The notes beneath the pieces were generated by a model. It did no database searches, was not told the DNA's origin, and saw only the letters and a program-made list of their open reading frames with translations. A stretch of DNA of 64,000 nucleotides from Phycisphaerae bacterium. Lineage in GTDB: Bacteria; Planctomycetota; Phycisphaerae; UBA1845; Fen-1342. The position numbers and the translations under genes are program-made. Of the stretch, positions 1 to 64,000 are shown piece after piece. The stretch lies in NCBI GenBank assembly GCA_030428945.1, contig JAUIEC010000003.1, forward strand, positions 62,001 to 126,000. The letters are read 5' to 3'. Positions within the stretch are counted from its first letter, which is position 1. Each line of letters begins with the position of its first letter.

Positions 1-21
1 GTGTTGCGCGGATCCCTTCCC

Positions 22-2103
22 TCAGCCCCCCAGGGCCGTCAGCCGCTCGACAATCGTCGCCCGCGTCGGATCCCCTTCCGGGAACTCGGCCGCGATCGCC
101 GACAGCAGCGCCCGGGCCTCGTCCAGCCGGCCGAACAGCACGTGCCCCTCGGCCAGGTTGTAGCGGACCCGCCAGTCGCCCGGATTCAGTTCGAACGCCC
201 GCGCTGCGTGCCGCCACGCCAGTTCGCGGTCGCGGTGCGCCACCAGGGCCGACACGTTCAGGTGCGCCTGCCAGTCGCCGTCATTCAGTCCCACCACCCG
301 CTGATACATCCGCAGGGCGTCCTCGTTCTGACCGCTTCGCGCATACGCATCACCCAGCGTTCGCAGCAGGCCCGGATCATCCGGCCGCAACGACGCCGCG
401 CGCTCCAGCAGTCCGCGGGCCCGCGGCGCCTGTCCGATCTCGACCAGCCTGGCGCCGAGCGCGTGCAGGGCCCCCGGATCGTCCGGACGCGCCGCGACGC
501 CCGCCTCCAGTTCCCCGAGCGGGACCGCCCCCGGGGAAGCAGCCAGTCCGCCGAGCAGGCGCTGCGCCGCGCGGTTCGTCGGATCGAGCTGGATCGCCTG
601 CTGCAGGAACTGCCGGGCCGTCTCCCGTTCGCCACGCAGCAGGGCGGCCTGCCCGCGCAGCCCGAGCAGTTTCGCCGTCCGCGCCGTCCGCCGCAGCCCG
701 CGCTCCAGGGCCGCATCCGCCCGCGCGACCAGCGCGGCCCGCTCGTCCGCGCCGGCCCGCTCCGCCAGCCGCAGCAGCGTGTCCGCAAGACCGATCTGCA
801 GTTGCACGTTGTCCGGATTGGCCGGCGCGTCGTGTCCGAACAGCGCCAGGTTGTCATGCCACACCGGGTTGCGCGTCACGGTCCGCGCCGTCAGCGTCAC
901 CAGGAGCGCCACCGCGACACCCGGCAGCAGGCGCCCCGGCACGCGCCGCGTCAGCCAGCGGGCCACCACCAGGCACACCAGCGCCGACGGCCAGTACGCC
1001 AGGCGCTCCGCCAGCGCGACGCCGATCAGCATCACGCTGTTCGAAACCAGCACGTAACTCGCCAGCAGCAGTCCGGCCAGCAGGCCCGCCCGCCGCCAGC
1101 GTGCATCGCACGAACCCCGCAGCAGCGCCCAGCCCAGCGCCGCCGCGGTGACCAGGCCGAGCAGCGTCATCGGCCCCGGACCGGCCGCCGGGTCGAGCGT
1201 CGCCAGCCCGTAGTCCGCCTGCAGGTGCAGCGGAAGCAGCGTCAGCCGCGCGTAGTGCCCGAGGATCGTCAGCGGCCCCAGCAGACGGGTCACGAGCGAC
1301 ACATCCGGACCGGCCAGCGGATTGAAGAGCGGGTCGATCGCCCCCGCCCGAACGAGGTGCCCGTCCAGCGCGTGGTACCGCAGCGGAAAGTAGATCACCA
1401 GCGGAAGCAGCAGGCACCCGCAGCGCGCGGCCCAGCCGGTAGCCGCCACCCGCCCGCGTTGATCGTCACGCGCCAGCGCCGCGAGCAGGAACAGCAGCGG
1501 GAAACAGATCGCCGTCTCCTTGGCCAGCAATCCCAGCAGGCCGCACAGGCTGGCCGCCAGCCAGTGCCGCAGCGTCAGCGGTGCCCGACCCAGCAGCACG
1601 ATCATCCCCCCGGCCAGGAAGATCGTCGCCAGGATCTCGGCCCGCCCGACCAGTCCGGCCACCGCTTCCACGTGCACGGGATGAACGGCGAACAGCAGCC
1701 CGCCCAGCAGCGCCGCCGACGGATCACGCAGCAGCCGCCAGCCGAGCAGCCAGACCAGCGCCGCGGCCAGCGCGTGCAGCAGGACATTCGTCGCGTGCAG
1801 CGCGGTCGTGCTGAGTCCGGCGACGGCATGGTTGAGGGCGAAGCTGAAGAGCGTCAGCGGGCGATAGAGACGGTCGCGGGTCGGCGAGACGAACGCGGAC
1901 GAGTCAGGCGCTGCGCCCCACCAGTCCGTCAGCCAGATGCCGGCCGGGTCGAGCGACCGGACCCGCGGGTTCTCGGCCACGATCGGCACGTCGTCGTAGG
2001 CGAACTGGTGACCGAGCGTGTTGGCGAAGGACAGGGCCGCGCACGCGACGACCAGTCCGACGTGCCAGCCCGCTGGCCGGGCGTCAGCCGCCGAGCCCGT
2101 CAT
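22..2103 (-). CDS. TMTC-like GT-C membrane glycosyltransferase with C-terminal TPRs
   Basis: The 693-aa product has an N-terminal half of many hydrophobic segments and a C-terminal half (about residues 430-690) of TPR helices. The membrane half carries the features of TMTC/protein O-mannosyltransferase-like proteins: an acidic pair (D37-D38 in YDD) in the first periplasmic loop, an RPLT segment near 80, HPVHVEAVAG followed by GRAE near 140-157, and KETAI near 195. Such proteins are thought to move sugar from a polyprenol-phosphate donor onto exported proteins; the substrate here is unknown. Its start overlaps the end of the TolC-family gene by 20 nt, so the two are probably co-transcribed and translationally coupled. 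The fold and family are well supported; the transfer reaction is inferred. Confidence 0.8.
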   Translation of the reverse strand: MTGSAADARPAGWHVGLVVACAALSFANTLGHQFAYDDVPIVAENPRVRSLDPAGIWLTDWWGAAPDSSAFVSPTRDRLYRPLTLFSFALNHAVAGLSTTALHATNVLLHALAAALVWLLGWRLLRDPSAALLGGLLFAVHPVHVEAVAGLVGRAEILATIFLAGGMIVLLGRAPLTLRHWLAASLCGLLGLLAKETAICFPLLFLLAALARDDQRGRVAATGWAARCGCLLLPLVIYFPLRYHALDGHLVRAGAIDPLFNPLAGPDVSLVTRLLGPLTILGHYARLTLLPLHLQADYGLATLDPAAGPGPMTLLGLVTAAALGWALLRGSCDARWRRAGLLAGLLLASYVLVSNSVMLIGVALAERLAYWPSALVCLVVARWLTRRVPGRLLPGVAVALLVTLTARTVTRNPVWHDNLALFGHDAPANPDNVQLQIGLADTLLRLAERAGADERAALVARADAALERGLRRTARTAKLLGLRGQAALLRGERETARQFLQQAIQLDPTNRAAQRLLGGLAASPGAVPLGELEAGVAARPDDPGALHALGARLVEIGQAPRARGLLERAASLRPDDPGLLRTLGDAYARSGQNEDALRMYQRVVGLNDGDWQAHLNVSALVAHRDRELAWRHAARAFELNPGDWRVRYNLAEGHVLFGRLDEARALLSAIAAEFPEGDPTRATIVERLTALGG

Positions 2104-3952
2104 CGAGGACCACGTTGTTGTATTCCAGCAGCGTGCCCTTGGCGTTTTCGAGTTGCACCAGGCCGATGTTGTAGTCGATCAGCACCTGCAGCAACTGCCG
2201 GCGGGCGTTGGCAAGCTGTTCGATGTTGGCCAGTTCGGTCTCGAGGAAGCTGGGGTTGATCCGCTGGGTCCGGGCCTGCAGCGCCCGCAGGTTCCGCGAG
2301 GCCGCCCGGACGGCGACCAGCGACGGCGGAAGCTGGCGGTAGCGGAACATGATCCGGCGGATCTCGTTGTTGACCTCGACCACGACCGAGTCCATCGTCT
2401 GCTGGAGCGCCAGCACCGTCTGGCGTTCCTGGCGGCGGGCCCGCTGGTAGGCCGCCCGCGGGCCGCGGTTTCCGATCGGCATCGAGAACGCGATCCCGAC
2501 CGTGTACGAGCGGAAACGGTGCCTGGTCATGTCGTCGAAACCCTGGTCGAAGTTCGTGCCCAGGCCCGCGACGTCGTAGTTGAACGTCAGGTCGAGTTGC
2601 GGCAGCGTGCTGTTCTTCGCCACCCCGGTCTGAATCCGGGCCGATTCGATCCGCTCGCGGGCCTCGGCGATCTCGGCCCGGTGATCGAGCGCCGCCCGGA
2701 CCTCGCCGAAGTGGTCGATCGCGACGGCCGCCGCGAAGGGCGTCTCGACCGGGATCAGTTCGACATTGTCCGAGTGCAGCAGTTCCGGGTCGTTCAGCAC
2801 GTTCTTGAGGGCTTCCTCGGCATCCTGCACCAGCCGCAGCGTCTCGATGAACTCGACTTCCCGCGTCCGCCAGCGCGACTCCGAGTTGGCCACTTCGACC
2901 GGCGTCGCGTCGTGGTCCAGCCGCTGCTTCATGCTGTTGTAGGTCTCGAAGGTCTGCGCGACCGAACCGGCCACGATCGCCGTCGTCCGGCGGGCCTGCA
3001 CCAGGCTCCAGTAAGCCTGCTCGACCGCCAGCAGCGTCTCGCGCACCCGCCGCTCAAACGCCCGCCGGCTGATCCGCAGGTCCGTCTGCCGCAGGTGAAT
3101 CTGGGCCCGGTTCACGTCCAGCCCGAAACCGCGCAGCAGCGGCTGCGACAGCGTCGCCCGGAAGTTGGCCGTGTACGACGGGTTCAGCGTGGCGAACGCC
3201 AGGTCGGTCTCCGAACGGATCTGGCCGAAGCTGACCTCGGCCTGCATGCCGCTCGGCAGCAACTGCCGGATACCGGTCCGGTAGTTGCGCGTGTCGGACT
3301 GGTTCGCGGCCAGTTCCACCGCCGTCGGCTGATCGTTGTTGGTCCAGCTACCTTCCAGGAAGAAGCTCGCGTCGAAGGCCGCCTCGGCCTCGACCAGTTG
3401 GGCCGCGCTGATCGCCGGGTTCTCGGCTTCGATGCGGATCCCGTAGTTGTTCTGCAGCGCGATCTGCAGGCATTCCTCGAGCGTCAGCGAACGCTGCACG
3501 TCCCGATCCAGGTGCGTCAGGTACTCGAGCGCCTTCTTGATGACCCGCTCGTACTGCGTGACGATCCGATCCTCGCGGGCCGTCTGCTTCAGCGCTGCCA
3601 GCCGGCTGGCGAAGTTCTGGGCGGCATAGGACGGGTCGGGGATCTGTTCCAGGATTTCGTTCGGACTCGGCGGGACCAGCACGTCCGGCTCGGTCAGCAG
3701 CGCCTCGCGGGCCGTGTTGGAACCGCCGCCGACCGGGCGAATCGTCGGCGCGGTGCGGGTCTGGCGGGTCACGGTCGCGGCGTTGCCGGTGTCGGCGGAG
3801 GAGGTCCCGGTCAGGTCGCGCTGCATGCGCTCACGATACGCTTCGACCGTCTGGCCCGAGGCCGCCGTCGGCGCGGGGCCGCTGGTCGCGGCGTGCAGGA
3901 CGAACAGACCCGTCAACAGGATCACGACTCGCCCGGCTGTCAGCTTCTTCAT
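2084..3952 (-). CDS. TolC-family outer membrane efflux protein
   Basis: The 622-aa protein starts with a lysine-containing signal peptide (MKKLTAGRVV then a hydrophobic stretch to about residue 25). It continues with the long alternating helices of the outer membrane efflux protein (OEP) family, including the LTLEECLQIALQNN segment near 155 that opens OEP repeats. Proteins of this family form trimeric channel-tunnels across the outer membrane for type I secretion or RND efflux. No membrane-fusion protein or pump lies beside it. It is followed by the TMTC-like gene with a 20-nt overlap. The family is clear; the exported substrate cannot be told. A signal peptide and an outer-membrane channel indicate a Gram-negative-type envelope. 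Confidence 0.88.
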   Translation of the reverse strand: MKKLTAGRVVILLTGLFVLHAATSGPAPTAASGQTVEAYRERMQRDLTGTSSADTGNAATVTRQTRTAPTIRPVGGGSNTAREALLTEPDVLVPPSPNEILEQIPDPSYAAQNFASRLAALKQTAREDRIVTQYERVIKKALEYLTHLDRDVQRSLTLEECLQIALQNNYGIRIEAENPAISAAQLVEAEAAFDASFFLEGSWTNNDQPTAVELAANQSDTRNYRTGIRQLLPSGMQAEVSFGQIRSETDLAFATLNPSYTANFRATLSQPLLRGFGLDVNRAQIHLRQTDLRISRRAFERRVRETLLAVEQAYWSLVQARRTTAIVAGSVAQTFETYNSMKQRLDHDATPVEVANSESRWRTREVEFIETLRLVQDAEEALKNVLNDPELLHSDNVELIPVETPFAAAVAIDHFGEVRAALDHRAEIAEARERIESARIQTGVAKNSTLPQLDLTFNYDVAGLGTNFDQGFDDMTRHRFRSYTVGIAFSMPIGNRGPRAAYQRARRQERQTVLALQQTMDSVVVEVNNEIRRIMFRYRQLPPSLVAVRAASRNLRALQARTQRINPSFLETELANIEQLANARRQLLQVLIDYNIGLVQLENAKGTLLEYNNVVLDDGLGG

Positions 3953-4287
3953 CGTCCACTCCGCGCCCGATTGAACCTGCGGGGGCGATCCTAAGAAGGC
4001 CCCAGATACGTGTCAATTCCGGGCCCCGCCCGCCCGCCGGCACGCGCGTCGCGCGTCGCCGGAACGGACCATGGAAACTCCGGACGGGGATGGGCCGCGG
4101 GTCCGCCGGGCCGCCACGGCTCGTGCCGCCGATGCGCGACGGCGGCCGCGTGGCCCGGTCGATCAGCCTGGATGAGCGCAGAAAAATGGGCCGGAGGTCA
4201 GGACGTGCGGGGGGGGACACGTTCGCCGACTCATTCCGGCCCGAGGATTCGTTCCCTCGTGAGCACAGGTCCGCAGCACGAGAGCAA
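3953..4287. other. intergenic spacer with no recognised feature
   Basis: This is the region between the TolC-family start and the tRNA-Gln 3' end. It must hold the promoter for the efflux/TMTC pair. I see no convincing -35/-10 pair, no hairpin with a T-run and no supported reading frame; the open frames here look like random GC-rich frames. Confidence 0.5.
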
Positions 4288-4358
4288 CTGGGGATCCGGG
4301 ATTTGAACCCAGACTAACTGATCCAGAGTCAGTCGTGCTACCGTTACACTAATCCCCA
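4288..4358 (-). tRNA. tRNA-Gln (anticodon CTG)
   Basis: The reverse complement folds as a 71-nt cloverleaf. The acceptor TGGGGAT pairs fully with ATCCCCA, and the discriminator base is G. The anticodon stem ACTGA/TCAGT encloses the loop CTCTGGA, giving anticodon CTG, which reads CAG (Gln). The T arm CTGGG-TTCAAAT-CCCGG is canonical. A U1-A72 acceptor pair and G73 are typical glutamine identity features. The 3' CCA is not encoded. It stands alone between the efflux genes and the ABC permeases. Confidence 0.95.
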
Positions 4359-4427
4359 CAAGGTCCGAGGGAAAGTGTAAACGCGTTACATCGCGGGGGC
4401 AATCACCAGTTCAAAACTTCCCGGCCC

Positions 4428-5312
4428 TCATCGCTGCCGCCCGTGCAACGCGTCCCGCACCCCGTCCCCGATGAAGTTCAGACTCAGCAGCGTGACCGAC
4501 AGCAGCACCCCCGGAAACACCAGCAGCCACCAGTCGAACCCGTGCGGACTCAGCACCCGCACCCCGTCCGCCGCCAGCGATCCCCAGGTCGCCTGCGGGG
4601 CCTGCACCCCGACCCCCAGGAAACTCAGGAACGACTCCTGCAGAATCGCCTGCGGAACCGTCAGCGTCGCGAAGACAATCACAGGTCCTATAATACTGGG
4701 CAACAGGTGCCGCCAGAAGATACCGAGCGTCCCCACCCCCAGCGCCCGGGCCGCCTCGACGAATGCCTGCTCGCGCAGGGACAGCACCTGCCCGCGTACC
4801 ACCCGGGCCACCGACAGCCAACTGACACCCCCGATCGCCAGCGCCAGGACGATCAGACGGGCCGCCTCCTTCCCCAGACCCGGGAGGGCTTCCAGCCGCG
4901 GCGCCAGCCCGACCGTCAGCAGCATCACCAGCAGCAGCGACGGCAGCGCATACAACAGGTCCACCAGCCGCATCAGCGCCCCGTCCAGCCGCCCCCCGTA
5001 ATACCCCGCCACCAGCCCGTACACCGTCCCCAGTACGATCGCGATCGCCGCGGACAGAATCCCGAGCGTCAGCGACAACGCCCCGCCGTACAGGCTGCGG
5101 GCCAGCATGCTCCGACCCAGTTCGTCCGTCCCCAGCGGCTCCGCCCAGGTCGGCCCCTGCCGGGCGGCCGACAGGTCCGCCGTCCGCATCGCCGTTCGCG
5201 ACCAGCCGAGCGACAGCAGGCAGGCGGCCGTCATCGTCACCAGCACGACCAGGCTGACCATCGCGGTCGGCTGGCGTCGGAAGCGCTGCCAGGGAGTGCT
5301 GCGAACGATCAT
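4428..5312 (-). CDS. ABC transporter permease, DppC/OppC type
   Basis: The 294-aa membrane protein begins MIVRSTPWQRF. The start is set by an ATGA overlap with the stop of the upstream permease; the frame is open further upstream, but that part only shadows the other gene. It has the N-terminal OppC-like segment, a GTDELGRSMLARSLYGG motif typical of DppC/OppC, and the inner-membrane permease EAA loop (EAARALGVG followed by a WRHLLPS segment) that docks on the ATPase. With the preceding gene it makes a heterodimeric pore for oligopeptides, nickel or similar solutes. No ATPase or binding-protein gene lies beside it, so the substrate is unknown. Confidence 0.9.
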   Translation of the reverse strand: MIVRSTPWQRFRRQPTAMVSLVVLVTMTAACLLSLGWSRTAMRTADLSAARQGPTWAEPLGTDELGRSMLARSLYGGALSLTLGILSAAIAIVLGTVYGLVAGYYGGRLDGALMRLVDLLYALPSLLLVMLLTVGLAPRLEALPGLGKEAARLIVLALAIGGVSWLSVARVVRGQVLSLREQAFVEAARALGVGTLGIFWRHLLPSIIGPVIVFATLTVPQAILQESFLSFLGVGVQAPQATWGSLAADGVRVLSPHGFDWWLLVFPGVLLSVTLLSLNFIGDGVRDALHGRQR

Positions 5313-6244
5313 CCGGAAGCCGCTCCCACCCGGATCCGCGGATCCAGCACCGCGTACAGCAGATCGACGATCAGGTTGAAACCGATCAGGAAGACGCTGT
5401 AGATCAGCACCGTCGCCAGGATCAGCGTCTGGTCGCGATTGTTGATCGACTCCACCACGTGCGTGCCCATCCCCGGAATCGCGAAGATCCGCTCCACCAC
5501 GAACGAACCGGTGAAGATCGCCGCCGCGGCCGGTCCGAGGTAGCTCAGCACCGGCAGCAGCGCATTCTTCAGGGCGTGCTCCATCAGCACGGCCTGCTCG
5601 GACAGTCCCTTGGCCCGCGCCGTCCGGGCGTAGTCCTCCTGCATCGCATCCAGCAGACCCGCCCGCGTCAGGCGGGCGATGTAGGCCGCGTACGGCAGCG
5701 CCAGCGTCAGCGCCGGCAGGAAGATCTGGCTGACCTGCCCCCAGCCGCCGACCGGAACCACCCGCAGCCACAGACCGGCCACGATCAGCAGCGCGGCACC
5801 GGTGACAAAAGTCGGTAACGAAATCCCGATCAGCGTCAGCCCCAGGCTGCAGCGATCCACCCAGCCGTGTGGAAAACGGGCCGCGATCAGACCGGCCGCA
5901 ATCCCCAGCAGCACCGCGAACGTCAGCGCGAACGTCCCGAGCTGCAGTGAAACGGGCAGCGCGTCGCCCATGATCTCGCGCACCGTCCAGTCGGGATACT
6001 GGTGGGCCGGCAGGTCACCGGTCACCAGCAGCCGATACGGCCACGTCCAGAAATAACGCTGCCAGAACGACTGGTCGTAGTTGTAGGCCTTCAGCTTCTC
6101 GGCCAGGACTTCCGGCGGCAGTTCCTTCTCACCGGCCGCGAAGACTTCGCCGGGCGCCTGCGAGATCAGGACGACCGTGAAGAAATAGATCACAAAGACG
6201 AAGATCGGCAGTGCCAGCAGGCGGTTTCGCGCGTATATAAGCAT
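5309..6244 (-). CDS. ABC transporter permease, DppB/OppB type
   Basis: The 311-aa permease has the DppB/OppB layout: a first transmembrane helix at the N-terminus (ALPIFVFVIYFFTVVLI), a large periplasmic loop to about residue 90, then further helices with the permease EAA-type loop (ARTARAKGLS) and the C-terminal LDPRIR motif typical of the family. It overlaps the DppC-type gene by ATGA, so the two subunits are translationally coupled. It is divergent from the STAS gene, with only 43 bp between the two starts. The partner ATPases and the periplasmic binding protein are not in this window. Confidence 0.9.
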   Translation of the reverse strand: MLIYARNRLLALPIFVFVIYFFTVVLISQAPGEVFAAGEKELPPEVLAEKLKAYNYDQSFWQRYFWTWPYRLLVTGDLPAHQYPDWTVREIMGDALPVSLQLGTFALTFAVLLGIAAGLIAARFPHGWVDRCSLGLTLIGISLPTFVTGAALLIVAGLWLRVVPVGGWGQVSQIFLPALTLALPYAAYIARLTRAGLLDAMQEDYARTARAKGLSEQAVLMEHALKNALLPVLSYLGPAAAAIFTGSFVVERIFAIPGMGTHVVESINNRDQTLILATVLIYSVFLIGFNLIVDLLYAVLDPRIRVGAASG

Positions 6245-6287
6245 GAAGGCGACTTAGGTCTCAGATTCCGGAGGAGGACAGGAGTTC

Positions 6288-6671
6288 ATGTCGAAGGCGC
6301 CTGCCTATCTGCAGTTGGCGCAGGCCGGTGCCTGCGCCGTGGCCACGGTGCAGCTCGAAGAACTCCTCTACTCGATGGATGTCGAAGCGATTCATCGGCA
6401 ACTGGAAGATTACCTCTCCGCGACGCCCGGGACCACGCTGATTCTCGACCTTCAGCATGTCCGGGCTGTTTCCAGCGAACTGATCGGCGCCGTCCTGATG
6501 CTTCAGCGCCAGGCCCGCGAAGGCCGCGGCGCGCTTCGACTCTGCGGCCTCGACGAACGCGTCCTGCACATCTTCCAGCTTTCGCGCGTCGATACCACTC
6601 TCGACCTCTATCCCGATGTCGACACCGCTCTGGCCGTCACCCCCGACAACGCCAGGGATACCACCGAGTAG
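6288..6671 (+). CDS. STAS-domain protein (anti-anti-sigma factor-like)
   Basis: The 127-aa single-domain protein matches the SpoIIAA/RsbV-like STAS fold: beta strands around VATVQLEE, a LILDLQHVRAVSSELIGAVL segment where the family carries its phosphorylatable serine, and a later GALRLCGLD strand. Such proteins bind and are phosphorylated by GHKL kinases in partner-switching circuits controlling sigma factors or phosphatases. A GGAGGACAGGAG ribosome-binding region lies just upstream of the ATG. No kinase or phosphatase is next to it, so its partner is unknown. It is convergent with the ferredoxin gene. Confidence 0.8.
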   Translation: MSKAPAYLQLAQAGACAVATVQLEELLYSMDVEAIHRQLEDYLSATPGTTLILDLQHVRAVSSELIGAVLMLQRQAREGRGALRLCGLDERVLHIFQLSRVDTTLDLYPDVDTALAVTPDNARDTTE

Positions 6672-6710
6672 GCGGGCGGCCGCACCCCCGATCTCGCGAC
6701 CCGGTGCACA

Positions 6711-6774
6711 ACTTGTTACTTGGTCACGTGCTTACTTGCTTACTCAGGGGCTTTTGCGTTCTGACGCAAAAGCC
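6711..6774. repeat. AAGTAAGC-family 8-bp array (reverse orientation) plus 11-bp stem hairpin
   Basis: Positions 6711-6746 are successive octamers (CTTGGTCA, CGTGCTTA, CTTGCTTA), the reverse complement of the AAGTAAGC family found at 25.05 and 57.55 kb. It abuts a perfect hairpin, GGCTTTTGCGT (6749-6759) with ACGCAAAAGCC (6764-6774). Both overlap the 3' end of the minus-strand ferredoxin gene; its TAA stop (6740-6742) is inside the octamer array. It lies between two convergent genes. Confidence 0.75.
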
Positions 6775-7126
6775 TCTTATGGGCACAGCGGGCCGTGTTC
6801 ACGCAGCCCTCGGGCAGTTGCAGCCTGGCAACCGGGCGACCGCCGACGAGATGCTCGCGGACGATCTCCGGCACGTCCTCGGGCGTCAGGAAGCCATACC
6901 AGGTGCCCTCCGGATAGACCACCGCGCAGACCCCGTGCTCGCACTGATCCAGGCAGCCGGCCCCGTTCGGACGAATCACCCGCGACAGCCCGCGCTCCTT
7001 CAGCGCGGCCTTGAACGCGGCCCGCACCGCCGCCGCCTGCTTGCTGCTGCAGCAGCCACGCGGATGTTCCGCGGCCCGCTCGTTGGTGCAGATGAACACG
7101 TGACGCTCGAATCCCGGCATGGCCAC
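6740..7126 (-). CDS. thioredoxin-like [2Fe-2S] ferredoxin
   Basis: The 128-aa protein matches the (2Fe-2S) ferredoxins with a thioredoxin fold (Aquifex Fd/NuoE-like). It has a HVFICTN strand with C13, a C25-C26 pair after HPRG, and C58/C62 in the GAGCLDQCEHG loop, which match the four cluster ligands of the family, followed by a VVYPEGTWYG strand. It is likely a soluble electron carrier; no reductase partner is adjacent. Two ATGs (7126 and 7120) are possible starts. The last codons run through a perfect hairpin and the stop codon sits inside an octamer repeat, so the C-terminal tail may have been reshaped by repeat insertion. Confidence 0.85.
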   Translation of the reverse strand: MAMPGFERHVFICTNERAAEHPRGCCSSKQAAAVRAAFKAALKERGLSRVIRPNGAGCLDQCEHGVCAVVYPEGTWYGFLTPEDVPEIVREHLVGGRPVARLQLPEGCVNTARCAHKRLLRQNAKAPE

Positions 7127-7261
7127 CTCCCGGCCCGCGAAGCGGCTTCCGCCCGCGGGCCCACAATCTGCTCGCGGCCGCCCGGAAAGGGAAGCTGTTC
7201 GCCGGAAAAAAAACGCGACGCCCGGCGATCCGCATCCCGCGCCGCCGCCGCCCGCCCGGTT

Positions 7262-8131
7262 CTACAGCGGATACCCCAGGGCCTCCGCGTGGTCGCGAAC
7301 CAGGTCCGCGACCTCCGATCGTTCACGCTCGGACAACTGCCGCCCGCGGCCGATCGCCGCCTGGTTGATTTCGCTGGGGCGCCTGGCCATCACGCCCGGG
7401 TCGCCCAGGCCCCCGAACGCGTTCCGCGGCGTGCTGAAGTCGAGCATTTCGGGCCGGTACAGCAGGCCCAGTTCCGCGCACAGTCGCGGGACGGACATCT
7501 CGGGTTGCAGCACCAGGTCTTCGTACCGGATCGGGGGCTGTTCGATCGTCTGGGCCCAGGAGAGGAAATCGCACCAGTTGCGGGCCGCCCAGCGGACGAT
7601 CGTCAGCCGATCGGGGAAGTAGGGCAGGTCCCGCCAGCGGATCTGCAGCACCCGGCCGATCCAGTTCGTGTTGAACCGCAGCAGCCGGATCGTCGAGGCG
7701 GCCGTGTCGTAGGGGTGTCGGATCAGCAGGGTGGTCCGGTCGGCCGCGGCGGCCCGCAGGTCGCGCAGCAGGCTGGAACTGTTCCAGGACACCGGCAGCG
7801 GGGCCCCGGTCCGCCAGGTCTCCTTGGCCACCAGGCGGGTAAAGCCGCTGGCGGCGGTCAGACGCTCGAGGAAGCGGTGGTAGGCCGAATGCCCGCCCCG
7901 AAAGGGTGGTGTCGTGCGGGCCAGCCCGATCTCGTGCTGCAGGCGGCGGTGGAACCGGTGCATCTTCCAGGTCGGCATGGCCTCGAGCGCCAGGTGCGGC
8001 TCGCTGAGCGAAAGCACGCCCGGCAGCCCGGCCAGGAGGTAGCCGACCAGGGTGGTGCCGCTGCGGGGCGGCCCGATCACGTACGAGGTCGTGACCGGAT
8101 TCGAGTCTTGGAAGTCGCTGCGCGGAACCAT
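7262..8131 (-). CDS. sulfotransferase-family protein
   Basis: The 289-aa protein has the PAPS 5'-phosphosulfate-binding loop GPPRSGTTL at residues 20-28, right after the first beta strand, as in bacterial sulfotransferases. Further on is an IRHPYDTAASTI segment like the 3'-phosphate-binding region and a C-terminal helix rich in charged residues. It would transfer sulfate from PAPS to a carbohydrate, lipid or protein acceptor that cannot be told from sequence. The ATG at 8131 puts the binding loop at the usual distance from the N-terminus; the open frame runs to 8296 but would overlap the divergent ketosynthase-like gene. It faces the lipid-type operon, which may provide the acceptor (inference). 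Confidence 0.8.
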   Translation of the reverse strand: MVPRSDFQDSNPVTTSYVIGPPRSGTTLVGYLLAGLPGVLSLSEPHLALEAMPTWKMHRFHRRLQHEIGLARTTPPFRGGHSAYHRFLERLTAASGFTRLVAKETWRTGAPLPVSWNSSSLLRDLRAAAADRTTLLIRHPYDTAASTIRLLRFNTNWIGRVLQIRWRDLPYFPDRLTIVRWAARNWCDFLSWAQTIEQPPIRYEDLVLQPEMSVPRLCAELGLLYRPEMLDFSTPRNAFGGLGDPGVMARRPSEINQAAIGRGRQLSERERSEVADLVRDHAEALGYPL

Positions 8132-8283
8132 CTTATCGAAACGGTAGGGCGAACCGATCCGGGCCGCAAACAGGCCGGCCCGCGTTGACACCCGTGCGAT
8201 GTTCAAGAATGATAATGGTTTGATTATCGAAATCGCCGCACCGCGCCTGTCGGGTCGTCGATGAACAGGGATGGTGAATCCGG

Positions 8284-9414
8284 ATGAGTACAACATTGAA
8301 GCGTGTCCGCATCGCGGGCACCGGCTCCTTCCTGCCCGGTGACCCGGTCACCAATGACCGGATCGACGACGTCCTCGGGCACCTGACCGATGCGCCGCCG
8401 CGGGTCCAGCAGTTCGCCCGGACCGTCTGCAGGCGAATGCTCGACCAGAGCGGCGTCGAGTCGCGACACTTCGCGATCCACCCCGAGACCCGCGCGCTGA
8501 CCCACAGCATCGCCGGACTCGCCGAACCCGCCGCCCGCAAGGCCCTCGAAATGGCCGGCCGCCAGCCCGAGGACATCGACTTCGTCCTGATCTCGAGCTC
8601 GACCTACGATCGCGGCACCCCGCCGACCTCGGTCCTGCTGCAGGAACGCCTCGGCATCGACGCCTGCGCCGAGATGGAAGTCCACTCGAACTGCTCCGGC
8701 ATCGGCAAGTGCATGCAGGTCGCCTATGACGCCCTCCGCGTCGGCCGCTACAAGACCGCCCTGGTGGTTTACTCGCAGCTCTCCAGCGCCTACCTGCGGG
8801 CCAGCTACTACAACCAGGCCAAGATGAACAAGACCCAGGCCGCCCTGCGCTACATCCTCGCCGACGGCGCCGGCGCGGTCCTGCTCGAAGCCGTCGACGA
8901 CGACGCAGAGAACGTCCAGGGCGAACTGCTCGGCACCTACATGGAAAGCATCGGCGGCAAGCTGCCCCCGGCCATGATGTGCGGCGGCGGCGTCGAAGAC
9001 ATCATGGACTCGCGCAACCCGATCGAATCCGTCTACCAGGAAGGCAAGCACCACCTCGACCAGGACTTCTCGGCCGTCAACAGCTTCGCCGGCCCGCGGC
9101 TCTTCGAGGGCATGCTGCGGATGTTCAAGACGCTCGAGGTCAAGCCCGGCCGGGATGTCGACCACTTCGTCTGGTCGATCCCGACCATGCAGCTTTTCCA
9201 CGACAACGTGCCCGGGTACGTCGAGGAGATGGGCATCAAGGCCGAACAGCTCCAGTTCCGGGCCGCCCGCAGCGGCTACTGCGGCGGGGCGTCCCTGCTG
9301 ATCCACTTCGATGACCTGGTCCGCGCCGGCGAACTGCAGCGCGGACAGACCGCGGTCGTCTACTCGGTCGAATCCAGCAAGTGGATGTCGGCCGGCTTCT
9401 ACCTTCGCTGGTAA
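8284..9414 (+). CDS. ketoacyl-ACP synthase III-like (thiolase fold) protein with altered catalytic triad
   Basis: The 376-aa product follows the FabH/OleA fold throughout: an N-terminal GTGSFLPG segment, the nucleophile loop VHSNCSGIGK with C137, an LADGAGAVLLEA segment, and a C-terminal region ending GFYLRW that matches the GSALVRF end of FabH. Where FabH has His (PHQAN) this protein reads VWSIPT (296-301), and where FabH has Asn (GNTSAAS) it reads GYCGGAS (331-337). So the cysteine is kept but the usual His and Asn appear to be lost, and a second cysteine sits near the Asn site. The fold call is secure; condensation activity is doubtful and may be replaced by acyl transfer or another reaction. 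It heads a tight operon with a methyltransferase and an SDR. Confidence 0.85.
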   Translation: MSTTLKRVRIAGTGSFLPGDPVTNDRIDDVLGHLTDAPPRVQQFARTVCRRMLDQSGVESRHFAIHPETRALTHSIAGLAEPAARKALEMAGRQPEDIDFVLISSSTYDRGTPPTSVLLQERLGIDACAEMEVHSNCSGIGKCMQVAYDALRVGRYKTALVVYSQLSSAYLRASYYNQAKMNKTQAALRYILADGAGAVLLEAVDDDAENVQGELLGTYMESIGGKLPPAMMCGGGVEDIMDSRNPIESVYQEGKHHLDQDFSAVNSFAGPRLFEGMLRMFKTLEVKPGRDVDHFVWSIPTMQLFHDNVPGYVEEMGIKAEQLQFRAARSGYCGGASLLIHFDDLVRAGELQRGQTAVVYSVESSKWMSAGFYLRW

Positions 9415-9419
9415 CGCCG

Positions 9420-9983
9420 ATGTCCTCGTCACCCGCACAGCAGCCGCAGCCGCCGCAGCCGACCGCCCTCGACGCGATCCCGCTGACCGTCCGCGGAATC
9501 GTCTACGCGATCGCGTTCCTCGCCATGATCCTGATCGTCGTGCCCTACGGCGCCAGCCGCTTCGAGGTCTACTTCCCGCAGTGGCACTTCGTCCAACTGC
9601 CGGTCGCCGTCCAGTACATCGGCTGGGCCCTCTTCGCGATCACGCTCGCGATCTACCTGACCGCCTCGTTCCACCTGATGTCCCGTGGCCGCGGGGCGTA
9701 CGTCGAATTCGACCCGCCGAAGGAGTTCGTCGCGACCGGCATGTTCCGCTGGTGCCGCAACCCGATCGCGTTGTGCGTCGTCCTGATGCTGCTGTTCCTC
9801 GCGATCGCCAAGTCGTCGACCGGCGTGCTGCTGCTGTTCCTGGTCGCCGCGCCGCTGGCCCACGCACAGGTGGTCCTGCTCGAGGAACCGCTGCTGCGGC
9901 AGCGCTTCGGCCAGCCCTACGAGGACTTCCTGAACACGGTCCCGCGCTGGATCCCGCGACCGCCGCGTGCGGACGCTCCGTGA
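9420..9983 (+). CDS. isoprenylcysteine/phospholipid methyltransferase-like membrane protein
   Basis: The 187-aa integral membrane protein has four to five hydrophobic helices. Its C-terminal half has the ICMT/PEMT signature: GMFRWCRNPIALCVVLM (the RNP-type cofactor region) and EEPLLRQRFGQPYEDFLNTV followed by PRWIPR, the conserved end of these enzymes. The family uses S-adenosylmethionine to methylate lipids or prenylated groups at the membrane. It starts 5 nt after the ketosynthase-like stop and overlaps the next gene by GTGA, so the three genes form an operon. That argues for methylation of the product or intermediate handled by its neighbours. The methyl acceptor is unknown. Confidence 0.82.
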   Translation: MSSSPAQQPQPPQPTALDAIPLTVRGIVYAIAFLAMILIVVPYGASRFEVYFPQWHFVQLPVAVQYIGWALFAITLAIYLTASFHLMSRGRGAYVEFDPPKEFVATGMFRWCRNPIALCVVLMLLFLAIAKSSTGVLLLFLVAAPLAHAQVVLLEEPLLRQRFGQPYEDFLNTVPRWIPRPPRADAP

Positions 9984-11002
9984 CGGCCGTCATCACCGGC
10001 GCCACCGGCTTCCTCGGCGGGGCACTTGCCCGCGAACTTCTCGAACAAGGCACGCCTGTCCGCGTCCTCGCCCGCCGGCCGGAAGCGGCCGAACCCCTGA
10101 AACAGCTTGGAGCCGAGGTCCACGCCGGCAACCTCGAAGACGCCGCCAGCCTGTGCGGCCTGATCGAAGCCGGAGATGTCGTCTACCACTGCGCCGCGCG
10201 GGTCGACCTGTCGGGCCCGCTCCGCGACTTCGAGCGGACCAACGTCGAGGGAACCCAGAACCTGCTCGACGCCTGCCGCGACAACCAACCCGGTCGCTTC
10301 GTTTTCGTCAGCTCCGGCGCCGTCTACGGCGCGGCCGCGTTGAACGAGCGCGTTTCTGCCGACCGCATTCCGGCCGAGCCACTGGCGTACAACTTCTACG
10401 GGCGAACCAAGCGGGCGGCCGAGCAGCGCGTCGAGGCGGCGGCGGCGCGGGACGGCTTCGATTACGTCATTCTCCGCCTTGGGTTCCTGTACGGCGTCGG
10501 GAATCGTCCGCTGCTGGACCACGTCGAACCGCTGATGCGCAAAGGCCGTTACGTGCTGATGGGCAAGGGGAAGAATCGGATCGCGACACTCGACATCGCC
10601 GACGCTGTCGCGGCCACGATTGCCGTCGGCACCCACCCGGCCGCGGCCGGCCGGACCTACGACGGCGCCAGCAGCGAAGCGGTCACGCAGCGCGAGTTCT
10701 TCGCGGCCACGGCCGAGGCGCTGGGCTGTTCGACTCGGTTCCGCGACATCCGCCTGTCGCTGGCCCGCCCGCTGGCCCGCGTGGCGGAGTGGACCTGCGG
10801 CCTGCTTGGCCGCCCGGCCCCGCTGACGCGGGCGATGGTGGACCTGCTCGGCGCCGACCAGCAGATCGACAGCAGCGCGATGCGGGATGAACTCGGCTGG
10901 GAGCCGAAAGTCAGCTTCGCGGAAGGGATGCAGCGGATGCGCGAGTGGTACGCTGGGGAGGGAGCGAGGGAACGAGGGAGCCAGGGAGCGAGGAGAGAGT
11001 GA
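9980..11002 (+). CDS. extended SDR / NAD-dependent epimerase-dehydratase (3-beta-HSD/OleD-like)
   Basis: The 340-aa protein uses a GTG start overlapping the upstream stop (GTGA). It opens with the Rossmann motif TGATGFLGG (7-14), has the catalytic serine region VSSGAVYG (110-117) and the Y140-x3-K144 pair. The C-terminal half resembles the 3-beta-hydroxysteroid dehydrogenase branch that includes OleD and sterol dehydrogenases. It would oxidise or reduce a hydroxyl/keto group, or epimerise a sugar; the lipid context favours the first. The last 15 or so residues (EGARERGSQGARRE) are encoded by an 8-bp GAGGGAGC repeat array, so the original C-terminus may have been extended by the repeat. Confidence 0.85.
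   Translation: MTAVITGATGFLGGALARELLEQGTPVRVLARRPEAAEPLKQLGAEVHAGNLEDAASLCGLIEAGDVVYHCAARVDLSGPLRDFERTNVEGTQNLLDACRDNQPGRFVFVSSGAVYGAAALNERVSADRIPAEPLAYNFYGRTKRAAEQRVEAAAARDGFDYVILRLGFLYGVGNRPLLDHVEPLMRKGRYVLMGKGKNRIATLDIADAVAATIAVGTHPAAAGRTYDGASSEAVTQREFFAATAEALGCSTRFRDIRLSLARPLARVAEWTCGLLGRPAPLTRAMVDLLGADQQIDSSAMRDELGWEPKVSFAEGMQRMREWYAGEGARERGSQGARRE
10958..10997. repeat. GAGGGAGC-family 8-bp array, left arm of a 34-bp perfect inverted repeat
   Basis: Octamers GAGGGAGC, GAGGGAAC, GAGGGAGC, CAGGGAGC follow one another inside the last codons of the SDR gene. Positions 10959-10992 are an exact reverse complement of 11133-11166. The two arms bracket a 140-bp spacer that itself contains a small dyad. 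Confidence 0.92.
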
Positions 11003-11010
11003 GCGAACCG

Positions 11011-11042
11011 TGCCACTGCGCAAGAGCTCAAGAGCAGTGGCA
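11011..11042. repeat. GCAGTGGCA dyad (9-bp stem)
   Basis: TGCCACTGC (11011-11019) and GCAGTGGCA (11034-11042) form a perfect 9-bp stem with a 14-nt loop containing GAGCTC. The GAGCAGTGGCA core recurs at 25153-25164 and, as its reverse complement, at 32046-32055. It sits inside the spacer of the 34-bp inverted repeat. Confidence 0.75.
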
Positions 11043-11132
11043 AAACCGCCGGCCTGGAAAAGGTGGGGGACCCATGCCCGGTATCCGGCTCTCGGTTCCC
11101 AGTCCCCCCGCCGGTTCCCGGTTTCGGTCTTT

Positions 11133-11166
11133 CTCGCTCCCTGGCTCCCTCGTTCCCTCGCTCCCT
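11133..11166. repeat. GAGGGAGC-family array, right arm of the 34-bp inverted repeat
   Basis: This is the exact reverse complement of 10959-10992, made of GCTCCCTC-type octamers. It ends 64 bp before the ATG of the alkaline-phosphatase-superfamily gene, so it lies in that gene's leader or promoter region. Confidence 0.92.
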
Positions 11167-11230
11167 TCCCCTTGACTCTCCCCCCGCGCCGCGCGAGCAT
11201 CCACACGGGTAAACCACCGCGAAAGGCACC

Positions 11231-12820
11231 ATGGCCAGGCATCCCAACATTCTGCTGATCGTCGTCGACTGCGCACGGGCCGACAAATGGCTCGGGCCCG
11301 ACCGCTCCGTCCATACGCCGAACCTCGATCGCCTCGCGGCCGGGGGGACGGCGTTCAATACCGCCATTACCGAAAAAAGCTGCACGACGCCCAGCTTCTC
11401 GACCCTGCTGACCGGGCAGTACAGCCCGCTGCACGGGGTGCACCTGGTCTGGGGCTACCGCCTGCCGCAGAGCGTGCCGATGCTGACCGAGCCGTTCAAG
11501 GCGGCCGGCTATCACACCTACGCCGAGGTCAGCGGGCCGCTGCTGCCCGAGATGGGCCTCGCCCGCGGCTTCGACGAGTACCACTACCGGGCCCCGTGCG
11601 ACCACCTGCACACGGCCTGGGGCGACCAGTTCCTCGAGAAGATCCGCGGCGGCTACAAGGGCCCCTGGCTGACCATGCTGCACATCTGGGAACTGCACCC
11701 GCACCGCTACGTCGATGACCACTACAACAGCGACCAGTACGGCCGCGACGAGTACGAACGCGCCATCAGCAGCCTCGACGTGCAGCTTGGCCGGATCTTC
11801 GACGCGGTCGACGACAACACGATCATCGCCTTTACCGGCGACCACGGCGAGAAGACGCACTTCGAACAGTACCAGCCCGGAACGGCCGTCGAGTACGCCC
11901 GCGAACTGCTCGGCATCGACGACGCGACCGGCATGGCACCCTACGCGGTGGCCGGCTGGGCCGGGCCGAGCGTGCTTCAGGAGATGTACGGCAAGTGCAC
12001 GCCGCTGATGCGCGACGTGCGGTTGCGCGACCGCAAGCCGCCGACCAAGCCGTCAATCTGGCGGCGGATGCGCGACCGCTGGAACGTGCTGCGCCTGACG
12101 CCGATGGTCTACTTCCACGACCTGCTCGCACTCGGGGCGCCGCTCAAGCTGACGAAGATGCTCGAACGCCGCGGCCTGCTCGACCCGAACCGCTCGAAGA
12201 AGAAGGTCGAGAAGATGGTCGATCGCATCGGCACCGACGAACTGCTCGACATGCACATGCGGATGTGGATCAACTCGTACCGGCACAACTACGACGAGGG
12301 ACACATGGTGCACGTGTATGATTTCCTCGTGCGGGTGCCCTTCGTCCTCCACGGACCAGGCGTCCCGCCCGGGGTGCTGCACGAGCGGATGGTCCGCCAG
12401 CCGGACTTCATGCCGACCCTGATGGACCTCGCCGGCGTGCCGAACGACAAGGCCGGCCAGATCGCCGGACGCAGCTTCCGCCCGCTGCTCGACGGCCAGC
12501 CCTGGGAACCTCGCCCGGCGTTCGTCTCCGTCTCGGGCTGCCCGGCCGACCTCGAAATCCGCGGCGTCCGCACCGAAACACACAAATTCACCTACGGACC
12601 CGAGAACGACCAGTTGCCGGCCGAACTCTACGACCTGCGGGCCGACCCCGGCGAGCGGAACAACATCATCGCCGGACACCCCGAACGCGCCGCCGAACTG
12701 AAGGCCCTGGCCGACTCGTTCGTTCCCGCCGACGGCGCCGCCGCGATCGACGCGATGGAACTCAGCGAAGGCGAACGCTCGCAGGTCGAGAAGCAACTCG
12801 AAGAACTGGGATACCTGTAG
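11231..12820 (+). CDS. alkaline phosphatase/sulfatase superfamily hydrolase with Thr in place of formylglycine Cys
   Basis: The 529-aa cytoplasm-start protein has the superfamily frame: metal-binding IVVDCARAD (11-18), a nucleophile loop SCTTPSFSTLLTG (50-62), TGDHGE for the second metal site, and sulfatase-type C-terminal segments (RVPFVLHGPG, DLAGV, ELYDLRADPGE). In true sulfatases the loop is C/S-x-P-x-R with Cys or Ser matured to formylglycine. Here the nucleophile position is T52 and the Arg is F56, so formylglycine maturation is not expected. A phosphodiesterase, phosphatase or phospho-head-group transferase role is more likely than sulfate ester hydrolysis. No signal peptide is evident. 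It follows the lipid-type operon after a repeat-filled spacer. Confidence 0.82.
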   Translation: MARHPNILLIVVDCARADKWLGPDRSVHTPNLDRLAAGGTAFNTAITEKSCTTPSFSTLLTGQYSPLHGVHLVWGYRLPQSVPMLTEPFKAAGYHTYAEVSGPLLPEMGLARGFDEYHYRAPCDHLHTAWGDQFLEKIRGGYKGPWLTMLHIWELHPHRYVDDHYNSDQYGRDEYERAISSLDVQLGRIFDAVDDNTIIAFTGDHGEKTHFEQYQPGTAVEYARELLGIDDATGMAPYAVAGWAGPSVLQEMYGKCTPLMRDVRLRDRKPPTKPSIWRRMRDRWNVLRLTPMVYFHDLLALGAPLKLTKMLERRGLLDPNRSKKKVEKMVDRIGTDELLDMHMRMWINSYRHNYDEGHMVHVYDFLVRVPFVLHGPGVPPGVLHERMVRQPDFMPTLMDLAGVPNDKAGQIAGRSFRPLLDGQPWEPRPAFVSVSGCPADLEIRGVRTETHKFTYGPENDQLPAELYDLRADPGERNNIIAGHPERAAELKALADSFVPADGAAAIDAMELSEGERSQVEKQLEELGYL

Positions 12821-12840
12821 GGCAACCCTCGAAGGCTCCC

Positions 12841-12928
12841 GTGACAGAGTGAAGGAGTGATGGAGTGAAAGAGGAAGTAGCGCTGCATAGCCAACCTCTT
12901 TCGCACCTTCACGTTTTCACTCTTTCGC
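12841..12928. repeat. GTGAAAGG-family octamer arrays as a 34-nt-arm inverted repeat
   Basis: The left arm 12841-12874 (GAGTGAAG, GAGTGATG, GAGTGAAA units) and the right arm 12895-12928 (units such as CTTTCGCA, CCTTCACG) are imperfect inverted copies, 26 of 34 positions matching by eye, with a 20-nt loop. The element fills the spacer between the phosphatase-like gene and the membrane glycosyltransferase and could fold in RNA from either strand. Confidence 0.75.
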
Positions 12929-12950
12929 ATCGCCCCGGACTCCGCCCGTG

Positions 12951-14780
12951 ATGCCAGGGTGGATCTCCAGACCGAGCTTTGCCGCAGCCGCGTTGGTGCT
13001 GTTGGCGATTACTTTTGTCGGCCACGGCGGCAGTCTCTACGACGGGCTGTTCTTCGACGACTACTGGCACCAGGTCACGCTCGGTACCTATGGCTGGAGC
13101 TTCGACGACCTGGTCGAGTCGGCCACCTTCGACGTGCCCGGCGAACTGGTCCAGCACTGGTGGCAGACCGAGCCGCTGAAGTGGCGCTACGCCCGCCCGG
13201 TCGCGATGTTCTTCATGAAGATCGAGTACGTCCTCAGCGGCGGCGACGGGTTCTACGTCCACGCGTTCGCGCTGCTCTGGCACTGGCTGACCGCCGTGCT
13301 GGTCTGGCGACTCGCCGCCTGGGCCCTGCGACACAACGGCTGGGCACTGCTGGCCGCCGGCCTGTTCGTCATCGAACCGCAGTCGGCCATCGGCATCAGT
13401 TGGATCGCCGCCCGCAACGCCGGCATCAGCGGACTGCTGTTCATGCTCGCCGTCGTGCTCTACGCCCGGACCGTCTTCCCGCTCGACAGCGACCGGCCGC
13501 TGCGCCGGCAGTGGCCGTGGATCGCGGGGGCGGCGTTCGCGTGGCTGGCCGCACTGTTCAGTCGCGAGACGGCCATCGTTTTTCCGCTGGTCGTGCTGAC
13601 CCTCGACCTGCTGCGCGGCTGGCGGGCGGTCTGGAATCGCTGGGGCGTCTACGTCGTGCTCGGGGTCGTCGGTCTCGGGTACCTCTACTGGCGGCTGCTG
13701 GTGTTTCCGACGATCGACCCGCCGGACATCTACTTCACCGCCCCGAGCGGACCGGGTTACCTGCTCTGGGCCGTCAGCAAGCTGCTGCAGATGCTGGTGG
13801 CCATGTGGTGGCACCTGCCGCTGTTTCTCGGCATCGCCACCTATGACGGCTTGAGCGCCGACCTGGTGCTGACCCACCTCGCGCTGCTCGTGATGATCGG
13901 CATCATCGCCTTCTGGTACCTGCGCACCTGCCGAAGCGAGCCGACCCGCTGGGTCTGGCCGATCTGGGTCGTGGCCGCCTTCGCCCCGGTCATCCCGGTC
14001 TTCATGATGCCGCACTTCGGCTACCTGGCCGCACCTGCCGTCTCGATCATGCTCGCGATCATGCTGCGGCACCTGCGCGGCCGCAAGCAGATCGGGCTGC
14101 TGGTGCTGATCGTCGCGTCGCACTGCTGGTCGCTGGCGATCTACCGTTTCGTCTGGCGTGGCATCGTTCGCAGTGAGCAGTTGATTTACGACCACATGAC
14201 GTACCAGGACGGCGCACCGTCGCCGGGCACGCAGTTGTTCCTGATCGATCTGCCGGTCTGCGGCATCTACAACGCGGTCGCCATGCGGGCCGCCTGGCAG
14301 CAGTCCGACCTGCAGAGCCACGTCCTGACCTACGCGCCGCATCCGCTGCAGGCCGACATCGATTCGACCGTCGAGGTCGTCGACGCGCGGACCCTCATCG
14401 TTCGCGCCGCCCCGCCCGGATACTTCGCCGGCATGAGCGGGGCGATGCTGCTCGACGGCATGCGGGCCGGGCTGCCGCTCGAGGTCGGCGACGTCATCGA
14501 GCACGCCGCCTTCACCGTCACCGTGCTCGACAAGCAGGACGGCGGCGTCACCGGGTTGCGGTTCGTCTTCCCGCGCCCGCTGGCCGACCCCGGCTATCGC
14601 TTCTATGTCAGCAGCCTCGACGGTCCGGCCCGCCGGCTTCGCTTCGACGACGCCCCCGAGCCCCCGGTCCCGTTCAACGAGGTCTACGCCACGCAGTTCC
14701 GCGAACGCCGGGCCTACTTCGCGATCCTCGAGTTCATCGGACAGTTCGTCGAGTCGGACCTCGTCATGACCGGCAAGTGA
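12951..14780 (+). CDS. GT-C type membrane glycosyltransferase-like protein (TMTC-related, no TPRs)
   Basis: The roughly 609-aa protein has about ten transmembrane segments up to residue 400, then a soluble beta-rich tail (DSTVEVVDARTLIVRAAPPG onward). Motifs parallel the TMTC-like protein at the start of the window: an acidic FFDDYW loop near 36-41, RPVAMFFMK near 83, an HxxxLLWHWLTA helix, FVIEPQSAIGISWIAARNAG near 142-160, and SRETAI near 204. It lacks TPRs. It is likely a polyprenol-linked sugar transferase or relative; the donor and acceptor are unknown. The start is ATG 12951; a GTG directly before it (12948) is possible. Confidence 0.72.
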   Translation: MPGWISRPSFAAAALVLLAITFVGHGGSLYDGLFFDDYWHQVTLGTYGWSFDDLVESATFDVPGELVQHWWQTEPLKWRYARPVAMFFMKIEYVLSGGDGFYVHAFALLWHWLTAVLVWRLAAWALRHNGWALLAAGLFVIEPQSAIGISWIAARNAGISGLLFMLAVVLYARTVFPLDSDRPLRRQWPWIAGAAFAWLAALFSRETAIVFPLVVLTLDLLRGWRAVWNRWGVYVVLGVVGLGYLYWRLLVFPTIDPPDIYFTAPSGPGYLLWAVSKLLQMLVAMWWHLPLFLGIATYDGLSADLVLTHLALLVMIGIIAFWYLRTCRSEPTRWVWPIWVVAAFAPVIPVFMMPHFGYLAAPAVSIMLAIMLRHLRGRKQIGLLVLIVASHCWSLAIYRFVWRGIVRSEQLIYDHMTYQDGAPSPGTQLFLIDLPVCGIYNAVAMRAAWQQSDLQSHVLTYAPHPLQADIDSTVEVVDARTLIVRAAPPGYFAGMSGAMLLDGMRAGLPLEVGDVIEHAAFTVTVLDKQDGGVTGLRFVFPRPLADPGYRFYVSSLDGPARRLRFDDAPEPPVPFNEVYATQFRERRAYFAILEFIGQFVESDLVMTGK

Positions 14781-14845
14781 GCGGGCCGACACGGCCGCGA
14801 CGCCAGACTCGCGAATCCCCGGAATACCGTTCCGCCAGCCCGGGT

Positions 14846-14851
14846 TACAAT
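14846..14851 (+). promoter_or_regulatory. candidate -10 box (TACAAT) for dsbD
   Basis: TACAAT, preceded by GGGT, lies 26-68 bp before the possible dsbD starts. No good -35 hexamer is seen 16-18 bp upstream. It is similar in position and sequence to TACAAT at 47200 and TATACT at 59310. Confidence 0.35.
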
Positions 14852-14871
14852 ACGAAGTCCGGGGCACTTCG

Positions 14872-17223
14872 GTGCCTGCCGGGGAGATCGTGACCACCGT
14901 GAGGGCTGCCGGCATGCTGCTGCGCGTTCTGTTGTTTCTCAGCCTGACACAGGCCGCCCTGGGACAGGGGCCCAGCCTGTCGGCCGAACTGCTGCCCGAG
15001 CGCGCGACCGTCGCCCCGGGTTCGACCGTCGACCTCGCCATCCGGCTGAAGGTCGAGGACGACTGGCACATCTACCATCCGATCATCCTCGACACCGGGT
15101 TCGCCACCGAAGTGCACTGGACGCTGCCCGCCGGCGTGACGGTCGGACAGGTCCGCTACCCCGTGCCGTACCTCGGCAGCACGCCGGTCGGCGATGTCAT
15201 CGACGAGTACCTCGAACTCAGCGGCGAATTCGTTCTGCTCGCCACCGCCACCATCGCCGACGATGTCTCGGCCGGTTCAGCGCTGGAGATCGCCGCCGAG
15301 GTCACGGCCCTGGCCTGCAAGCAAAGCTGCATCCCCGTCGACGCCACCGCCACCCTGACCCTGCCCGTCGCGACCGAGCCGGGGCCGAAGCAGAAGCCTG
15401 ACTTCTTTGACGATGCCCGCGCGGAGCTGACCCCGCTGCTGGGTGAGGCCGAGTACATCAAGGGCAGCGCGGTCACCGTACAGCCCTCCCTCGTCGGCCG
15501 AAACGAGCCAGGCTTGTTGGTCGCCACCATCAAGGTGCTCGACAAGCACCACGTGCAGGACCGGGACCCCGGCGTCGAGGGCCTGATCCCGACCCGTCTG
15601 CTGGTCGAACAGGTCGACGGGGTCGAGTTCGCCGAAGAAGAAGCGCAGCGCTGGACCACGCCGCACGTGAAGGACGTCCCCGGCTTCGGCCGCGTCCGCG
15701 AACAGTCCGGCACGTTCACCATCAAGGTGCCGTTCAAGGTCACCGACGAGGACCTGCCCGCCGGCCCGATCCCGGTCCGGGTGTTGCTGCAGTACCAGTG
15801 CTGCTCCGAGACCGGGCAGTGCTACCCGCCGATGATGGCGGCCGCGACCGCGGTGATCGACTACGACCCGGCCCGCCAGCCCGAACCGGGCGCCCTCGCC
15901 GGCGCCGAGACGGACGAACCCGCGGAACCGCAGGTGGCTGGCCGCAAGCCGGCGGACGGCCCGGCCCGCGGGATGGCGACGCTGTTCGTCTTCGCGTTCC
16001 TAGGCGGCATCATTCTGAACGTCATGCCGTGCGTGTTGCCGGTCATCTCGCTGAAAATCATGGGCTTCATCCATCAGTCGCAGGAGGATCGCGGCCGGAT
16101 CTTCCGCATGGGCCTGGTGTACACGCTCGGCATCCTCGCCAGTTTCCTGCCGCTGGCGATCGTCATGGCCCGGGCCGGTGCGGTCTGGGGTTCGCAGATG
16201 CAGGAACCGGGTTTCCTGATTCCGCTTTCGGTCTTCGTCTTCGCCTTCGGATTGAGCCTGCTCGGCGTGTTCGAAATCCAGTTGCCCGGTTCGGCGATGA
16301 GCGCGGCCGGGGAAGCCGCCCAGCGCGAGGGTTATGGCGGGGCGTTCATGAACGGCCTGCTGACCACGGCCCTGGCGACGCCGTGCACGGCCCCGCTGCT
16401 CGGTCCGGCGGCCGGACTGCTGACGCAGTTCCCGCCGCTGACGCAGTTCTTCGGGATCATGCTGGTGGGAGCCGGTCTGGCGTTTCCGTACGTGTTGCTG
16501 AGTGCGTTTCCGCAGTGGCTGCGTTACCTGCCGAAGCCCGGGGCCTGGATGGTGACGTTCAAGGAGATTGTCGGCTTCGTGATGTTCGCGGTGGTCGTCT
16601 GGCTGTTGTCGGCCCTGGTCAAGCAGGTGGACACCTGGGTGTTCCTCGGCACGCTCGGGCTGCTCGTCGCGGTCGGCATGGCCTGCTGGCAGATCGGTCG
16701 GCTGAAGCTGACCGATTCGACCGGTCGGCACGTGCGCGGCTGGGCCACGGCGCTCGTCCTGCTGGTCGTCGTCGGCTGGGGCAGCTTCAAGTTTTTCGAA
16801 CCGAAGGGCGAGATTCCCTGGCAGGACTGGGAGCCCGGCCTGCCGGCCCGTCTCGCGTCCGAGGGCTACACGGTCTACGTCGACTACACGGCCGACTGGT
16901 GTTTCACCTGCCAATGGAACAAGCGGCAGGTGGTCGAGACCGATGTGATTCGGGCGCGCTTCAGCGACCTGAACGTGGTGCCGATCAAGGCCGACTTCAC
17001 CCGGCGTGACGCCGTCATGCTGAAGGAGATCCGCAGCTACTACCGCAACGGAATCCCGGCCAACGGCGTGCCGCTGAACATCGTTCTGCCGGCCGGGCAA
17101 CCGGGCGAGGCGATCGTCCTGCCCGAGACGCTGACCCAGAGGCTGGTGCTCGACGCGTTGCAGCAGGCCGGCAAGTCCGCCCGCCGTCCGGACCTGGTAG
17201 CGGCCAGCGCGGCCCGCGACTGA
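14872..17223 (+). CDS. dsbD: DsbD-like thiol:disulfide interchange protein
   Basis: The 783-aa open frame contains a signal peptide (MLLRVLLFLSLTQAALGQ), an N-terminal periplasmic DsbD-alpha-like domain with cysteine pairs (ACKQSC and CCSETGQC), an eight-helix CcdA/DsbD membrane domain with the conserved MPCVLPVISLK and TPCTAPLLG cysteines (about residues 385 and 505), and a C-terminal thioredoxin-like domain with WCFTC near 676-680. It carries reducing power from cytoplasmic thioredoxin across the inner membrane to periplasmic thiol proteins. Possible starts are the first GTG (14872), GTG 14890 or ATG 14914; the last gives the shortest signal peptide. It is a single gene with its own candidate -10. 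Confidence 0.92.
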   Translation: MPAGEIVTTVRAAGMLLRVLLFLSLTQAALGQGPSLSAELLPERATVAPGSTVDLAIRLKVEDDWHIYHPIILDTGFATEVHWTLPAGVTVGQVRYPVPYLGSTPVGDVIDEYLELSGEFVLLATATIADDVSAGSALEIAAEVTALACKQSCIPVDATATLTLPVATEPGPKQKPDFFDDARAELTPLLGEAEYIKGSAVTVQPSLVGRNEPGLLVATIKVLDKHHVQDRDPGVEGLIPTRLLVEQVDGVEFAEEEAQRWTTPHVKDVPGFGRVREQSGTFTIKVPFKVTDEDLPAGPIPVRVLLQYQCCSETGQCYPPMMAAATAVIDYDPARQPEPGALAGAETDEPAEPQVAGRKPADGPARGMATLFVFAFLGGIILNVMPCVLPVISLKIMGFIHQSQEDRGRIFRMGLVYTLGILASFLPLAIVMARAGAVWGSQMQEPGFLIPLSVFVFAFGLSLLGVFEIQLPGSAMSAAGEAAQREGYGGAFMNGLLTTALATPCTAPLLGPAAGLLTQFPPLTQFFGIMLVGAGLAFPYVLLSAFPQWLRYLPKPGAWMVTFKEIVGFVMFAVVVWLLSALVKQVDTWVFLGTLGLLVAVGMACWQIGRLKLTDSTGRHVRGWATALVLLVVVGWGSFKFFEPKGEIPWQDWEPGLPARLASEGYTVYVDYTADWCFTCQWNKRQVVETDVIRARFSDLNVVPIKADFTRRDAVMLKEIRSYYRNGIPANGVPLNIVLPAGQPGEAIVLPETLTQRLVLDALQQAGKSARRPDLVAASAARD

Positions 17224-17302
17224 GCGGCCGGGTTCATCGCCGGGCTCGCAGGGCGTCCGCCGCCGCGCTCCCGCCAGGCCGGCCATCGCGGCCGCCGCCG
17301 AA

Positions 17303-17454
17303 CACGCCTGCCATGCCGGCCATCGCTGCCACGCTGCCATCGCTGACCATGCCTGACATCCCGGCAATCGCTGCCACGCTGCCGTCGCTGACCACGCCTG
17401 CCATGCCGGCCATCGCGGCCAACGCTGACCAGGCCTGACATCCCGGCAGTATCC
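17303..17454. repeat. 45-bp tandem repeat, about 3.4 units
   Basis: Unit 1 (17303-17347) and unit 2 (17348-17392) are full 45-bp copies differing at a few positions. Unit 3 (17393-17429) is shortened to 37 bp and a partial copy follows to about 17454. Each unit contains GCCTG[CA]CAT[GC]CCGGC and ends CGCTGAC. Confidence 0.9.
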
Positions 17455-17625
17455 TCCGTGTGAACCGACGATCCGCCGACTCGAAAGCAGGGAAAGAAAA
17501 CCAAGAAAAACTAGAATCGCCGCCCAGCAAAATCCCCCGGGGGCGCCCCCACCCCCGAATTCCAGCCTAACACACCCGCGACGCCCCACAGTTCAGGTAA
17601 ACACCCCCAAAATCCGTGGAAAATC

Positions 17626-17693
17626 GGACCCTCCGGGCCGCCGGACCCTTTCGGCCGCCGGACCCTCCCGTGCGCCGGCCCCTCCCGTGCGCC
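17626..17693. repeat. 17-bp tandem repeat, four units
   Basis: Four consecutive 17-bp units start GGACCCT (the last GGCCCCT): 17626-17642, 17643-17659, 17660-17676 and 17677-17693. Units 3 and 4 differ at one base. No function is apparent. Confidence 0.9.
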
Positions 17694-18037
17694 GCGCGGA
17701 GCAGTAACTGGCAGCCCAACCGCGGCGACCTGCCACCTGCCGGTCCCGCCAGCCGTCCGGAATCGCCGCATCCCTGGTACCCGCCACGCCCCCGGACCAC
17801 GCGTAGTTCCTGCCGGCTGCATTCCATCCGAAACAACGGATTGCCGATGAGCTTTGCAGGTCCTGTCTGTCGGATCGGATCTGCCAGCCTGGGCGGCGAA
17901 GAAGTGAATCGCTTGTGGAGTCGGAAGAGCCCCGTACGGGAACACAACCGGGCCTCTTCACGCCTCCACCCTTTCACTCTCACCCGCAACGGCCGACCGG
18001 AGACTCAGGTGCAACGCCGCACCGGAAGGAAAACCCT

Positions 18038-19507
18038 ATGCAACGCGCCGCGTGCATGATCGGACTGTCACTCCTGCTGACCCTCCCCGGCTGCGGACGC
18101 CAGAACCGCGGACTCCGCATCTGGCCCATCACCGAAGCCACCCCGCCCGAGTCGGCCCGACCCGAACCGGCCCCGCAGACCAGCCCGCGCCCCGCCGTCG
18201 CCAACCTGACCGCACCCGGCGGCGTCCGCTCCCTCGGCCAGCACCCCGACGAAACCGGCGCCCGACCGACCTCGCTGCTGACCAACGTCCGCCAGCACAC
18301 CTTCTCCAGCGTCGGCCGCGACTTCGATCCCGACATGCACCCCGACGGACGCATGGTCGTCTTCGCTTCGACCCGCAACGCAGAAACCGCCGACCTGTTC
18401 TATAAGGACGTCAACGGCTTCACCATCACGCAGTTGACCTCCGACCTCGGCGATGACGTCCAGCCACGACTCAGCCCCACCGGCGACCAGGTCGTCTTCG
18501 CCTCCAACCGCACCGGAAACTGGGATCTCTGGCGCATCAACCTCGACGGAACCGGGCTGATGCAACTGACCCGCCACCCCGGCGATGAAATGGGCCCCAC
18601 CTGGTCACCCGACGGCCGCCAGGTCGCCTTCACCGTCTGGGGCGCCCGCTCCAAGCAGTGGGAACTCTGGGTCCTCGACGTCGAGAACCCCGGCGTCCGC
18701 AAGTTCCTGACCTACGGCATGTTCCCCGACTGGTCACCCGACGGCCGCTCGATCGCCTTCCAGCGGGCCCGCCGCCGCGGAACCCGCTGGTTCTCCGTCT
18801 GGCGGGTCGACCTCGTCGACGGCGAAGCACGCCACCCGACCGAGGTCGCCTACAGCGACTCCGCCGCCTGCACCGTCCCCCGCTGGTCACCCGACGGCAC
18901 CGCACTCGTCTACTGCGCGGTCCGCGACACCAGCGTCGGCGCCGGCCGACCCGCCCCCGACCAGGTCGCCGCCGAAGTCTGGCGCGTCGACGCCCGCAGC
19001 GGCGTCCGCACCAGGATCGTTCACGCCGGGACGGCCGCCTTCAATCCGATCTGGGCACCCGACGGACGCATCTTCTTCGTCTCCGCCCAGGCCGGAACAG
19101 AGAACATCTGGTCGTCAAACCAGAACATGACCCCGACCGCCGCCGGCGTTCCGCAACTGGCACCCCCCATGCAGACCGCCTCCGCCGGCATGACGCCATC
19201 AACCTCGTCTCAACGGCCGCGGGCCACCCCGTTGCCGGCATCGCCGTCGACCTCGACACCGGCCCCGCGCCCGGCACCGGTTCCGACGCAGCCGCCGGCA
19301 CCCCCGATCCAGACCCCCCGGATCGATCCCCGGCCGGGCTCGACACCGCCGCCGGCCGATCCGACCGCCCGGCCCGCACCGGCCGGTCCGTCCGCGCCCC
19401 GCGGATCCGCACCCGCGGACCAGGTCGCGCCGACCGGACCGGTGGGCGTCAATCAGCCGGCCACGGCGGGCTCGCGGCCGGTTCCACCGGGCCCGGCCGG
19501 ACCGTGA
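18038..19507 (+). CDS. TolB-like beta-propeller lipoprotein
   Basis: The 489-aa product starts at ATG 18038, with GGAAGGA eight bases upstream. The signal peptide ends in the lipobox LPGC with C19. The middle (about residues 85-355) has repeated PD40/WD40-like blades: HPDGRMVVFAS, SPTGDQVVFAS, SPDGRQVAF, SPDGRSIAF, SPDGTALVY, APDGRIFFVS, the pattern of TolB propellers. The last 120 or so residues are Pro/Thr/Ala-rich and probably unstructured. It is likely a periplasmic, membrane-anchored protein interaction scaffold. No tolQRA or pal genes are nearby, so a role in the Tol-Pal complex is not supported by context. Confidence 0.85.
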   Translation: MQRAACMIGLSLLLTLPGCGRQNRGLRIWPITEATPPESARPEPAPQTSPRPAVANLTAPGGVRSLGQHPDETGARPTSLLTNVRQHTFSSVGRDFDPDMHPDGRMVVFASTRNAETADLFYKDVNGFTITQLTSDLGDDVQPRLSPTGDQVVFASNRTGNWDLWRINLDGTGLMQLTRHPGDEMGPTWSPDGRQVAFTVWGARSKQWELWVLDVENPGVRKFLTYGMFPDWSPDGRSIAFQRARRRGTRWFSVWRVDLVDGEARHPTEVAYSDSAACTVPRWSPDGTALVYCAVRDTSVGAGRPAPDQVAAEVWRVDARSGVRTRIVHAGTAAFNPIWAPDGRIFFVSAQAGTENIWSSNQNMTPTAAGVPQLAPPMQTASAGMTPSTSSQRPRATPLPASPSTSTPAPRPAPVPTQPPAPPIQTPRIDPRPGSTPPPADPTARPAPAGPSAPRGSAPADQVAPTGPVGVNQPATAGSRPVPPGPAGP

Positions 19508-19568
19508 AGGCGGGCCCCGGACCGGTCCCGGCTGATCGGGCGCGCGCACGTGTGTTGAGAACTTCATC

Positions 19569-19597
19569 CTGTCAAGTGGGCATCGAGGGCCTATAAT
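19569..19597 (+). promoter_or_regulatory. candidate promoter CTGTCA-N17-TATAAT
   Basis: A perfect TATAAT (19592-19597) lies 17 bp after CTGTCA (19569-19574, four of six matches to TTGACA). The -10 box overlaps the first ATG of the next gene (19596), so transcription from here would begin near 19604 and the real start codon would be downstream. Confidence 0.6.
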
Positions 19598-20378
19598 GTT
19601 TCAGGCTCCCACAACTGGTGTGATCGCGAAGCGATCCCGACCCTGGTCCGGGCACTGGAGGGTGTCATGCCTCGGCCTGTTGCTTGTGGTATGTGGGGCC
19701 TGTGCGCCGGACCACGAGGTCGCGGAGCCTCCTTTGGCCCCGCCGCCGAGCGTGGTGGCCGTGGCGCCGGTGATCAATCTGAGCAATCGCGACGATTGGG
19801 ATCCGATTCGCGTCACGGACTTTCTGACGATGGAACTTCAGGCTCGGCCGGAGTTTATCGTCGTTCCGACGGCGCGGGTGCTGGCGGCGCTGACGGTCCT
19901 TGGGCGGGACACGATCAGGACGCCCGACGATGTGCGAGCCCTGGGACGCGAACTCGGGGCCGATCTGGTCATGGTGGGCGCCGTGACCGAATTCGATCCA
20001 TACGACCCTCCGCGTGTGGCCTGGACCTTGCAGATGTACCTGGTTCATCCGCCCGTGACGGCGGACTGGCCCGCCCTGGATCCGGTGGCCGCCTCGCGGC
20101 AGCCGTCCGGCCTGGGCGTGATTCCGCCCGAAGCGGCCCGGGGCGAGGCTCCGGTCCTGCAGGTGCAGACACTCGCGGATGCGTCCTGGGATCGGACCCG
20201 GGCGCGGATGCGCGACTACGGAAAAGAGCGCAACGGGCATCAGAGCCCGTTCGGCTGGGCGGTGCACGGCAAATCCCAGCAACTCTTCCTCCGTTTCTCA
20301 TGTCAGGATGCAATCCTGACGATGACAGAGGAGATGGAACGTTACCGGTCCCTCGGAACCCTCGCGGAAGTCGAATGA
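19596..20378 (+). CDS. putative lipoprotein, possible CsgG/FlgT-like fold
   Basis: The frame encodes up to 260 aa: a basic N-terminus, a hydrophobic stretch (SCLGLLLVV) and lipobox CGAC with C36, then a domain reading VVAVAPVINLSNRDDWDPIRVTD (in two parts) with a later RELGADLVMVGAVTEFDPY. That alternation resembles CsgG/FlgT/TolB-N-type lipoproteins that assemble at the outer membrane. A -10 box overlaps the first ATG, so GTG 19620 is a likelier start. The last bases overlap the next gene (ATGA). Its role is unknown. Confidence 0.65.
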   Translation: MFQAPTTGVIAKRSRPWSGHWRVSCLGLLLVVCGACAPDHEVAEPPLAPPPSVVAVAPVINLSNRDDWDPIRVTDFLTMELQARPEFIVVPTARVLAALTVLGRDTIRTPDDVRALGRELGADLVMVGAVTEFDPYDPPRVAWTLQMYLVHPPVTADWPALDPVAASRQPSGLGVIPPEAARGEAPVLQVQTLADASWDRTRARMRDYGKERNGHQSPFGWAVHGKSQQLFLRFSCQDAILTMTEEMERYRSLGTLAEVE

Positions 20379-20638
20379 TGCCAGACCAGCAGCGCAGCCT
20401 GACCTTTGAAAAGGACCGGGAGCGGTTCGTCTGGACCTTCCACGAAGGGCAGGAGGAGTTCTTGCTGGCCAGCCTCCGGGATCTGGCCGAAGACCCTGAT
20501 ACCAGCTTCGATCAGGATGACGCGCTGGTCGTCGGACTGGCCCTCGTGGGCCACGTGCCGGGAACGGACACACCCGGTCGCAGTTGGGCCCGAGATGACC
20601 ATGAATGCACCCTTGGCCGTGAACGCTATGACTACTGA
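20375..20638 (+). CDS. small hypothetical protein (87 aa)
   Basis: The start ATG overlaps the stop of the preceding lipoprotein (ATGA), which supports translation. The acidic 87-aa product begins MMPDQQRSLTFEKDRE and has an EEFLLASLRDLAEDP helix followed by ALVVGLALVGH; no known domain is recognised and there is no signal peptide. Its end overlaps the Xer recombinase start by about 11 nt, so the three genes may be one transcript. It might assist the lipoprotein or the recombinase, but nothing in its sequence says which. Confidence 0.55.
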   Translation: MMPDQQRSLTFEKDRERFVWTFHEGQEEFLLASLRDLAEDPDTSFDQDDALVVGLALVGHVPGTDTPGRSWARDDHECTLGRERYDY

Positions 20639-21536
20639 AGCCACATTGATCGACCAGTTCATCGAGTACCTGCGTGCCGAACGACACTTCTCGGCGCACA
20701 CCGCCCGCTGCTATGCCGCGGACCTCGATCAGTTCTGCAAATTCCTCGGCGCTCCCGAGGGCGGCCTGGACGCGGTCCTGGTGGCCGTCGACGGCGACCG
20801 GGTCCGCGACTTCCTCGCGCACCTGCACGGCAAGAACTACTGCAAGAGCACCATCGCCCGCAAACTGGCGACGCTCCGCAGCTTCTACAAGTTCCTCGCC
20901 CGCCGCGGCCGGATCGAGAACAACCCGGTCTCCGGCATCCGGACGCCCAAGCAGGACAAGCGCCTGCCGAAGTGCCTGACGATCGCCGAGATCGAGCGCC
21001 TGTTCTCGCAGTGCGACACGACCACGGTGCTCGGAGCCCGCGACCGCTCGATCCTCGAAACGCTCTATTCGACCGGCATCCGCGTCAGCGAACTGGTCGC
21101 CCTGAACATCTCCGATGTCGACCTGGGCAGCAGCGTCATCCTGGTCCGCGGCAAGGGCAAGAAGGAACGCGTGATCCCGATCAGCCCCGGGGCGGTCCGC
21201 GCCATCCTGCACTACCTGGATCTGCGCCGCACCATGTCCAACAACCCCAAGCACGATCAGGACGCCCTGTTCATCAACAAGCACGGGCAGCGACTCAGCA
21301 CCCGCAGCGTCCGCCGCAAGCTCGACAAGTACCTGCTCGATGCCGGACTCGACCTGTCCGTCAGCCCGCACACGCTCCGCCACAGCTTCGCCACCCACAT
21401 GCTGCAGAGCGGTGCCGACCTGCGCAGCGTCCAGGAAATGCTCGGCCACCAGAGCCTCAGCACGACCCAGATCTATACCCACATGACCAGCGAACAGGTC
21501 CAGGAAGAATACGAGAAGTCCCACCCGCGCGCCTGA
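20628..21536 (+). CDS. tyrosine recombinase XerC/XerD
   Basis: From ATG 20628 the protein is 302 aa, the usual Xer length; ATGs at 20595 and 20601 are also in frame. The N-terminal SAM-like core-binding domain (FIEYLRAERHFS to about 105) is followed by the catalytic domain with all active residues visible: R152 (GIRVSEL), K176 (RGKGKKE), H248 and R251 (HTLRHSF), H274 (LGHQSLSTT) and the nucleophile Y283 (QIYTH). It resolves chromosome dimers at dif with a partner Xer and FtsK. Lack of integrase-type extra domains and of att-like repeats argues for the housekeeping enzyme. C and D paralogues cannot be separated here. Confidence 0.92.
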   Translation: MTTEATLIDQFIEYLRAERHFSAHTARCYAADLDQFCKFLGAPEGGLDAVLVAVDGDRVRDFLAHLHGKNYCKSTIARKLATLRSFYKFLARRGRIENNPVSGIRTPKQDKRLPKCLTIAEIERLFSQCDTTTVLGARDRSILETLYSTGIRVSELVALNISDVDLGSSVILVRGKGKKERVIPISPGAVRAILHYLDLRRTMSNNPKHDQDALFINKHGQRLSTRSVRRKLDKYLLDAGLDLSVSPHTLRHSFATHMLQSGADLRSVQEMLGHQSLSTTQIYTHMTSEQVQEEYEKSHPRA

Positions 21537-21618
21537 CAAACACGCCCGGGGACCACAGCTATCGCAGGCCGGTCTGCTTTCTCGTACCACGGGGGGGCAG
21601 GCCGGCCAGCCTTTTTTG

Positions 21619-21713
21619 CAGGGAACAGGGAACAGGGAACAGGGAACAGGAACAGGTCCCGCCCGCCGTTCCCGGCCTGCCGGCGCTTTGCGACCTGCTG
21701 CGTGCTCACCCAG
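21619..21713. repeat. CAGGGAA heptamer array with degenerate octamers, composite module (inverted)
   Basis: Four exact CAGGGAA heptamers run 21619-21646, then a broken copy to 21656. About 40 bp on, 21694-21713 reads as the reverse complement of GTGAGCAC-GCAGCAGG, a worn AAGTGAGC-type array. The order is the mirror image of the modules at 25.05-25.23 and 57.55-57.66 kb. It lies between two convergent genes. Confidence 0.75.
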
Positions 21714-21715
21714 GC

Positions 21716-23266
21716 TCAGTTGTGCCGCTGCCCCAGGATTCGGTCGGCCTGCGTCCGCAGTTCGGCGGCCACGGCGGACTGGCCCAGCGCTTCGCGCGCC
21801 CGCGCGAGCAGCCAGAGCGTGTCCGCCACCGTCGGGTGATCGCTGCCGTAGGCGGCCTGCTCGATCTCGAGCGCACGCTCGAGCAGCGCCACCGCCTCGT
21901 CCGGCCGGGCCTCGTCCACCAGCAGAAACCCGAGTTCGTAGAGGGTGGCGGCCACTTCCCGATGCCCACGTCCGTAGTGCTGCTGTTCGATCCGCAGTGC
22001 GCGACGGAAACACCTCTCCGCGTCGTCAGCCTCGCCGAGGCTCACGTGCACGCGGGCCAGTTCAAACAGGTCACGCGCCGTCCGCGGATGGGACAGACCG
22101 AAGACCGCCGTGTGGATTTCGAGCGCCGCGCGGCACGCCTTTTCGGCCTCCGGCGCGCGGTTCAGACTCAGGAGCAGGATCCCCAGGTTGCGAAGCGTCA
22201 GCGCCACCTCGTCGTGCTGCTGACCATAGGCCGCCTTCTCGATTGCCAGGGCCCGGCGCAGCAGAGGCTCGGCGTCGGCCGGGCGGCCCTGATCCTCGTA
22301 GGTGAACGCCAGGTGGTTCAGCGTTGTCGCGACTTCCGGGTGCCGCGGCCCCAGCACGCTGGTCTGAATCTCGAGCGTTCGCTGAAGCAGCGCCGCCGCC
22401 TGTTCCGGATCGCCGGCCTGGCGGGCGGCGTCCCCCAGGTTCGAGAGCGTCTCCGCCAGCGTGACCGAGTGCGGGCCGAAGTGCGCTTCTTCGATCCGAG
22501 CGGCTTCCTGCAGCAGCGCCCGCGCCTCGGAGAAGCGTCCCTGGTCGACATAGACCAGCGCCAGCCCGTTCTGCAACACCGCCACTTCGGGGCTCTCGCC
22601 ACCGTTCGCGGCCGTCATGATCTCGAGCGCCTGCTGGTAGGTCTGTTCGGCTTCGCGTTCGCCCATGTCGCGCTGCAGGTCGGCCAGGCCGGCGAGCGTG
22701 AAGGCGACCTGTTCGTGCTGCGGGCCGAGATGGCGACGCTGAAACGCGCGGGTCCGCTGGAAGTAGTCGTTCGCTTCGTCGGTGCGTCCGAGGCGGCGAT
22801 ACAGGACCGCGAGGCTGCCGAGGATCTCGCCGCAACGGACATCCTCCGGACCGTGCCGCTCGAGGATCGCCAGCGCCTGCAGGTAAACCGGTTCGGTCTC
22901 GGCGTGGCGGTCAAGGGTTTCGTAGAGGTCGGCCAGGTTGGCGAGGGTCGTGACCAGGACGGGGTGGTCGTTGCCGCGGGCCCGCTGGTCGAGTTCGATC
23001 GAGCGACGATAGAGGATCTCGGCTTCCTCGAACCGTCCGAGCGCCTCGCAGGCCAGCGCGAGGTTGTTCAGACTGCTGGCGATGCGCGTGTCCGGACCCG
23101 TTGCCCGCGCCCGCGCCAGGGCCCGCTCCCAATACAGCGTCGCCTCGCGATACCGCTCCGCGTCGTAGGCGACCGAACCGGACTGGTGCAGCGCTCGCCA
23201 GTCGTCCCCGCAACCCAGGCAGGCAAGCAACGCGACGGCTGCTAATGTCTTACAAATCAACGGCAT
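21716..23266 (-). CDS. lipoprotein with kinesin-light-chain-type TPR repeats
   Basis: The 516-aa protein has a short signal peptide with lipobox LGC (C19) and then about ten 42-residue TPR units of the kinesin-light-chain type (pattern ALxxxxxxLGPxHPxVAxxLxNLAxLY), covering residues 28 to 500 almost without gaps. Examples are SSLNNLALACEALGRFEEAE, TLANLADLYETLDRHAETE and TTLNHLAFTYEDQGRPADAE. Such arrays bind peptides or partner proteins; here the protein would be exported and anchored in a membrane. It is convergent with the recombinase and divergent from the GT2 gene. The partner is unknown. Confidence 0.85.
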   Translation of the reverse strand: MPLICKTLAAVALLACLGCGDDWRALHQSGSVAYDAERYREATLYWERALARARATGPDTRIASSLNNLALACEALGRFEEAEILYRRSIELDQRARGNDHPVLVTTLANLADLYETLDRHAETEPVYLQALAILERHGPEDVRCGEILGSLAVLYRRLGRTDEANDYFQRTRAFQRRHLGPQHEQVAFTLAGLADLQRDMGEREAEQTYQQALEIMTAANGGESPEVAVLQNGLALVYVDQGRFSEARALLQEAARIEEAHFGPHSVTLAETLSNLGDAARQAGDPEQAAALLQRTLEIQTSVLGPRHPEVATTLNHLAFTYEDQGRPADAEPLLRRALAIEKAAYGQQHDEVALTLRNLGILLLSLNRAPEAEKACRAALEIHTAVFGLSHPRTARDLFELARVHVSLGEADDAERCFRRALRIEQQHYGRGHREVAATLYELGFLLVDEARPDEAVALLERALEIEQAAYGSDHPTVADTLWLLARAREALGQSAVAAELRTQADRILGQRHN

Positions 23267-23524
23267 AAAGTAGTCATGCGTCCGCGGCGCGGCGGAACAC
23301 TGTGCTCCCGTTCACCATTTTAACCGAGCCCGTTTTTTCTGCAGTAGGCAAAAGTCGTATCTTCTCAATGAAACCCGGCGGCGGATCGGGTGTCGGCGTT
23401 ACAGGGCGTCCCGCCCCCGCTAGGATTCGGACGGGGCCCGGAAGAAAAGACCTCGGCCCGCGAATACCGCCGACCGGGGAGGTTGTCCCGGGCAGACCTT
23501 GTCGCCAACGGAGTTGTCCCCACC

Positions 23525-25051
23525 GTGCTGGAAGCCGCGGCGCTCGCCATCTTTGCCGCTCTGATGATCGGTCCGGCCCTCTACGGGCTGCACATGTACC
23601 TGCTGATGTTCCTGGCCGGCCGCCGACGTCGCCACGTCCGGGCCATGCAGCGCGCCGTGCGGGCCGACTACCGCCCCCGGGTGTGGCCGCGGGTCACGAC
23701 GCAGATCCCGATCTACAACGAGTCGGCCGTGGCCGAACGGGTCATCCGGGCCGTCGCCGGGCTCGATTACCCGCGTGATCGACACGAGATCCAGGTCCTG
23801 GACGACAGCACGGACGGCACCCGTGCCCTGGTCGACCAGGTCTGCGACCGCCTGCGGGGCGAGGGGCACGAGATCGTCGTGCTGCGGCGCGAGGTCCGCA
23901 CCGACTTCAAGGCCGGCGCGCTGGCGGCGGGACTGCGGCGGGCGACGGGAGACCTGATCGCGATTTTCGACGCCGATTTCGTCCCGGGCCCGGGCTTCCT
24001 GAAGGAACTGGTGCCGCTGCTGGAATCCGATGCGCGCGTCGCGTGTGTGCAGGGCCGCTGGGGGCACCTGAATCAGAACGAGTCGTGGATGACCGAGGCG
24101 CTCTCGCTCGGAATGGACGGGCACTTCGGCGTCGAACAGCCCGCCCGCGCCTGGAACGGGTTCCTGCTGAACTTCAACGGCACCGGCGGAATCTGGCGAC
24201 GCGCCGCCATCGAAGATCCGGCCGTCGGCGGCTGGCAGGGCGATACGCTGACCGAGGACCTCGACCTGTCCTACCGGGCGCAACTGGCCGGCTGGACCAT
24301 CCGCTACTGCCAGGATGTCGAAGCCCCGGCCGAGGTCCCGGCGGACGTCGCCGCGTTGAAGTCGCAGCAACGCCGCTGGGCGACCGGTTCGATGCAGTCG
24401 GCCCGCAAGCTGCTGCCCCTCGTCTGGAAGTCGAAGCTCTCGCTGGCGACCAGGGTGGAGGCCAGCATTCACCTGACGCAGTACCTGGTCAACGTCTTCA
24501 TGGTCATGATGGCGCTGTTCGGTCGCTCGTTGTTCTGGTTCATTCCGGTCGAACGCTACGCGGACTGGCTGGCGGTAAGCTGGATCGTGATTCTGCTCGC
24601 GGCGGCCGCGCCGTCGGTGGCGTACATGTTCGGTCGCTGGTCGTTGCAGGGTCAGATTCCCGGGCCGGGGCGAATCCTGCAGTTGATCGCGCTGGGCTTC
24701 GGGCTGTCGCTGAACAACACGGTGGCCTGTGCGGTCGGGCTGTTTTCGCGAGGAGGCGAGTTCGTTCGGACCCCCAAGACCGGCTCGACCGGCACCCGGG
24801 CCGGGCAGCGCCGCTATGCGGTCCCGGGCGGGCTGCTGTGGCTGGCCGAGATTCTGCTCGGACTGTTCTGCCTGGCGCAGTGGGCCTGGTTCCTGGAGGC
24901 CGACCGGTACGTCGGCGGCACGTTCCTGCTGCTGTTCGCAGCCGGCCTGCTGACCATCGGCTGGCAGTCGCGTCCGCATGGCGCGACCGAATCCAGCGAC
25001 CCGCTTCCGGCAGAGGGCAAACTCGCAGCGGCGGGTGAGGTTGGTAAGTGA
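23525..25051 (+). CDS. processive family 2 glycosyltransferase (cellulose synthase-like)
   Basis: From GTG 23525 the protein is 508 aa; the frame is open further upstream, but the first membrane helix (LEAAALAIFAALMIGPALYGLHMYL, in two runs) begins here and GGAG lies 13 bp upstream. The catalytic domain has IPIYNES, DDSTDGT, DADF (DxD), TEDLDLSYR and QQRRWATG, the D,D,D,QxxRW set of processive beta-glycosyltransferases. Several C-terminal membrane helices follow. It should polymerise or extend a glycan from a nucleotide sugar while moving it across the membrane; no PilZ domain is visible. The stop codon lies inside an AAGTGAGC octamer array. Confidence 0.88.
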   Translation: MLEAAALAIFAALMIGPALYGLHMYLLMFLAGRRRRHVRAMQRAVRADYRPRVWPRVTTQIPIYNESAVAERVIRAVAGLDYPRDRHEIQVLDDSTDGTRALVDQVCDRLRGEGHEIVVLRREVRTDFKAGALAAGLRRATGDLIAIFDADFVPGPGFLKELVPLLESDARVACVQGRWGHLNQNESWMTEALSLGMDGHFGVEQPARAWNGFLLNFNGTGGIWRRAAIEDPAVGGWQGDTLTEDLDLSYRAQLAGWTIRYCQDVEAPAEVPADVAALKSQQRRWATGSMQSARKLLPLVWKSKLSLATRVEASIHLTQYLVNVFMVMMALFGRSLFWFIPVERYADWLAVSWIVILLAAAAPSVAYMFGRWSLQGQIPGPGRILQLIALGFGLSLNNTVACAVGLFSRGGEFVRTPKTGSTGTRAGQRRYAVPGGLLWLAEILLGLFCLAQWAWFLEADRYVGGTFLLLFAAGLLTIGWQSRPHGATESSDPLPAEGKLAAAGEVGK

Positions 25052-25225
25052 GCAAGTAAGCAGTCAGCAGGTAAGCAAGTAAGCCGGCAGGCAGGTCCGT
25101 CGCGGGATTGCGGGATGGTACGGCGGGTTCCGGCGCGGGAAGACCCTGCTCAAGAGCAGTGGCACGTTCGCACGCACAGGCGCGTGGCTTGTGGCACACT
25201 TCCCTGTTCCCTGTTCCCTGTTCCC
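25046..25225. repeat. composite repeat module: AAGTGAGC octamers, GAGCAGTGGCAC element, TTCCCTG heptamers
   Basis: Octamers AAGTGAGC, AAGTAAGC, (AGTCAGC), AGGTAAGC, AAGTAAGC occupy 25046-25084, beginning within the stop codon of the GT2 gene. CTGCTCAAGAGCAGTGGCAC follows at 25146-25165. TTCCCTG is repeated 3.7 times at 25200-25225, right before the next gene. The same octamer-then-heptamer order appears at 57552-57659. Confidence 0.88.
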
Positions 25226-25240
25226 TTCTGAAGAACCCCA

Positions 25241-26602
25241 ATGGACCCGAACCTGAATCGCAGTACACAGGCCGGTCACGCGGGTGCCGGCGGCGGCGTG
25301 CTGTTGTTGCTGATCGCGGGGACGCTGCTGTTTCCGCTGAGTTTCCTGCTGCTCGTTCAGCCGGACGGGACCGGTCCGCTGCCGTTCCAGGTGGGGTACG
25401 CACTGGCGTCCGTGGCCTGGTTGACGGCCATCTGGCGTGCCGGCCACATGTCGCGGCTTCCGCTCGGCTGGATACTCGTTGCGGCGCTGCTGGCCCGGGT
25501 GCTGCTCCTGCCGGCGCCGGTCTCGGACGATGTCTATCGCTACGTCAGCGAAGGCCTCGCCCGGCTGCACGGACTGAACCCCTACGTGTATCCGCCCGAC
25601 GCACCCGAACTGGAGGCGATCCGGACCGACTGGTGGCCGCGGATCAACCATCCGAACCACGCCGGAATCTACCCGCCGACCGCCCAGGCGATCTTCACGG
25701 TCTGGGCCGCGGTTTACCCGGATCCGACCGCCTGCAAGTACGCACTTCTGACCTGCGAACTGGGCGCGATCGGTCTGCTGATCGGCTGGCTGCGACGGGC
25801 CGGCCGGGACCCGGGCTGGGTCCTGGTGTACGCGCTCTGTCCGGCGGCGTTGAACGCGATCGCCCGCGAGGGACACCTCGACGCGCTGCTTGTGCTGGGG
25901 CTGTGCCTGCTGGGCTGGGCGACGGCCGGCCGGACGGTCCGGGGCCTCGACCTGTTCTGGGCGGGTTGCGGTCTGGGTCTGGCGGTCGGTTCGAAGTGGG
26001 TCGCGGTTCTGCTGCTGCCGTGGACGGTCTGGTGGCTGCTGCGCGATGCGGACCGGCGGCGTCGCGTCGGCTGGTGGCTCGCGGGCATCGGGCTGACCTT
26101 CGCGTTGCCGGCCTGCTTTTACCTCGACCACGGCGTGGCGATCTGGTTCGGCCCGCTCCGTCACTTCGCCGAGCAGTTCCACAGCCTTGACTACCTGCGC
26201 CAGCAACTGCTGCCGTGGCTGGGGAAGGACGGCTTTCGAATCCTCGCGGTGCTGGTGCTGCTGGCCGGTTGTGCCGGCACGTTGCGCGCGGGGCTGGCCC
26301 GCTGCCAGGTCTGGATGTTCGGGCTGCTGCTGCTGGTCTCGCCGACCCTGCACCCGTGGTACGTCGTCTGGCTGCTGCCGGGTCTGACCCTGCTGCGCCG
26401 CTCGGTCTGGCTGATTCTGCCGCTCTCGCTCGTGTTCGCGTTCGAGGCCGACCGCCTGCGGCACGCCACCGGCGTCTGGCAGCAGCCCGAATGGGTGGCC
26501 GCGGCCGTCCATCTGCCGGTCTATGCCGGCCTGCTGGTTTTGGCGGCGTATCGTGCCGCGGGCCTTGGCAAGCGCCGAGATTCCGCGACACTGTCGCCAT
26601 GA
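25241..26602 (+). CDS. GT-C mannosyltransferase-like membrane protein (GT87/DUF2029 type)
   Basis: The 453-aa protein has about ten transmembrane segments and an acidic first loop, SDDVYRYVSEG, as in polyprenol-phosphate-mannose-dependent mannosyltransferases (MptA/PimE/GT87 relatives). Further family-like segments are LNPYVYPPDAPE, INHPNHAGIYPPTAQ and LVSPTLHPWYVVWLLPG. It should add a sugar from a lipid-linked donor on the periplasmic side. It overlaps the next gene by ATGA and follows the GT2 gene, so it may act on the same glycan. Donor and linkage are inferred only from the family. Confidence 0.8.
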   Translation: MDPNLNRSTQAGHAGAGGGVLLLLIAGTLLFPLSFLLLVQPDGTGPLPFQVGYALASVAWLTAIWRAGHMSRLPLGWILVAALLARVLLLPAPVSDDVYRYVSEGLARLHGLNPYVYPPDAPELEAIRTDWWPRINHPNHAGIYPPTAQAIFTVWAAVYPDPTACKYALLTCELGAIGLLIGWLRRAGRDPGWVLVYALCPAALNAIAREGHLDALLVLGLCLLGWATAGRTVRGLDLFWAGCGLGLAVGSKWVAVLLLPWTVWWLLRDADRRRRVGWWLAGIGLTFALPACFYLDHGVAIWFGPLRHFAEQFHSLDYLRQQLLPWLGKDGFRILAVLVLLAGCAGTLRAGLARCQVWMFGLLLLVSPTLHPWYVVWLLPGLTLLRRSVWLILPLSLVFAFEADRLRHATGVWQQPEWVAAAVHLPVYAGLLVLAAYRAAGLGKRRDSATLSP

Positions 26603-27708
26603 GTGAACTGATCTGTCGCCAGACAGGGGAACGCCACCCGGCCGAGACGAGCGCCTGGCGCAGTGCGGCCGGGGCGCCGCTCGACCTCGACTTCGTGGGC
26701 CGGTACGCGCCGGACCTGCTGGCGGGGCGTCCGTTCAGCATGTGGCGCTACCGCGAGGCGCTGCCGCCGCTGGACGATGCGGAGATCGTCACGCTGGGGG
26801 AGGGCGGCACGCCGCTGGTTCCGCTGCCGCTGGACGGCCTGCGCGTCCGCGCCAAGCTCGAATTCCTGCAGCCGACCGGTTCGTACAAGGACCGCGGCGC
26901 CAGCCTGCTCCTGAGCCACCTGCGGCGGTGCGGGGCGACGCACGTGATCGACGACTCGTCCGGCAATGCCGGCGCGTCGATCGCCTGCTACGCCGCCCGG
27001 GCCGGGTTGCGCTGCGAGATCTTCGTCCCCGCCGACAACGCGCCCGGCAAGCTCCTGCAGATCGAACTGTACGGCGCCGGACTGCGCAAGATTCCCGGCT
27101 CGCGCGAAGACAGCACGGTCGCCTGTCAGCAGGCCGTCGGCGGTCAGACCTGGTACGCCAGTCACGTCTGGAACCCGTACTTCACGCACGGCTGCAAGAC
27201 ATACGTTTACGAAGTGTTCGAGCAGCTTGGCGGAACGCTGCCGGACATGCTGGTCTTCCCGGTCGGAAACGGCGGACTGTTGCTGGGCAGCTACCTGGCG
27301 CTGCGTGAACTGCAGCAGGGGGGCTGGATCAAAGACCTGCCGCGACTGATCGCCGTGCAGGCCGCCCACTGCGCGCCGCTCGCGGCCGCGCTGCATGGAG
27401 GCAGCGCCGCGCCGTTCGCGCCGACCGCGGCCGAGGGCATCGCGGTTCGGCATCCGCCGCAGGGGCCGCAGGTCTGTGCGGCCCTGCGGGCAACCGGCGG
27501 CGACGTCTGGACCGTGACCGAGCAGCAGATTCGGGCGGCCACCCTGCTGGCGGCCCGGCGCGGGCTGCTGATTGAACCGACCTCGGCGGCAGCGCTCGCG
27601 GCCCTGCAACAGGTGCGGCCGCAGGGGGAGGTGGTCGTCGCCCTGACCGGAAGTGGACTCAAGGCCGCCGGCAGGCTGGCCGACTGGCGGGAGCCGACAT
27701 GCAAGTGA
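26599..27708 (+). CDS. threonine synthase-like PLP-dependent enzyme
   Basis: The 369-aa protein starts at ATG 26599, overlapping the upstream stop. It belongs to PLP fold type II: the Schiff-base lysine is K97 in PTGSYKDRGA, the substrate carboxylate loop is SSGNAGAS, and the phosphate-binding glycine loop is PVGNGGLLLG. The N-terminal CRQTG may be a remnant of the zinc-ribbon-like start of threonine synthases. It could be ThrC or a relative such as a diaminopropionate or cysteate synthase. Its placement between glycosyltransferases and a GH20-like protein is odd for plain threonine synthesis. The stop overlaps the next start by 10 nt. Confidence 0.8.
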   Translation: MSELICRQTGERHPAETSAWRSAAGAPLDLDFVGRYAPDLLAGRPFSMWRYREALPPLDDAEIVTLGEGGTPLVPLPLDGLRVRAKLEFLQPTGSYKDRGASLLLSHLRRCGATHVIDDSSGNAGASIACYAARAGLRCEIFVPADNAPGKLLQIELYGAGLRKIPGSREDSTVACQQAVGGQTWYASHVWNPYFTHGCKTYVYEVFEQLGGTLPDMLVFPVGNGGLLLGSYLALRELQQGGWIKDLPRLIAVQAAHCAPLAAALHGGSAAPFAPTAAEGIAVRHPPQGPQVCAALRATGGDVWTVTEQQIRAATLLAARRGLLIEPTSAAALAALQQVRPQGEVVVALTGSGLKAAGRLADWREPTCK

Positions 27709-29198
27709 AGATCTGGCTGTACGACCTGGCCCGCGAGCAGTCGCCGACCGCGACGCAACTGCTCGAACGCAGCCGGGCGGCGGCCGCCAACGGCTACGAC
27801 GCGGTCGGTCTCTACCTCGAGCACCGCTTCGCCTATCCGAGCACGCCTTGGGCGCACGGGGACGGCATCCTGACGCCGCAGATGGTCCGCGATCTGCGGG
27901 CGGCGCTGCCGGACGGGCCGCGGCTGATCCCGTTCCTGAACGTGCTCGGACACACCGAGGGTTTCGTCCGCACGCGCGGCGGCGCGCACCTGGCCGAGGG
28001 ACCGGCCCGCTTTTCCGCTTCGATCTGCCCGAGTCACCCGGCCGCTCAGCAGTTCGCGCGGATGCTGATCGCCGATGCGCTTGAAGTCTTCGACGACGAG
28101 TGGGTGCACATCGGCGGCGACGAAACCTGGCAGCTCGGCCAGTGCCCGCTGTGCAGTGTCCGGGCCGAGAAGATCGGAAAGGACGGGCTGTATGCCGAAC
28201 ACCTCGGACCGCTCTGCCACTGGCTGGTCGAGCGCGGCCGGCGGCCGTGCCTGTGGGGTGACATGCTGCTTCAGCACCCGCACGCGCTCGATGCGCTGCC
28301 GCGCGAGACGATCCTGTTCGACTGGCAGTACGACCGGGCGCCGGGCGAGACCAGCCGCGTGTTTCGCGAGCGCGGCTTCGACGTGGTCTGCAGCCCGGCC
28401 GTCAAGAGCTACCACGCGCCGTGGCTGTTCCTCGACCAGACGCGTGAGAATGTCGACCTGCACCGCCGCGACGCGGCCGACCTGGGCGCGCTCGGCATCT
28501 GCGTGACAAGCTGGGAGTGCTTCGGCCTGTCCGACTATCGCAGCCTGCTGCCGGTCGTGTACGCCTGCGGGCAGCGGCTCGCCGATGAGCGCGACTGGAC
28601 CGAGGCGATCCGCGCGAACAGCGACGACGCCTATGTCGAGGCGGCCGAGATTCTCGGTGCGACGATTCCGAACCGCTCGGAGGTGCTGCGGCGGACGGGG
28701 CTTGATCGGTTCCGCTTCCTGTTCCTGCTCGGCCAGGATCCGTTCGCCCTCTGGCGGGCGTGGCGTGGTGAAGTGCGCGGCGAGATCGGCCCGGGGATCG
28801 CCGCGGACCTCGCCCGTGTCGACCGGATTCTGCCGGACGGGCACACGCTGCGGCGCGCGTGGCTGGTGCTGGACGTGGCGCTTCGCTGGGTTCAGCAGGT
28901 GGAGCAGGCCGCCGAACGGTACGCGGTCGATCCGGCGGAATCGCGCGCCGCGCTGCAGGCCGGGCGGATGCAGCTCGAACGACTCGTCCCGCTGGCGGAA
29001 GAGATCGCGGCCGAGGGCGGCTCGTCGGTCGATCCCGTTCGCATCGCGCGTGTGCTCGACCATGTGGCCGGGGTGATCGACAACGTTCCGACCGGGCGCG
29101 GGCTGCAGCGGGCCCAGCCCGCGTTCGACGAGTTGCTGCGGCGTGACTACGTGCCGGGCGATCAGGCCGGCTGGGGTTTTGCGGGGCCGCGGACGTGA
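27699..29198 (+). CDS. GH20-like glycoside hydrolase (beta-N-acetylhexosaminidase fold)
   Basis: The 499-aa protein has a TIM-barrel region with the GH20 catalytic signature HIGGDE (D141-E142) after a strand, a PFLNVLGHTEGF substrate-side loop, and a later LFDWQYDRAPG strand. A C-terminal helical region (about 330-499) is unlike standard hexosaminidases. There is no N-terminal beta domain and no signal peptide, so the enzyme is probably cytoplasmic. It should cleave or transfer terminal beta-linked N-acetylhexosamine. It overlaps the genes on both sides (10 nt and TGATG), tying it to the five-gene run. Confidence 0.78.
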   Translation: MQVKIWLYDLAREQSPTATQLLERSRAAAANGYDAVGLYLEHRFAYPSTPWAHGDGILTPQMVRDLRAALPDGPRLIPFLNVLGHTEGFVRTRGGAHLAEGPARFSASICPSHPAAQQFARMLIADALEVFDDEWVHIGGDETWQLGQCPLCSVRAEKIGKDGLYAEHLGPLCHWLVERGRRPCLWGDMLLQHPHALDALPRETILFDWQYDRAPGETSRVFRERGFDVVCSPAVKSYHAPWLFLDQTRENVDLHRRDAADLGALGICVTSWECFGLSDYRSLLPVVYACGQRLADERDWTEAIRANSDDAYVEAAEILGATIPNRSEVLRRTGLDRFRFLFLLGQDPFALWRAWRGEVRGEIGPGIAADLARVDRILPDGHTLRRAWLVLDVALRWVQQVEQAAERYAVDPAESRAALQAGRMQLERLVPLAEEIAAEGGSSVDPVRIARVLDHVAGVIDNVPTGRGLQRAQPAFDELLRRDYVPGDQAGWGFAGPRT

Positions 29199-30553
29199 TG
29201 AAGCCGGTGGCCCTGCGACAGCCGTTGAATCCGCTCGACACGCTGCTGTTGTCGACCGACGAAGCCCGGCGTCCGCTGAACCTGGTCGGCGGCGACATCT
29301 TCGCGTTCGGGGAGCTCGAGGGGCACCTGGACCTGGTCGGGCTGCGGCAGGCGCTGCGGGCGTTGCGGAACCGCTATCCGACGCTGACGTCGCGGCTGCA
29401 CCGCGGCGGCTGGCTGCGGGGGCCGTACTGGGACCTGGCCGATCCGCATCGCGACCGCGAACCGGTTCGACTCGTCGAACTGCCGCCGGACGACACGGCC
29501 GAGGCGTACCTCGAACGGGCCCTGAACGAGCGGGTCGACTGGTCCTTGGAACCGCCGCTGCGATGCACGCTGTTGCGCGGTCGGGACGACACGCTGCTGC
29601 TGCGCTGGCCGCACTTCCTGATGGACGGGCTGAGCGGCGCCCACATCATCGACCAGTTGGCCGAACTCTACGATGCACAGGCCGCCCCGGTCGAGGTCGC
29701 TTCCGCCGGCGACGAGGCCCGTCGCGATTTCGGAACGCTGCGCGCGGATCGGCCGGACTGGCCATGGAAGCGTGGTTCCGCGCCCGTGCCGCAGCCGACG
29801 GGCCGGACGTTGCGGCTGGCCGACGCCGGACCTTTGCCGGCCCGCCCGGGTGTGCCGCGGCTGCTGATCCGGCGGATGACGGCCGAGCAGGCCGGGCGCG
29901 TTCGGCAGGCGGCGCTGGGTTGTTGCGGGATCGGGCGGTTCGCGGATTTCCTGCGGGCGACGGGCGTGGTGGTTCTGGACGAGCTGGTGCGGTTGCGCGG
30001 GGCGACCGAGGGCGGCTGTTACACGAGCTTTCACCTGCTGGACAACCGTCGTCGCCGCGACTGCGGGCCGTTGTGTCACAACGTCTTCAGCACGCTGCCG
30101 CTGTTCATCCCGGCCGAGATGGCCGGGGACCGGCGGGCGGTCTCGGAGCTGATTCACGCGCAGACGAAGACGGCGCTGACGACCGATCTGCTGCAGCGGC
30201 GGCTGGATCAGTTGTCGTGGCTGACCCGGCTGCCGGTTCCGCTGCTGGCCCGGCAGGTGCGGCGCAACTGGCAGCGCGGCCCGCGCGGCCCGGGGCTGGG
30301 TCCGGGCAATCCGCCCTCGCTGCCGCTGGGTTTCCTGGGACCGTTGCCGCGCGAACGCCGGACGCTGTGCGGGGCCCCGTTCGCCAACCTCTTCGGCCTG
30401 ATCGCCCCGGCCCCGACCGCCGGCTTCAGCGTGAACGTCAACGCGGCCCAGGGTGTGATGAACGTCGCAGTGGTGCACGACCCGCAGCGCCTGTCCGCCG
30501 CGGACGCCGAATCCTTCGCGGACCGCTACGTGGAACGGCTGACGCGGGGGTGA
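29198..30553 (+). CDS. condensation-domain/WS-DGAT-like acyltransferase
   Basis: The 451-aa protein starts at ATG 29198 in a TGATG overlap with the upstream stop (GTG 29195 is possible). It carries the CoA-dependent acyltransferase motif HxxxDG as HFLMDG (H139, D143) near the usual position, an N-terminal donor-side domain and a C-terminal half with LFGLIAPAPTAGFSVNVN, like the latch region of condensation-type enzymes. It is a stand-alone domain with no adenylation or carrier domain, so an ester- or amide-forming acyltransferase is likely. As the last gene of the run it may acylate the glycan made by the others (inference). The stop codon is the start of an octamer array. Confidence 0.75.
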   Translation: MKPVALRQPLNPLDTLLLSTDEARRPLNLVGGDIFAFGELEGHLDLVGLRQALRALRNRYPTLTSRLHRGGWLRGPYWDLADPHRDREPVRLVELPPDDTAEAYLERALNERVDWSLEPPLRCTLLRGRDDTLLLRWPHFLMDGLSGAHIIDQLAELYDAQAAPVEVASAGDEARRDFGTLRADRPDWPWKRGSAPVPQPTGRTLRLADAGPLPARPGVPRLLIRRMTAEQAGRVRQAALGCCGIGRFADFLRATGVVVLDELVRLRGATEGGCYTSFHLLDNRRRRDCGPLCHNVFSTLPLFIPAEMAGDRRAVSELIHAQTKTALTTDLLQRRLDQLSWLTRLPVPLLARQVRRNWQRGPRGPGLGPGNPPSLPLGFLGPLPRERRTLCGAPFANLFGLIAPAPTAGFSVNVNAAQGVMNVAVVHDPQRLSAADAESFADRYVERLTRG

Positions 30554-30590
30554 GGGAGCGCGGGAGCCGGGGAGCAAGGGAGCAAGGGCA
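30552..30590. repeat. GAGGGAGC-family 8-bp array
   Basis: Octamers GAGGGAGC, GCGGGAGC, CGGGGAGC, AAGGGAGC and AAGGGCAG follow directly from the TGA stop (30551-30553) of the acyltransferase gene. The units match those at 10958-10997. The rest of the spacer to 30817 holds two GCGTGGCAATT copies and a GCAGTGGCACAC copy near 30742. Confidence 0.85.
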
Positions 30591-30817
30591 GCCGGCGGAG
30601 TGACGCCCGCGCAGGGGGGTGTAAGGTGCGTCATCGACGCGGTCGACCACGGCGGCGTGCGGCGCGGAAGCGCAGGCGTCGATGCCGCACCGCGTGGCAA
30701 TTGCATCGGTCGATGGGGCGACGCGCGCGTAGAAGAGCCTGCGAAGATCGCAGTGGCACACCGGACTCTTCGCGGATCCATGCGCCGCGCGTGGCAATTC
30801 GGTCAGCCGGGTCCGCT

Positions 30818-31306
30818 TCAGGCGACCGCGGCGCCCGGGCCGGCGGATTCGTCCAGGACGCGGACGCCCAGGTCCGTTCGCCGCTGGGCCAGCGCGTCGA
30901 GCAGCAGCAGGCCGATCATCGCGACGTTCGCCAGCAGCCCCTGCGGATTGGCCAGCAGCGTGTTCAGCCAGGCGATGTCGCCGCCGCATCCGCAACTGCC
31001 GGTCTGGCCGAGCGCGAAGTACGCGTACGCCTTCGCGATCGTGAAGACCACCAGCATCAGCCCGATCAGCCAGCGGTTCTCCGCCCGCCAGACGCCCAGA
31101 ATCAGCAGCACCCCCGCCAGCAGTTCCAGCCACGGCAGCACGATCGCCATCGCGTTCGTCACCCCCAGTGGCACCATCTGGTAGTCCTGGATCTCGGCCG
31201 CGAAGGTCGGCAGGTCGCCGATCTTGCCGACCGCGGTCAGCACGAACAGTCCGCCGACCAGCAGGCGGGCGACCAGGCCGAGGGCGATCCATCCGCCGCG
31301 GGTCAT
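30818..31306 (-). CDS. MauE/DoxX-family membrane protein
   Basis: The 162-aa protein has four transmembrane helices with the MauE/DoxX pattern: VGKIGDLPTFAAEIQDYQM after helix 1, PWLELLAGVLLILG in helix 2, and a CGCGGD cysteine motif between helices 3 and 4 (TGSCGCGGDIAWL). The family includes MauE, needed for disulfide formation in methylamine dehydrogenase. It overlaps the rhodanese gene by ATGA, and with the DUF1573 gene upstream it forms a set I associate with planctomycetes. A role in periplasmic thiol or sulfur redox is likely but unproven. Confidence 0.82.
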   Translation of the reverse strand: MTRGGWIALGLVARLLVGGLFVLTAVGKIGDLPTFAAEIQDYQMVPLGVTNAMAIVLPWLELLAGVLLILGVWRAENRWLIGLMLVVFTIAKAYAYFALGQTGSCGCGGDIAWLNTLLANPQGLLANVAMIGLLLLDALAQRRTDLGVRVLDESAGPGAAVA

Positions 31307-31920
31307 GGCGTTTCCTCGTCGTCGAATTCCGGTTCGGCTTCGACGTCGGAGTCATCCGCGCCGCCGTACGGGTGTTCATCGCCGGCCGGAACGCTGCCGT
31401 AGCCGGTCCACGTATCGGGTCCGGTCGTGGTCGGCAGGTCGGTCTGCTGCAGCCCGTCCCAGCCCGGCTTGTAGATGTAGATCCGGGCCGGTTCGGCCGC
31501 GAAGCCCTGCTCCTGCAGGCGGACGTAGAGTTCCTCGGCCAGGTGGCAGGTCTCGGAGTTGCAGTACAGGACCATCGTGGTCCCCATCAGCGCGAACAGC
31601 CGGTCGAGGTTCTGGTCGAAGGTTTCCGGCGGGATGTTCAGCACCGGCGGTTCGTAGAAGACCTGCAGGTGCCCGGCCTCGAACTGCTCAGGGGCGCGGG
31701 CGTCGATGATCGTCGCCTGCTGGCCGATCAGTTCGCGCAGGCGGGCCAGGTCGATGTTCGTTTCGTCGCCGACCTTCTCGGCCTCGCTGGCGATGCGGCG
31801 CCGCTCGGCGACCGCGTCGGGGTCGACCGTCCAGGGGAAGCCCCGGTACCCGGCCCAGCCCGCGCCGACGACGGTGGCGACCAGCAGCAGCACTCCGGTT
31901 CGTACGATTCCAGCCAGCAT
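31303..31920 (-). CDS. membrane-anchored rhodanese-domain protein
   Basis: The 205-aa protein has one N-terminal membrane helix (VRTGVLLLVATVVGAGW) and a rhodanese domain (about 58-165): IIDARAPEQFEAGHL, then the active-site loop YCNSETCH whose first cysteine is the usual persulfide carrier, followed by an ARIYIYKPGWDG strand. The acidic C-terminus (DDSDVEAEPEFDDEE) is low complexity. Rhodaneses move sulfane sulfur or act in thiol chemistry. Coupling to MauE (ATGA) suggests they work together on cysteine residues outside the cytoplasm. Confidence 0.85.
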   Translation of the reverse strand: MLAGIVRTGVLLLVATVVGAGWAGYRGFPWTVDPDAVAERRRIASEAEKVGDETNIDLARLRELIGQQATIIDARAPEQFEAGHLQVFYEPPVLNIPPETFDQNLDRLFALMGTTMVLYCNSETCHLAEELYVRLQEQGFAAEPARIYIYKPGWDGLQQTDLPTTTGPDTWTGYGSVPAGDEHPYGGADDSDVEAEPEFDDEETP

Positions 31921-31996
31921 CAGTCAGGTCGCTCCAGGGGTCCTCTGGTGCCCACGGCTCCAGCGCCGTGGCCGGCGCGTCATCGTTGGTGAGCGG

Positions 31997-32091
31997 CTCC
32001 GGTGTCACCGCTCAGTGTCTTCTCGCGGGCAGCGCTCGCGCTCCGGTGCCACTGCTCTCGAGCAGTGTCTTCCCGGGGGGCAGCGCTTCGG
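31997..32091. repeat. direct repeat of about 44-51 bp containing the GAGCAGTG dyad
   Basis: The two units 31997-32040 and 32041-32091 both start CTCCGGTG[TC]CAC and contain AGTGTCTTC and GCAGCGCT. The second includes the dyad CACTGCTC-TC-GAGCAGTG (32049-32066). It occupies the gap between the DUF1573 terminator and the rhodanese start, so it lies in the rhodanese/MauE promoter region. Confidence 0.7.
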
Positions 32092-32112
32092 ATGGCCGGG
32101 CCCCGCCCGTTC

Positions 32113-32151
32113 AAAAAAAGTCCCGCCGGGAGGACGTGCCGCCCGGCGGGA
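32113..32151 (-). terminator. Rho-independent terminator for the DUF1573 gene
   Basis: Read on the minus strand, TCCCGCCGGG (32151-32142) pairs perfectly with CCCGGCGGGA (32130-32121) around an 11-nt loop and is followed by a run of seven T. It lies 31 bp after the DUF1573 stop and separates that gene from the rhodanese/MauE pair. Confidence 0.88.
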
Positions 32152-32181
32152 TCCGTCTGTCACCGTCCCGGTGGGGCGGGT

Positions 32182-33312
32182 TTAGTCGTCACCGCCGGAG
32201 GCCGGGGTCGGCTTCGGCTTCGGGGCGTTCGGCCGGACGCGCTTGGCGGCCGCGTTGCGGGGTTCGGGCTGCAGGACGACGCGGACGACGAACTTCTGGT
32301 ATTCCTCTTCCTTGTCGTCGGTCATGATCGTGATGGTGGCGCCGTCGGCGGGGAATTCGCTGGCCGGCGGCAGGGTGGCCCGGATCTCGTGCATGGCGAG
32401 CGAGGCCTGCGGGCTGACGTTGGTCCGCGGCGGCATCACTTCGGCCTTGACCGATTCGTGGCTGGTCTCGATGCCGGTCACCTTGATCGGGGCGCTGGTC
32501 TGGTAGCGGACGCGGATGTAGCGCTGGATCGGGGTGCTGCCCTTGCGGGGCACGTAGAGGGTCAGCGGCGAGGTCTGAACGCGCGGGGCGACGTAGGCGC
32601 TGACGGGCACCTGCATGGTCGGGAAGCGCTCGTTGTCGGTCTTCAGCGTGACGGTCGTGGCGTTCGAGCCGAGCTTCAACTCGCCGGGCCGGGTCATGAC
32701 GGTCAGCTTGTACTTCTTGCCCTCGTCGAGTTCCTCGAGCTGGACGTTGAAGGCTTCCGAGCCGCGGGCGGCGGCCTCGTCGACGGTCAGCTTGACCTTC
32801 TCGTCGATGTTGCTGGTCAGCATCAGTTCCTTGCTGGCCGACGAGCCCTTCTCGAGGCCGGTGAAGGTGATCCGCGGGTTCGGGGACATCTCGAAGAGCT
32901 GCTTGATGCCGCCCTTGACCTGGATGGCGATCGTCGGGTTCTTCGGATCGTTGGTGTTGATCGTGACGGTCTGCGAGACCTTGGCCCGCACCTTCTTGGT
33001 GTTGTAGCTCAGGCGGAGCGGCTCGGATTCGCCCGGTCCGACCACCCGGCCGTTCCAGGTCGTGCCGTTGACCGGCTTGGCGACCGTGCAGCCGCACGAG
33101 CTCTTCAGCGAGACGATCTTCAGCGGCGCGTCGCCGACGTTCTTGATGAACAGTTCGGTCTCGCACTTCTCACCATACCACTTGGTGCCGAAGTCCCATT
33201 CGGTCGCGCTCAGCTCGATCTGGGGACCCGAGGTCGCTTCGGGGGCAGGGGTCTGGGCTACCGCGGCACCGGCCAGCAGGCCGAGCAGAATCGCAGGTAC
33301 AACTCGTTTCAT
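32182..33312 (-). CDS. exported DUF1573 protein (HYDIN/VesB-like Ig repeats)
   Basis: The 376-aa protein has a clear signal peptide (VVPAILLGLLAGAAVAQ). A DUF1573 domain follows (about 30-135), with the hallmarks DFGTKWYGE, ELFIKNVGDAPLKI and SSCGCTVAKP, whose CGC is the family cysteine motif. Two more Ig-like repeats run to about 345, and the end is Lys/Pro-rich. The family is abundant in planctomycetes and Bacteroidetes; its function is not established. The nearby rhodanese and MauE proteins, both thiol-linked, suggest that the CGCT cysteines are redox-active or metal-binding. It is followed by a strong terminator. Confidence 0.88.
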   Translation of the reverse strand: MKRVVPAILLGLLAGAAVAQTPAPEATSGPQIELSATEWDFGTKWYGEKCETELFIKNVGDAPLKIVSLKSSCGCTVAKPVNGTTWNGRVVGPGESEPLRLSYNTKKVRAKVSQTVTINTNDPKNPTIAIQVKGGIKQLFEMSPNPRITFTGLEKGSSASKELMLTSNIDEKVKLTVDEAAARGSEAFNVQLEELDEGKKYKLTVMTRPGELKLGSNATTVTLKTDNERFPTMQVPVSAYVAPRVQTSPLTLYVPRKGSTPIQRYIRVRYQTSAPIKVTGIETSHESVKAEVMPPRTNVSPQASLAMHEIRATLPPASEFPADGATITIMTDDKEEEYQKFVVRVVLQPEPRNAAAKRVRPNAPKPKPTPASGGDD

Positions 33313-33661
33313 GGCTTACGTCTCGCTTTCTTCGGGGTCTGTCGAATCTTCCGTTCTCACCGTCCGGCCAGGGCTCCCGCGGGACCGGCCGGGTGTCCTC
33401 CGGATGGACACCAGATTATTCGTTCCGGAGTGTACCGCGCTCGATCAGAAGCCGCGAAAGCGCCGGCCGCGAAGTTCCGAAACCGGGAGGGCAGCCCTGG
33501 GATCGGTCCCGGCGATACCTGCCGGATGTTCCGCAAGTATATGTTTTCGAGATGGTTACAGTTCTTTGTGGCTCGGAAGGAAACCGGGCCCGGATCCAGG
33601 GCGGCTGCCGCGGATCCGGGCCCGAAACGGTTCCCTGTGCTCGAGCCGGTCAGTCGCTCCG
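33313..33661. other. intergenic region with a 13-bp stem hairpin at the end of the tad operon
   Basis: This gap holds the promoter side of the DUF1573 gene and the 3' end of the tad transcript. CGGGCCCGGATCC (33585-33597) pairs with GGATCCGGGCCCG (33612-33624) around a 14-nt loop. On the minus strand it is followed by GGTTTCC rather than a T-run, so it is a weak intrinsic terminator or an RNA-stabilising 3' hairpin. No reading frame is supported. Confidence 0.6.
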
Positions 33662-34594
33662 TCAGCCGAAGGCCTTCATCAGGTTCAGGGCGGCCGGTCC
33701 GGCCAGGACGACGCCCATGGCCGGGAAGATGAACAGGACCAGCGGGATCATCAGCTTGACCGCGGTCTTCTGGGCGCGTTCCTCGGCTTCCTGGCGGCGC
33801 TTGGTCCGCATGGCGTCGCCCTGGTTGCGGAGGGCCTTGGCGATGCTGGTTCCGAAGCGTTCGGCCTGTCCGATCACGGAGATCATCGAGCGAAGTTCGT
33901 CGAGCCCGATGCGGGTGGCCATGTTGTTGAGTGCTTCCATGCGGGGGATGCCCATCTGGCCTTCCATCGTGGCGATCCGGAACTCCTCGGAGAGGTCGGG
34001 GTGCACGATGGCCATTTCCTCGCCGACGCGCTTGATGGCGGCGTCGAGGGCCAGGCCGGACTCGACCGAGACGACCAGCAGGTCGAGGATGTCGGGCAGT
34101 CCGCGGCGGACGCGGTCCTGGCGGGACTTGGTGGCCATGCCGAGCCAGACGCCGGGGGCGATGAAGCCGAGTCCGCCGAGGAAGGCGCAGGCGGCCGAGA
34201 TGCCGGCCACGTCGTAGCCGAGCGAGGCGGCCCCGATGCCACCGGCGATGACGCCGAGGGCCATGCAGGCGGTCTTCATGCCGAGGAAGAGCTTCTGGGC
34301 TTCGGGATGTCGGAAGCCGGCCTGCATCAGCTTCATCTTGAGCTGACTGATTTCGTCCTCGCTGGTCGGCATGATGATCCGGCTGAGGAGCGGTTCGGCC
34401 TTCTTGACGACCCGCTGGGTGGTCGAGGCGGCCTTTGCCTTCTCCTGGATCGCGGTGCTGTCATCGCCGCCGCCGCGGCGTCCTTCGAGGCGGCGCTTGA
34501 CCGTCTCCTTGGAGCGACTGGTGGCGGGGATGATGCTGTAGGCGATCAGGCCGCCGGCGATCCCGAGCAGTACGACGATTGTCACGAGGTCCAT
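33662..34594 (-). CDS. tadC: TadC, inner-membrane platform protein of the Tad pilus
   Basis: The 310-aa protein has an N-terminal membrane helix, a linker with basic and acidic stretches, and a type II secretion F domain with the typical GLPDILDLLVVSVESGLALDAAIKRVGEE helix pair (two runs), ending in a hydrophobic hairpin (LMIPLVLFIFPAMGVVLAGP). TadC with TadB forms the platform that passes pilin from the membrane to the growing Flp fibre, powered by TadA. It is the last gene of the locus and lies 13 bp after tadB. Confidence 0.93.
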   Translation of the reverse strand: MDLVTIVVLLGIAGGLIAYSIIPATSRSKETVKRRLEGRRGGGDDSTAIQEKAKAASTTQRVVKKAEPLLSRIIMPTSEDEISQLKMKLMQAGFRHPEAQKLFLGMKTACMALGVIAGGIGAASLGYDVAGISAACAFLGGLGFIAPGVWLGMATKSRQDRVRRGLPDILDLLVVSVESGLALDAAIKRVGEEMAIVHPDLSEEFRIATMEGQMGIPRMEALNNMATRIGLDELRSMISVIGQAERFGTSIAKALRNQGDAMRTKRRQEAEERAQKTAVKLMIPLVLFIFPAMGVVLAGPAALNLMKAFG

Positions 34595-34607
34595 GATCGA
34601 CCCTCAG

Positions 34608-35603
34608 CTACACTTTGATGTTGATGATCTTCTTGATCATCATCCAACCCATGATCATCTGCACGATCGCGAACATCGCCATCATCTGGCCGGTGGGATC
34701 GGCCCAGAGCATTTCGGCGTACTCATAGTTGATCTTCAGCATGGCCATGAAGACGACCACCGGCAGGGCCAGCAGGACGGCCCCGGACAGGCGTCCTTCG
34801 GCGGTCAGTGCCTGGACGGTGCCGAACAGCTTGATCCGGTCGCGGATCACGCCGCTGATCTTGTCGAGCACTTCGGCCAGGTCGCCGCCGGTCTGCCGCT
34901 GGATCAGGACCGCGGTGACGAAGAAGCGGACGTCGAGAACGTTCATCCGGTCGGCGAAGTTCTTCAGGGCGTCGTCGATCTTGAGGCCGAGGTTCTGTTC
35001 GTGGAAGACGCGGCCGAACTCGGTGCCGGCCGGGTCGGGCAGTTCGTTGGCGACGAGCTGCATGCCGCTGGCGAGCGAGTGACCGGCCCGCAGTGCCTGG
35101 CTGAGCAGTTCGAAGACGTCGGGGAGCTGCAGCATCAGCTTGTTGAGTCGCTTCTTGCGGCGGCGGTTGAAGTAGAAGACCGGCAGGATGTAGGTCGCCA
35201 GGGCGAAGCCGAGCCCGGCCAGGATCGGCAGCCCGAGGACCAGCATGAGGGCCATGCCGACGCTGGCGACCAGGGTCAGGTTCACCAGCAGTTGCGGGGC
35301 CGAGATCTTCATGTTGGCCTGTTCGAGCGTCTTCTGGAGCCGCTCGGTCATCCGCAGGTTGGCGAGCATGTGTCCGAAGACGCCCTCGACCTTGGGACCC
35401 TGCTTGCGCAGGTCCTCGTAGCCGGTCGGTTGGCGCTGTCCGGTCGAGGACTTGCCTTTCAGCCGGCTGGCGATCTTCTTCTTGGAGGTCTTCTTCAGAT
35501 CGCCGACCAGCTGGGCGACGCCGTACAGCGCCATCAGCGGACCGAGGATCAGCAACGACAGCAGCAGGACGTCGTTGGTGGCTACAGCTAGCAGTGCATT
35601 CAT
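34608..35603 (-). CDS. tadB: TadB, inner-membrane platform protein of the Tad pilus
   Basis: The start at ATG 35603 ([11 protein letters not shown]) gives 331 aa; the longer frame would run into tadA. It has an N-terminal membrane helix, a cytoplasmic basic linker ([15 protein letters not shown]), then the T2SS-F domain with [27 protein letters not shown] (two runs) and terminal helices. It differs from TadC in sequence, as expected for the paralogous pair. It lies 34 bp after tadA in the same operon. Confidence 0.93.
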
Positions 35604-35637
35604 CGGAGCACCTGTCGCATTGGGTTCGGCCTGGTCA

Positions 35638-37137
<1,500 letters not shown>

Positions 37138-37167
37138 CACGCAGCTCCCGCCCGACAGTTCGGGCCG

Positions 37168-38391
37168 CTAGGCCTTGGCTCCGGCGAAGAAACCAAACAA
37201 ACCCTTCTTCCCGGCTTCCCCCTCGGTGACGCTCACGGGCAGTCCGCCGCCGGCGAGGGCCAGCGCGACCTGCCGGTAGGCCAGCCGCAGCTTGGCCTTC
37301 GGGGCGTGCAGGTGCAGGGGGGAACCGATGTTGACGGCCCCGGAACTGGTGCGCCAGTCGTCCGGGATCGTGAAGTCCATCTTCCGCTTGAGCGTCGTCT
37401 CGACGTCGCCCTGTTCGAGATAGCCGGCGTCGCGGCCGGCCCGGTTGCAGACCATCCGGATGCGGTCGCCGGCATATCCGGTCGCGGCGAAGTGCTGCAG
37501 GACCCGGTCGGCCGTCCGCACGCTCGGCACCAGCAGTTGCAGCACCAGCAGGACCACGTCGGCCATGTCGTAGACCGCCCGGGCGGTCGGATCGAAACGG
37601 GCCGGGACGTCGACGATCACGAAGTCGTAGTGTTCCTGCAGGGCCGAGATCACGCTGGCGCAGTGCCCGGCGCTGATCTGCTCGGCCTGGCTGAAGTCGT
37701 TCGGGCGGGTCAGGATGTGCAGCCCGGTCGGGTGCTTGTACATCGCCCGCTCGATCATTCCGGTGTCGATTGCCTCGCCGGTCTCGCACAGTTCCGCGAT
37801 CGTGTAGTTCGGGGCCGCGTCGAGCTGCATCGCGACCTGGCCGAAGCGCAGGTCGAGGTCGACCAGGGCGACCTTCGGGTGTCCCTCGCCGGCCCACTCG
37901 TCTTCGAGCTGGCTCAGTTCGGCCCCGAGGTTGACGGTCAGCTGGGTCGCCCCGACGCCGCCGCCGGTGCCGACGACCGTCAGCAGGCGGCCGAGCCGGC
38001 GTCCCCCGTCGACCGATTCCTGTCCGACGCGGTTGAGGATCTCGGCCAGTTGCTCGGGCGGGAAGGGTTTCCAGAGGAACTCCTTCATGCCGGCCCGCAT
38101 GGCCTTCATGACCAGTTCCGCGTCGCGGTCCTCGGTCATGGCGATCGCGGCGATGTTGTCCTTGTGGCGCTCGATCAGCGGCGCGACCACTTCCATCATC
38201 GCCTGGGCGTTCGGGTCGAGGTGGCACAGCAGCAGTTCGGCCGGGAACTGGGTCAGGGCCTGGTTGAGCAGGCCGGGCTCATCGATCTCGGCGACGATCT
38301 TGACCCCGGGGATGCCGAGGAGGACCGCGCGCAGATCGTTGGCGACGGATTCGTCCGTGTTCAGAACGATGACGCGTACAGTGTGACTCAC
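37168..38391 (-). CDS. tadZ: TadZ/CpaE, receiver-like plus ParA/MinD-type ATPase
   Basis: The 407-aa protein has an N-terminal receiver-like domain (residues 1-125; VIVLNTDES, CHLDPNAQ, AMTEDRD, WKPFPPEQ), which looks degenerate, then a ParA/MinD-like ATPase domain. The nucleotide loop reads GTGGGVGATQL in place of the usual KGGvGKT, so the signature lysine is altered, as in many CpaE proteins. VALVDLDLRFGQ and FVIVDVPARFDP are the Walker A'/B strands. TadZ/CpaE places the pilus machine at the pole. A second TadZ-like gene lies at 62079. Confidence 0.92.
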   Translation of the reverse strand: MSHTVRVIVLNTDESVANDLRAVLLGIPGVKIVAEIDEPGLLNQALTQFPAELLLCHLDPNAQAMMEVVAPLIERHKDNIAAIAMTEDRDAELVMKAMRAGMKEFLWKPFPPEQLAEILNRVGQESVDGGRRLGRLLTVVGTGGGVGATQLTVNLGAELSQLEDEWAGEGHPKVALVDLDLRFGQVAMQLDAAPNYTIAELCETGEAIDTGMIERAMYKHPTGLHILTRPNDFSQAEQISAGHCASVISALQEHYDFVIVDVPARFDPTARAVYDMADVVLLVLQLLVPSVRTADRVLQHFAATGYAGDRIRMVCNRAGRDAGYLEQGDVETTLKRKMDFTIPDDWRTSSGAVNIGSPLHLHAPKAKLRLAYRQVALALAGGGLPVSVTEGEAGKKGLFGFFAGAKA

Positions 38392-38441
38392 AGCTGTCGT
38401 AGTCCTTGCCGAGCCCCGGCGGAGGGGCTTCCCGGGAGGCG

Positions 38442-38473
38442 GGCCGCGGGCGGGTGTCCGTCCGCCCGCGGCC
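38442..38473 (-). other. 12-bp stem hairpin between tadG and tadZ
   Basis: GGCCGCGGGCGG (38442-38453) pairs perfectly with CCGCCCGCGGCC (38462-38473) around an 8-nt loop in the 108-bp tadG-tadZ spacer. There is no T-run on the minus strand. It may mark an RNA processing or attenuation site. Confidence 0.6.
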
Positions 38474-38499
38474 GCCGGCCCGGGTGTGTTCCCTGAACG

Positions 38500-40305
38500 T
38501 TACTCAATCAACGCGACGGGTCGCTTGCCACCGAGCGCCCGGAAGATGTCCTCCAGCTGTTCGGTGTATTCCTCCGGCGAGCCGACCGCGTAGAACTCCT
38601 GGCCCTTGCCGATCGCGGCGATCTCCTGCATCAGTCCGCGGTCGACGCCGTAGCCGACGCTGACCGTGTGGATCACCATGTGGTCGTCGGCGGCCTGCTC
38701 GGCCCGGTCGACGGCGAACTGCCGCGAGGCGGCGCTGCCGTCGCCGAGGAAGTTGCCCTGCTCGTCGGTGTTGGCGACGCCGTCCGACATCAGCATGATC
38801 ACCTTCCGCGAGTTGCCGCGGGCCCGATCGCTCTTCAGTTCGGCGTAGGCTTCCATCAGGCCGCCGGCGATGTTCGTCGCCCGGTCGTAGTGCCCGCTCT
38901 GGCGGGCGTAGAGCGTGTCGGCGATGTCCTGCAGGTTGGCCGTCAGGTTGACCTCGTGCCGCGACGTGCTGGCGAAGATCTCCAGCGAGACGTGGTCGAG
39001 GCTGTCCAGTTCCGAGATCGTGTCGATCATCGTCTGGACCGCGTCCTTGGTCGCCCGCAGCGGCTGCTCGGGGGTCGCCCACAGGTTCGTGTTCCGGTAG
39101 TTCTCGGGGTAGTAGTCGATCAGGTAGTCGGTCAACGTCTTCAGCCCGTAGCGATACCGGAACTCGGTCTGCTGGTACTTGTAGACCGAGTGGTTGGCGA
39201 CGAAGTCGATGTAGCCCGTCCAGCTCCAGCCACCGTTCCGCCACTCCGGATACGGTTCCCAGGCCGTCATCTCGTTGTTCTCGAGCTTGTTGTCACCGTC
39301 GCCGGACTGGTTGAAGCCCTGCCCGCCGTCGGTCTGCACGTCGAACTTGCCGCCGTTCTTGCCGCTCCGCCACTCGGCCAGGCCGAGCAGCACGGCGATC
39401 CGGTTCCGCCAGTGCGACTTCGTGCCGTCGTAGTAGCCGCTCATCAGGGCGCTCGCTTCCGAGGCGCTGTAGCCGCGGGCGATCAGCTCGTCTTCCAGGT
39501 CGCCGTCGTTGATCGTCTGGCCCTTGCGGTAGTAGACCAGGCCCTCGTCATCGGTCGCGTCGTACGAGCCCGGCAGCAGCGGGTCGCCCCACTCCTCCAT
39601 CAGGCCGAAGGTCGGACCGGTGTCGTCGGCGTACTCCGTCTCCGTCTCCGGACCCGGCATGTACGGACGCGAAGGCTCCGGACCGTTCAGGGCCGCCCAG
39701 ACGTCCCGCAGGTTCGACGAACCGCCGTCACCACGATCCCAGTACCGCAACTGGCTGTCGTGACACATCGAGTTCGACAGGTCGATCACCACCGCGATGT
39801 CACGCGGCACCAGCACGGCCGCCGCGGTCGCTTCCAGACCGTGCGTGTCGTGCCCGAGCGCCCGGGCGAACATCAACTGGATCGGACCGGCCGCCGAGTT
39901 GCTGCTGCGCCGCAGCGTCACGCGGGTCGCGTCGTACGGCTCACCCGTCTGCTGGAAGGTGAACTTGCCGGTCGCCGCGTTGTAGGTCGCGCGACCCATC
40001 TCGACGTTGCTCGCCGCCGTGACGCCCATCTCGGCCGCGAAGACCGGGTTCTTGCGGGCCACCTCGTCGGCTGCTTCGACGACCAGTTCGTCCACGTCGC
40101 CGTCTCCGCCGCCGATCAACTGACCGGCCGCCGCCAGCGCGGCCGCGTCGGCCGCCCGCTGCAGTTCGGACTTGGCGGTGTAGAGGGCACCCATGTCGAT
40201 CGCGAGCGCCGCGAACGCCATGATGACTGTCAGGGAGATCGCCACATAGACAACGACGGCCCCCCGTCGCTGATGCCGTGGTTTCGCTTGCTGCACCCAA
40301 CCCAT
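38500..40305 (-). CDS. tadG: TadG-like pseudopilin-associated protein with von Willebrand A domain
   Basis: The start at ATG 40305 is set by GGAGG nine bases upstream; the frame is open further. The 601-aa protein has an arginine-rich N-terminus and one membrane helix (GAVVVYVAISLTVIMAFAAL), then the TadE/TadG-type DMGALYTAKSELQRAADAAALAAA segment, a short Ig-like stretch, and a von Willebrand A domain whose MIDAS motif is DLSNS (D175, S177, S179). A long insert (about 200-370) splits the vWA fold. It probably sits in the periplasm or on the surface, with metal-dependent adhesion at the pilus base or tip. Confidence 0.9.
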   Translation of the reverse strand: MGWVQQAKPRHQRRGAVVVYVAISLTVIMAFAALAIDMGALYTAKSELQRAADAAALAAAGQLIGGGDGDVDELVVEAADEVARKNPVFAAEMGVTAASNVEMGRATYNAATGKFTFQQTGEPYDATRVTLRRSSNSAAGPIQLMFARALGHDTHGLEATAAAVLVPRDIAVVIDLSNSMCHDSQLRYWDRGDGGSSNLRDVWAALNGPEPSRPYMPGPETETEYADDTGPTFGLMEEWGDPLLPGSYDATDDEGLVYYRKGQTINDGDLEDELIARGYSASEASALMSGYYDGTKSHWRNRIAVLLGLAEWRSGKNGGKFDVQTDGGQGFNQSGDGDNKLENNEMTAWEPYPEWRNGGWSWTGYIDFVANHSVYKYQQTEFRYRYGLKTLTDYLIDYYPENYRNTNLWATPEQPLRATKDAVQTMIDTISELDSLDHVSLEIFASTSRHEVNLTANLQDIADTLYARQSGHYDRATNIAGGLMEAYAELKSDRARGNSRKVIMLMSDGVANTDEQGNFLGDGSAASRQFAVDRAEQAADDHMVIHTVSVGYGVDRGLMQEIAAIGKGQEFYAVGSPEEYTEQLEDIFRALGGKRPVALIE

Positions 40306-40453
40306 ACAAAGTACCTCCGGCTGTTGTGTACGCTGTCGCCCCAAACGTCCTCGTACCCAGACAGCTGACACCCGGAGTCCGTTCCGGATGCGACCCCGGT
40401 CCCGGACCGGCAGGCGCAAACCCGCCGGCCCGGTCCCCGGACCGCTTGTTCCC

Positions 40454-42007
40454 TTAGTTGCTGTCCGCCCCTCCGGACGGACCAATCGGGCCCCGGAGCT
40501 GCATGGTGTTCGAAGCACCGTACAGTTCCTCCGGACGCACCGGCCACGAGTGATTCACCCGGGCCTGCAGGGCAGGCTGGTCCGCGTTCTCACTCTCAAG
40601 CATTCCATACAAGTACAGTTCCATGTCGTTCGGCTGGCCCTGGTTGCGTCCCGGCAGGTACGTGACCTGGTCGGCCGTGATCGGTTCGACCAGTTCCGGC
40701 GTCACCAGCACGACCAGTTCGGTCTCGTCGGACTGATAATCGACGCTGCGGAACAGGGCCCCGAGCACCGGGATCTTGCCCAGCCCCGGAATCTCGCGCG
40801 AGACCGCCCGGATCCGCTCGCTGAGCAGCCCGCCGACCGCGAAGGTCTGCCCGCTGCCCAGTTCGACCGTCGTGTCGACCCGGCGGGTCGAGAAGCCCGG
40901 AATCGAGATGCCGCTGAAGACGACCGAGTTGGCGAAGTCCGGCTCGCTGATCTCCGGCGAGACCTGCAGCCGAATCCGGTTGTCGTCGAGGATCGCCGGC
41001 GTGAAGTTCAGCCGGGCGCCGAATTCCTTGTACTCGATCTTGATCCGCTCATCGGTCGTGATCGGAATCGGAATCTCACCACCGGCCAGGAAGCTGGCCT
41101 TCTGCCCGTTCATCGCCACCAGGTTCGGCTCGGCCAGCACCTTCAGGAGACCGTTCTCCTGCAGGGCCCGCACGAAGACCTGCGTCTGCACGCGCGGGAA
41201 ACCGAGGCTCAGCGTCGTCGCGGCCGTCACCGGGATTCCGCCGGCGCCCGTCACGAACGGCACGTTGCCGGTCACGTCGAAGCCTTCCGGCGCGCCGATG
41301 TTCGTCGGGTTGATCCCGTCGAGATTCGACAGCGCGAAGGCATCCTTGAAGTTGTCACCGGCCAGGAAGCCGTTGAAACCAAGCTGACGCCCGGCGCTGC
41401 GGTTGACCTCGGCAACCGTCACGCGCAGCAGGACCTGCTGGACGCCGGCCACCGACATGTGGTTGACGACGTTGGCCGAGAACACCTTGGCGACCTCGAG
41501 GATCCGCTCGGCCGAGTCCGGGTTCGGCACCCGGCCGGTCAGCACGATCGAGTCGAGCAGGGCGTGGGCCTTGACATCGGCCCGCGGTACCGCGGTGCGG
41601 ATGCTGGCCAGCAGGCGATCGAGTTCCAGGTCGATCGCCAGGTCGAAGACCTGCTGGGTGTCGCCCGCGCTGAAGGCGATCAACTGGGTCGTGCCGAAGG
41701 CCTGGCCGGTGACCAGGATCTGGGTCGGCGTGATCGCGGTGACGGTGGCGAAGTCGGGCTTGGCCAGGCGCACCTCGCGAATCGGCTCGCTGAATTCGAC
41801 CACGACCGACTTGTTGACCGGGACGCGAATCAACTGGCCCTGCGTCTGAACGTCGCGGACCGTGACGCGAATCCCGCCGCCGGTGTTGTTGACCTGGGCG
41901 GACAGCGGTGCGGCCAGGCTGGCGGCCGCGACGGCGGCAGACAGCAGGGCCCGCATGGGGCGCCGGATTGATACAGGCTGACGATCCTTCGTTGCCGCGC
42001 TACTCAT
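40454..42007 (-). CDS. rcpA: RcpA/CpaC secretin of the Tad pilus
   Basis: The 517-aa protein has a signal peptide (MRALLSAAVAAASLAAPLSAQ after a basic N-terminus), a pilus-assembly N-domain (VPVNKSVVVEFSEPIREVRLAKP, in two runs), a BON-like segment (ALLDSIVLTGRVPNPDSAERI) and the secretin homology domain with LSEPN-type LKVLAEPNLVAMNGQ and the VPVLGALFR-like KIPVLGALFRS end. It forms the outer-membrane ring through which the Flp pilus passes. Its ATG overlaps the rcpC stop (ATGA), so ring and assembly subunits are coupled. Confidence 0.95.
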   Translation of the reverse strand: MSSAATKDRQPVSIRRPMRALLSAAVAAASLAAPLSAQVNNTGGGIRVTVRDVQTQGQLIRVPVNKSVVVEFSEPIREVRLAKPDFATVTAITPTQILVTGQAFGTTQLIAFSAGDTQQVFDLAIDLELDRLLASIRTAVPRADVKAHALLDSIVLTGRVPNPDSAERILEVAKVFSANVVNHMSVAGVQQVLLRVTVAEVNRSAGRQLGFNGFLAGDNFKDAFALSNLDGINPTNIGAPEGFDVTGNVPFVTGAGGIPVTAATTLSLGFPRVQTQVFVRALQENGLLKVLAEPNLVAMNGQKASFLAGGEIPIPITTDERIKIEYKEFGARLNFTPAILDDNRIRLQVSPEISEPDFANSVVFSGISIPGFSTRRVDTTVELGSGQTFAVGGLLSERIRAVSREIPGLGKIPVLGALFRSVDYQSDETELVVLVTPELVEPITADQVTYLPGRNQGQPNDMELYLYGMLESENADQPALQARVNHSWPVRPEELYGASNTMQLRGPIGPSGGADSN

Positions 42008-43194
42008 CCGAAAAGCTCCTGTGGCTTGATTACTTCGGCGGGCTCGTTCGGCTCGCCACCGGCGTCACCAGCATCGGACCCATTCCGACGCTGCTGCGTG
42101 TTCCGCTTGCGCGGGTTCTTTCCGCGACGTTCCTGGCCGCGGGTTTCTGCGGGCAGCAGCGGCGGCTGGTAGCCGTCGTTCTGCTCGAAGACGTTGCCGC
42201 CCGATTCGCCCAGTTGAATCGGCTCGAACGGATGTTCGGCCGTCCAGCCGAGGCGGGTCAGGCTGTCGCCGTTGTAGACGGCCATGGTCCAGATGACCTC
42301 GGGCTGCTTGGGCTTGGGCGCGGCGACGACCGGTTCCGGCTCGGGCTCGGGTTCGGGCTCGACGTCGGCTTCCTGGTTGCCGCCGAAGAGCGACTCGAAG
42401 AAGCCGGCGATCTGGTCGCCGACCGGCGGGCCGCTCTCCTCGGGTTCATCCTCTTCCGGCTCGACCAGGCCGAGCAGTTCGTCCTCGGTGATCGCCGCCA
42501 GTTGTCCGTTGGAGACCGGCAGGTCGCCGGTGCTTCGCATGCTGAGCTTGATCTTGCCGCGCTGTTCGGCCAGGTGCAGCGGCGGGACGTGCTGCGGGCG
42601 GACCAGCAGCGTCACGGCCCGGGCCGGCTTGGCCGGGCGGCGTTCGCCGTCGGCGGAGGTCGCGTTCGGGTTCGACGGGGCGATCCGGGCGCCGACCGCG
42701 GCGACCTGGACCTTCTCGACGACCGTCTTGGCGATCGTCTCGTTCCGGTTGTTGGCCCGGACGGTGAACAGTCCGATCACGTCGACGAAGACACCCGGCT
42801 GCAGGTGGCTGTCGACGCCGGAGCTTTCGTCGACCTTGACGGCCACGGCCCGGAAGCCCTCGGGGACGTTGATGCCCGGCATCTGTCCGGGGGCCAGCAG
42901 CATCGAGTTCAGAATCGGCACGCCGGCGGGAACGCCGGTGTGCGGGACGCGCCCGACGATGTTCTCCTTCTTGGAGATGGCCGTCTGGGGCGCGAGTTCG
43001 AGCGGGAACTCGAGGGGTGTCAGGTTTTCCTCGGTGACCGGCGAGCCGCGCGGGACGTCCTGGGTGACCGACCAGAGGGTGACCAGCTTGGTCGGCTTGC
43101 CCTGGGCTTTCTGAAGGTGGTCAAACCCCATCTTCGCGGCGAAGCCGGCAATGGCGAGACCTGCTACGAGCGGAATCAGAGCTTTCGGATTCAT
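42004..43194 (-). CDS. rcpC: RcpC/CpaB pilus assembly protein
   Basis: The 396-aa protein has an N-terminal membrane helix (LIPLVAGLAIAGFAA) and the SAF/CpaB domain: VPRGSPVTEENLTPLEFP, then GVPAGVPILNSML, VKVDESSGVDSHLQPGVFVDVIG and a VTLLVRPQHVPPLHLAEQRGKI segment. The C-terminal half is acidic and low complexity (runs of EPEPEP), then basic (RRGKNPRKRNTQQRR), longer than usual for CpaB. The SAF domain may bind peptidoglycan sugars and help seat the secretin. Confidence 0.92.
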   Translation of the reverse strand: MNPKALIPLVAGLAIAGFAAKMGFDHLQKAQGKPTKLVTLWSVTQDVPRGSPVTEENLTPLEFPLELAPQTAISKKENIVGRVPHTGVPAGVPILNSMLLAPGQMPGINVPEGFRAVAVKVDESSGVDSHLQPGVFVDVIGLFTVRANNRNETIAKTVVEKVQVAAVGARIAPSNPNATSADGERRPAKPARAVTLLVRPQHVPPLHLAEQRGKIKLSMRSTGDLPVSNGQLAAITEDELLGLVEPEEDEPEESGPPVGDQIAGFFESLFGGNQEADVEPEPEPEPEPVVAAPKPKQPEVIWTMAVYNGDSLTRLGWTAEHPFEPIQLGESGGNVFEQNDGYQPPLLPAETRGQERRGKNPRKRNTQQRRNGSDAGDAGGEPNEPAEVIKPQELFG

Positions 43195-43392
43195 ATCGCC
43201 GTTCCCATCGATCCTGCGGAGTCGGGCAGGGCGGGATGCTTCCCGCGCGAACCTTCCCGATCCGGTTTGGTTACTGACAGCTTGGCGCGGGTCGCTTCGT
43301 TCAGCGGACGCCGTTCGTCCGGGCGGACGCCGCGTCCGCGCTGCAGGTCACCGCTCGCGCCGGCGGCACCTGCTCTTCCATCGGCTAGTTCG

Positions 43393-43800
43393 CTAGATGC
43401 CTTCTTTGCGCATCGAAGCCGTGGCGGTGATATCACCCGTCAGGAGCCAGTTGAAATAGTTGCCCACGATCGAGACCTGGGCCTGCGGAACGCTCAGGGA
43501 GACGCTGACGATCGGGTCATCCTCGGTGGCTTCCACGATCGTGTAGTTGACCGACCCGTTCAGGCTCAGCGGCGTCAGAAACTGGTCGATCCGCGTCTGA
43601 ATGTCCGAATATGTCGAACCCTGCAGCGCCCCCACCCGGGCGCCCTCCCGGACCGCGTTCAACATCGTGTTCTTGACCGTGAACATCCAGCCGAACTCGA
43701 TGATCCCGAAGACCATCGTCAGCAGCAGCGGCGTCACCACGGCCATCTCGACCGCCGCCGCCGCCCGCCGCCGCATGTTCCCCAAGCGCTTGCTTACCAC
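43393..43800 (-). CDS. tadE: TadE-like minor pseudopilin
   Basis: GTG 43800 follows GGAGGG with a good 6-nt spacing and overlaps the tadV stop by 7 nt, giving 135 aa; ATG 43776 would drop eight residues. The N-terminus is RRRAAAAVEMAVVTPLLLTMVFGIIEFGWMF (two runs), the TadE motif with a glutamate 5 residues into the mature helix. The rest is a small beta domain. TadE-type pseudopilins are processed by the TadV peptidase and help initiate pilus assembly. The ORF continues upstream in the tadV shadow and that part is not real. Confidence 0.88.
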   Translation of the reverse strand: MVSKRLGNMRRRAAAAVEMAVVTPLLLTMVFGIIEFGWMFTVKNTMLNAVREGARVGALQGSTYSDIQTRIDQFLTPLSLNGSVNYTIVEATEDDPIVSVSLSVPQAQVSIVGNYFNWLLTGDITATASMRKEGI

Positions 43801-44366
43801 AGCCACCCTCCGCAGTAGTACGTCAGCAGGACGCCGATCGTGCCCGCCGTCAGCGGCACCCCGTAGGGCAGCAACTGACTGGTGTCCCCGAAGGTCTTCG
43901 CCCCGCCATAGGTCGAGAACGCCGTCTCGGCGCTCCGCACCTTGTGCATGATCGTCTGCATGTTCGCGTAGGCGTGCAGCGCCCGGCCGGTCGAGAAGAT
44001 CATCACCGCCGCCACCACACCGCCGATCACCGCCCCGACCGCGAAGCTGACCAGCGTCAGCCAGGCGCCCAGCCAGGCCCCGATCGCCGCCATCAGCTTG
44101 ACGTCGCCGGCACCCATGCCGTGCATCATCCACGGCACGATCAGCACCCCGAAACCGACCACGATGCCCAGCAGACCGGCCGACAGACCCATCCCCGTGG
44201 CCGGATCGCTCCAGCCGAAGAAGGCCGCCTGGCAGGCCAGGCCGGCCAGCAGAATCAGCGCGTTGAGCCAGTTCGGCACGCGTCGCTCGGCGTAGTCAAT
44301 CCACGACGCGTAGAGCGTCGCCGGAATCAGCACCGCCAGGGTTGTTTCCCAGTAACCGAAAGTCAT
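43794..44366 (-). CDS. tadV: TadV/CpaA prepilin peptidase (A24 family)
   Basis: The 190-aa membrane protein has about six helices and both catalytic aspartates of type IV prepilin peptidases: D24 in SWIDYAERRVPNW and D88 in GMGAGDVKLMAAIGAW (GxGD). It lacks the N-terminal methylase domain, as in TadV/CpaA and FlaK types. It should cut the Flp leader after glycine and also process TadE. It is followed by tadE with overlapping stop and start. Confidence 0.93.
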   Translation of the reverse strand: MTFGYWETTLAVLIPATLYASWIDYAERRVPNWLNALILLAGLACQAAFFGWSDPATGMGLSAGLLGIVVGFGVLIVPWMMHGMGAGDVKLMAAIGAWLGAWLTLVSFAVGAVIGGVVAAVMIFSTGRALHAYANMQTIMHKVRSAETAFSTYGGAKTFGDTSQLLPYGVPLTAGTIGVLLTYYCGGWLW

Positions 44367-44466
44367 GTCCGCCCACCCGTTGTCGTGCCCCGTGGATCCT
44401 GCCGCCCCGCGGGGCGACGACTGCTCTTACATCGGACCGATCGGCCTGCCGCATCCATTTATGACT

Positions 44467-44498
44467 GGCGGCGGCGCCCCGCCTGGAACGCCGCCGCC
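44467..44498 (-). other. 10-bp stem hairpin between flp and tadV
   Basis: GGCGGCGGCG (44467-44476) pairs with CGCCGCCGCC (44489-44498) around a 12-nt loop in the 164-bp flp-tadV spacer. No T-run follows on the minus strand. A partial terminator or mRNA-end hairpin here would let the pilin be made in large excess over the assembly proteins. Confidence 0.5.
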
Positions 44499-44530
44499 CG
44501 ATCGTCCGCTTCGGAGTTTCCGGCGGTCGC

Positions 44531-44704
44531 TTACGCAAGCGCGTCGCGAACCACCTCGAACTTCGCATTGGCGTTCTGGCCAAGCGTGGTTACCGCGGCA
44601 ATGCAGACCACGATGATCAGGGCGAGCATCACGGCGTACTCGGTCGCGGTCGGGCCGTCTTCGCTACGCAGGAAATCGTTGACACGGTTCATAAAGGCCT
44701 TCAT
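44531..44704 (-). CDS. flp: Flp/Fap-type major pilin
   Basis: The 57-aa prepilin has GGGAG upstream of ATG 44704. The leader MKAFMNRVNDFLRSEDG is followed by the type IVb Flp signature: cleavage after G17, then PTATEYAVMLALI with E22 and Y23, a hydrophobic helix, and a short tail (NANAKFEVVRDALA). It is the structural subunit of the Tad pilus, first gene of the operon. A second, diverged pilin gene is at 50448. Confidence 0.95.
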   Translation of the reverse strand: MKAFMNRVNDFLRSEDGPTATEYAVMLALIIVVCIAAVTTLGQNANAKFEVVRDALA

Positions 44705-44934
44705 TCTCGTTCTCCCAAAACCCGGCGGCCGATCGCCGCCAAACCCACGAAATGTGCCCGCACCACGCGAGCCCTCTCCGGAAAGCATCCTTGTCCTGCT
44801 TGCCGCAGAAGCCTGCGGGGCGGACATCCAAGAGGGTTCAAAAGGTTCCGGGGTTGTGCAAAGAAACTCGGGCAGATTCAGCCGGCAACCGCTTTCGGCC
44901 CCGACCGCCAAGTTCCTCTCGGACCGCGCCGGTT

Positions 44935-46506
44935 TTACGCGTTCGCGCCCGGCGAAACGCCACCCGACAGCGTCCGCCGATAACTGCCACGCGGCGGCCC
45001 CTGGCCGAACCACCAGCGGTACTGCTGCTCGGCCTGCGCGACGAACATCGTCAGGCCCGAGGCCGTCCGACAGCCCGCCCCCTCCGCAACGCGCAACAAC
45101 TGCGTCCGGGCCGGAGTGTAGATGGTGTCAAACACCGTCCCGTGCTGTCCAATCGATTCCGCGGGAAGTGGCAGTTCGTCCGCCCGCGGATACATCCCGA
45201 TCGACGTGCAGTTCACCAGCAGGCTGCCCCGCGCCGCCCCTCGATCCGACCAGGCACCCGCCACGCAGCCGAACGCGGAGGACAGTTCCTCCGCCCGCGA
45301 CCGCGTCCGGTTGAAGATCGTCACCCGCGCGGCCTCCGACCCCAGCGCCGCCAGCACCGCCCGCGCGACACCTCCGGCACCCAGCAGCGTGATCGGACCG
45401 TCCGCCCGCCAGCCGGCCTCGGCCAGCGCCGCCTGCACCCCCAGCACGTCCGAGTTCTCGCCCCGCCAGCCTTCCGGCACGCGCACCAGCGTGTTCACCG
45501 CGCCGCAGGCCGCCGCGCCCTCGGAAACGTGCTGATCGTGCGCTTCCAGCCAGGCGAGTACGCCAGTCTTATGGGGCAGCGTCACGCTGCAGCCGCGGAC
45601 CGGGAACCGGTCGCCCCGCAGCAGTTCCTCGAGCACCGTGTCGAGCGCTTCCGCATGCGGCGCCACCGCCAGCGGCAGGTAGACGCCCGCGCGACCCTGC
45701 TCGGCCAGCGCCCGATTGTGGATCCACGGGCTCAGCGAATGTGTCACCGGCCAGCCGATCACACCCAGCACCGGCGTGCGCGCGGTCAGGTGCGCAATCC
45801 GGTACACGTCGCGCAGTTCATCAAGGTCCGGCTGCCCCGGCGCACTGCCGGCACCGTGCACCTTCGCGAACGTCAGCAGCCCGCCCCGCCCGGCCGTCAG
45901 CACCCGCGAGGGCAGCCCGGCGGGGCCCATCGCCAGCACGATCCGCGGACGCTCGCCGCGCGTCACCGCCAGGGCTGCCAGCGATTCCTGCACATCCGCC
46001 GCATAGCAGACCAGCTTCTCCGCTTCGGCCGGCGTGACGCGCATTCGTTCGAGTACCTGCTCGAGCCGCGCCTGCGTCGCCGCCATGCGTCCGGTGGCGG
46101 CCGGGTCCGGTTCGCGGAAGTCATGCCAGGACATGATCAGTCGCGGACGTGTTCCCGACTGGGCCACGAGGTTCGCGCACCAGTCGCGGACTTCGTCCGA
46201 GCGTTCCCATAACGCAAGCTCAACATCCACCCACGCAGCGTACGGCGCGAAGCGTTCGAGCAGATCGAGTTTCCGGGCGGGAAGGCCCTGCCAGTCTCCA
46301 CCCTCGTCCCTCTCGCGGACCGTCAGCAGCAGCGGCAGGTCGCGCAACACCGGCAGAGCCGCGGCCACCGCTACCGGATCCAGCCGGTCCAGGCGCAGTT
46401 CGAGCAGATCCGCCCCCTGCTCGCGGGCCGCGCGGGCCTGTCGTTCGAGCGGCGTATGGTGGTCTGTCAGGGGAACCGCCAGCAGGCAGCGTCCGGAAGG
46501 AATCAC
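44935..46506 (-). CDS. aroDE: bifunctional 3-dehydroquinate dehydratase (type I)/shikimate dehydrogenase
   Basis: The GTG 46506 start overlaps the regulator stop (GTGA), giving 523 aa. The first half is type I DHQ dehydratase: LELRLDRL, the catalytic histidine in MSWHDFREP, and a Schiff-base lysine in AEKLVCYAAD. The second half is shikimate dehydrogenase: GVIGWPVTHSLSP, SVTLPHKTG (catalytic Lys), AVNTLVR, GENSDVLG and the NADP loop LLGAGGVARAV. The fusion carries out two successive steps (dehydroquinate to shikimate) in one chain, an arrangement known from plants and some bacteria. It lies just upstream of flp on the same strand but 230 bp away. Confidence 0.93.
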   Translation of the reverse strand: MIPSGRCLLAVPLTDHHTPLERQARAAREQGADLLELRLDRLDPVAVAAALPVLRDLPLLLTVRERDEGGDWQGLPARKLDLLERFAPYAAWVDVELALWERSDEVRDWCANLVAQSGTRPRLIMSWHDFREPDPAATGRMAATQARLEQVLERMRVTPAEAEKLVCYAADVQESLAALAVTRGERPRIVLAMGPAGLPSRVLTAGRGGLLTFAKVHGAGSAPGQPDLDELRDVYRIAHLTARTPVLGVIGWPVTHSLSPWIHNRALAEQGRAGVYLPLAVAPHAEALDTVLEELLRGDRFPVRGCSVTLPHKTGVLAWLEAHDQHVSEGAAACGAVNTLVRVPEGWRGENSDVLGVQAALAEAGWRADGPITLLGAGGVARAVLAALGSEAARVTIFNRTRSRAEELSSAFGCVAGAWSDRGAARGSLLVNCTSIGMYPRADELPLPAESIGQHGTVFDTIYTPARTQLLRVAEGAGCRTASGLTMFVAQAEQQYRWWFGQGPPRGSYRRTLSGGVSPGANA

Positions 46507-47108
46507 AACTGTTCGAACAGGCGGTGCATCGGGATCTTCAGGTTCCCGCAGATCCGCGCCAGCGTCCACGTCGAGGTGGCCGTCTTGCCCAGTTCGATCT
46601 GCGAAAGCTGCGCCGCCGTGATCTGGCACCCGGCCGCCAGGTCGGTCTGCGTTCGCCCGGCCGCCTTGCGAATGGTGCGGATGCGGGCCCCGAGCAGTCG
46701 GTTGAAGTCCTGTTCGGTGCGGGCGGCGATCCCGATCCGGGAAAGCTGCCGCTGCATCGCCTGGAGCACCTCGCCCTCGGACATGGGTTTCTGGATCAGG
46801 TCGTGGGCCCCGGCCTGGTAGGCCTCGGCCACCTGTTGGGCGTCCGGAAACGCGCTCAGCGCGAGGATCCGCAGTCCGGGCTGGTCCTTGGTCAGGGCGG
46901 CGATGACGTCGGTGCCGTCGGCGGACGGCATCCGCAGATCGACCAGGGCGACGTCGGACGGGGCGGCCGACAGGTGATGCAGGCCCTCGGCCGGGTCGGT
47001 GAAGGTCCTGACCTGGTAGGAGGCGGACTCGAGCCAGCCGGCAAGCTGCTGGCAGACCGAGGCATCGTCGTCGATGACGACCGCGTTGACTGGGATGCGC
47101 GTTTTCAT
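46503..47108 (-). CDS. response regulator with C-terminal XRE-type HTH domain
   Basis: From ATG 47108 the protein is 201 aa. The receiver domain (1-123) has the acidic pocket DDD (13-15), phosphoacceptor D57 in LVDLRMP, S85 in LALSAF and K107 in IQKPM. The C-terminal domain (about 139-197) is a Cro/C1-type HTH: ARIRTIRKAAGRTQTDLAAG, then ITAAQLSQIELGKTATSTWT. Response regulators normally carry OmpR, NarL or Fis-type output; an XRE output is unusual. No histidine kinase is beside it. GTGA overlap with aroDE couples their translation. Confidence 0.85.
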   Translation of the reverse strand: MKTRIPVNAVVIDDDASVCQQLAGWLESASYQVRTFTDPAEGLHHLSAAPSDVALVDLRMPSADGTDVIAALTKDQPGLRILALSAFPDAQQVAEAYQAGAHDLIQKPMSEGEVLQAMQRQLSRIGIAARTEQDFNRLLGARIRTIRKAAGRTQTDLAAGCQITAAQLSQIELGKTATSTWTLARICGNLKIPMHRLFEQL

Positions 47109-47199
47109 GGCTCTAGGGGTATTCTTGCGTCCAGCGGGGCAAATGCCAAGAAAGGTCCGGCGCGGCGACGGACCCGCAACCGGCTGGTCCGGTAAGCTG

Positions 47200-47205
47200 T
47201 ACAAT
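47200..47205 (+). promoter_or_regulatory. candidate -10 box (TACAAT) for the 47255 gene
   Basis: TGTACAAT lies 50 bp before the ATG at 47255, which has GGAGAAAG as its ribosome-binding site. No clear -35 hexamer is visible. Confidence 0.35.
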
Positions 47206-47254
47206 CGTCGCGAGGTGCCGTGGTTTGTCGCTGGTGCGTCGGGAGAAAGAAACC

Positions 47255-48361
47255 ATGCAGAGTATCCGCCGCTGGGCCGTACTGGTAAGCGTCGTCGCCG
47301 TGAGCCCTTACGGCTGGGCCCAGGTCTTCGAGGATGAGGCCCGCGAAGCCGCGCCCGAGCCGATCGGCATCGAGCTGAAGCTGACCGACCGGATGATCTA
47401 CAACTGGCTGGATGTCGTCGCCGACGACATGGCCAATGACTACGAGTTGACCGACGATCAGTATTACCAGGTCAACGAGATGCTGCACGAACACATCCCG
47501 AACTTCCTGCGCGAGAACCGCGAGGACATCAGCCAGGTCTTCACCGAGTTCGCCGAGGTGTTCGGCAGCAACCGGGCGCCCGACAGCGTCACGGTGGCCG
47601 AGTGGGCCGACCGGGCCCGCCCGCTGCTGGGCCGGTTCCGCGATACGGTCGAGGTCATGTCCGACGATTTCCGCGAGGTGTTCGACGAAGGCCAGATGAT
47701 CAAGCTCGACGGGTACCTGGCGATGATGGACGCCGGCACCGAGATGGTCGAGCATCGGCTGACGGGCTGGTCCGAAGGCGAGTTCAACGCCGAAAGCGAC
47801 TGGTGGGGCGGATCGCAGTTCCACGAGGACGAGAAGGGTCGCCGCGCGGAAATGGAGCGTCGCACCGTCGAAGCCCGCGAACGCGCCATCGCCTTCCACC
47901 TGGGCGACGAATACCAGCCTCCCGGCAGCGAACAGGCCGGCGGCCGGCGCGAGATTCCGCCCCCGCCCGGCAAGCGCGGCCCGGCCGACCAGGCGGGCGC
48001 CGCGTCCGGCAAGGCCGGCGACGCGACCAGCGACAAGTGGAAGATCTACACCGAGCAGTTCATCGTCCGCATGCAGTTGAACCAGAGCCAGACCCAGCAG
48101 GCCCGCCTGATCTACGACCGGGCCGCCGCGGACCGCGATCGCTACCAGCGCCGACGCCTGCCCGAACTGGACCGGATCGCCAGGCTGGCCGAGGCGGCCA
48201 AGAGCGAGGCCGACCGCGAGCGGGTCAAGCAGGCCAAGGCCGCCCACGATCAGGGCATCGAGCAGATGTTCGAGCGCCTCAAGGCCCGCCTCGACCGCAT
48301 CCCGACCCGCAAGCAGCGGGCTCTCGCCACGGCCGAGCAGGAAGCCAAACGCCCCGAATAA
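47255..48361 (+). CDS. exported hypothetical protein, paralogue A of a tandem pair
   Basis: The 368-aa protein has a signal peptide (RRWAVLVSVVAVSPYGWAQ) and no recognised family. Helix-rich, charged sequence falls in two blocks: an N-terminal block (about 45-180; DDMANDYELTDDQYYQ, IPNFLRENRED) and, after a Gly/Pro-rich linker, a C-terminal block (about 255-360; YTEQFIVRMQLNQSQTQQAR, LDRIPTRKQRALA). The next gene repeats both blocks in order (DDMADHYDFDDEQ, IPTWLRENRAE, YTEAFIARYDLDDAQQQKAR, LNTLPTRAQRKAVA), so they are tandem duplicates. Function unknown; periplasmic location expected. Confidence 0.8.
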   Translation: MQSIRRWAVLVSVVAVSPYGWAQVFEDEAREAAPEPIGIELKLTDRMIYNWLDVVADDMANDYELTDDQYYQVNEMLHEHIPNFLRENREDISQVFTEFAEVFGSNRAPDSVTVAEWADRARPLLGRFRDTVEVMSDDFREVFDEGQMIKLDGYLAMMDAGTEMVEHRLTGWSEGEFNAESDWWGGSQFHEDEKGRRAEMERRTVEARERAIAFHLGDEYQPPGSEQAGGRREIPPPPGKRGPADQAGAASGKAGDATSDKWKIYTEQFIVRMQLNQSQTQQARLIYDRAAADRDRYQRRRLPELDRIARLAEAAKSEADRERVKQAKAAHDQGIEQMFERLKARLDRIPTRKQRALATAEQEAKRPE

Positions 48362-48417
48362 CGACTCGTTTTCGGCCGTGGGGCTGACCCCGCGGCCGCG
48401 TTTGTTATTCTGTGAGG

Positions 48418-49479
48418 ATGAAGTCTCTTCCCACCGTGATCGCCGTTCTGGCCGCGCTGCTGCCGCTGTCGGTCGCCCGTGCCCAGCCTGAGGACGACGC
48501 CCCGCCCCGGGCGACCGAGATTCCGACCGAGGGTTTCTGGCCGACGCAGACCATGCTCGACCGGATCCTGGACCGGATCTCGGACGACATGGCCGATCAT
48601 TACGACTTCGATGACGAGCAGCACGACCTGACCCGCGAGTTGTTCGAGCAGACGATTCCGACCTGGCTGCGCGAGAACCGGGCCGAGATTCAGACGCTGA
48701 CCAACGAGTTCTTCGAAGCACAGCTTCACGACGAGCCCCCGACGATCGACGGCGTGGCGACTTGGTCGAAGCGCGTGCTGCGGATGTTCGACGACTTCGA
48801 CCGGAACGTGATGACCGATCTGACCGACGGCATGCGCGAGTACATGACCGACGATCAGCAGTTGCAACTCGACGCCGAGTACGCCGCCTACGAGACCGCC
48901 CTCGGGATGGTCAACAACAAGCTCTCCATCTGGGCCGACGGCGGCTACGACCCCGAATCGGAATGGTTCCCCCCCGGCCGCGAACGGCGCGAACTCGAGC
49001 GGGCCGAGGAACGCGCCCGCCGCGAGGCGATGGACCGGGCCCGGGCCGAAGTGCTCGGCACGGCCGAGGACGGGGCGGAGGCCGGCGACGCCGCGCAATC
49101 GGCCGCGGCCACCAGTCAGCCGGCCCGCGTGCCGGACGCGTGGCGTGATTACACCGAGGCGTTCATCGCCCGCTATGACCTCGACGATGCCCAGCAGCAG
49201 AAGGCCCGCAGTTTCCTGCGCAGCGCCCAGGAGAGCCGCGATCGGTACCTGCGTCCGCGCAAGGCCAGCATCGACAAGGTCCAGGCCCGGTTGGCCGCGG
49301 CGGACGATGAGGTCACCCGACAGCGGGCCCTGGCCGAGTTCGACAAGCTCAACGCGCCGATCGAGCGGCGGTTCCAGCAACTCAAGGACAAGCTCAACAC
49401 CCTGCCGACCCGCGCGCAGCGCAAGGCGGTCGCGGCCGCGGAACTCGAGGCCGCCGAGCCGACCGGCGGGGACGAGTAG
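48418..49479 (+). CDS. exported hypothetical protein, paralogue B of a tandem pair
   Basis: The ATG at 48418 gives 353 aa (a GTG two codons earlier is possible). The signal peptide is TVIAVLAALLPLSVARAQ. It shares the two-block layout of the preceding protein, with a charged linker (RRELERAEERARREAMDRA) between blocks and no cysteines in the conserved parts. TTATTCTG 10-15 bp before the start may be a -10 element, so it could be expressed separately as well as from the upstream gene 56 bp away. No function can be assigned. Confidence 0.8.
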   Translation: MKSLPTVIAVLAALLPLSVARAQPEDDAPPRATEIPTEGFWPTQTMLDRILDRISDDMADHYDFDDEQHDLTRELFEQTIPTWLRENRAEIQTLTNEFFEAQLHDEPPTIDGVATWSKRVLRMFDDFDRNVMTDLTDGMREYMTDDQQLQLDAEYAAYETALGMVNNKLSIWADGGYDPESEWFPPGRERRELERAEERARREAMDRARAEVLGTAEDGAEAGDAAQSAAATSQPARVPDAWRDYTEAFIARYDLDDAQQQKARSFLRSAQESRDRYLRPRKASIDKVQARLAAADDEVTRQRALAEFDKLNAPIERRFQQLKDKLNTLPTRAQRKAVAAAELEAAEPTGGDE

Positions 49480-49618
49480 GGCAGTCGGCACGCAAAGCGG
49501 GTCAGCGCGCGAGCAGGGGGAAACGCCGCTTCGTGCCCGCACATGCGGTAGACTGACGAGTCAGTGGTCAGAGACGGTTTCTTTTCTCGCAACCGGCATT
49601 TCGGCCAAGGAGCTTGGC

Positions 49619-50050
49619 ATGATCAAGGGCGCGATCACGATCCTGCTGCTGGGATTCGCACTGGTGTTCGGGACCTATTACCTGGGCGGCTACGCCGATC
49701 ACGATCCGACCGCGACGGGGCTGGAGGCCAAGGCCGCGCTGCAGGAGGGGATGACGTGGGAAGAGGTCATCGCCGCGGCCGGCAACCCGATGCGGTTCCA
49801 GCCGGTCAACCTGGTGAAGCAGAAGATCGACGGCGAGTTCGTCGAGGTCGAGCAACTGGGCGCGAAGATTCCGTTCCAGGAAGACCTGATTCCCGGTGAC
49901 ATCGCCAATGGCGCGTTCGGGTACGGCTTCATCTTCGAGTACACCTTCTCGCACCAGGCCGCGTTCCAGGTCTCGTTCGACGGCGACGGCCGGGCGACCG
50001 ATATCTCGGACATCGCGACGATGGCCGACCTGCTGGACATGCGCGGCTGA
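49619..50050 (+). CDS. small exported protein, possible BamE/SmpA-like fold
   Basis: The 143-aa protein starts at ATG 49619, with AAGGAG nine bases upstream. An N-terminal membrane helix or signal (AITILLLGFALVFGTYYLGG) is followed by LQEGMTWEEVIAAAGNPMRFQ, the kind of GMT-x-x-x-V-x-x-x-x-G-x-P motif seen in BamE/SmpA lipoproteins, and a beta-rich tail (FIFEYTFSHQAAFQVSFDGDG). There is no lipobox. The match is a short motif, so the assignment is tentative. TAGACT 65 bp upstream could be its -10. Confidence 0.65.
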   Translation: MIKGAITILLLGFALVFGTYYLGGYADHDPTATGLEAKAALQEGMTWEEVIAAAGNPMRFQPVNLVKQKIDGEFVEVEQLGAKIPFQEDLIPGDIANGAFGYGFIFEYTFSHQAAFQVSFDGDGRATDISDIATMADLLDMRG

Positions 50051-50154
50051 CGACCGGTCCGGCGGCGGCGCAGTGTCAGGCGTGCGTGTGTTCGGCGCGC
50101 AACCGATTCGGCGTGGGCGTGAACGATGCCCGGGGGCGCAGGGGTGGCGGGTTC

Positions 50155-50194
50155 TCTTTCACCCATTCACCCATTCACCCTTTCACCCATTCAC
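50155..50194. repeat. GTGAAAGG-family 8-bp array
   Basis: Octamers TCTTTCAC, CCATTCAC, CCATTCAC, CCTTTCAC, CCATTCAC run without interruption between two convergent genes. The reverse complement, GTGAATGG/GTGAAAGG, matches arrays at 12841-12928 and 57503-57534. Confidence 0.9.
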
Positions 50195-50197
50195 AGT

Positions 50198-50425
50198 CTA
50201 GTGATTTCCGGTCGTGGCCGTGGCGTAGGCGGTGGCGGGTGCGGGTGCCCGGTGCTGTCCGTCGATGGCGAGCAGGCACATCAGGGCGGCCATCAGGATG
50301 ATCAGCCACTGCATGGTGGCGGCGGCCCCGCGATAGCTGGCGGCGGGTCGCAGCGAGAGCCACCACCCGGCGAGCGCGCAGGCAGCGATAACGAGCAGCC
50401 AGGCCTGGCTTGCCGTGATCGCCAT
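50198..50425 (-). CDS. 75-aa protein with two predicted membrane helices
   Basis: ATG 50425 has AGGAG nine bases upstream. The product has two hydrophobic segments (AWLLVIAACALAGWWLSL and MQWLIILMAALMCLLA) with RPAASYRG between, and a short Ala/Thr-rich tail. It lies 22 bp after the second Flp pilin gene on the same strand, so the two are probably co-transcribed and it may be a partner of that pilin. No family is recognised. Confidence 0.6.
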   Translation of the reverse strand: MAITASQAWLLVIAACALAGWWLSLRPAASYRGAAATMQWLIILMAALMCLLAIDGQHRAPAPATAYATATTGNH

Positions 50426-50447
50426 CGTCGGATTCTCCTGCTGGGGC

Positions 50448-50615
50448 CTACGGGAACAAGGTATCGTCTATATCGGCGAATTTCTGCCCGAGGTTTGCAC
50501 CGTAGGAGGTCAGCGTCGCGATGCAGGCGATCAGGATCAGCGCCAGCATGACGGCGTATTCGGTTGCGGTGACGGCCTCTTCGTCCTTCAGGAAGTGTTC
50601 GAGTTGTGCTCGCAT
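50448..50615 (-). CDS. second Flp-type pilin, outside the tad locus
   Basis: The 55-aa protein starts at ATG 50615 after GGGAG. It has a short leader MRAQLEHFLKDEEA followed by VTATEYAVMLALI, the Flp mature N-terminus with E19-Y20. The residue before the expected cut is A14 rather than glycine. The TATEYAVMLAL stretch is identical to that of the first pilin, while leader and tail differ (GQKFADIDDTLFP). It may be a minor or conditionally used pilin processed by TadV. Confidence 0.88.
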   Translation of the reverse strand: MRAQLEHFLKDEEAVTATEYAVMLALILIACIATLTSYGANLGQKFADIDDTLFP

Positions 50616-50856
50616 AAACCGCTCCCAGCCCCTGGCCACCCCAGTCCACACCCCAAGAATGGGAAACGTCGCCGGCAGACTCCAAACGCGAATTGAGAAA
50701 CTGGCCGGGCACCCGTCTGACTCTCGGATTATCGGACGAGTGGGCCGCATTTCGCCGCTTGTGCTGGCTGCCTGATGGTCTATCATCCACGATTCACGCT
50801 GCCGGGCCCGGTTGGCCCGGCGGACCGACTCGAATGCCCGGCCTGAGACACGCCCG

Positions 50857-52791
50857 ATGACCAAGTTCTTTCGCCAGTACAGCCGTTTCTTCCTGCTGGT
50901 TTTCATGTCCGTCCTGATGGTCGTCTTCGTCATCGGAGATGCCATCGGACGCGGCAGCAGCGCCCGCGCGGACGCCCTCGATACCGAGGTCGGCACCGCC
51001 TTCGGGGAGTCCGTCCGCGACAGCCACCTGCGCCGCGCGATGGCCGACCTGCAGATGGCCGCGTCGATCGGCCTGATCCCGACTCCGCTGGCCCGGCTCG
51101 AACAGATCTCGCCCGAGCAGCGTGAACAGACGATCGGCGTCTACCTGATGATGCGCGAGGCCGAGCAGCTTGGCGTCCGCGTCTCCGAGGCCCAGTTGCG
51201 CGAACTGCTCAGCCGCATGCAGATGACCGACGAGCAGTTCTCGCTGCTGACCAGCCGCTTCGGACGCCGCAGCGCCAGCCAGGTCTACGACGCGCTCGGC
51301 CGGGTCATGTCGGTCGGCATGTTCTTCCAGGCCCAGGCCGACGCCGGGCTCGGCCAGCCCCTGCCGCAACTGGAAGACACCTATCGCAACTTCATGCAGA
51401 ACGCCAAGGTCAAGGTCTCGGTGATCGACGCCAACGCGTTCCTGACCGAGGATCAGCCCGACGACGCCCAGCTTGCCGTCCTGTTCGAAGAGGGCAAGGA
51501 CCGGCTCGACGAGCATACGGCCGAGGAACTGCACTTCGGCTACCAGTTGCCCGACCGCGTCAAGCTGGAGTGGATCACGCTGAATCCCAAGCGGATCGAG
51601 GACGAGGTCACGATTCGCGAAGTCGACGCCGAGCGCTTCTATCGCAGCAATCCGGACCGCTACCGGACCAGCGCCGAGGGGCCCGCTCTCGACGGACAGG
51701 CGACGATCCTGAAGCCGTACGAGGAAGTCCGCGAACAGGTCCGCGCGACCGTCCGCACGCTCAAGGCCATCGAGGAGGCCCGCCGCGAGATCAACCTGAT
51801 TCGCGAAACCGCGGCCGGCCCGTGGAAGAGCATGCCGCGCGGCGCGGACGGGACGCGTCCGGCTCCGGCGGCGGACCAGCAGATGGATCTGACGACCGCG
51901 ATCGGCGCGTCGCGCTTCGCCGAGTACATCGTGCGGCGCGAGACCGGCTGGCTGACCCGCGAGGAACTGGGCGCCATGCCGGTTCTTGGTGGTGCCCGGA
52001 TGCAGGTCGAGCGGCAGCGCGTCGCCGCCCCCGAAGTGATCTTCCACGTCGAAGGCCTGGCGGGTCCCAGCGAGGAATCGCCGCTGCCGCTGCTGCGAAC
52101 CGGCGAGCCGGGGCCGGTGCTGACCTCGTTCGACACGCGCGCGACCGGGGCTTCCGAGCCTTACCAGCCGATCGCCTTCCGCGTGCTCGCGGTCGAGCCG
52201 AGCGGCCCGCCGCGCACCATGGAAGAGGTTCGCGGCAAGCTGGTCGACGACTGGCGCCGCCAGCGGGCCATGCAGCGGGCCGGCGAGTTCGCGCGTGAAC
52301 TGGCCGAGCAGGCCCGCAGCGTCGGCCTTGAGCAGGCGGTGGCCGAGGCCGAGGCGCTGCGGTCGGCGCTGCAGGACGCCGATGCCCGGGCGGTCTCGAC
52401 CGACGGAACCGCGCTGGAGATCTACACCAAGCGGCTGACCCCGATCGAGCCGCCGCGTTTCCCGCGGTTCGCCACCAACGTCAGCGGCGTCCGTTCGACC
52501 CCGCTGCATGAGCGCATCTATGAACTGGCTGACGATGACAGCCCGCACCGCGTCGCGCTGGCGGCCTCGCCGGCCGACAAGGCCTGGGTCGTGGCCGAGC
52601 TGTTCGAGGTCGAGCCGCTCTACCAGGGCGAGTTCGATCAGCAGCGGGCGAGCTTCGACCAGCGCTCGGAGATGTCGCAGCGCTTCCGCTTCGTGCAGCT
52701 CTGGTGTGACTACGAGAACATCAAGGCCCGGACCCGCTTCGTGGCCAAGGTCACCGAGACGCCGGAAGACGAAACCGAAACAAGCCAATAG
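50857..52791 (+). CDS. PpiD/SurA-like membrane-anchored periplasmic chaperone
   Basis: From ATG 50857 the protein is 644 aa; upstream codons in frame have no ribosome-binding site. One N-terminal membrane helix (FFLLVFMSVLMVVFVIGDAIG) anchors it, as in PpiD. The next 180 residues resemble the SurA/PpiD N-terminal chaperone domain (VSEAQLRELLSRMQMTDEQF), and VDAERFYRSNPDRYRT near 270 is the sequence that usually precedes a parvulin domain. I see no intact parvulin active-site pattern, so it may be a chaperone without isomerase activity. It is followed 39 bp later by leuS. Confidence 0.75.
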   Translation: MTKFFRQYSRFFLLVFMSVLMVVFVIGDAIGRGSSARADALDTEVGTAFGESVRDSHLRRAMADLQMAASIGLIPTPLARLEQISPEQREQTIGVYLMMREAEQLGVRVSEAQLRELLSRMQMTDEQFSLLTSRFGRRSASQVYDALGRVMSVGMFFQAQADAGLGQPLPQLEDTYRNFMQNAKVKVSVIDANAFLTEDQPDDAQLAVLFEEGKDRLDEHTAEELHFGYQLPDRVKLEWITLNPKRIEDEVTIREVDAERFYRSNPDRYRTSAEGPALDGQATILKPYEEVREQVRATVRTLKAIEEARREINLIRETAAGPWKSMPRGADGTRPAPAADQQMDLTTAIGASRFAEYIVRRETGWLTREELGAMPVLGGARMQVERQRVAAPEVIFHVEGLAGPSEESPLPLLRTGEPGPVLTSFDTRATGASEPYQPIAFRVLAVEPSGPPRTMEEVRGKLVDDWRRQRAMQRAGEFARELAEQARSVGLEQAVAEAEALRSALQDADARAVSTDGTALEIYTKRLTPIEPPRFPRFATNVSGVRSTPLHERIYELADDDSPHRVALAASPADKAWVVAELFEVEPLYQGEFDQQRASFDQRSEMSQRFRFVQLWCDYENIKARTRFVAKVTETPEDETETSQ

Positions 52792-52830
52792 CGCGGCCGC
52801 CCGACATTGCCGCCGCGCGGGATCGAGACG

Positions 52831-55641
52831 ATGGGCAGCGACTACGACTTTCGATCAATCGAGCCGCGCTGGCAGCAGACCTGGCGCGAGCAGCGCGCCT
52901 TCGCGGCCGCCAACCCCGGCACCCCCGGCGCCGAGCGGCCCAAGTACTACGTGCTGGACTTCTTCCCGTACCCGTCGGGCGCCGGCCTGCATGTCGGCCA
53001 CCCGCTCGGATACATCGCGACCGACATCTACAGCCGTTTCAAGCGAATGACCGGCTACAACGTGCTGCACCCGATGGGCTGGGACGCCTTCGGCCTGCCG
53101 GCCGAGCAGTACGCGATCGAGACCGGCGTGCACCCGGCCGACACGACCTACAAGAACATCGCCAACTACAAGCGGCAGTTGCAGATGATCGGGCTCAGCT
53201 ACGACTGGGACCGCGAAGTCGCGACCTGCGACGCGTCCTACTACCACTGGACCCAGTGGATCTTCCTGCGGATCTACAACTCGTGGTTCGATCCGGAACA
53301 CGAACGGACCGACGAGGCCGGCCGCGTGACCCGCGGCTGCGCCCGGCCGATCGAGACCCTGCCGATTCCGGCCGACGTTCGAGAGCAGGGCGAAGCGGCG
53401 GTGGCGGAGTACCGCGACGAGCATCGCCTGGCGTACCGGGCCGAGGTGCCGGTCAACTGGTGCCCGCAACTCGGGACAGTGCTGGCCAACGAGGAGGTCA
53501 CGGCCGACGGGCGCAGCGAGCGGGGCAACTACCCGGTGCAGCGGCGGCCGATGAAGCAGTGGATGCTGCGGATTACCGAGTATGCCGACCGGTTGCTGGG
53601 CGACCTGGTGCACCTGGACTGGCCGGAGCCGATCAAGCTGATGCAGCGGCACTGGATCGGTCGCAGCGAAGGCGCCTACATCAACTTCACGCTCGAGAGC
53701 GACGGCGAGAACGTCATCCGCGTCTACAGCACGCGGCCGGACACGCTGTACGGGGCGACCTACCTGGTGCTGGCGCCGGAGCATCGGCTGGTCAACGTGA
53801 TCACGACGGCCGGGCGTCGCGAGGCGGTGGACGCCTACGTCCGGCAGGCCCGGCAGAAGTCGGAGATGGACCGCACGGCGGAGGCGAAGGAGAAGACGGG
53901 CGTCTTCACCGGGGCCTACGCGATCAACCCGGTCAGCCGGCGGCAGGTGCCGATCTGGGTCGCGGATTATGTTCTGGCGAGTTACGGGACCGGGTCGATC
54001 ATGGCGGTGCCGGGCTCGGACACGCGCGACCTGGAGTTCGCCGAGAAGTTCGACCTGCCGGTGATCCAGGTGGTGCAGCCGACCGAGGAGGGCGCCGACT
54101 GGCGCGGCTACACGGCGCCCGGAACGGCGGTCCACTCGCCGACGGCGGAGCATGCCGAGATCTTCGACGGACAGTGTGACCTGAACGGGCTGCCGACGGC
54201 CGAGGCGAAGCAGAAGATCACGGCCTGGCTGGAGGCGCGTGACCTGGGCGAGGGCACGGTGCAGTACAAGCTGCGCGACTGGCTGTTCTCGCGGCAGCGC
54301 TACTGGGGCGAGCCGTTTCCGATCGAGTACGACGACGGCGGCCTGTCGCACGGCGTGCCCGAGCAGGACCTGCCGGTTGAACTGCCGGAGATGGAAGACT
54401 TCAAGCCGGTCGCCTCGGACGATCCGAGTGCCGAGCCGGCCACGCCGTTGTCGCGCGCGGGCGACTGGTGCCGGTTGGAGCGTGACGGGCAGCGGCGGCG
54501 TCGCGAGGTCAACACGATGCCGCAGTGGGCGGGGTCGTGCTGGTACTACCTGCGCTTCTGCGATCCGCAGAATCACGAGCGGATGATCGGCGAAGAGGTC
54601 GAGCGCTACTGGCTGCGGGGCACCGCTGCGGATGGCAAGCCCAAGTTCGGCGGCGTGGATCTCTACGTCGGCGGGGCCGAGCACGCGGTCCTGCACCTGC
54701 TGTACGCCCGCTTCTGGCACAAGGTGCTGTACGACCTGGGCGTCGTCGGCACGCCCGAGCCGTTCCACAAGCTGTTCAACCAGGGCTACATCCAGGCGTT
54801 CTACTACGAGAACGACCGCGGCGTGCGCGTGCCGGCCGACGAGGTGGTGGACGCGGACGGCAACGCCGCGACGGATGTGCAGGACAAGGACGGGCCGTTC
54901 TTCCACGACGGCCAGCCGGTCACCCGGCACTACGGCAAGATGGGCAAGAGCCTGAAGAACGTCGTCAATCCCAACGGGGTGATCGAGGAGTACGGGGCGG
55001 ACACGCTGCGGCTGTACGAGATGTACATGGGGCCGCTCGAAGCCAGCAAGCCTTGGAACATCCGCGACATCATCGGCGTGCATCGTTTCCTGCACCGCGT
55101 CTGGCGCCTGGTCGTGCAGGAGAAGGCGCCCGAGTCGGGCGAGTGGATCCTGAACCCGAAGATCGGCGACCAGCGCGACGACGATCTCGAGAAGCTGCTG
55201 CACAGGACGATCCGGAAGGTCGGCGAGGACATCGAGAAGATGGCCTACAACACCGCCATCGCCGAGATGATCAAGTGGAGCAACGAGGCCCAGAAGGCCG
55301 ACGCCGTGCACCGCGATCAGATCGACCGGTTCCTGCGGATCCTGTCGCCGTTCGCGCCGCACATGGCCGAGGAACTCGCCGCCCGCCTCGGCCGGGAAGG
55401 CCTGCTGGCCGCGGCGGACTGGCCGGCGTTCGACGAGGCCCTGACGGTCGACGACGCGGTCGAGATCGCGGTGCAGATCAAGGGCAAGGTCCGGGCCCGC
55501 ATCACGGTCCCGGCCGGCGCGAGCGACGAGCAGATGGTCGAACTGGCGAAACAGGATCCGGGCATTGCCGAACAGATTGCGGGCAAGGAGATTCGTCGCG
55601 CGATCGTGGTCCCCGGTCGGCTCGTGAATCTGATCGTCTGA
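52831..55641 (+). CDS. leuS: leucyl-tRNA synthetase
   Basis: The 936-aa protein attaches leucine to tRNA-Leu. The class I motif HIGH appears as HVGH (54-57) after FFPYPSGAGL, and the KMSKS loop as KMGKS (703-707) in HYGKMGKSLKN. The editing domain (about 230-420) contains the Thr-rich YSTRPDTLYGATYLV region. The C-terminal half has YGADTLRLYEMYMGPLEAS and an anticodon-binding domain. Length and the KxGKSLKN form resemble the longer LeuRS subtype I associate with actinobacteria rather than the E. coli type of about 860 aa (from memory, not a search). Confidence 0.95.
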   Translation: MGSDYDFRSIEPRWQQTWREQRAFAAANPGTPGAERPKYYVLDFFPYPSGAGLHVGHPLGYIATDIYSRFKRMTGYNVLHPMGWDAFGLPAEQYAIETGVHPADTTYKNIANYKRQLQMIGLSYDWDREVATCDASYYHWTQWIFLRIYNSWFDPEHERTDEAGRVTRGCARPIETLPIPADVREQGEAAVAEYRDEHRLAYRAEVPVNWCPQLGTVLANEEVTADGRSERGNYPVQRRPMKQWMLRITEYADRLLGDLVHLDWPEPIKLMQRHWIGRSEGAYINFTLESDGENVIRVYSTRPDTLYGATYLVLAPEHRLVNVITTAGRREAVDAYVRQARQKSEMDRTAEAKEKTGVFTGAYAINPVSRRQVPIWVADYVLASYGTGSIMAVPGSDTRDLEFAEKFDLPVIQVVQPTEEGADWRGYTAPGTAVHSPTAEHAEIFDGQCDLNGLPTAEAKQKITAWLEARDLGEGTVQYKLRDWLFSRQRYWGEPFPIEYDDGGLSHGVPEQDLPVELPEMEDFKPVASDDPSAEPATPLSRAGDWCRLERDGQRRRREVNTMPQWAGSCWYYLRFCDPQNHERMIGEEVERYWLRGTAADGKPKFGGVDLYVGGAEHAVLHLLYARFWHKVLYDLGVVGTPEPFHKLFNQGYIQAFYYENDRGVRVPADEVVDADGNAATDVQDKDGPFFHDGQPVTRHYGKMGKSLKNVVNPNGVIEEYGADTLRLYEMYMGPLEASKPWNIRDIIGVHRFLHRVWRLVVQEKAPESGEWILNPKIGDQRDDDLEKLLHRTIRKVGEDIEKMAYNTAIAEMIKWSNEAQKADAVHRDQIDRFLRILSPFAPHMAEELAARLGREGLLAAADWPAFDEALTVDDAVEIAVQIKGKVRARITVPAGASDEQMVELAKQDPGIAEQIAGKEIRRAIVVPGRLVNLIV

Positions 55642-56105
55642 GCGGGGAAGCCCCGGCCCTCCTTCGTTGATCCCAGGCAGGACCTTTCACCGCGGAAGTT
55701 CGGGCTGGCAGGGCCAGGCTGGATCGCCACTGCCGTGGATCTTCGCCCGCGGTCTCGTGCGGGGCCGAGCCGCCGCATCCCTCCGCAGAAAAAAGACGCG
55801 CGGAAGCCGCTGCATTGACGGGAGTTGCGTGCGCTTCAGGTGTTTACCCGCTATCGCGGATTTCATCTGGCGCCGAAAATGAACATGGGTGGGGGGGTAC
55901 CCCGGGGACGATCGCGCGCACGAGCGGCGGGTAAACCGGACAGGCTACGCCGCGGACGCCGCCAGAGTAAACCGGACAGGCTACGCCGCGGCACGCCGCC
56001 AGGGTGGACCGGACAGGCTACGCCGCAGACGCCGCGAGAGTGGAACCGACGGGCACGCCGCGGAGATGGAACCGGCGGCACGCCGCGCGGGCGAAACGCC
56101 CCCGG
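55642..56105. other. 464-bp intergenic region with a tandem repeat and no gene
   Basis: Between leuS and the convergent lipoprotein gene I see no supported reading frame and no intrinsic terminator. The right part (55931-56094) is a 36-bp tandem array; the left part has no clear structure. Confidence 0.6.
55931..56094. repeat. 36-bp tandem repeat, three good and two degenerate units
   Basis: Units 55931-55966 (36 bp), 55967-56003 (37 bp) and 56004-56039 (36 bp) share ACCGGACAGGCTACGCCGC; two shortened copies follow (56040-56066 and 56067-56094) with GGAACCG and CACGCCGCG. The copies are contiguous, with no spacers, so this is not a CRISPR array. Confidence 0.92.
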
Positions 56106-56621
56106 CTACGTCCCGTCCGTCGGCGCCACGCCGTACGACATCTCGTACTCGTCGAACAGACGCTCGCCGCTCGGAGCCTCAAGCTGGGCCGTCAGGATGT
56201 ACTCGCCCGGCCGCAGCGACATCTCCGGCAACGCCAGTTCGAACCGGTAGAACCGCGACAGGTGGTCCCAGTGGTCATCGACCGTCTCCGGATCGTTCAG
56301 TTCCACCCGCCAGTACGCCACCCGCTCGCCCAGGCGGTCGCCGCTCGCGTACCGCCGCGTGTGCAACTCGAACTGAAACACCCCCAGCGTCTTCGTCCCG
56401 TCACCCCCCGCATCCTGCGTCTCGATGAAGACCTCCAGCGAATCCGGCTCGCCGCGACCCAGCAGGTCCGCCGGTCGCGTGAAACTCTGCACCTCGATCG
56501 CCCGCGGCATCACCAGGTCGACGAACGTAGACTCGCTCGGCCCCGACGGCTGCGACGTGCGGCAGCCACTCAGCAGGGCACTCAGCAGAATCGAAACAAC
56601 CAGGACACGGCATGCGGGCAT
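56106..56621 (-). CDS. putative lipoprotein
   Basis: The start at ATG 56621 has AAGGA 11 bases upstream and gives 171 aa; the longer open frame adds residues without signal features. The signal peptide ACRVLVVSILLSALLSGC ends in the lipobox LSGC. The mature part is a single beta-rich domain (AIEVQSFTRPADL, LEVFIETQDAGGDG, FQFELHTRRYASGDR, ELALPEMSLRPGEYILTAQL) with no family I recognise. It is divergent from the XRE regulator across a 261-bp spacer. Confidence 0.72.
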   Translation of the reverse strand: MPACRVLVVSILLSALLSGCRTSQPSGPSESTFVDLVMPRAIEVQSFTRPADLLGRGEPDSLEVFIETQDAGGDGTKTLGVFQFELHTRRYASGDRLGERVAYWRVELNDPETVDDHWDHLSRFYRFELALPEMSLRPGEYILTAQLEAPSGERLFDEYEMSYGVAPTDGT

Positions 56622-56826
56622 CGGTGCATTCCTTCGGCGGCGGTGAATCCGCCCGGTTTTATAGTCGTCGATCCGCCCGCTGGCCAGCAGCCACCCCGTC
56701 ACGGGCGCATGCTCCGCCCGGCAGCCTCCCCCCTCGCTGCCGCCTCCCACCCTCAGGTCCCCGGTCGAGCGGCCGCAGGCCCGGCACCCCTTCCACAATC
56801 TGCGGAGCCACCAACGCGAAGCCGAT

Positions 56827-56865
56827 ATTGCGTTTTGCATCATATTGATTGACATGGAACGCAAT
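56827..56865. promoter_or_regulatory. candidate operator: 8-bp inverted repeat around a -35 box
   Basis: ATTGCGTT (56827-56834) and AACGCAAT (56858-56865) are a perfect inverted repeat 31 bp apart start to start, about three helical turns. The right arm lies between the -35 and -10 boxes of the XRE gene promoter. The stretch is AT-rich compared with its surroundings. It fits an autorepressor site for the adjacent HTH protein. Confidence 0.55.
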
Positions 56866-56876
56866 CACGGTATCCT
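56849..56876 (+). promoter_or_regulatory. promoter TTGACA-N16-TATCCT for the XRE/ACP operon
   Basis: A perfect TTGACA (56849-56854) is 16 bp from TATCCT (56871-56876). The ATG at 56883 lies 7 bp after the -10 box, so the transcript would be nearly leaderless, or a downstream start would be used. Confidence 0.6.
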
Positions 56877-56882
56877 GTGGCC

Positions 56883-57257
56883 ATGAAAACGCCGGAGTTC
56901 AGCCAGTGGTCCCTGGGCGGGACACGTTTCGTCACCCTCACCGAGGGCGATTTTCTGCGACTGTGCCACGCCGCCGGGGTAGAAGTGGCCGACGCCCGGG
57001 CGCCGGATGGACTGGCATCGGGGGGCGAACTGTTCGACCAGCAGCGCCTCCGCGCCAGGATCCGCCAGCGGCGCCAGGCGGCCGGACTGACGCAGGCCTC
57101 CCTCGCGGCCCGGGCGGGCATCCGGGTCGAGACGCTCAATCGGATCGAGCGTGGCCACAGCGTGCCGGACTTCCGGACGATCCGCAAACTGGTCGTCGCC
57201 CTGCGACACCTTGAAGAAACGACCCCCGGGCAACAAGGAGGTTCCAACGATGTCTGA
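56883..57257 (+). CDS. XRE-family HTH regulator
   Basis: The 124-aa protein has an N-terminal stretch of about 50 residues (SQWSLGGTRFVTLTEGDFLRLCHAAG) of unknown fold, then a Cro/C1-type HTH domain (about 55-112): LRARIRQRRQAAGLTQASLA, then ARAGIRVETLNRIERGHSVP and DFRTIRKLVVALRH. An ATG at 56883 or a GTG six bases upstream may be used. Its last codons overlap the acyl carrier protein gene (8 nt), so the pair is translated together. The inverted repeat just upstream suggests it controls its own operon. Confidence 0.85.
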   Translation: MKTPEFSQWSLGGTRFVTLTEGDFLRLCHAAGVEVADARAPDGLASGGELFDQQRLRARIRQRRQAAGLTQASLAARAGIRVETLNRIERGHSVPDFRTIRKLVVALRHLEETTPGQQGGSNDV

Positions 57258-57498
57258 GAAGCACGAAATGCTCGCCCGCGTCACCGAGATTCTCCGCGAG
57301 CAATCCAGCTACGACGGTGAAATCACCTTTGAAACCAACCTGTTCAGCGACCTGAACTTCGACAGCCTCGACGCGGCCGAGTTCGCCATGAACCTCGAGG
57401 ACGCCTTCGACGTCGAAGTCCCCGACGAGGAAGCCAGCGAAATCCGCACCGTCGGCCAGGCCGTCGATCTGCTCCAGCGCGTCCGCACGCCGGTCTGA
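57250..57498 (+). CDS. acyl carrier protein
   Basis: The 82-aa acidic protein has the phosphopantetheine site FDSLDAAEF with S39, preceded by NLFSDLNF and followed by an EDAFDVEVPDEEASEIRTV helix region, the standard four-helix ACP layout. A strong AAGGAGG lies 8 bp before the ATG. It is paired with an XRE regulator instead of fab genes, so it may be a dedicated carrier for a specialised acyl pathway, for example the ketosynthase-like or condensation-domain enzymes elsewhere in the window (inference). The primary fatty-acid ACP cannot be excluded. Confidence 0.9.
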   Translation: MSEKHEMLARVTEILREQSSYDGEITFETNLFSDLNFDSLDAAEFAMNLEDAFDVEVPDEEASEIRTVGQAVDLLQRVRTPV

Positions 57499-57502
57499 TG
57501 GT

Positions 57503-57659
57503 GTGAAAAGGTGAAGGGGTGAAAGGGTGAATGAGGGTGAGCCCTGATCCTGAGTGAGCAAGTGAGCAGGTAAGCAGGCAGCGGGTTTGGCCGGGCGTGA
57601 CCGGCACCGCGTATCGGAACGCGGGCTACACTTCCCTGTTCCCTGTTCCCTGTTCCCTG
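57503..57659. repeat. composite repeat module: GTGAAAGG, AAGTGAGC and TTCCCTG arrays
   Basis: GTGAAAAG, GTGAAGGG, GTGAAAGG, GTGAATGA (57503-57534) start right after the ACP stop. GAGTGAGC, AAGTGAGC, AGGTAAGC (57552-57575) follow. Four exact TTCCCTG heptamers occupy 57632-57659 after CAC. The last two parts have the same order as the module at 25046-25225. Confidence 0.9.
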
Positions 57660-57710
57660 TTAATTGGCAGGAACTTGCGACGCGGCCCGGTAGCGGCTTG
57701 CCACGCTGCG

Positions 57711-57716
57711 TATACT
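57711..57716 (+). promoter_or_regulatory. candidate -10 box (TATACT)
   Basis: TATACT lies 27 bp before the ATG at 57744, which has AAGGAG as its ribosome-binding site. No -35 hexamer is evident in the preceding repeat-derived sequence. Confidence 0.35.
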
Positions 57717-57743
57717 TCCCGAGAGCAAAGCAAGGAGTCGCGA

Positions 57744-59237
57744 ATGCTTCTGCGGGCCGCCGCGCTGACTGCCACCGTTCTGACCGTCCTCGCCTGGTAC
57801 GCCCCCCGAACGCCGGACGGGCAGGAAACCGCCCCGGCGACCGACCCTGCCTCGATCGACTGGAGCACACAGCCCCGCTCGGCTGCCGGGCCCTTCGACC
57901 TCGTCCCGGCCGAGGCCCTGCTCGCCTGGCGCGGCCAGCCTCTTCCGGCCGACGAGGAGACCGGCCAGCAGTCGGCTCTCGATGTCGGCATCCGGATGCT
58001 GCAGAAACTGCTCGGCGGGCAACTCGACCCCGGCGCGAAGATGACGCTCCGCCTGCTCGAAGGCATGGGCGCGATGATCCGCCACCCGTTCGCCTTTGCC
58101 CTGGTCGACGTGGACACCACGCCCACCGCGGCCGGCAACGTCAAGGGTGACGACTTCGAGATCGCGATCATCATCGACGTCGATGGCGACATCGGCCCGA
58201 TGATGCAGCTTGTTCAGCGGGCGGTCCGCGAACTGACCGACGAAACCAACGCGACCCTGAAAGGCCACGAGACCGGCGGCCTGCGCTACGCCGAACTGCG
58301 CGACAAGCGCCTGCCCGACTGGTGCCACATCGCCTGGGGACAGATCGACCGCTACTTCGTGCTGACCTTCGGCCGGGGCGTCTGGGCCGAGATTGCCGCC
58401 ACGGCCCGGGACCGGGATCGATCGCTCGGCCGCGACAAGTGGCTGCATCCGCAGCGGGCGAAGCTGACGCACATGCCGCTGATCGAGATCGTGCTGGACG
58501 CCGATGGCGTACGCGAGAAGCTCGACTCGTCGACCCGCCGGCGCGCGTCGGCGTTCTTCCGGGCCTGGGGTGCCGGGAAGACCGAACGCGTCTTCTGGGC
58601 GATGGGATTCGTCGACCGGGCGGTCTACTGCGAGGCTTTCTTCAAGCAGCCGGACGAGACGGTGCAGCGGCTGTACGCCGATCCGGTCTCGAAGGACGCC
58701 GAGTTGCTGGCGACGATTCCCGACGAGGCCCGTTACGCGATCTTCAAGATCGCCCTGCGGCAGTTCTTCCCGCGCCTGTTCGGCAGCTACTACGCCACCC
58801 GCTCCGCGCACGACCGCGACGAAGCCATCGAGGGCTGGGCCCGGATCCAGCAGGAGCACGGCTTCGATGCCGAACGCGACATCCTCGCCAACCTCGGCAA
58901 CCGGGTGGTCTCGCACAACTATCCGCGGCACCCGCTGAACCTGCCGATGATGGTCACGACCCTCGCCCCGATCGAACGCAACGCCAGGAAGGTTCGCGAC
59001 ACCATCGAAACCATGTGCACCGCCTGGCGGGACCACATGGACACCCTCAGCGAACGGGACAACTACGAGAACCCGGTCAACTACGACGAGGATGACCGCA
59101 TCTGGTACCTGACCTTCGGCCCGCTCGAGGCCCTCGCCTGGACCGTCACCGACAAGTACATCATCACAAGCTGGTCGCCCGACGCGCTCCGCATGTTCCT
59201 CGAGGAAAAAGCCGACGCGATCGGCAACCGGGACTGA
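57744..59237 (+). CDS. exported hypothetical protein (497 aa)
   Basis: ATG 57744 with GGAG upstream is chosen over the longer frame, which runs through the heptamer repeats. The N-terminus is a signal peptide or single helix (LLRAAALTATVLTVLAWY). The rest is soluble and alpha/beta, with FDLVPAEALLAWRG near 52, FEIAIIIDVDGDIGPM near 138 and a C-terminal IWYLTFGPLEALAWTVTDKY. The last segment resembles sequences in secreted proteins that begin with a DUF3352-like LPAD-type stretch, but I cannot assign a family. It stands alone, 88 bp before the GT9 gene. Confidence 0.7.
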   Translation: MLLRAAALTATVLTVLAWYAPRTPDGQETAPATDPASIDWSTQPRSAAGPFDLVPAEALLAWRGQPLPADEETGQQSALDVGIRMLQKLLGGQLDPGAKMTLRLLEGMGAMIRHPFAFALVDVDTTPTAAGNVKGDDFEIAIIIDVDGDIGPMMQLVQRAVRELTDETNATLKGHETGGLRYAELRDKRLPDWCHIAWGQIDRYFVLTFGRGVWAEIAATARDRDRSLGRDKWLHPQRAKLTHMPLIEIVLDADGVREKLDSSTRRRASAFFRAWGAGKTERVFWAMGFVDRAVYCEAFFKQPDETVQRLYADPVSKDAELLATIPDEARYAIFKIALRQFFPRLFGSYYATRSAHDRDEAIEGWARIQQEHGFDAERDILANLGNRVVSHNYPRHPLNLPMMVTTLAPIERNARKVRDTIETMCTAWRDHMDTLSERDNYENPVNYDEDDRIWYLTFGPLEALAWTVTDKYIITSWSPDALRMFLEEKADAIGNRD

Positions 59238-59309
59238 CCCGCCCCAGGGGGCGTCCCGCCGGGCGAAACCCGCCTCCCGGCGCCCGGGAAAAAACCGGCG
59301 CAAAAGCCG

Positions 59310-59315
59310 TATACT
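59310..59315 (+). promoter_or_regulatory. candidate -10 box (TATACT)
   Basis: GTATACT ends 10 bp before the ATG of the GT9 gene at 59326, which would give an almost leaderless transcript. A CGCCGGG/CCCGGCG hairpin (59257-59282) lies just upstream. Confidence 0.35.
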
Positions 59316-59325
59316 CTCCCCCACT

Positions 59326-60396
59326 ATGACCGCCCCGCGCATCCTGATCATCAAGCCGAGTTCGCTCGGCGACATCATCCACGCCCTGCCCGTGCTCGCC
59401 GGCGTCCGCCGGACCTGGCCGGATGCCCATGTCGCCTGGCTGGTCGGCACGCAGTTCGCCCCGATCCTGGCCGATCACCCGCTGATCGACGACCTGATCA
59501 CCTTCGACCGCCGACGCTACGGCAGCATGTGGTACAACCCGGCCGCCAACCTGGCGTTCTGGCGGTTCGTCGGCCGCCTGCGGCGGGAGCGCTTCGACCT
59601 CGTACTCGACCTGCAGGGATTGATCCGGTCCGGGCTGATGTCGCTCTTCTCCGGCGCCGGCCAGCGGGTCGGGTTCGCGGCCGCCCGCGAGGGTGCGGCC
59701 GCCTGCTACAACCGTCGCGTGGCCTGTCCGCCCGGGATGACGCACGCGGTCGAGCGGAACCTGCACCTGGCGCGGGCGGTCGGAATCGATGTCGATCCGG
59801 TCGCGTTCCCGGTCGCCATCACCGAGGACGAACACCGCGCCGCGGACGAGAAACTCGCCCCGCTCGCCGGCGATGCCTTCATCGCGGTTCTGCCCGGCAC
59901 CCGCTGGGCCACCAAGCAGTGGCCGCCCGCTTCCTTCGCGAAGCTGATCGAGCAACTCGACCGCCCGGCGGTGCTGCTGGGCGCTCCGGACGAGCGGCAC
60001 CTGGCTGAGCAGGTGCTGGCCGCCACGCGGGTCCGTCCGCTGGACCTGGTGGGGCGGACGTCGCTGCGGGAACTGGTCGCGATCCTGGCACGAGCGGACG
60101 GCGTGGTGTGCTGCGACTCGGGTCCGATGCACATAGCGGCCGCCCTGGGGCGTCCGCTGGTCGCGTTATTCGGACCGACCGACGCGACCCGGACGGGGCC
60201 GTTTTCGGAACGGGCGGTGGTTCTGGAGCGGCGTCTTTCGTGCCGGCCATGTCGCAAGCGGACGTGTCCGCTGCAGCATCAGGCCTGTCTGCGTGAGCTT
60301 TCCGCGGACGTGGTCAGCGCCCGCGTCCGAGAACATCTGGGGTCGGGCGGCGGGACCGGAACCGCTATCGACGACCGCATCGCAAACCCGCTCTAA
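59326..60396 (+). CDS. glycosyltransferase family 9 (heptosyltransferase-like)
   Basis: The 356-aa protein has the GT9 layout: an N-terminal ILIIKPSSLGDIIHALP motif typical of WaaC/WaaF, DLVLDLQGLIRSGLMS, a central AVLPGTRWATKQWP, and the C-terminal nucleotide-sugar site with CCDSGPMHIAAALGRPLVALFGPTDATRTGP (two runs). Such enzymes add heptose to lipopolysaccharide inner core. A cysteine-rich CRPCRKRTCPL segment near the end is common in the family. It implies LPS or a related glycolipid. A single gene, it is not in an LPS operon here. Confidence 0.9.
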   Translation: MTAPRILIIKPSSLGDIIHALPVLAGVRRTWPDAHVAWLVGTQFAPILADHPLIDDLITFDRRRYGSMWYNPAANLAFWRFVGRLRRERFDLVLDLQGLIRSGLMSLFSGAGQRVGFAAAREGAAACYNRRVACPPGMTHAVERNLHLARAVGIDVDPVAFPVAITEDEHRAADEKLAPLAGDAFIAVLPGTRWATKQWPPASFAKLIEQLDRPAVLLGAPDERHLAEQVLAATRVRPLDLVGRTSLRELVAILARADGVVCCDSGPMHIAAALGRPLVALFGPTDATRTGPFSERAVVLERRLSCRPCRKRTCPLQHQACLRELSADVVSARVREHLGSGGGTGTAIDDRIANPL

Positions 60397-60495
60397 AGCC
60401 CCTCCCTGCGCAAGCCGACCCGATAAACGCGGAACGGATGCCGGGCTCGTTTTGAATACTAGAGCCGGATTCTCTTCAGATTCGGAGCGCAAAAC

Positions 60496-62007
60496 ATGCT
60501 GCGACGGGCGGTAATGCTGTCGTTTGCCCTGGCGGGACTCGTCTGCGGGGCTGGTTGTGAAAGCTACTTCTTCCTGCCGGGCACGTTCTCGAGCGGAACG
60601 GCCAGCGGCCTCGACGCCGGAACATTCGGCGGGGAGGTCTTCAGCGAGGAGCTGATCCAGGGGCGGACCTTCTTCAATGGAAAGGCCGTCACCACGCTGA
60701 CCTACCAGCGCGATGACAACGGCCGGACGCCTTTCGGCGTGGACTTCAACGGCGACGGGAAGATCGACCCGGTAGCGGTCTACTCGCTCGAGCCGCTGCC
60801 GGCGGCGGGCGTGATTCAGATCCTGCTGAGCCAGGGCGCGGCCGGCGAGGTCGACTACCTGAGCCTGACGCTTGACGGCAACAACGGCTGGGAGGACCTG
60901 GTCGACGTGGCCGTCGGCGACATCGACAACGACGGGGCGCCCGATATCGTCGCGGCGTCGACGCGGGGCGTGATCTACCTGCGGAATCCCGGCCCGGGCC
61001 AGGAGACCGTGCTGCGCGACTGGGGCGCCGACACGCCCGAACTGGAGTTCCTGGCCGGCAGCACCGACGCGCTCTCGCGCGAGGAACTCGAGGCGATCAT
61101 CACGCAGGTGGTGCCGCCCGGCGTCTCGATTGACCAGTACGACGTCTCGCTCGAACAGGGCTACACCAATGTCGAGATCGCCGACCTGAACCGCGACCTG
61201 CAGAACGACGTGGTGGCCTCGCGGCGGCTGAAGATCACGATGACGCCCAAGCCCGACACGAACGTCGAACCGCTGCTGATCATCACCGGCGCGGTGCAGA
61301 TCTTCACCAACCCCGGCAACGCCCTCGACGGCGGCGGCTGGGGCCTGGCCGAAGTCGGCCAGCACGAGCGCGGGGCCGACCTCGACCGCGAAGGCGCCAG
61401 CAGCCTGCTGGCCTATGACATGGACGGCGACGGCGACCTCGATGTCGTCTCGGCCGCCCGCGATGACGACAACGTGCAACTGGCCTGGTTCGAGAACCCC
61501 GGCCTGGCGAACTTCTTCGACGTGACGGCGTGGACGCAGTGGCGGATCGGCAGCATTCGCGACGCGATCGCGTTTGACATCGCCGACGTGACCAGCGACG
61601 GCCGGCCGGACGTGGTCGCCACCGGCGGCCTGCAGAAGCAACTGGTGCTGTTCGTTCAGCCGGAGACCGGCGCCCGCCGCGAGTTCGACTGGGACACGCA
61701 TCCGATCGCGACCTTCGAAAGCTTCGAGCCGCGCGACGTCAAGGCGCTCGACATCGACGACGACGGCGTGACCGAGGTCGTCCTGGGCGGCACCGAGGGC
61801 GCGGTCCGGTACTTCGAGCCGGGCAGCGATCCGACGGCAGAGTGGGATCCGATCCGTATCCTGGACTTCGACCCGGCCGGCGAGGTCGGCCTGATCGGCT
61901 TCGGGGACCTGGACGGCGATGGCGACTTCGACCTGGTGACGGTGCTGGATGATGCGACCGAAGACACGGGCGACCGCGTCAGTTGGATCCGCAACAACAC
62001 CCGATGA
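60496..62007 (+). CDS. FG-GAP/VCBS-repeat lipoprotein
   Basis: The 503-aa protein has a signal peptide ending in the lipobox GAGC. Seven or so FG-GAP/VCBS calcium-binding blades follow: DFNGDGKIDPVAV, DIDNDGAPDIVAA, DLNRDLQNDVVAS, DMDGDGDLDVVSA, DVTSDGRPDVVAT, DIDDDGVTEVVLG and DLDGDGDFDLVTV, which should form an integrin-alpha-like beta propeller. The protein is probably cell-surface or periplasmic and calcium-dependent. It lies 71 bp before the second TadZ-like gene on the same strand, so the two may be co-expressed and linked to surface attachment (inference). Confidence 0.87.
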   Translation: MLRRAVMLSFALAGLVCGAGCESYFFLPGTFSSGTASGLDAGTFGGEVFSEELIQGRTFFNGKAVTTLTYQRDDNGRTPFGVDFNGDGKIDPVAVYSLEPLPAAGVIQILLSQGAAGEVDYLSLTLDGNNGWEDLVDVAVGDIDNDGAPDIVAASTRGVIYLRNPGPGQETVLRDWGADTPELEFLAGSTDALSREELEAIITQVVPPGVSIDQYDVSLEQGYTNVEIADLNRDLQNDVVASRRLKITMTPKPDTNVEPLLIITGAVQIFTNPGNALDGGGWGLAEVGQHERGADLDREGASSLLAYDMDGDGDLDVVSAARDDDNVQLAWFENPGLANFFDVTAWTQWRIGSIRDAIAFDIADVTSDGRPDVVATGGLQKQLVLFVQPETGARREFDWDTHPIATFESFEPRDVKALDIDDDGVTEVVLGGTEGAVRYFEPGSDPTAEWDPIRILDFDPAGEVGLIGFGDLDGDGDFDLVTVLDDATEDTGDRVSWIRNNTR

Positions 62008-62078
62008 CCGCGAAGTACGCCCGTTATTGATCATGGGGACGGGATTGGCCGATACCACTTGAGGAGTGGTTTCGACCT

Positions 62079-63230
62079 GTGAGGAAAGCGGTGAGTCTCA
62101 AGGCCTGCGTCCATCAGCTTCCGGATTTGCCCGACGACCTGCTCAAGGGTTGTGTCGTCGCGGCTCGTACCGACACGCGTGAGCAACTGTGCAATACGCT
62201 GACGACGGTCGAGATGGCAGTTCTTCTGCTCGATCTCGACGCGCCCGACGCGATCAACACCCTGGTGGCCGCCCACGAGGTGGCCCCGGCGCTCCCGATT
62301 GTCGGTGTCACCACGGGCAGCGACCTCGAGGTCGTTATCCAGGCCCAGCGGAACGGATGCCAGCAGATCAGCCGCAAACCCTACGATGCGCAGGATCTGC
62401 AGACCGCGCTCGGCCGCGTGCTGCAGGCCGAAGGCGGCGGCCAGGGCAAGGTCTACTCGATCATCGGCCCGACCGGCGGGGCCGGGGCGACCACGGTCGC
62501 TTCGCACCTCGGGATGGAGTTCGCCTCGATGGGCGGCGGCGATGCCCTGCTGATCGACCTGGACTTCGACTTCGGCGGCGTGGCCCGGGCCTTCGACGTG
62601 ATGCCCAACTTCACGATCGCCGACCTGGCCAAGGCCGACTCGATCGACAGCCACAACCTCGAGAAGACCTGCCTGAAGATCGAGGGCGGACCGCGCCTGA
62701 TCGCCCGTCCGCGGTCGATCGCCGATGCCCAGGCCGTCGACGCCGACACGATCCGAAATCTCCTCCGCGTCGCGCGGCGCGACTTCGAACACGTGATCAT
62801 CGACCTGCCCCGCAAGCTCGACGAAATCACCGGGGCCGGCATCGAGCAGTGTGATACCCTGCTGCTGGTCGTCCAGTTGACCGTCCCCGCCGTCGACAAC
62901 GCCAGTCGCCTGATCGACATCCTGTCGGCCGAGGGCATCGACAAGAGCCGGATCGAACTGGTCGTCAACCGCTACCGCAAGAACATGCAGACCTGCACCG
63001 TCGAGATGGTCGAGGAACAACTGGGTCGCAAGGCGGCCGCCCTGATTCCCAGCGACTACTCCAGCGTGCACAAGGCGATCGATGCCGGCGTCCTGCTCAA
63101 CCGCAAGAACGTCGTCCGGGCCGCCATCCACGACCTGGCCCAGAAACTGATCGGCACCGCCCAGGCCGAGGCCGACCACGCCAAGAGCGGCTGGTTCGGA
63201 AAGCTCGGCTTCGCCCGCGGCGTCTCCTGA
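62079..63230 (+). CDS. second TadZ/CpaE-like receiver-ATPase protein
   Basis: The 383-aa protein uses GTG 62079 with GAGGAG about 14 bp upstream. It has the receiver-like N-domain (LLLDLDAPDAI, GVTTGSDLE, SRKPYDAQ) and a ParA/MinD ATPase domain: GPTGGAGATTVAS loop, LLIDLDFDFGGV and HVIIDLPRKLDE. As in TadZ at 37168, the first domain lacks a clear phosphoacceptor pocket. The two share layout and several motifs but are well diverged. It is outside the tad locus, next to an FG-GAP lipoprotein, and may position another surface structure or regulate the pilus. Confidence 0.88.
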   Translation: MRKAVSLKACVHQLPDLPDDLLKGCVVAARTDTREQLCNTLTTVEMAVLLLDLDAPDAINTLVAAHEVAPALPIVGVTTGSDLEVVIQAQRNGCQQISRKPYDAQDLQTALGRVLQAEGGGQGKVYSIIGPTGGAGATTVASHLGMEFASMGGGDALLIDLDFDFGGVARAFDVMPNFTIADLAKADSIDSHNLEKTCLKIEGGPRLIARPRSIADAQAVDADTIRNLLRVARRDFEHVIIDLPRKLDEITGAGIEQCDTLLLVVQLTVPAVDNASRLIDILSAEGIDKSRIELVVNRYRKNMQTCTVEMVEEQLGRKAAALIPSDYSSVHKAIDAGVLLNRKNVVRAAIHDLAQKLIGTAQAEADHAKSGWFGKLGFARGVS

Positions 63231-63438
63231 CCAGACCGACCGACACGGATCCACCGCCGGCCGGGGTCGCGCTTGACGCGCTGCCCCGGCCGGCTACCTT
63301 GCGCACAGGCCCGCCAGGCGTCCGCGCACGGGTCGGCGCCCGCGCGGGGCCGGGCGCGTCGATTCCTCCGGCGATGCGCTGCCGAATCGAACGCGGACGC
63401 ACTCCGTCGAAGCCGTGTTCCTGGGAGGGAGCCCACGA

Positions 63439-64000
63439 ATGCGAAGTCCCCGGGTACGGGTAACGGTCGATCTGGATCGCGTGCGGGCCGCCGCGGAAGG
63501 CGTCCGCGACCGCACCGGCGTGGACCTGATCGCCGTGATCAAGGCCGACGCCTACGGACTCGGCGCGACCCGCGTCGCCGAAGCACTGGCCGACACCGCG
63601 GCCGAGTTCGCCTACTTCAGCATCGCCGAGGCCGCCGCCGTCGCCCGGCCGGGCGTTGTGCTCGGACCGCCCGACGCGACCCCCGAGGCCTATCGGGATC
63701 TCGGACTGCGCCCGGCCGTCGGCACCCGCGCGCAGGCCGAGCGCTACCGCGGCATCCCCTGCCTGGTCAACCTGGACACCGGCATGCAGCGCTTCGGATG
63801 CCCGGCCGACGAACTCGACGCCCTGCTGACCGGCAGCGGCGCCCGCGAGGTCTTCACCCACGCCGGCGGACCGGCCGCGATCGAACGCTTCGCCGCCGCG
63901 ACCAGCGCCGACCTGCGCCGCCACGCCGCCTGTTCGAGCCTGCTCGACCTGCCGGCCGCCTGGTTCGACGCCGTCCGCCCGGGGCTGGCGCTCTACCAGG
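63439..64000 (+). CDS. alr: alanine racemase (5' part, cut by window end)
   Basis: Translation from ATG 63439, with GGGAGGG 8 bp upstream, gives MRSPRVRVTVDLDRVRAAAE, then LIAVIKADAYGLG with the PLP lysine at K35, and later a VNLDTGMQRFG segment, all characteristic of fold type III alanine racemases. The frame is open to the end of the window (187 codons), so about half of the usual 360-380 aa is present. It converts L- to D-alanine for peptidoglycan, which bears on the presence of a peptidoglycan wall. Confidence 0.92.
   Translation, partial: MRSPRVRVTVDLDRVRAAAEGVRDRTGVDLIAVIKADAYGLGATRVAEALADTAAEFAYFSIAEAAAVARPGVVLGPPDATPEAYRDLGLRPAVGTRAQAERYRGIPCLVNLDTGMQRFGCPADELDALLTGSGAREVFTHAGGPAAIERFAAATSADLRRHAACSSLLDLPAAWFDAVRPGLALYQ

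Follow-up and report, generated by a model that had tools for sequence, protein, structure and literature searches.

We found that a KAS III-like gene, an integral-membrane methyltransferase gene and an extended SDR gene form a real, conserved and lineage-restricted operon that, judged by sequence comparison, is inherited together. We put at about 0.5 the probability that these genes together, as one inherited unit, serve the biosynthesis of a methyl-capped long-chain lipid, which would probably be decorated in the envelope. The operon lies in a 64,000-nucleotide stretch of Phycisphaerae bacterium GCA_030428945.1 (contig JAUIEC010000003.1, positions 62,001-126,000 of the forward strand; hereafter the window), whose genome comprises 5.5 Mb in 33 contigs. 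All three genes are on the + strand: the KAS III-fold gene, nearest to StlD/DarB (KAS; 8284-9414, ATG start, 376 aa, Pfam ACP_syn_III and ACP_syn_III_C), the ICMT/PEMT-type methyltransferase (MT; 9420-9983, ATG start, 187 aa, Pfam PEMT) and the SDR (9980-11002, GTG start, 340 aa, Pfam Epimerase and related SDR families). Their coordinates agree with the near-contiguity described in an earlier sequence-only reading of this DNA, with 5 nt between KAS and MT and a GTGA overlap between MT and SDR. No description of the three-gene set was found in the open-access literature.

The distribution of the operon was assessed in 61 genomes, the window's own and 60 relatives, with locus counts based on tblastn and a home-made gene caller. 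KAS homologues formed a discrete group of 34 at 427 bits or more, from 25 genomes, with the next-best match at 87 bits. The refuting outcome named in the sequence-only reading, a lack of linkage between the three families in relatives, did not occur: within the fetched flanks, and including the window, MT lay beside KAS in 22/34 loci and both MT and SDR in 18/34. Contig ends truncate loci L028, L054, L031, L024 and L029, the last of which (the same locus as L062) stops 994 bases past KAS, with no SDR seen there. A second scan using the sequence patterns LR[YW]ILADG and VESSKWM, which overlaps the 61-genome set in many genomes, returned 41 KAS loci. Thirty-seven were planctomycete MAG records at 51-66% identity, where MT was near KAS in 26 and SDR too in 23 of those 26 (counts read from rows); the four distant loci, at 33-37% identity, came from Margulisbacteria, Desulfomonile (two) and Taylorbacteria. 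Directly after the KAS homologue in the Margulisbacteria and Taylorbacteria loci (L093 and L095) is a histidine kinase, of the 7TM type by Pfam in L095, where a response-regulator-like gene precedes it. In a phylum-wide sample KAS was present in 3/246 genomes at E ≤ 1e-40, the own genome counted, and the family is therefore not general in Planctomycetota. Viral contigs yielded no relative; four stretches fitted a pattern and none was confirmed.

Presence of the partner genes followed that of KAS across genomes. MT orthologues (at least 82 bits) occurred in 24/25 genomes with KAS and 0/36 without (Fisher P = 4e-16), and SDR orthologues (at least 184 bits) in 23/25 and 0/36, respectively (P = 8e-15), both uncorrected for relatedness and with post hoc cut-offs chosen with the scores in view; the next scores below them were 43 bits for MT and 175 bits for SDR, the latter in the KAS-less genome G037. 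The sole KAS-positive genome without MT is G028, whose KAS lies where a contig ends. Genome G008 carries KAS on contig C12 and MT, SDR and the hydrolase together on C15, unlinked yet retained; in G043 the SDR was found on a separate contig. Among the 18 complete loci, distance matrices were correlated between KAS and MT (r = 0.69), KAS and SDR (r = 0.86) and MT and SDR (r = 0.84), compared with a maximum of 0.55 in 2000 permutations.

Ten of the 34 KAS copies have real flanks with neither MT nor SDR adjoining, and these look like additional copies or, for G008, the unlinked one. Every genome of the 61-genome set that contains such a single copy carries an operon copy too or, in the case of G008, MT and SDR elsewhere. 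Single copies were nested within operon clades several times in the KAS tree, with at least three changes forced by the starred branches; the nine 'solo' rows of the tree include L075, which has just 740 bases on its right. The single copies in L038, L041, L043, L044, L052 and L053 adjoin an ECF sigma factor and a kinase-like gene. In G036 only two ECF matches exceeded 100 bits, one of them beside the single KAS, and in G042 an ECF sigma gene lies at a distance of about 0.7 kb from a broken KAS remnant (G042:C121:5020-5355; 46% over 108 residues, one stop).

Few makers of C-C bonds are understood as well as the KAS III enzymes, whose His/Asn pair is normally regarded as necessary for condensation. 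The window protein has the KAS III (thiolase) fold with a conserved Cys, as indicated by Pfam matches over cut-off and an AlphaFold model (mean pLDDT 93.4) with fold neighbours StlD (Z = 44.4), FabH (40.6), PqsD (40.2), AbyA1 (39.8) and OleA (37.9). StlD also ranked first in a PDB profile search, and the best NCBIfam model was StlD/DarB (NF005293), at 113.7 bits and thus below its 450-bit cut-off. PF08541 had three matches in the own genome: the window KAS, a FabH and a DpgA-like type III PKS. The PKS locus, outside the window (L107 6634-9725; 132 of 425 bits on the DpgA-like model), adjoins a geranylgeranyl-reductase-family flavoprotein and, by eye, an apparent SAM methyltransferase.

We aligned 42 KAS-family sequences with the own-genome FabH, a planctomycete DarB (StlD-like) and five planctomycete OleA-type sequences, one of which, L113, was compared with OleA structures, to examine active sites. 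Cys137 was kept in 42/42 family members. The column of the usual His held Ser in 38, Thr in two and Asn in two (Ser298 in the window copy; His 0/42), and that of the usual Asn held Tyr in all 42 (Tyr332; Asn 0/42), whereas both residues were present in the FabH, the DarB and 5/5 OleA sequences. The family shares with StlD/DarB, which serve dialkyl-cyclohexanedione and resorcinol synthesis, the Cys and the Q260/D261 pair, but Cys is the only one of the three catalytic residues kept, with Ser298 at the position of StlD H302, and KAS differs further in its fixed partners, which are an ICMT-type methyltransferase and an SDR. Three other residues, His134, His256 and His257, were invariant in 42/42 sequences, and the own-genome FabH likewise carries His in the 256 column. 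Invariance at LR[YW]ILADG and VESSKWM is biased because both were search patterns; the Cys, His, Asn and Tyr positions fall outside them. Two distant homologues from other planctomycete families, retrieved by profile only (L105 and L106), keep Cys137, His134, His256-257 and Tyr332 but not Asp261 (by eye). Both are found with a 3-hydroxyacyl-CoA dehydrogenase and, by eye, an enoyl-CoA hydratase, and L106 additionally has a FabD-like acyltransferase. An enzyme without this His and Asn would not be expected to perform the usual decarboxylative Claisen step, which counts against a condensing role.

Such an active site could also belong to an acyltransferase of the kind represented by CerJ and ChlB3, which would transfer an acyl chain carried on ACP or CoA onto an oxygen or nitrogen, in which case no C-C bond would be made and MT and SDR would tailor the acylated molecule. 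We regard this as doubtful. The KAS family shares with those enzymes a KAS III fold with altered catalytic residues, its loss of the condensation His and Asn with Cys retained fits this reading, and PMC9573744 describes ChlB3 (triad Cys113/His296/Asp301) and likewise CerJ as KAS III-fold acyltransferases with changed triads. As that source presents them, however, CerJ and ChlB3 retain the Cys-activating His together with Asp, whereas KAS has Ser and Tyr at the usual His and Asn positions and its invariant His residues elsewhere in the sequence; the nearest family, StlD, is moreover a condensing enzyme.

The SDR has a kept glycine-rich motif and Tyr140 and Lys144 invariant in 18/18 aligned sequences, so that by these residues its active site is intact. 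Its best NCBIfam model was OleD (NF042422), in line with the OleD likeness proposed by the sequence-only reading, although the score of 160.4 bits against a 580-bit cut-off leaves the gene well short of an OleD assignment. Units of the GGGAGCGA type form a 38-nt inverted repeat (97%) at window positions 10955-10992 and 11133-11170, the first arm of which encodes the C-terminal residues of the SDR. The 33-mer of the repeat, with up to three mismatches, occurs 353 times in the genome compared with 257 for a control read backwards, indicating that the units are dispersed low-complexity arrays.

A strict OleA/OleD-like route would join two acyl-CoAs head to head into a 2-alkyl-3-keto acid, have the SDR reduce it and replace beta-lactone formation with methylation. 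The best model of the SDR fits this route, the thiolase superfamily and SDR type are shared with the pathway of long-chain olefin and beta-lactone synthesis, and PMC7064751 describes both the reduction of the OleA product by OleD and the existence of oleADC clusters without oleB. We nevertheless consider it unlikely, given the low SDR score and the properties of KAS. On NF006720, a model that selects planctomycete OleA and is common to the OleA sequences used, KAS scored 37.1 bits against a cut-off of 285; the top planctomycete match of this model, L113, fits OleA structures in the PDB at E 5e-63. Together with the missing OleA His and Asn, this score rules out KAS as an OleA, and the OleA likeness claimed for the first gene gave way to one with StlD/DarB. 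Among the genes adjoining the three, neither OleB nor OleC was seen, as the sequence-only reading had remarked, and unlike in the Ole systems a membrane methyltransferase sits in the middle.

This middle gene matched Pfam PEMT at 36.2 bits (cut-off 25), confirming the position claimed for a membrane methyltransferase, and scored 30.8 bits on the protein-S-isoprenylcysteine methyltransferase model NF040696, below the 160-bit cut-off. R113, P115, E155 and E156, which belong to the C-terminal R-x-P and EE motifs, are invariant in the family, and a family profile retrieved solved ICMT structures. The ICMT model was matched by 21/21 members and that of the Leptospira lipid A methyltransferase LmtA by 17/21 (E ≤ 0.001), with P0002 itself under both cut-offs. 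On the PEMT score and motifs, MT is therefore an ICMT/PEMT-type membrane methyltransferase. BpsB, too, is an ICMT-type methyltransferase. RhlM, an ICMT-family enzyme, methylates rhamnolipid carboxyls according to PMC11069360, which also reports that its conserved His and Glu contact SAM. MT belongs to the same integral-membrane family as RhlM and LmtA, but similarity is low and 22/22 members have RNP (Asn114) where solved ICMTs have RHP, such that the SAM-contacting His present in solved ICMTs and RhlM is absent.

Pfam also agreed with the sequence-only reading on two neighbours, a divergent sulfotransferase (7262-8296, - strand; Sulfotransfer_3) and a downstream member of the alkaline-phosphatase/sulfatase superfamily (11231-12820, + strand). 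The true start of the sulfotransferase is uncertain because its longest ORF runs into the KAS start. Since a sulfotransferase was near only 2/33 other KAS loci, we dropped it as a part of the module, and the proposed sulfation of the product is weakly supported. Elsewhere in the window, oligopeptide-ABC-type permease genes occupy 4428-6671 on the - strand (by eye), adjoined by a STAS-domain protein on the + strand. An alkaline-phosphatase-fold gene recurs near part of the KAS loci, being frequent and not universal. The 11231-12820 family has Thr at the nucleophile position in 5/5 aligned members that passed the length filter (Thr52 in the window) and not the Cys or Ser of formylglycine sulfatases, which is more in keeping with a phosphatase or phosphodiesterase than with a sulfatase. 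The membrane protein encoded at 12948-14780 (+ strand), a recurrent neighbour of the operon, has no Pfam match and, from comparison of its model, whose mean pLDDT is only 75, a predicted GT-C glycosyltransferase fold. The nearest folds were ArnT (Z = 20.5 over 410 residues, rmsd 5.8; Foldseek E 1.1e-5) and oligosaccharyltransferases. Some KAS loci have WS/DGAT/condensation-type acyltransferases, hexapeptide acyltransferases or an LPG_synthase_TM protein, and no ACP, acyl-CoA ligase or thioesterase was recurrent beside the operon genes (by eye). The lineage-specific methylated lipid foreseen by the sequence-only reading accordingly stands as a plausible guess, with a kept unit and envelope- or lipid-type neighbours in part of the loci in its favor.

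A regulatory or signalling role, in which KAS would either be such a component or make one and the operon would yield a signal lipid, is improbable. In its favor, two families have single KAS copies next to an ECF sigma factor and a gene resembling Ser/Thr kinases, histidine kinases adjoin the distant homologues of Margulisbacteria and Taylorbacteria, and a link between DarB-type products and non-AHL LuxR receptors is reported (PMC4414361). Against it, the independent events are few (about two within planctomycetes) and were spotted post hoc, genomes carry 13-26 ECF sigma factors each at E ≤ 0.001, and the window KAS copy is without a regulatory neighbour.

For the methyl-capped lipid that we favor, gene identity, co-inheritance and active-site make-up were seen by sequence, and from these we infer each of the reaction steps. 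An acyl-ACP or acyl-CoA would load onto Cys137 of KAS. In place of the usual His and Asn, the enzyme would employ other residues to join this acyl chain, or transfer it, to a second substrate, and His134, His256 and His257, which may act on Cys137, are the candidates. The SDR would then reduce the ketone of the KAS product, and MT, in the membrane, would methylate the product at an acidic oxygen, either carboxyl or enol. Methyl esterification would also keep a beta-keto acid from losing CO2, leaving no need for OleB/OleC-type chemistry. In loci that have a GT-C glycosyltransferase, acyltransferases or the Thr-type hydrolase, these enzymes may decorate the envelope lipid or remodel it. A two-gene parallel is bpsA-bpsB of B. 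subtilis, in which a type III PKS and a methyltransferase make alkylpyrones, as described in PMC5686519.

More tentatively, the KAS family may be a separate thiolase-fold class, spread over Planctomycetota, Margulisbacteria, Taylorbacteria and Desulfomonile, in which Cys and the family's own His134 and His256-His257 replace Cys-His-Asn and which, in planctomycetes, would make new methylated envelope or signal lipids. A conserved family that replaces both His and Asn raises the question of which reactions the thiolase fold can do without them. The operon also suggests that planctomycetes, a largely uncultured group with poorly known envelope chemistry, have an uncharacterised lipid, and its three genes are few enough for expression and testing.

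Follow-up and report, generated by a model that had tools for sequence, protein, structure and literature searches.

Inverted octamer arrays between the epimerase and sulfatase genes

The locus analyzed is found at about 11 kb in the window, which is the whole 64,000-nucleotide stretch of Phycisphaerae DNA under study, and it covers the end of an epimerase gene, the beginning of a sulfatase gene and the repeats between them:

9980..11002, plus strand: NAD-dependent epimerase/SDR gene (PF01370), the last ~15 codons and TGA of which are array-derived
10955..11006, plus strand: left arm, a purine-strand octamer array with the units GAGGGAGC, GAGGGAAC, GAGGGAGC, CAGGGAGC, followed by the decayed GAGGAGAGAGTGAGC
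11010..11042, plus strand: REP-like dyad GTGCCACTG-CGCAAGAGCTCAAGAG-CAGTGGCAA, one of 27 related dyads in the 1.98 Mb of host genome mapped
11133..11170, minus strand: right arm, the GAGGGAGC octamer family in the opposite orientation, its purine strand being the minus strand
11231..12820, plus strand: sulfatase gene (PF00884, SGSH_C), 3' of the right arm

Over 34 bp, the segment 10959-10992 matches the reverse complement of 11133-11166 exactly. When extended to 10955-10992 and 11133-11170, the arms measure 38 nt, with 97% identity and 140 nt in between, and every other inverted repeat in the window is shorter. Both were assigned a period of 8 by Tandem Repeats Finder (unit GAGGGAGC at 10958-11006 and unit CTCGCTCC at 11133-11166), and each carries four GGG tracts. 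The left arm is in frame with the epimerase/SDR gene, the product of which ends ...WYAGEGARERGSQGARRE*, and the TGA at 11000-11002 falls inside the decayed end of the array. The right arm terminates approximately 60 nt upstream of the sulfatase ATG (11231). A 9-bp dyad, TGCCACTGC at 11011-11019 and GCAGTGGCA at 11034-11042, lies between the arms. The exact pair, its octameric build, the translation of the left arm as the last residues of the SDR gene, the position of the right arm in the leader of the next gene and the presence of the dyad had all been described in an earlier note on this DNA, and each of these observations was reproduced.

A very stable stem enclosing 140 nt had also been expected in the RNA. 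Such a stem is possible according to the predicted fold of the arm region, a long hairpin of -153 kcal/mol (z = -10) in which the 9-bp dyad is base-paired as well. No terminator-like site was identified in 10800-11300, and there is no T run behind the arm hairpin. The Rfam matches at the arm stem, plant miRNA hairpins and one UTR model, were far below the cut-offs and were rejected as matches of shape only. The REP-like dyads share the consensus GTGCCACTGCTCTTGAGCTCTTGAGCAGTGTCTTCT, and in the loci read their GTGCCAC end is mostly directed towards an octamer array.

The C-terminus of the epimerase/SDR protein was aligned with homologues from 29 loci, as had been proposed earlier. These homologues have unrelated ends which extend from a few to ~30 residues past a conserved W(Y/W/H), and the tail GARERGSQGARRE was absent from all 29. 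Judged from this alignment the tail is repeat-derived, and the alternative of a native tail conserved among homologues was not borne out. Among the GAGGGAGC arrays located behind a sense gene only 4/97 begin more than 10 nt inside the gene, most beginning 1-10 nt past the stop codon. In the case described here an array has run on into the 3' end of the epimerase coding sequence and replaced the native C-terminus, and it now provides the stop codon.

A dispersed purine-array family and its polarity

Searching the host assembly (5.5 Mb) with a 103-nt query returned 74 matches. The 16-mer GAGGGAGCNAGGGAGC was found 656 times in the host genome and in 0 to 2 copies for each of 26 additional species searched within the family, while a scan of named genomes revealed the four-fold octamer at low copy in MAGs of Verrucomicrobiales, Bacteroidales, Acidobacteriaceae and others. 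The commonest units of the family are GAGGGAGC, AAGGGAGC and CAGGGAGC, GAGGGAAC accounts for 2% of units, and the modal number of units in the GAGGGAGC family is four. Measured against base composition the arm pair is far beyond chance; measured against the host's own repeat family it is ordinary.

Based on a map of 1.98 Mb of the host genome (~36%), in which 1325 genes were called by a home-made hexamer model, four array families were recognized, namely GAGGGAGC (166 arrays), AAGTAAGC (70), GAGTGAAN (57) and CAGGGAA (70). All but three of the GAGGGAGC arrays (163/166) lie outside gene interiors. It was the purine strand's 5' end that lay nearer to a gene in 141/163 GAGGGAGC, 63/70 AAGTAAGC, 44/57 GAGTGAAN and 60/70 CAGGGAA arrays. 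The median distance to the sense stop codon is 3-10 nt, depending on the family, and AAGTAAGC and GAGTGAAN arrays frequently provide the stop codon themselves. Close to start codons, arrays run antisense at a distance of ~60-80 nt. Where arrays on opposite strands share one intergenic region, the pair was purine-first in 108/109 cases and pyrimidine-first in one (four families together). Single GGGAG, GAGGG or GGGA motifs outside the arrays showed no such polarity.

Among intergenic regions of at least 60 nt, arrays were present in 93/168 convergent, 120/509 tandem and 16/205 divergent regions. Of 232 array-bearing regions, 147 contain arrays of one orientation only. The outer arms of a pair belong to the same family in 46/84 pairs, compared to 26 expected, and are mixed in the remaining 38/84. 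Since arrays keep this polarity, arms placed at both edges of an intergenic region form a convergent inverted pair.

Further pairs were observed in the window. Directly after the sulfatase gene (12847-12930), GAGTGAAG-type octamers are followed after a short loop by their reverse complement TTCACGTTTTCACTC, in the purine-first arrangement which the polarity rule predicts. Mixed pairs at 25046-25226 and 57503-57661 consist of AAGTAAGC or GTGAAAGG octamers 3' of a gene and TTCCCTG heptamers (the reverse of CAGGGAA) ahead of the next one. With respect to array ends, 29/57 GAGTGAAN arrays finish in GAGG instead of GAGT, and in three families the purine strand of an array often has RAGG as its last letters, so that the loop between two arms is flanked by RAGG...CCTY.

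A sequence-blind detector, which requires a period of 7-9 and at least 72% purines and is given no unit sequence, recovered 321 non-coding arrays in the host, of which 274 had the 5' end nearer to the gene (p = 4e-40); the pairs were purine-first in 87 cases and reversed in none. In 400 kb from a relative of another genus the units were GAGTAGC, CACGGAGA and GAGGGATA, and the rule was kept by all of the non-coding arrays (12/12). Verrucomicrobiales MAGs were considered as an independent replicate and rejected, because only 1/9 of their GAGGGAGC arrays kept the rule and these arrays look unrelated in behaviour; the polarity rule is thus not universal. Within the lineage of the host, the evidence leaves evenly poised the wider proposal that polarity is independent of the unit sequence, i.e. 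that the purine strand of purine-rich arrays with a period of 7-8 bp points away from the abutting gene as the outcome of a common directional process or of a general one-way gene-boundary signal, rather than of a property of one repeat such as G-quadruplex (G4) folding.

Origin and possible function of the arrays

Several origins can be weighed for pairs of this kind. The arms might be the terminal inverted repeats of a MITE-like mobile element which inserts beside stop codons, and the strict purine-first polarity, the agreement of outer-arm families above chance and the RAGG...CCTY borders of many loops are all in keeping with this. The loops, however, range from 7 to more than 600 nt, and no conserved interior was found between the arms, both the lengths and the sequences of the loops being different. 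Because the loops are variable and single arms are many, and with nearly half of the outer pairs of mixed family, a MITE is considered unlikely.

The only RAYT found in the genome (L031:1180-2010, NF047646, above cut-off) was examined as a mover of the octamer arrays and rejected, since it is a single copy flanked by a different repeat, GGGTGCCC...GGGTGGGGGACTG; the octamer array nearby is of the AAGTAAGC type. On both sides the RAYT is flanked, in inverted orientation, by a GGGTGCCCC..GAGCGCAGCG..AAGGGTGGGGGACTG repeat, which is probably its own REP. The arms themselves are direct octamer arrays in which neither a REP palindrome of 20-40 bp nor a GTAG/CGTC tag was found. Further intergenic repeats, GGGTGCGTCATCGACGC..GGCGTCGATGCCGCACCGCGTGGCA and GTGGCACAGGCGTCCCGCCTGTG, were noted (e.g. 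in L014, L018 and L019), and the intergenic regions of the host are mosaics of these repeats and octamer arrays.

A directional process acting on DNA ends could also be envisaged, in which breaks are trimmed to gene edges, purine-rich octamers are added to both 3' ends and the two ends are fused, much as telomeres fuse head to head, so that convergent arrays are produced at once. Such end healing would account for the polarity at any gene orientation, the few divergent pairs included, as well as for the anchoring at gene edges and the match of families within a locus. A homologue of Ku, the bacterial end-joining protein, is encoded in the host genome, but Ku is common to many bacteria. The assembly's only RVT_1 protein, at L200:712-2349, is a retron type XIII-like reverse transcriptase and not the tandem-repeat-making DRT10, and no array lies beside it. 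To our knowledge there is no enzyme or template here for the addition of octamers, and we regard this origin as quite improbable.

It is also very doubtful that a G4 in the purine strand is selected and determines where arrays are placed, an idea raised for GGGNATC heptamers. The modal four units of the GAGGGAGC family yield the four G3 tracts needed, and CAGGGAA arrays do likewise, but the AAGTAAGC and GAGTGAAN arrays, which contain no G3 tracts, keep the rule, as do the GAGTAGC arrays of the relative. Because two families devoid of G tracts obey the rule, G4 folding is not the cause of the polarity, although it may add to function in the GAGGGAGC and CAGGGAA families. The likelihoods given to these readings overlap, as end healing and G4 bear on origin or function and not on the reading of the arms as copies.

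The least probable explanation, and one that we would give hardly any weight, is that of the earlier note, in which a recent inversion-duplication or gene conversion copied the second arm from the first: the match of 34 bp is perfect and the rare GAGGGAAC unit occupies the identical position in both arms, but among 7021 pairings of GAGGGAGC arrays that each reach 31 nt or more, 707 (10%) have an exact match of 31 nt or longer, the longest match between the two arms averages 16.48 nt in 31 inverted pairs from this family and 16.51 nt when arms are permuted (p = 0.51), no unique flank is inverted, the identity ends with the octamers, and the arm word is also present at unlinked loci. Two such loci carry the 35-mer of the left arm unchanged, and with one mismatch it occurs at ten places, i.e. 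the right arm of the window and nine others. The other families tested gave p = 0.66 to 0.95 in the same permutation of arms, and unit-by-unit homogenisation of arms was not seen. Inversion-duplication or gene conversion was therefore not seen as a general process. For the 11-kb locus alone, the shared GAGGGAAC unit is a weak hint which leaves a small opening for such an event. Members of the same family differ so little that no inversion event is needed for long perfect stems to form.

We accordingly consider, with good confidence, that the two arms belong independently of each other to a lineage-specific family of purine-rich octamer arrays which is dispersed through the genome under the polarity rule. 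This confidence applies to the observed part, i.e. independent membership and polarity, and does not extend to a boundary function. The striking feature of the locus is the one-way rule of the arrays and not a recent inversion at the SDR/sulfatase spot. Arrays of this kind account for the seemingly remarkable perfect inverted repeats of such genomes, and they rewrite protein C-termini and stop codons.

The arrays sit at gene edges, mostly at stop codons, with the purine 5' end towards the gene and the 3' end towards the intergenic region. As to function, they would be tolerated at the 3' ends of genes and have probably been co-opted there as transcription boundaries. Whatever the orientation of the gene, transcripts leaving it read the purine strand. 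Those entering it from the intergenic side either read the opposite strand, which is rich in C/U and poor in G, or run into a long stem, and would be likely to end there. We infer this boundary role only tentatively and, taken by itself, we give it somewhat less than even weight. The strand read into a gene has a C content of 0.31-0.56 and a G content of 0.05-0.16, a composition that would suit one-way termination. In folding energy per base, the array-paired regions were no better than array-free convergent regions. The T run that follows the G+C-rich stem of an intrinsic terminator was present in 0% of the 63 paired regions with a length of 80-400 nt. In the AAGTAAGC family YC dinucleotides are scarce, which makes a Rho site there doubtful.

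Comparison with known repeat systems

Telomerase-like synthesis of tandem-repeat DNA has been described for DRT10 (PMC12632851), which comprises a DRT10/UG17 reverse transcriptase, a SLATT partner and a template RNA. A reverse transcriptase of this type was rejected as the source of the arrays because the sole RVT_1 protein best matches retron reverse transcriptase type XIII, a judgement made on the reverse transcriptase alone in an assembly which is 94.7% complete.

REP/REPIN sequences with their RAYT transposase (PMC3116915, PMC3733652) are high-copy extragenic repeats near gene ends, and GTAG REPs also provide stop codons. The host arrays resemble them in being high-copy, extragenic and close to gene ends, in a genome with one RAYT, but differ in that the octamer arms are non-palindromic and carry no GTAG/CGTC tag and in that the RAYT is flanked by another repeat. 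The TAACTGA heptamer direct repeats of Beggiatoaceae (MacGregor 2015, PMC4679880) occur genome-wide, immediately ahead of start codons, and hardly ever form inverted pairs. Like them, the host arrays are genome-wide, short, tandem and close to ORF ends; unlike them, they have another sequence, lie mostly at stop codons and often form inverted pairs. As far as the part of the source consulted describes it, the AGGGGAGT octamer family of Mesorhizobium (PMC6749651) is a species-restricted prokaryotic satellite with purine-rich units, and to that extent the host family is similar, being likewise species-restricted, octameric and purine-rich.

The nearest precedent is the class of G4-forming heptamers, GGGNATC and GGGGA(C/T)T, reported from Xanthomonas and Nostoc by Rehm et al. 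2015 (PMC4692102), who left their function open. These heptamers have a mode of four units and are intergenic, with the G-strand nearer the 5' neighbouring ORF at any orientation, so that they are sense after stops and antisense before starts; convergent inverted pairs were found in 70 and 75 cases, and the heptamers are rare between divergent ORFs. The host arrays share the dispersed intergenic distribution, the four units with four G3 tracts as the mode of the GAGGGAGC family, the purine 5' end near the gene, the convergent pairs (108:1) and the rarity in divergent regions. They differ in that the unit GAGGGAGC is an octamer of period 8 and of different sequence, that four families in one genome, two of them devoid of G tracts, follow one rule, that the arrays often begin at or provide the stop codon, and that their arm pairs were tested for homogenisation, with none detected. 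The best reading is that the host arrays are a new variant of this class. The placement rule was noted in 2015 for a single G-rich heptamer class and given no explanation then; now that four units within a single genome, and further ones in a relative, are seen to keep it, G4 folding is removed as its cause and the question becomes testable.
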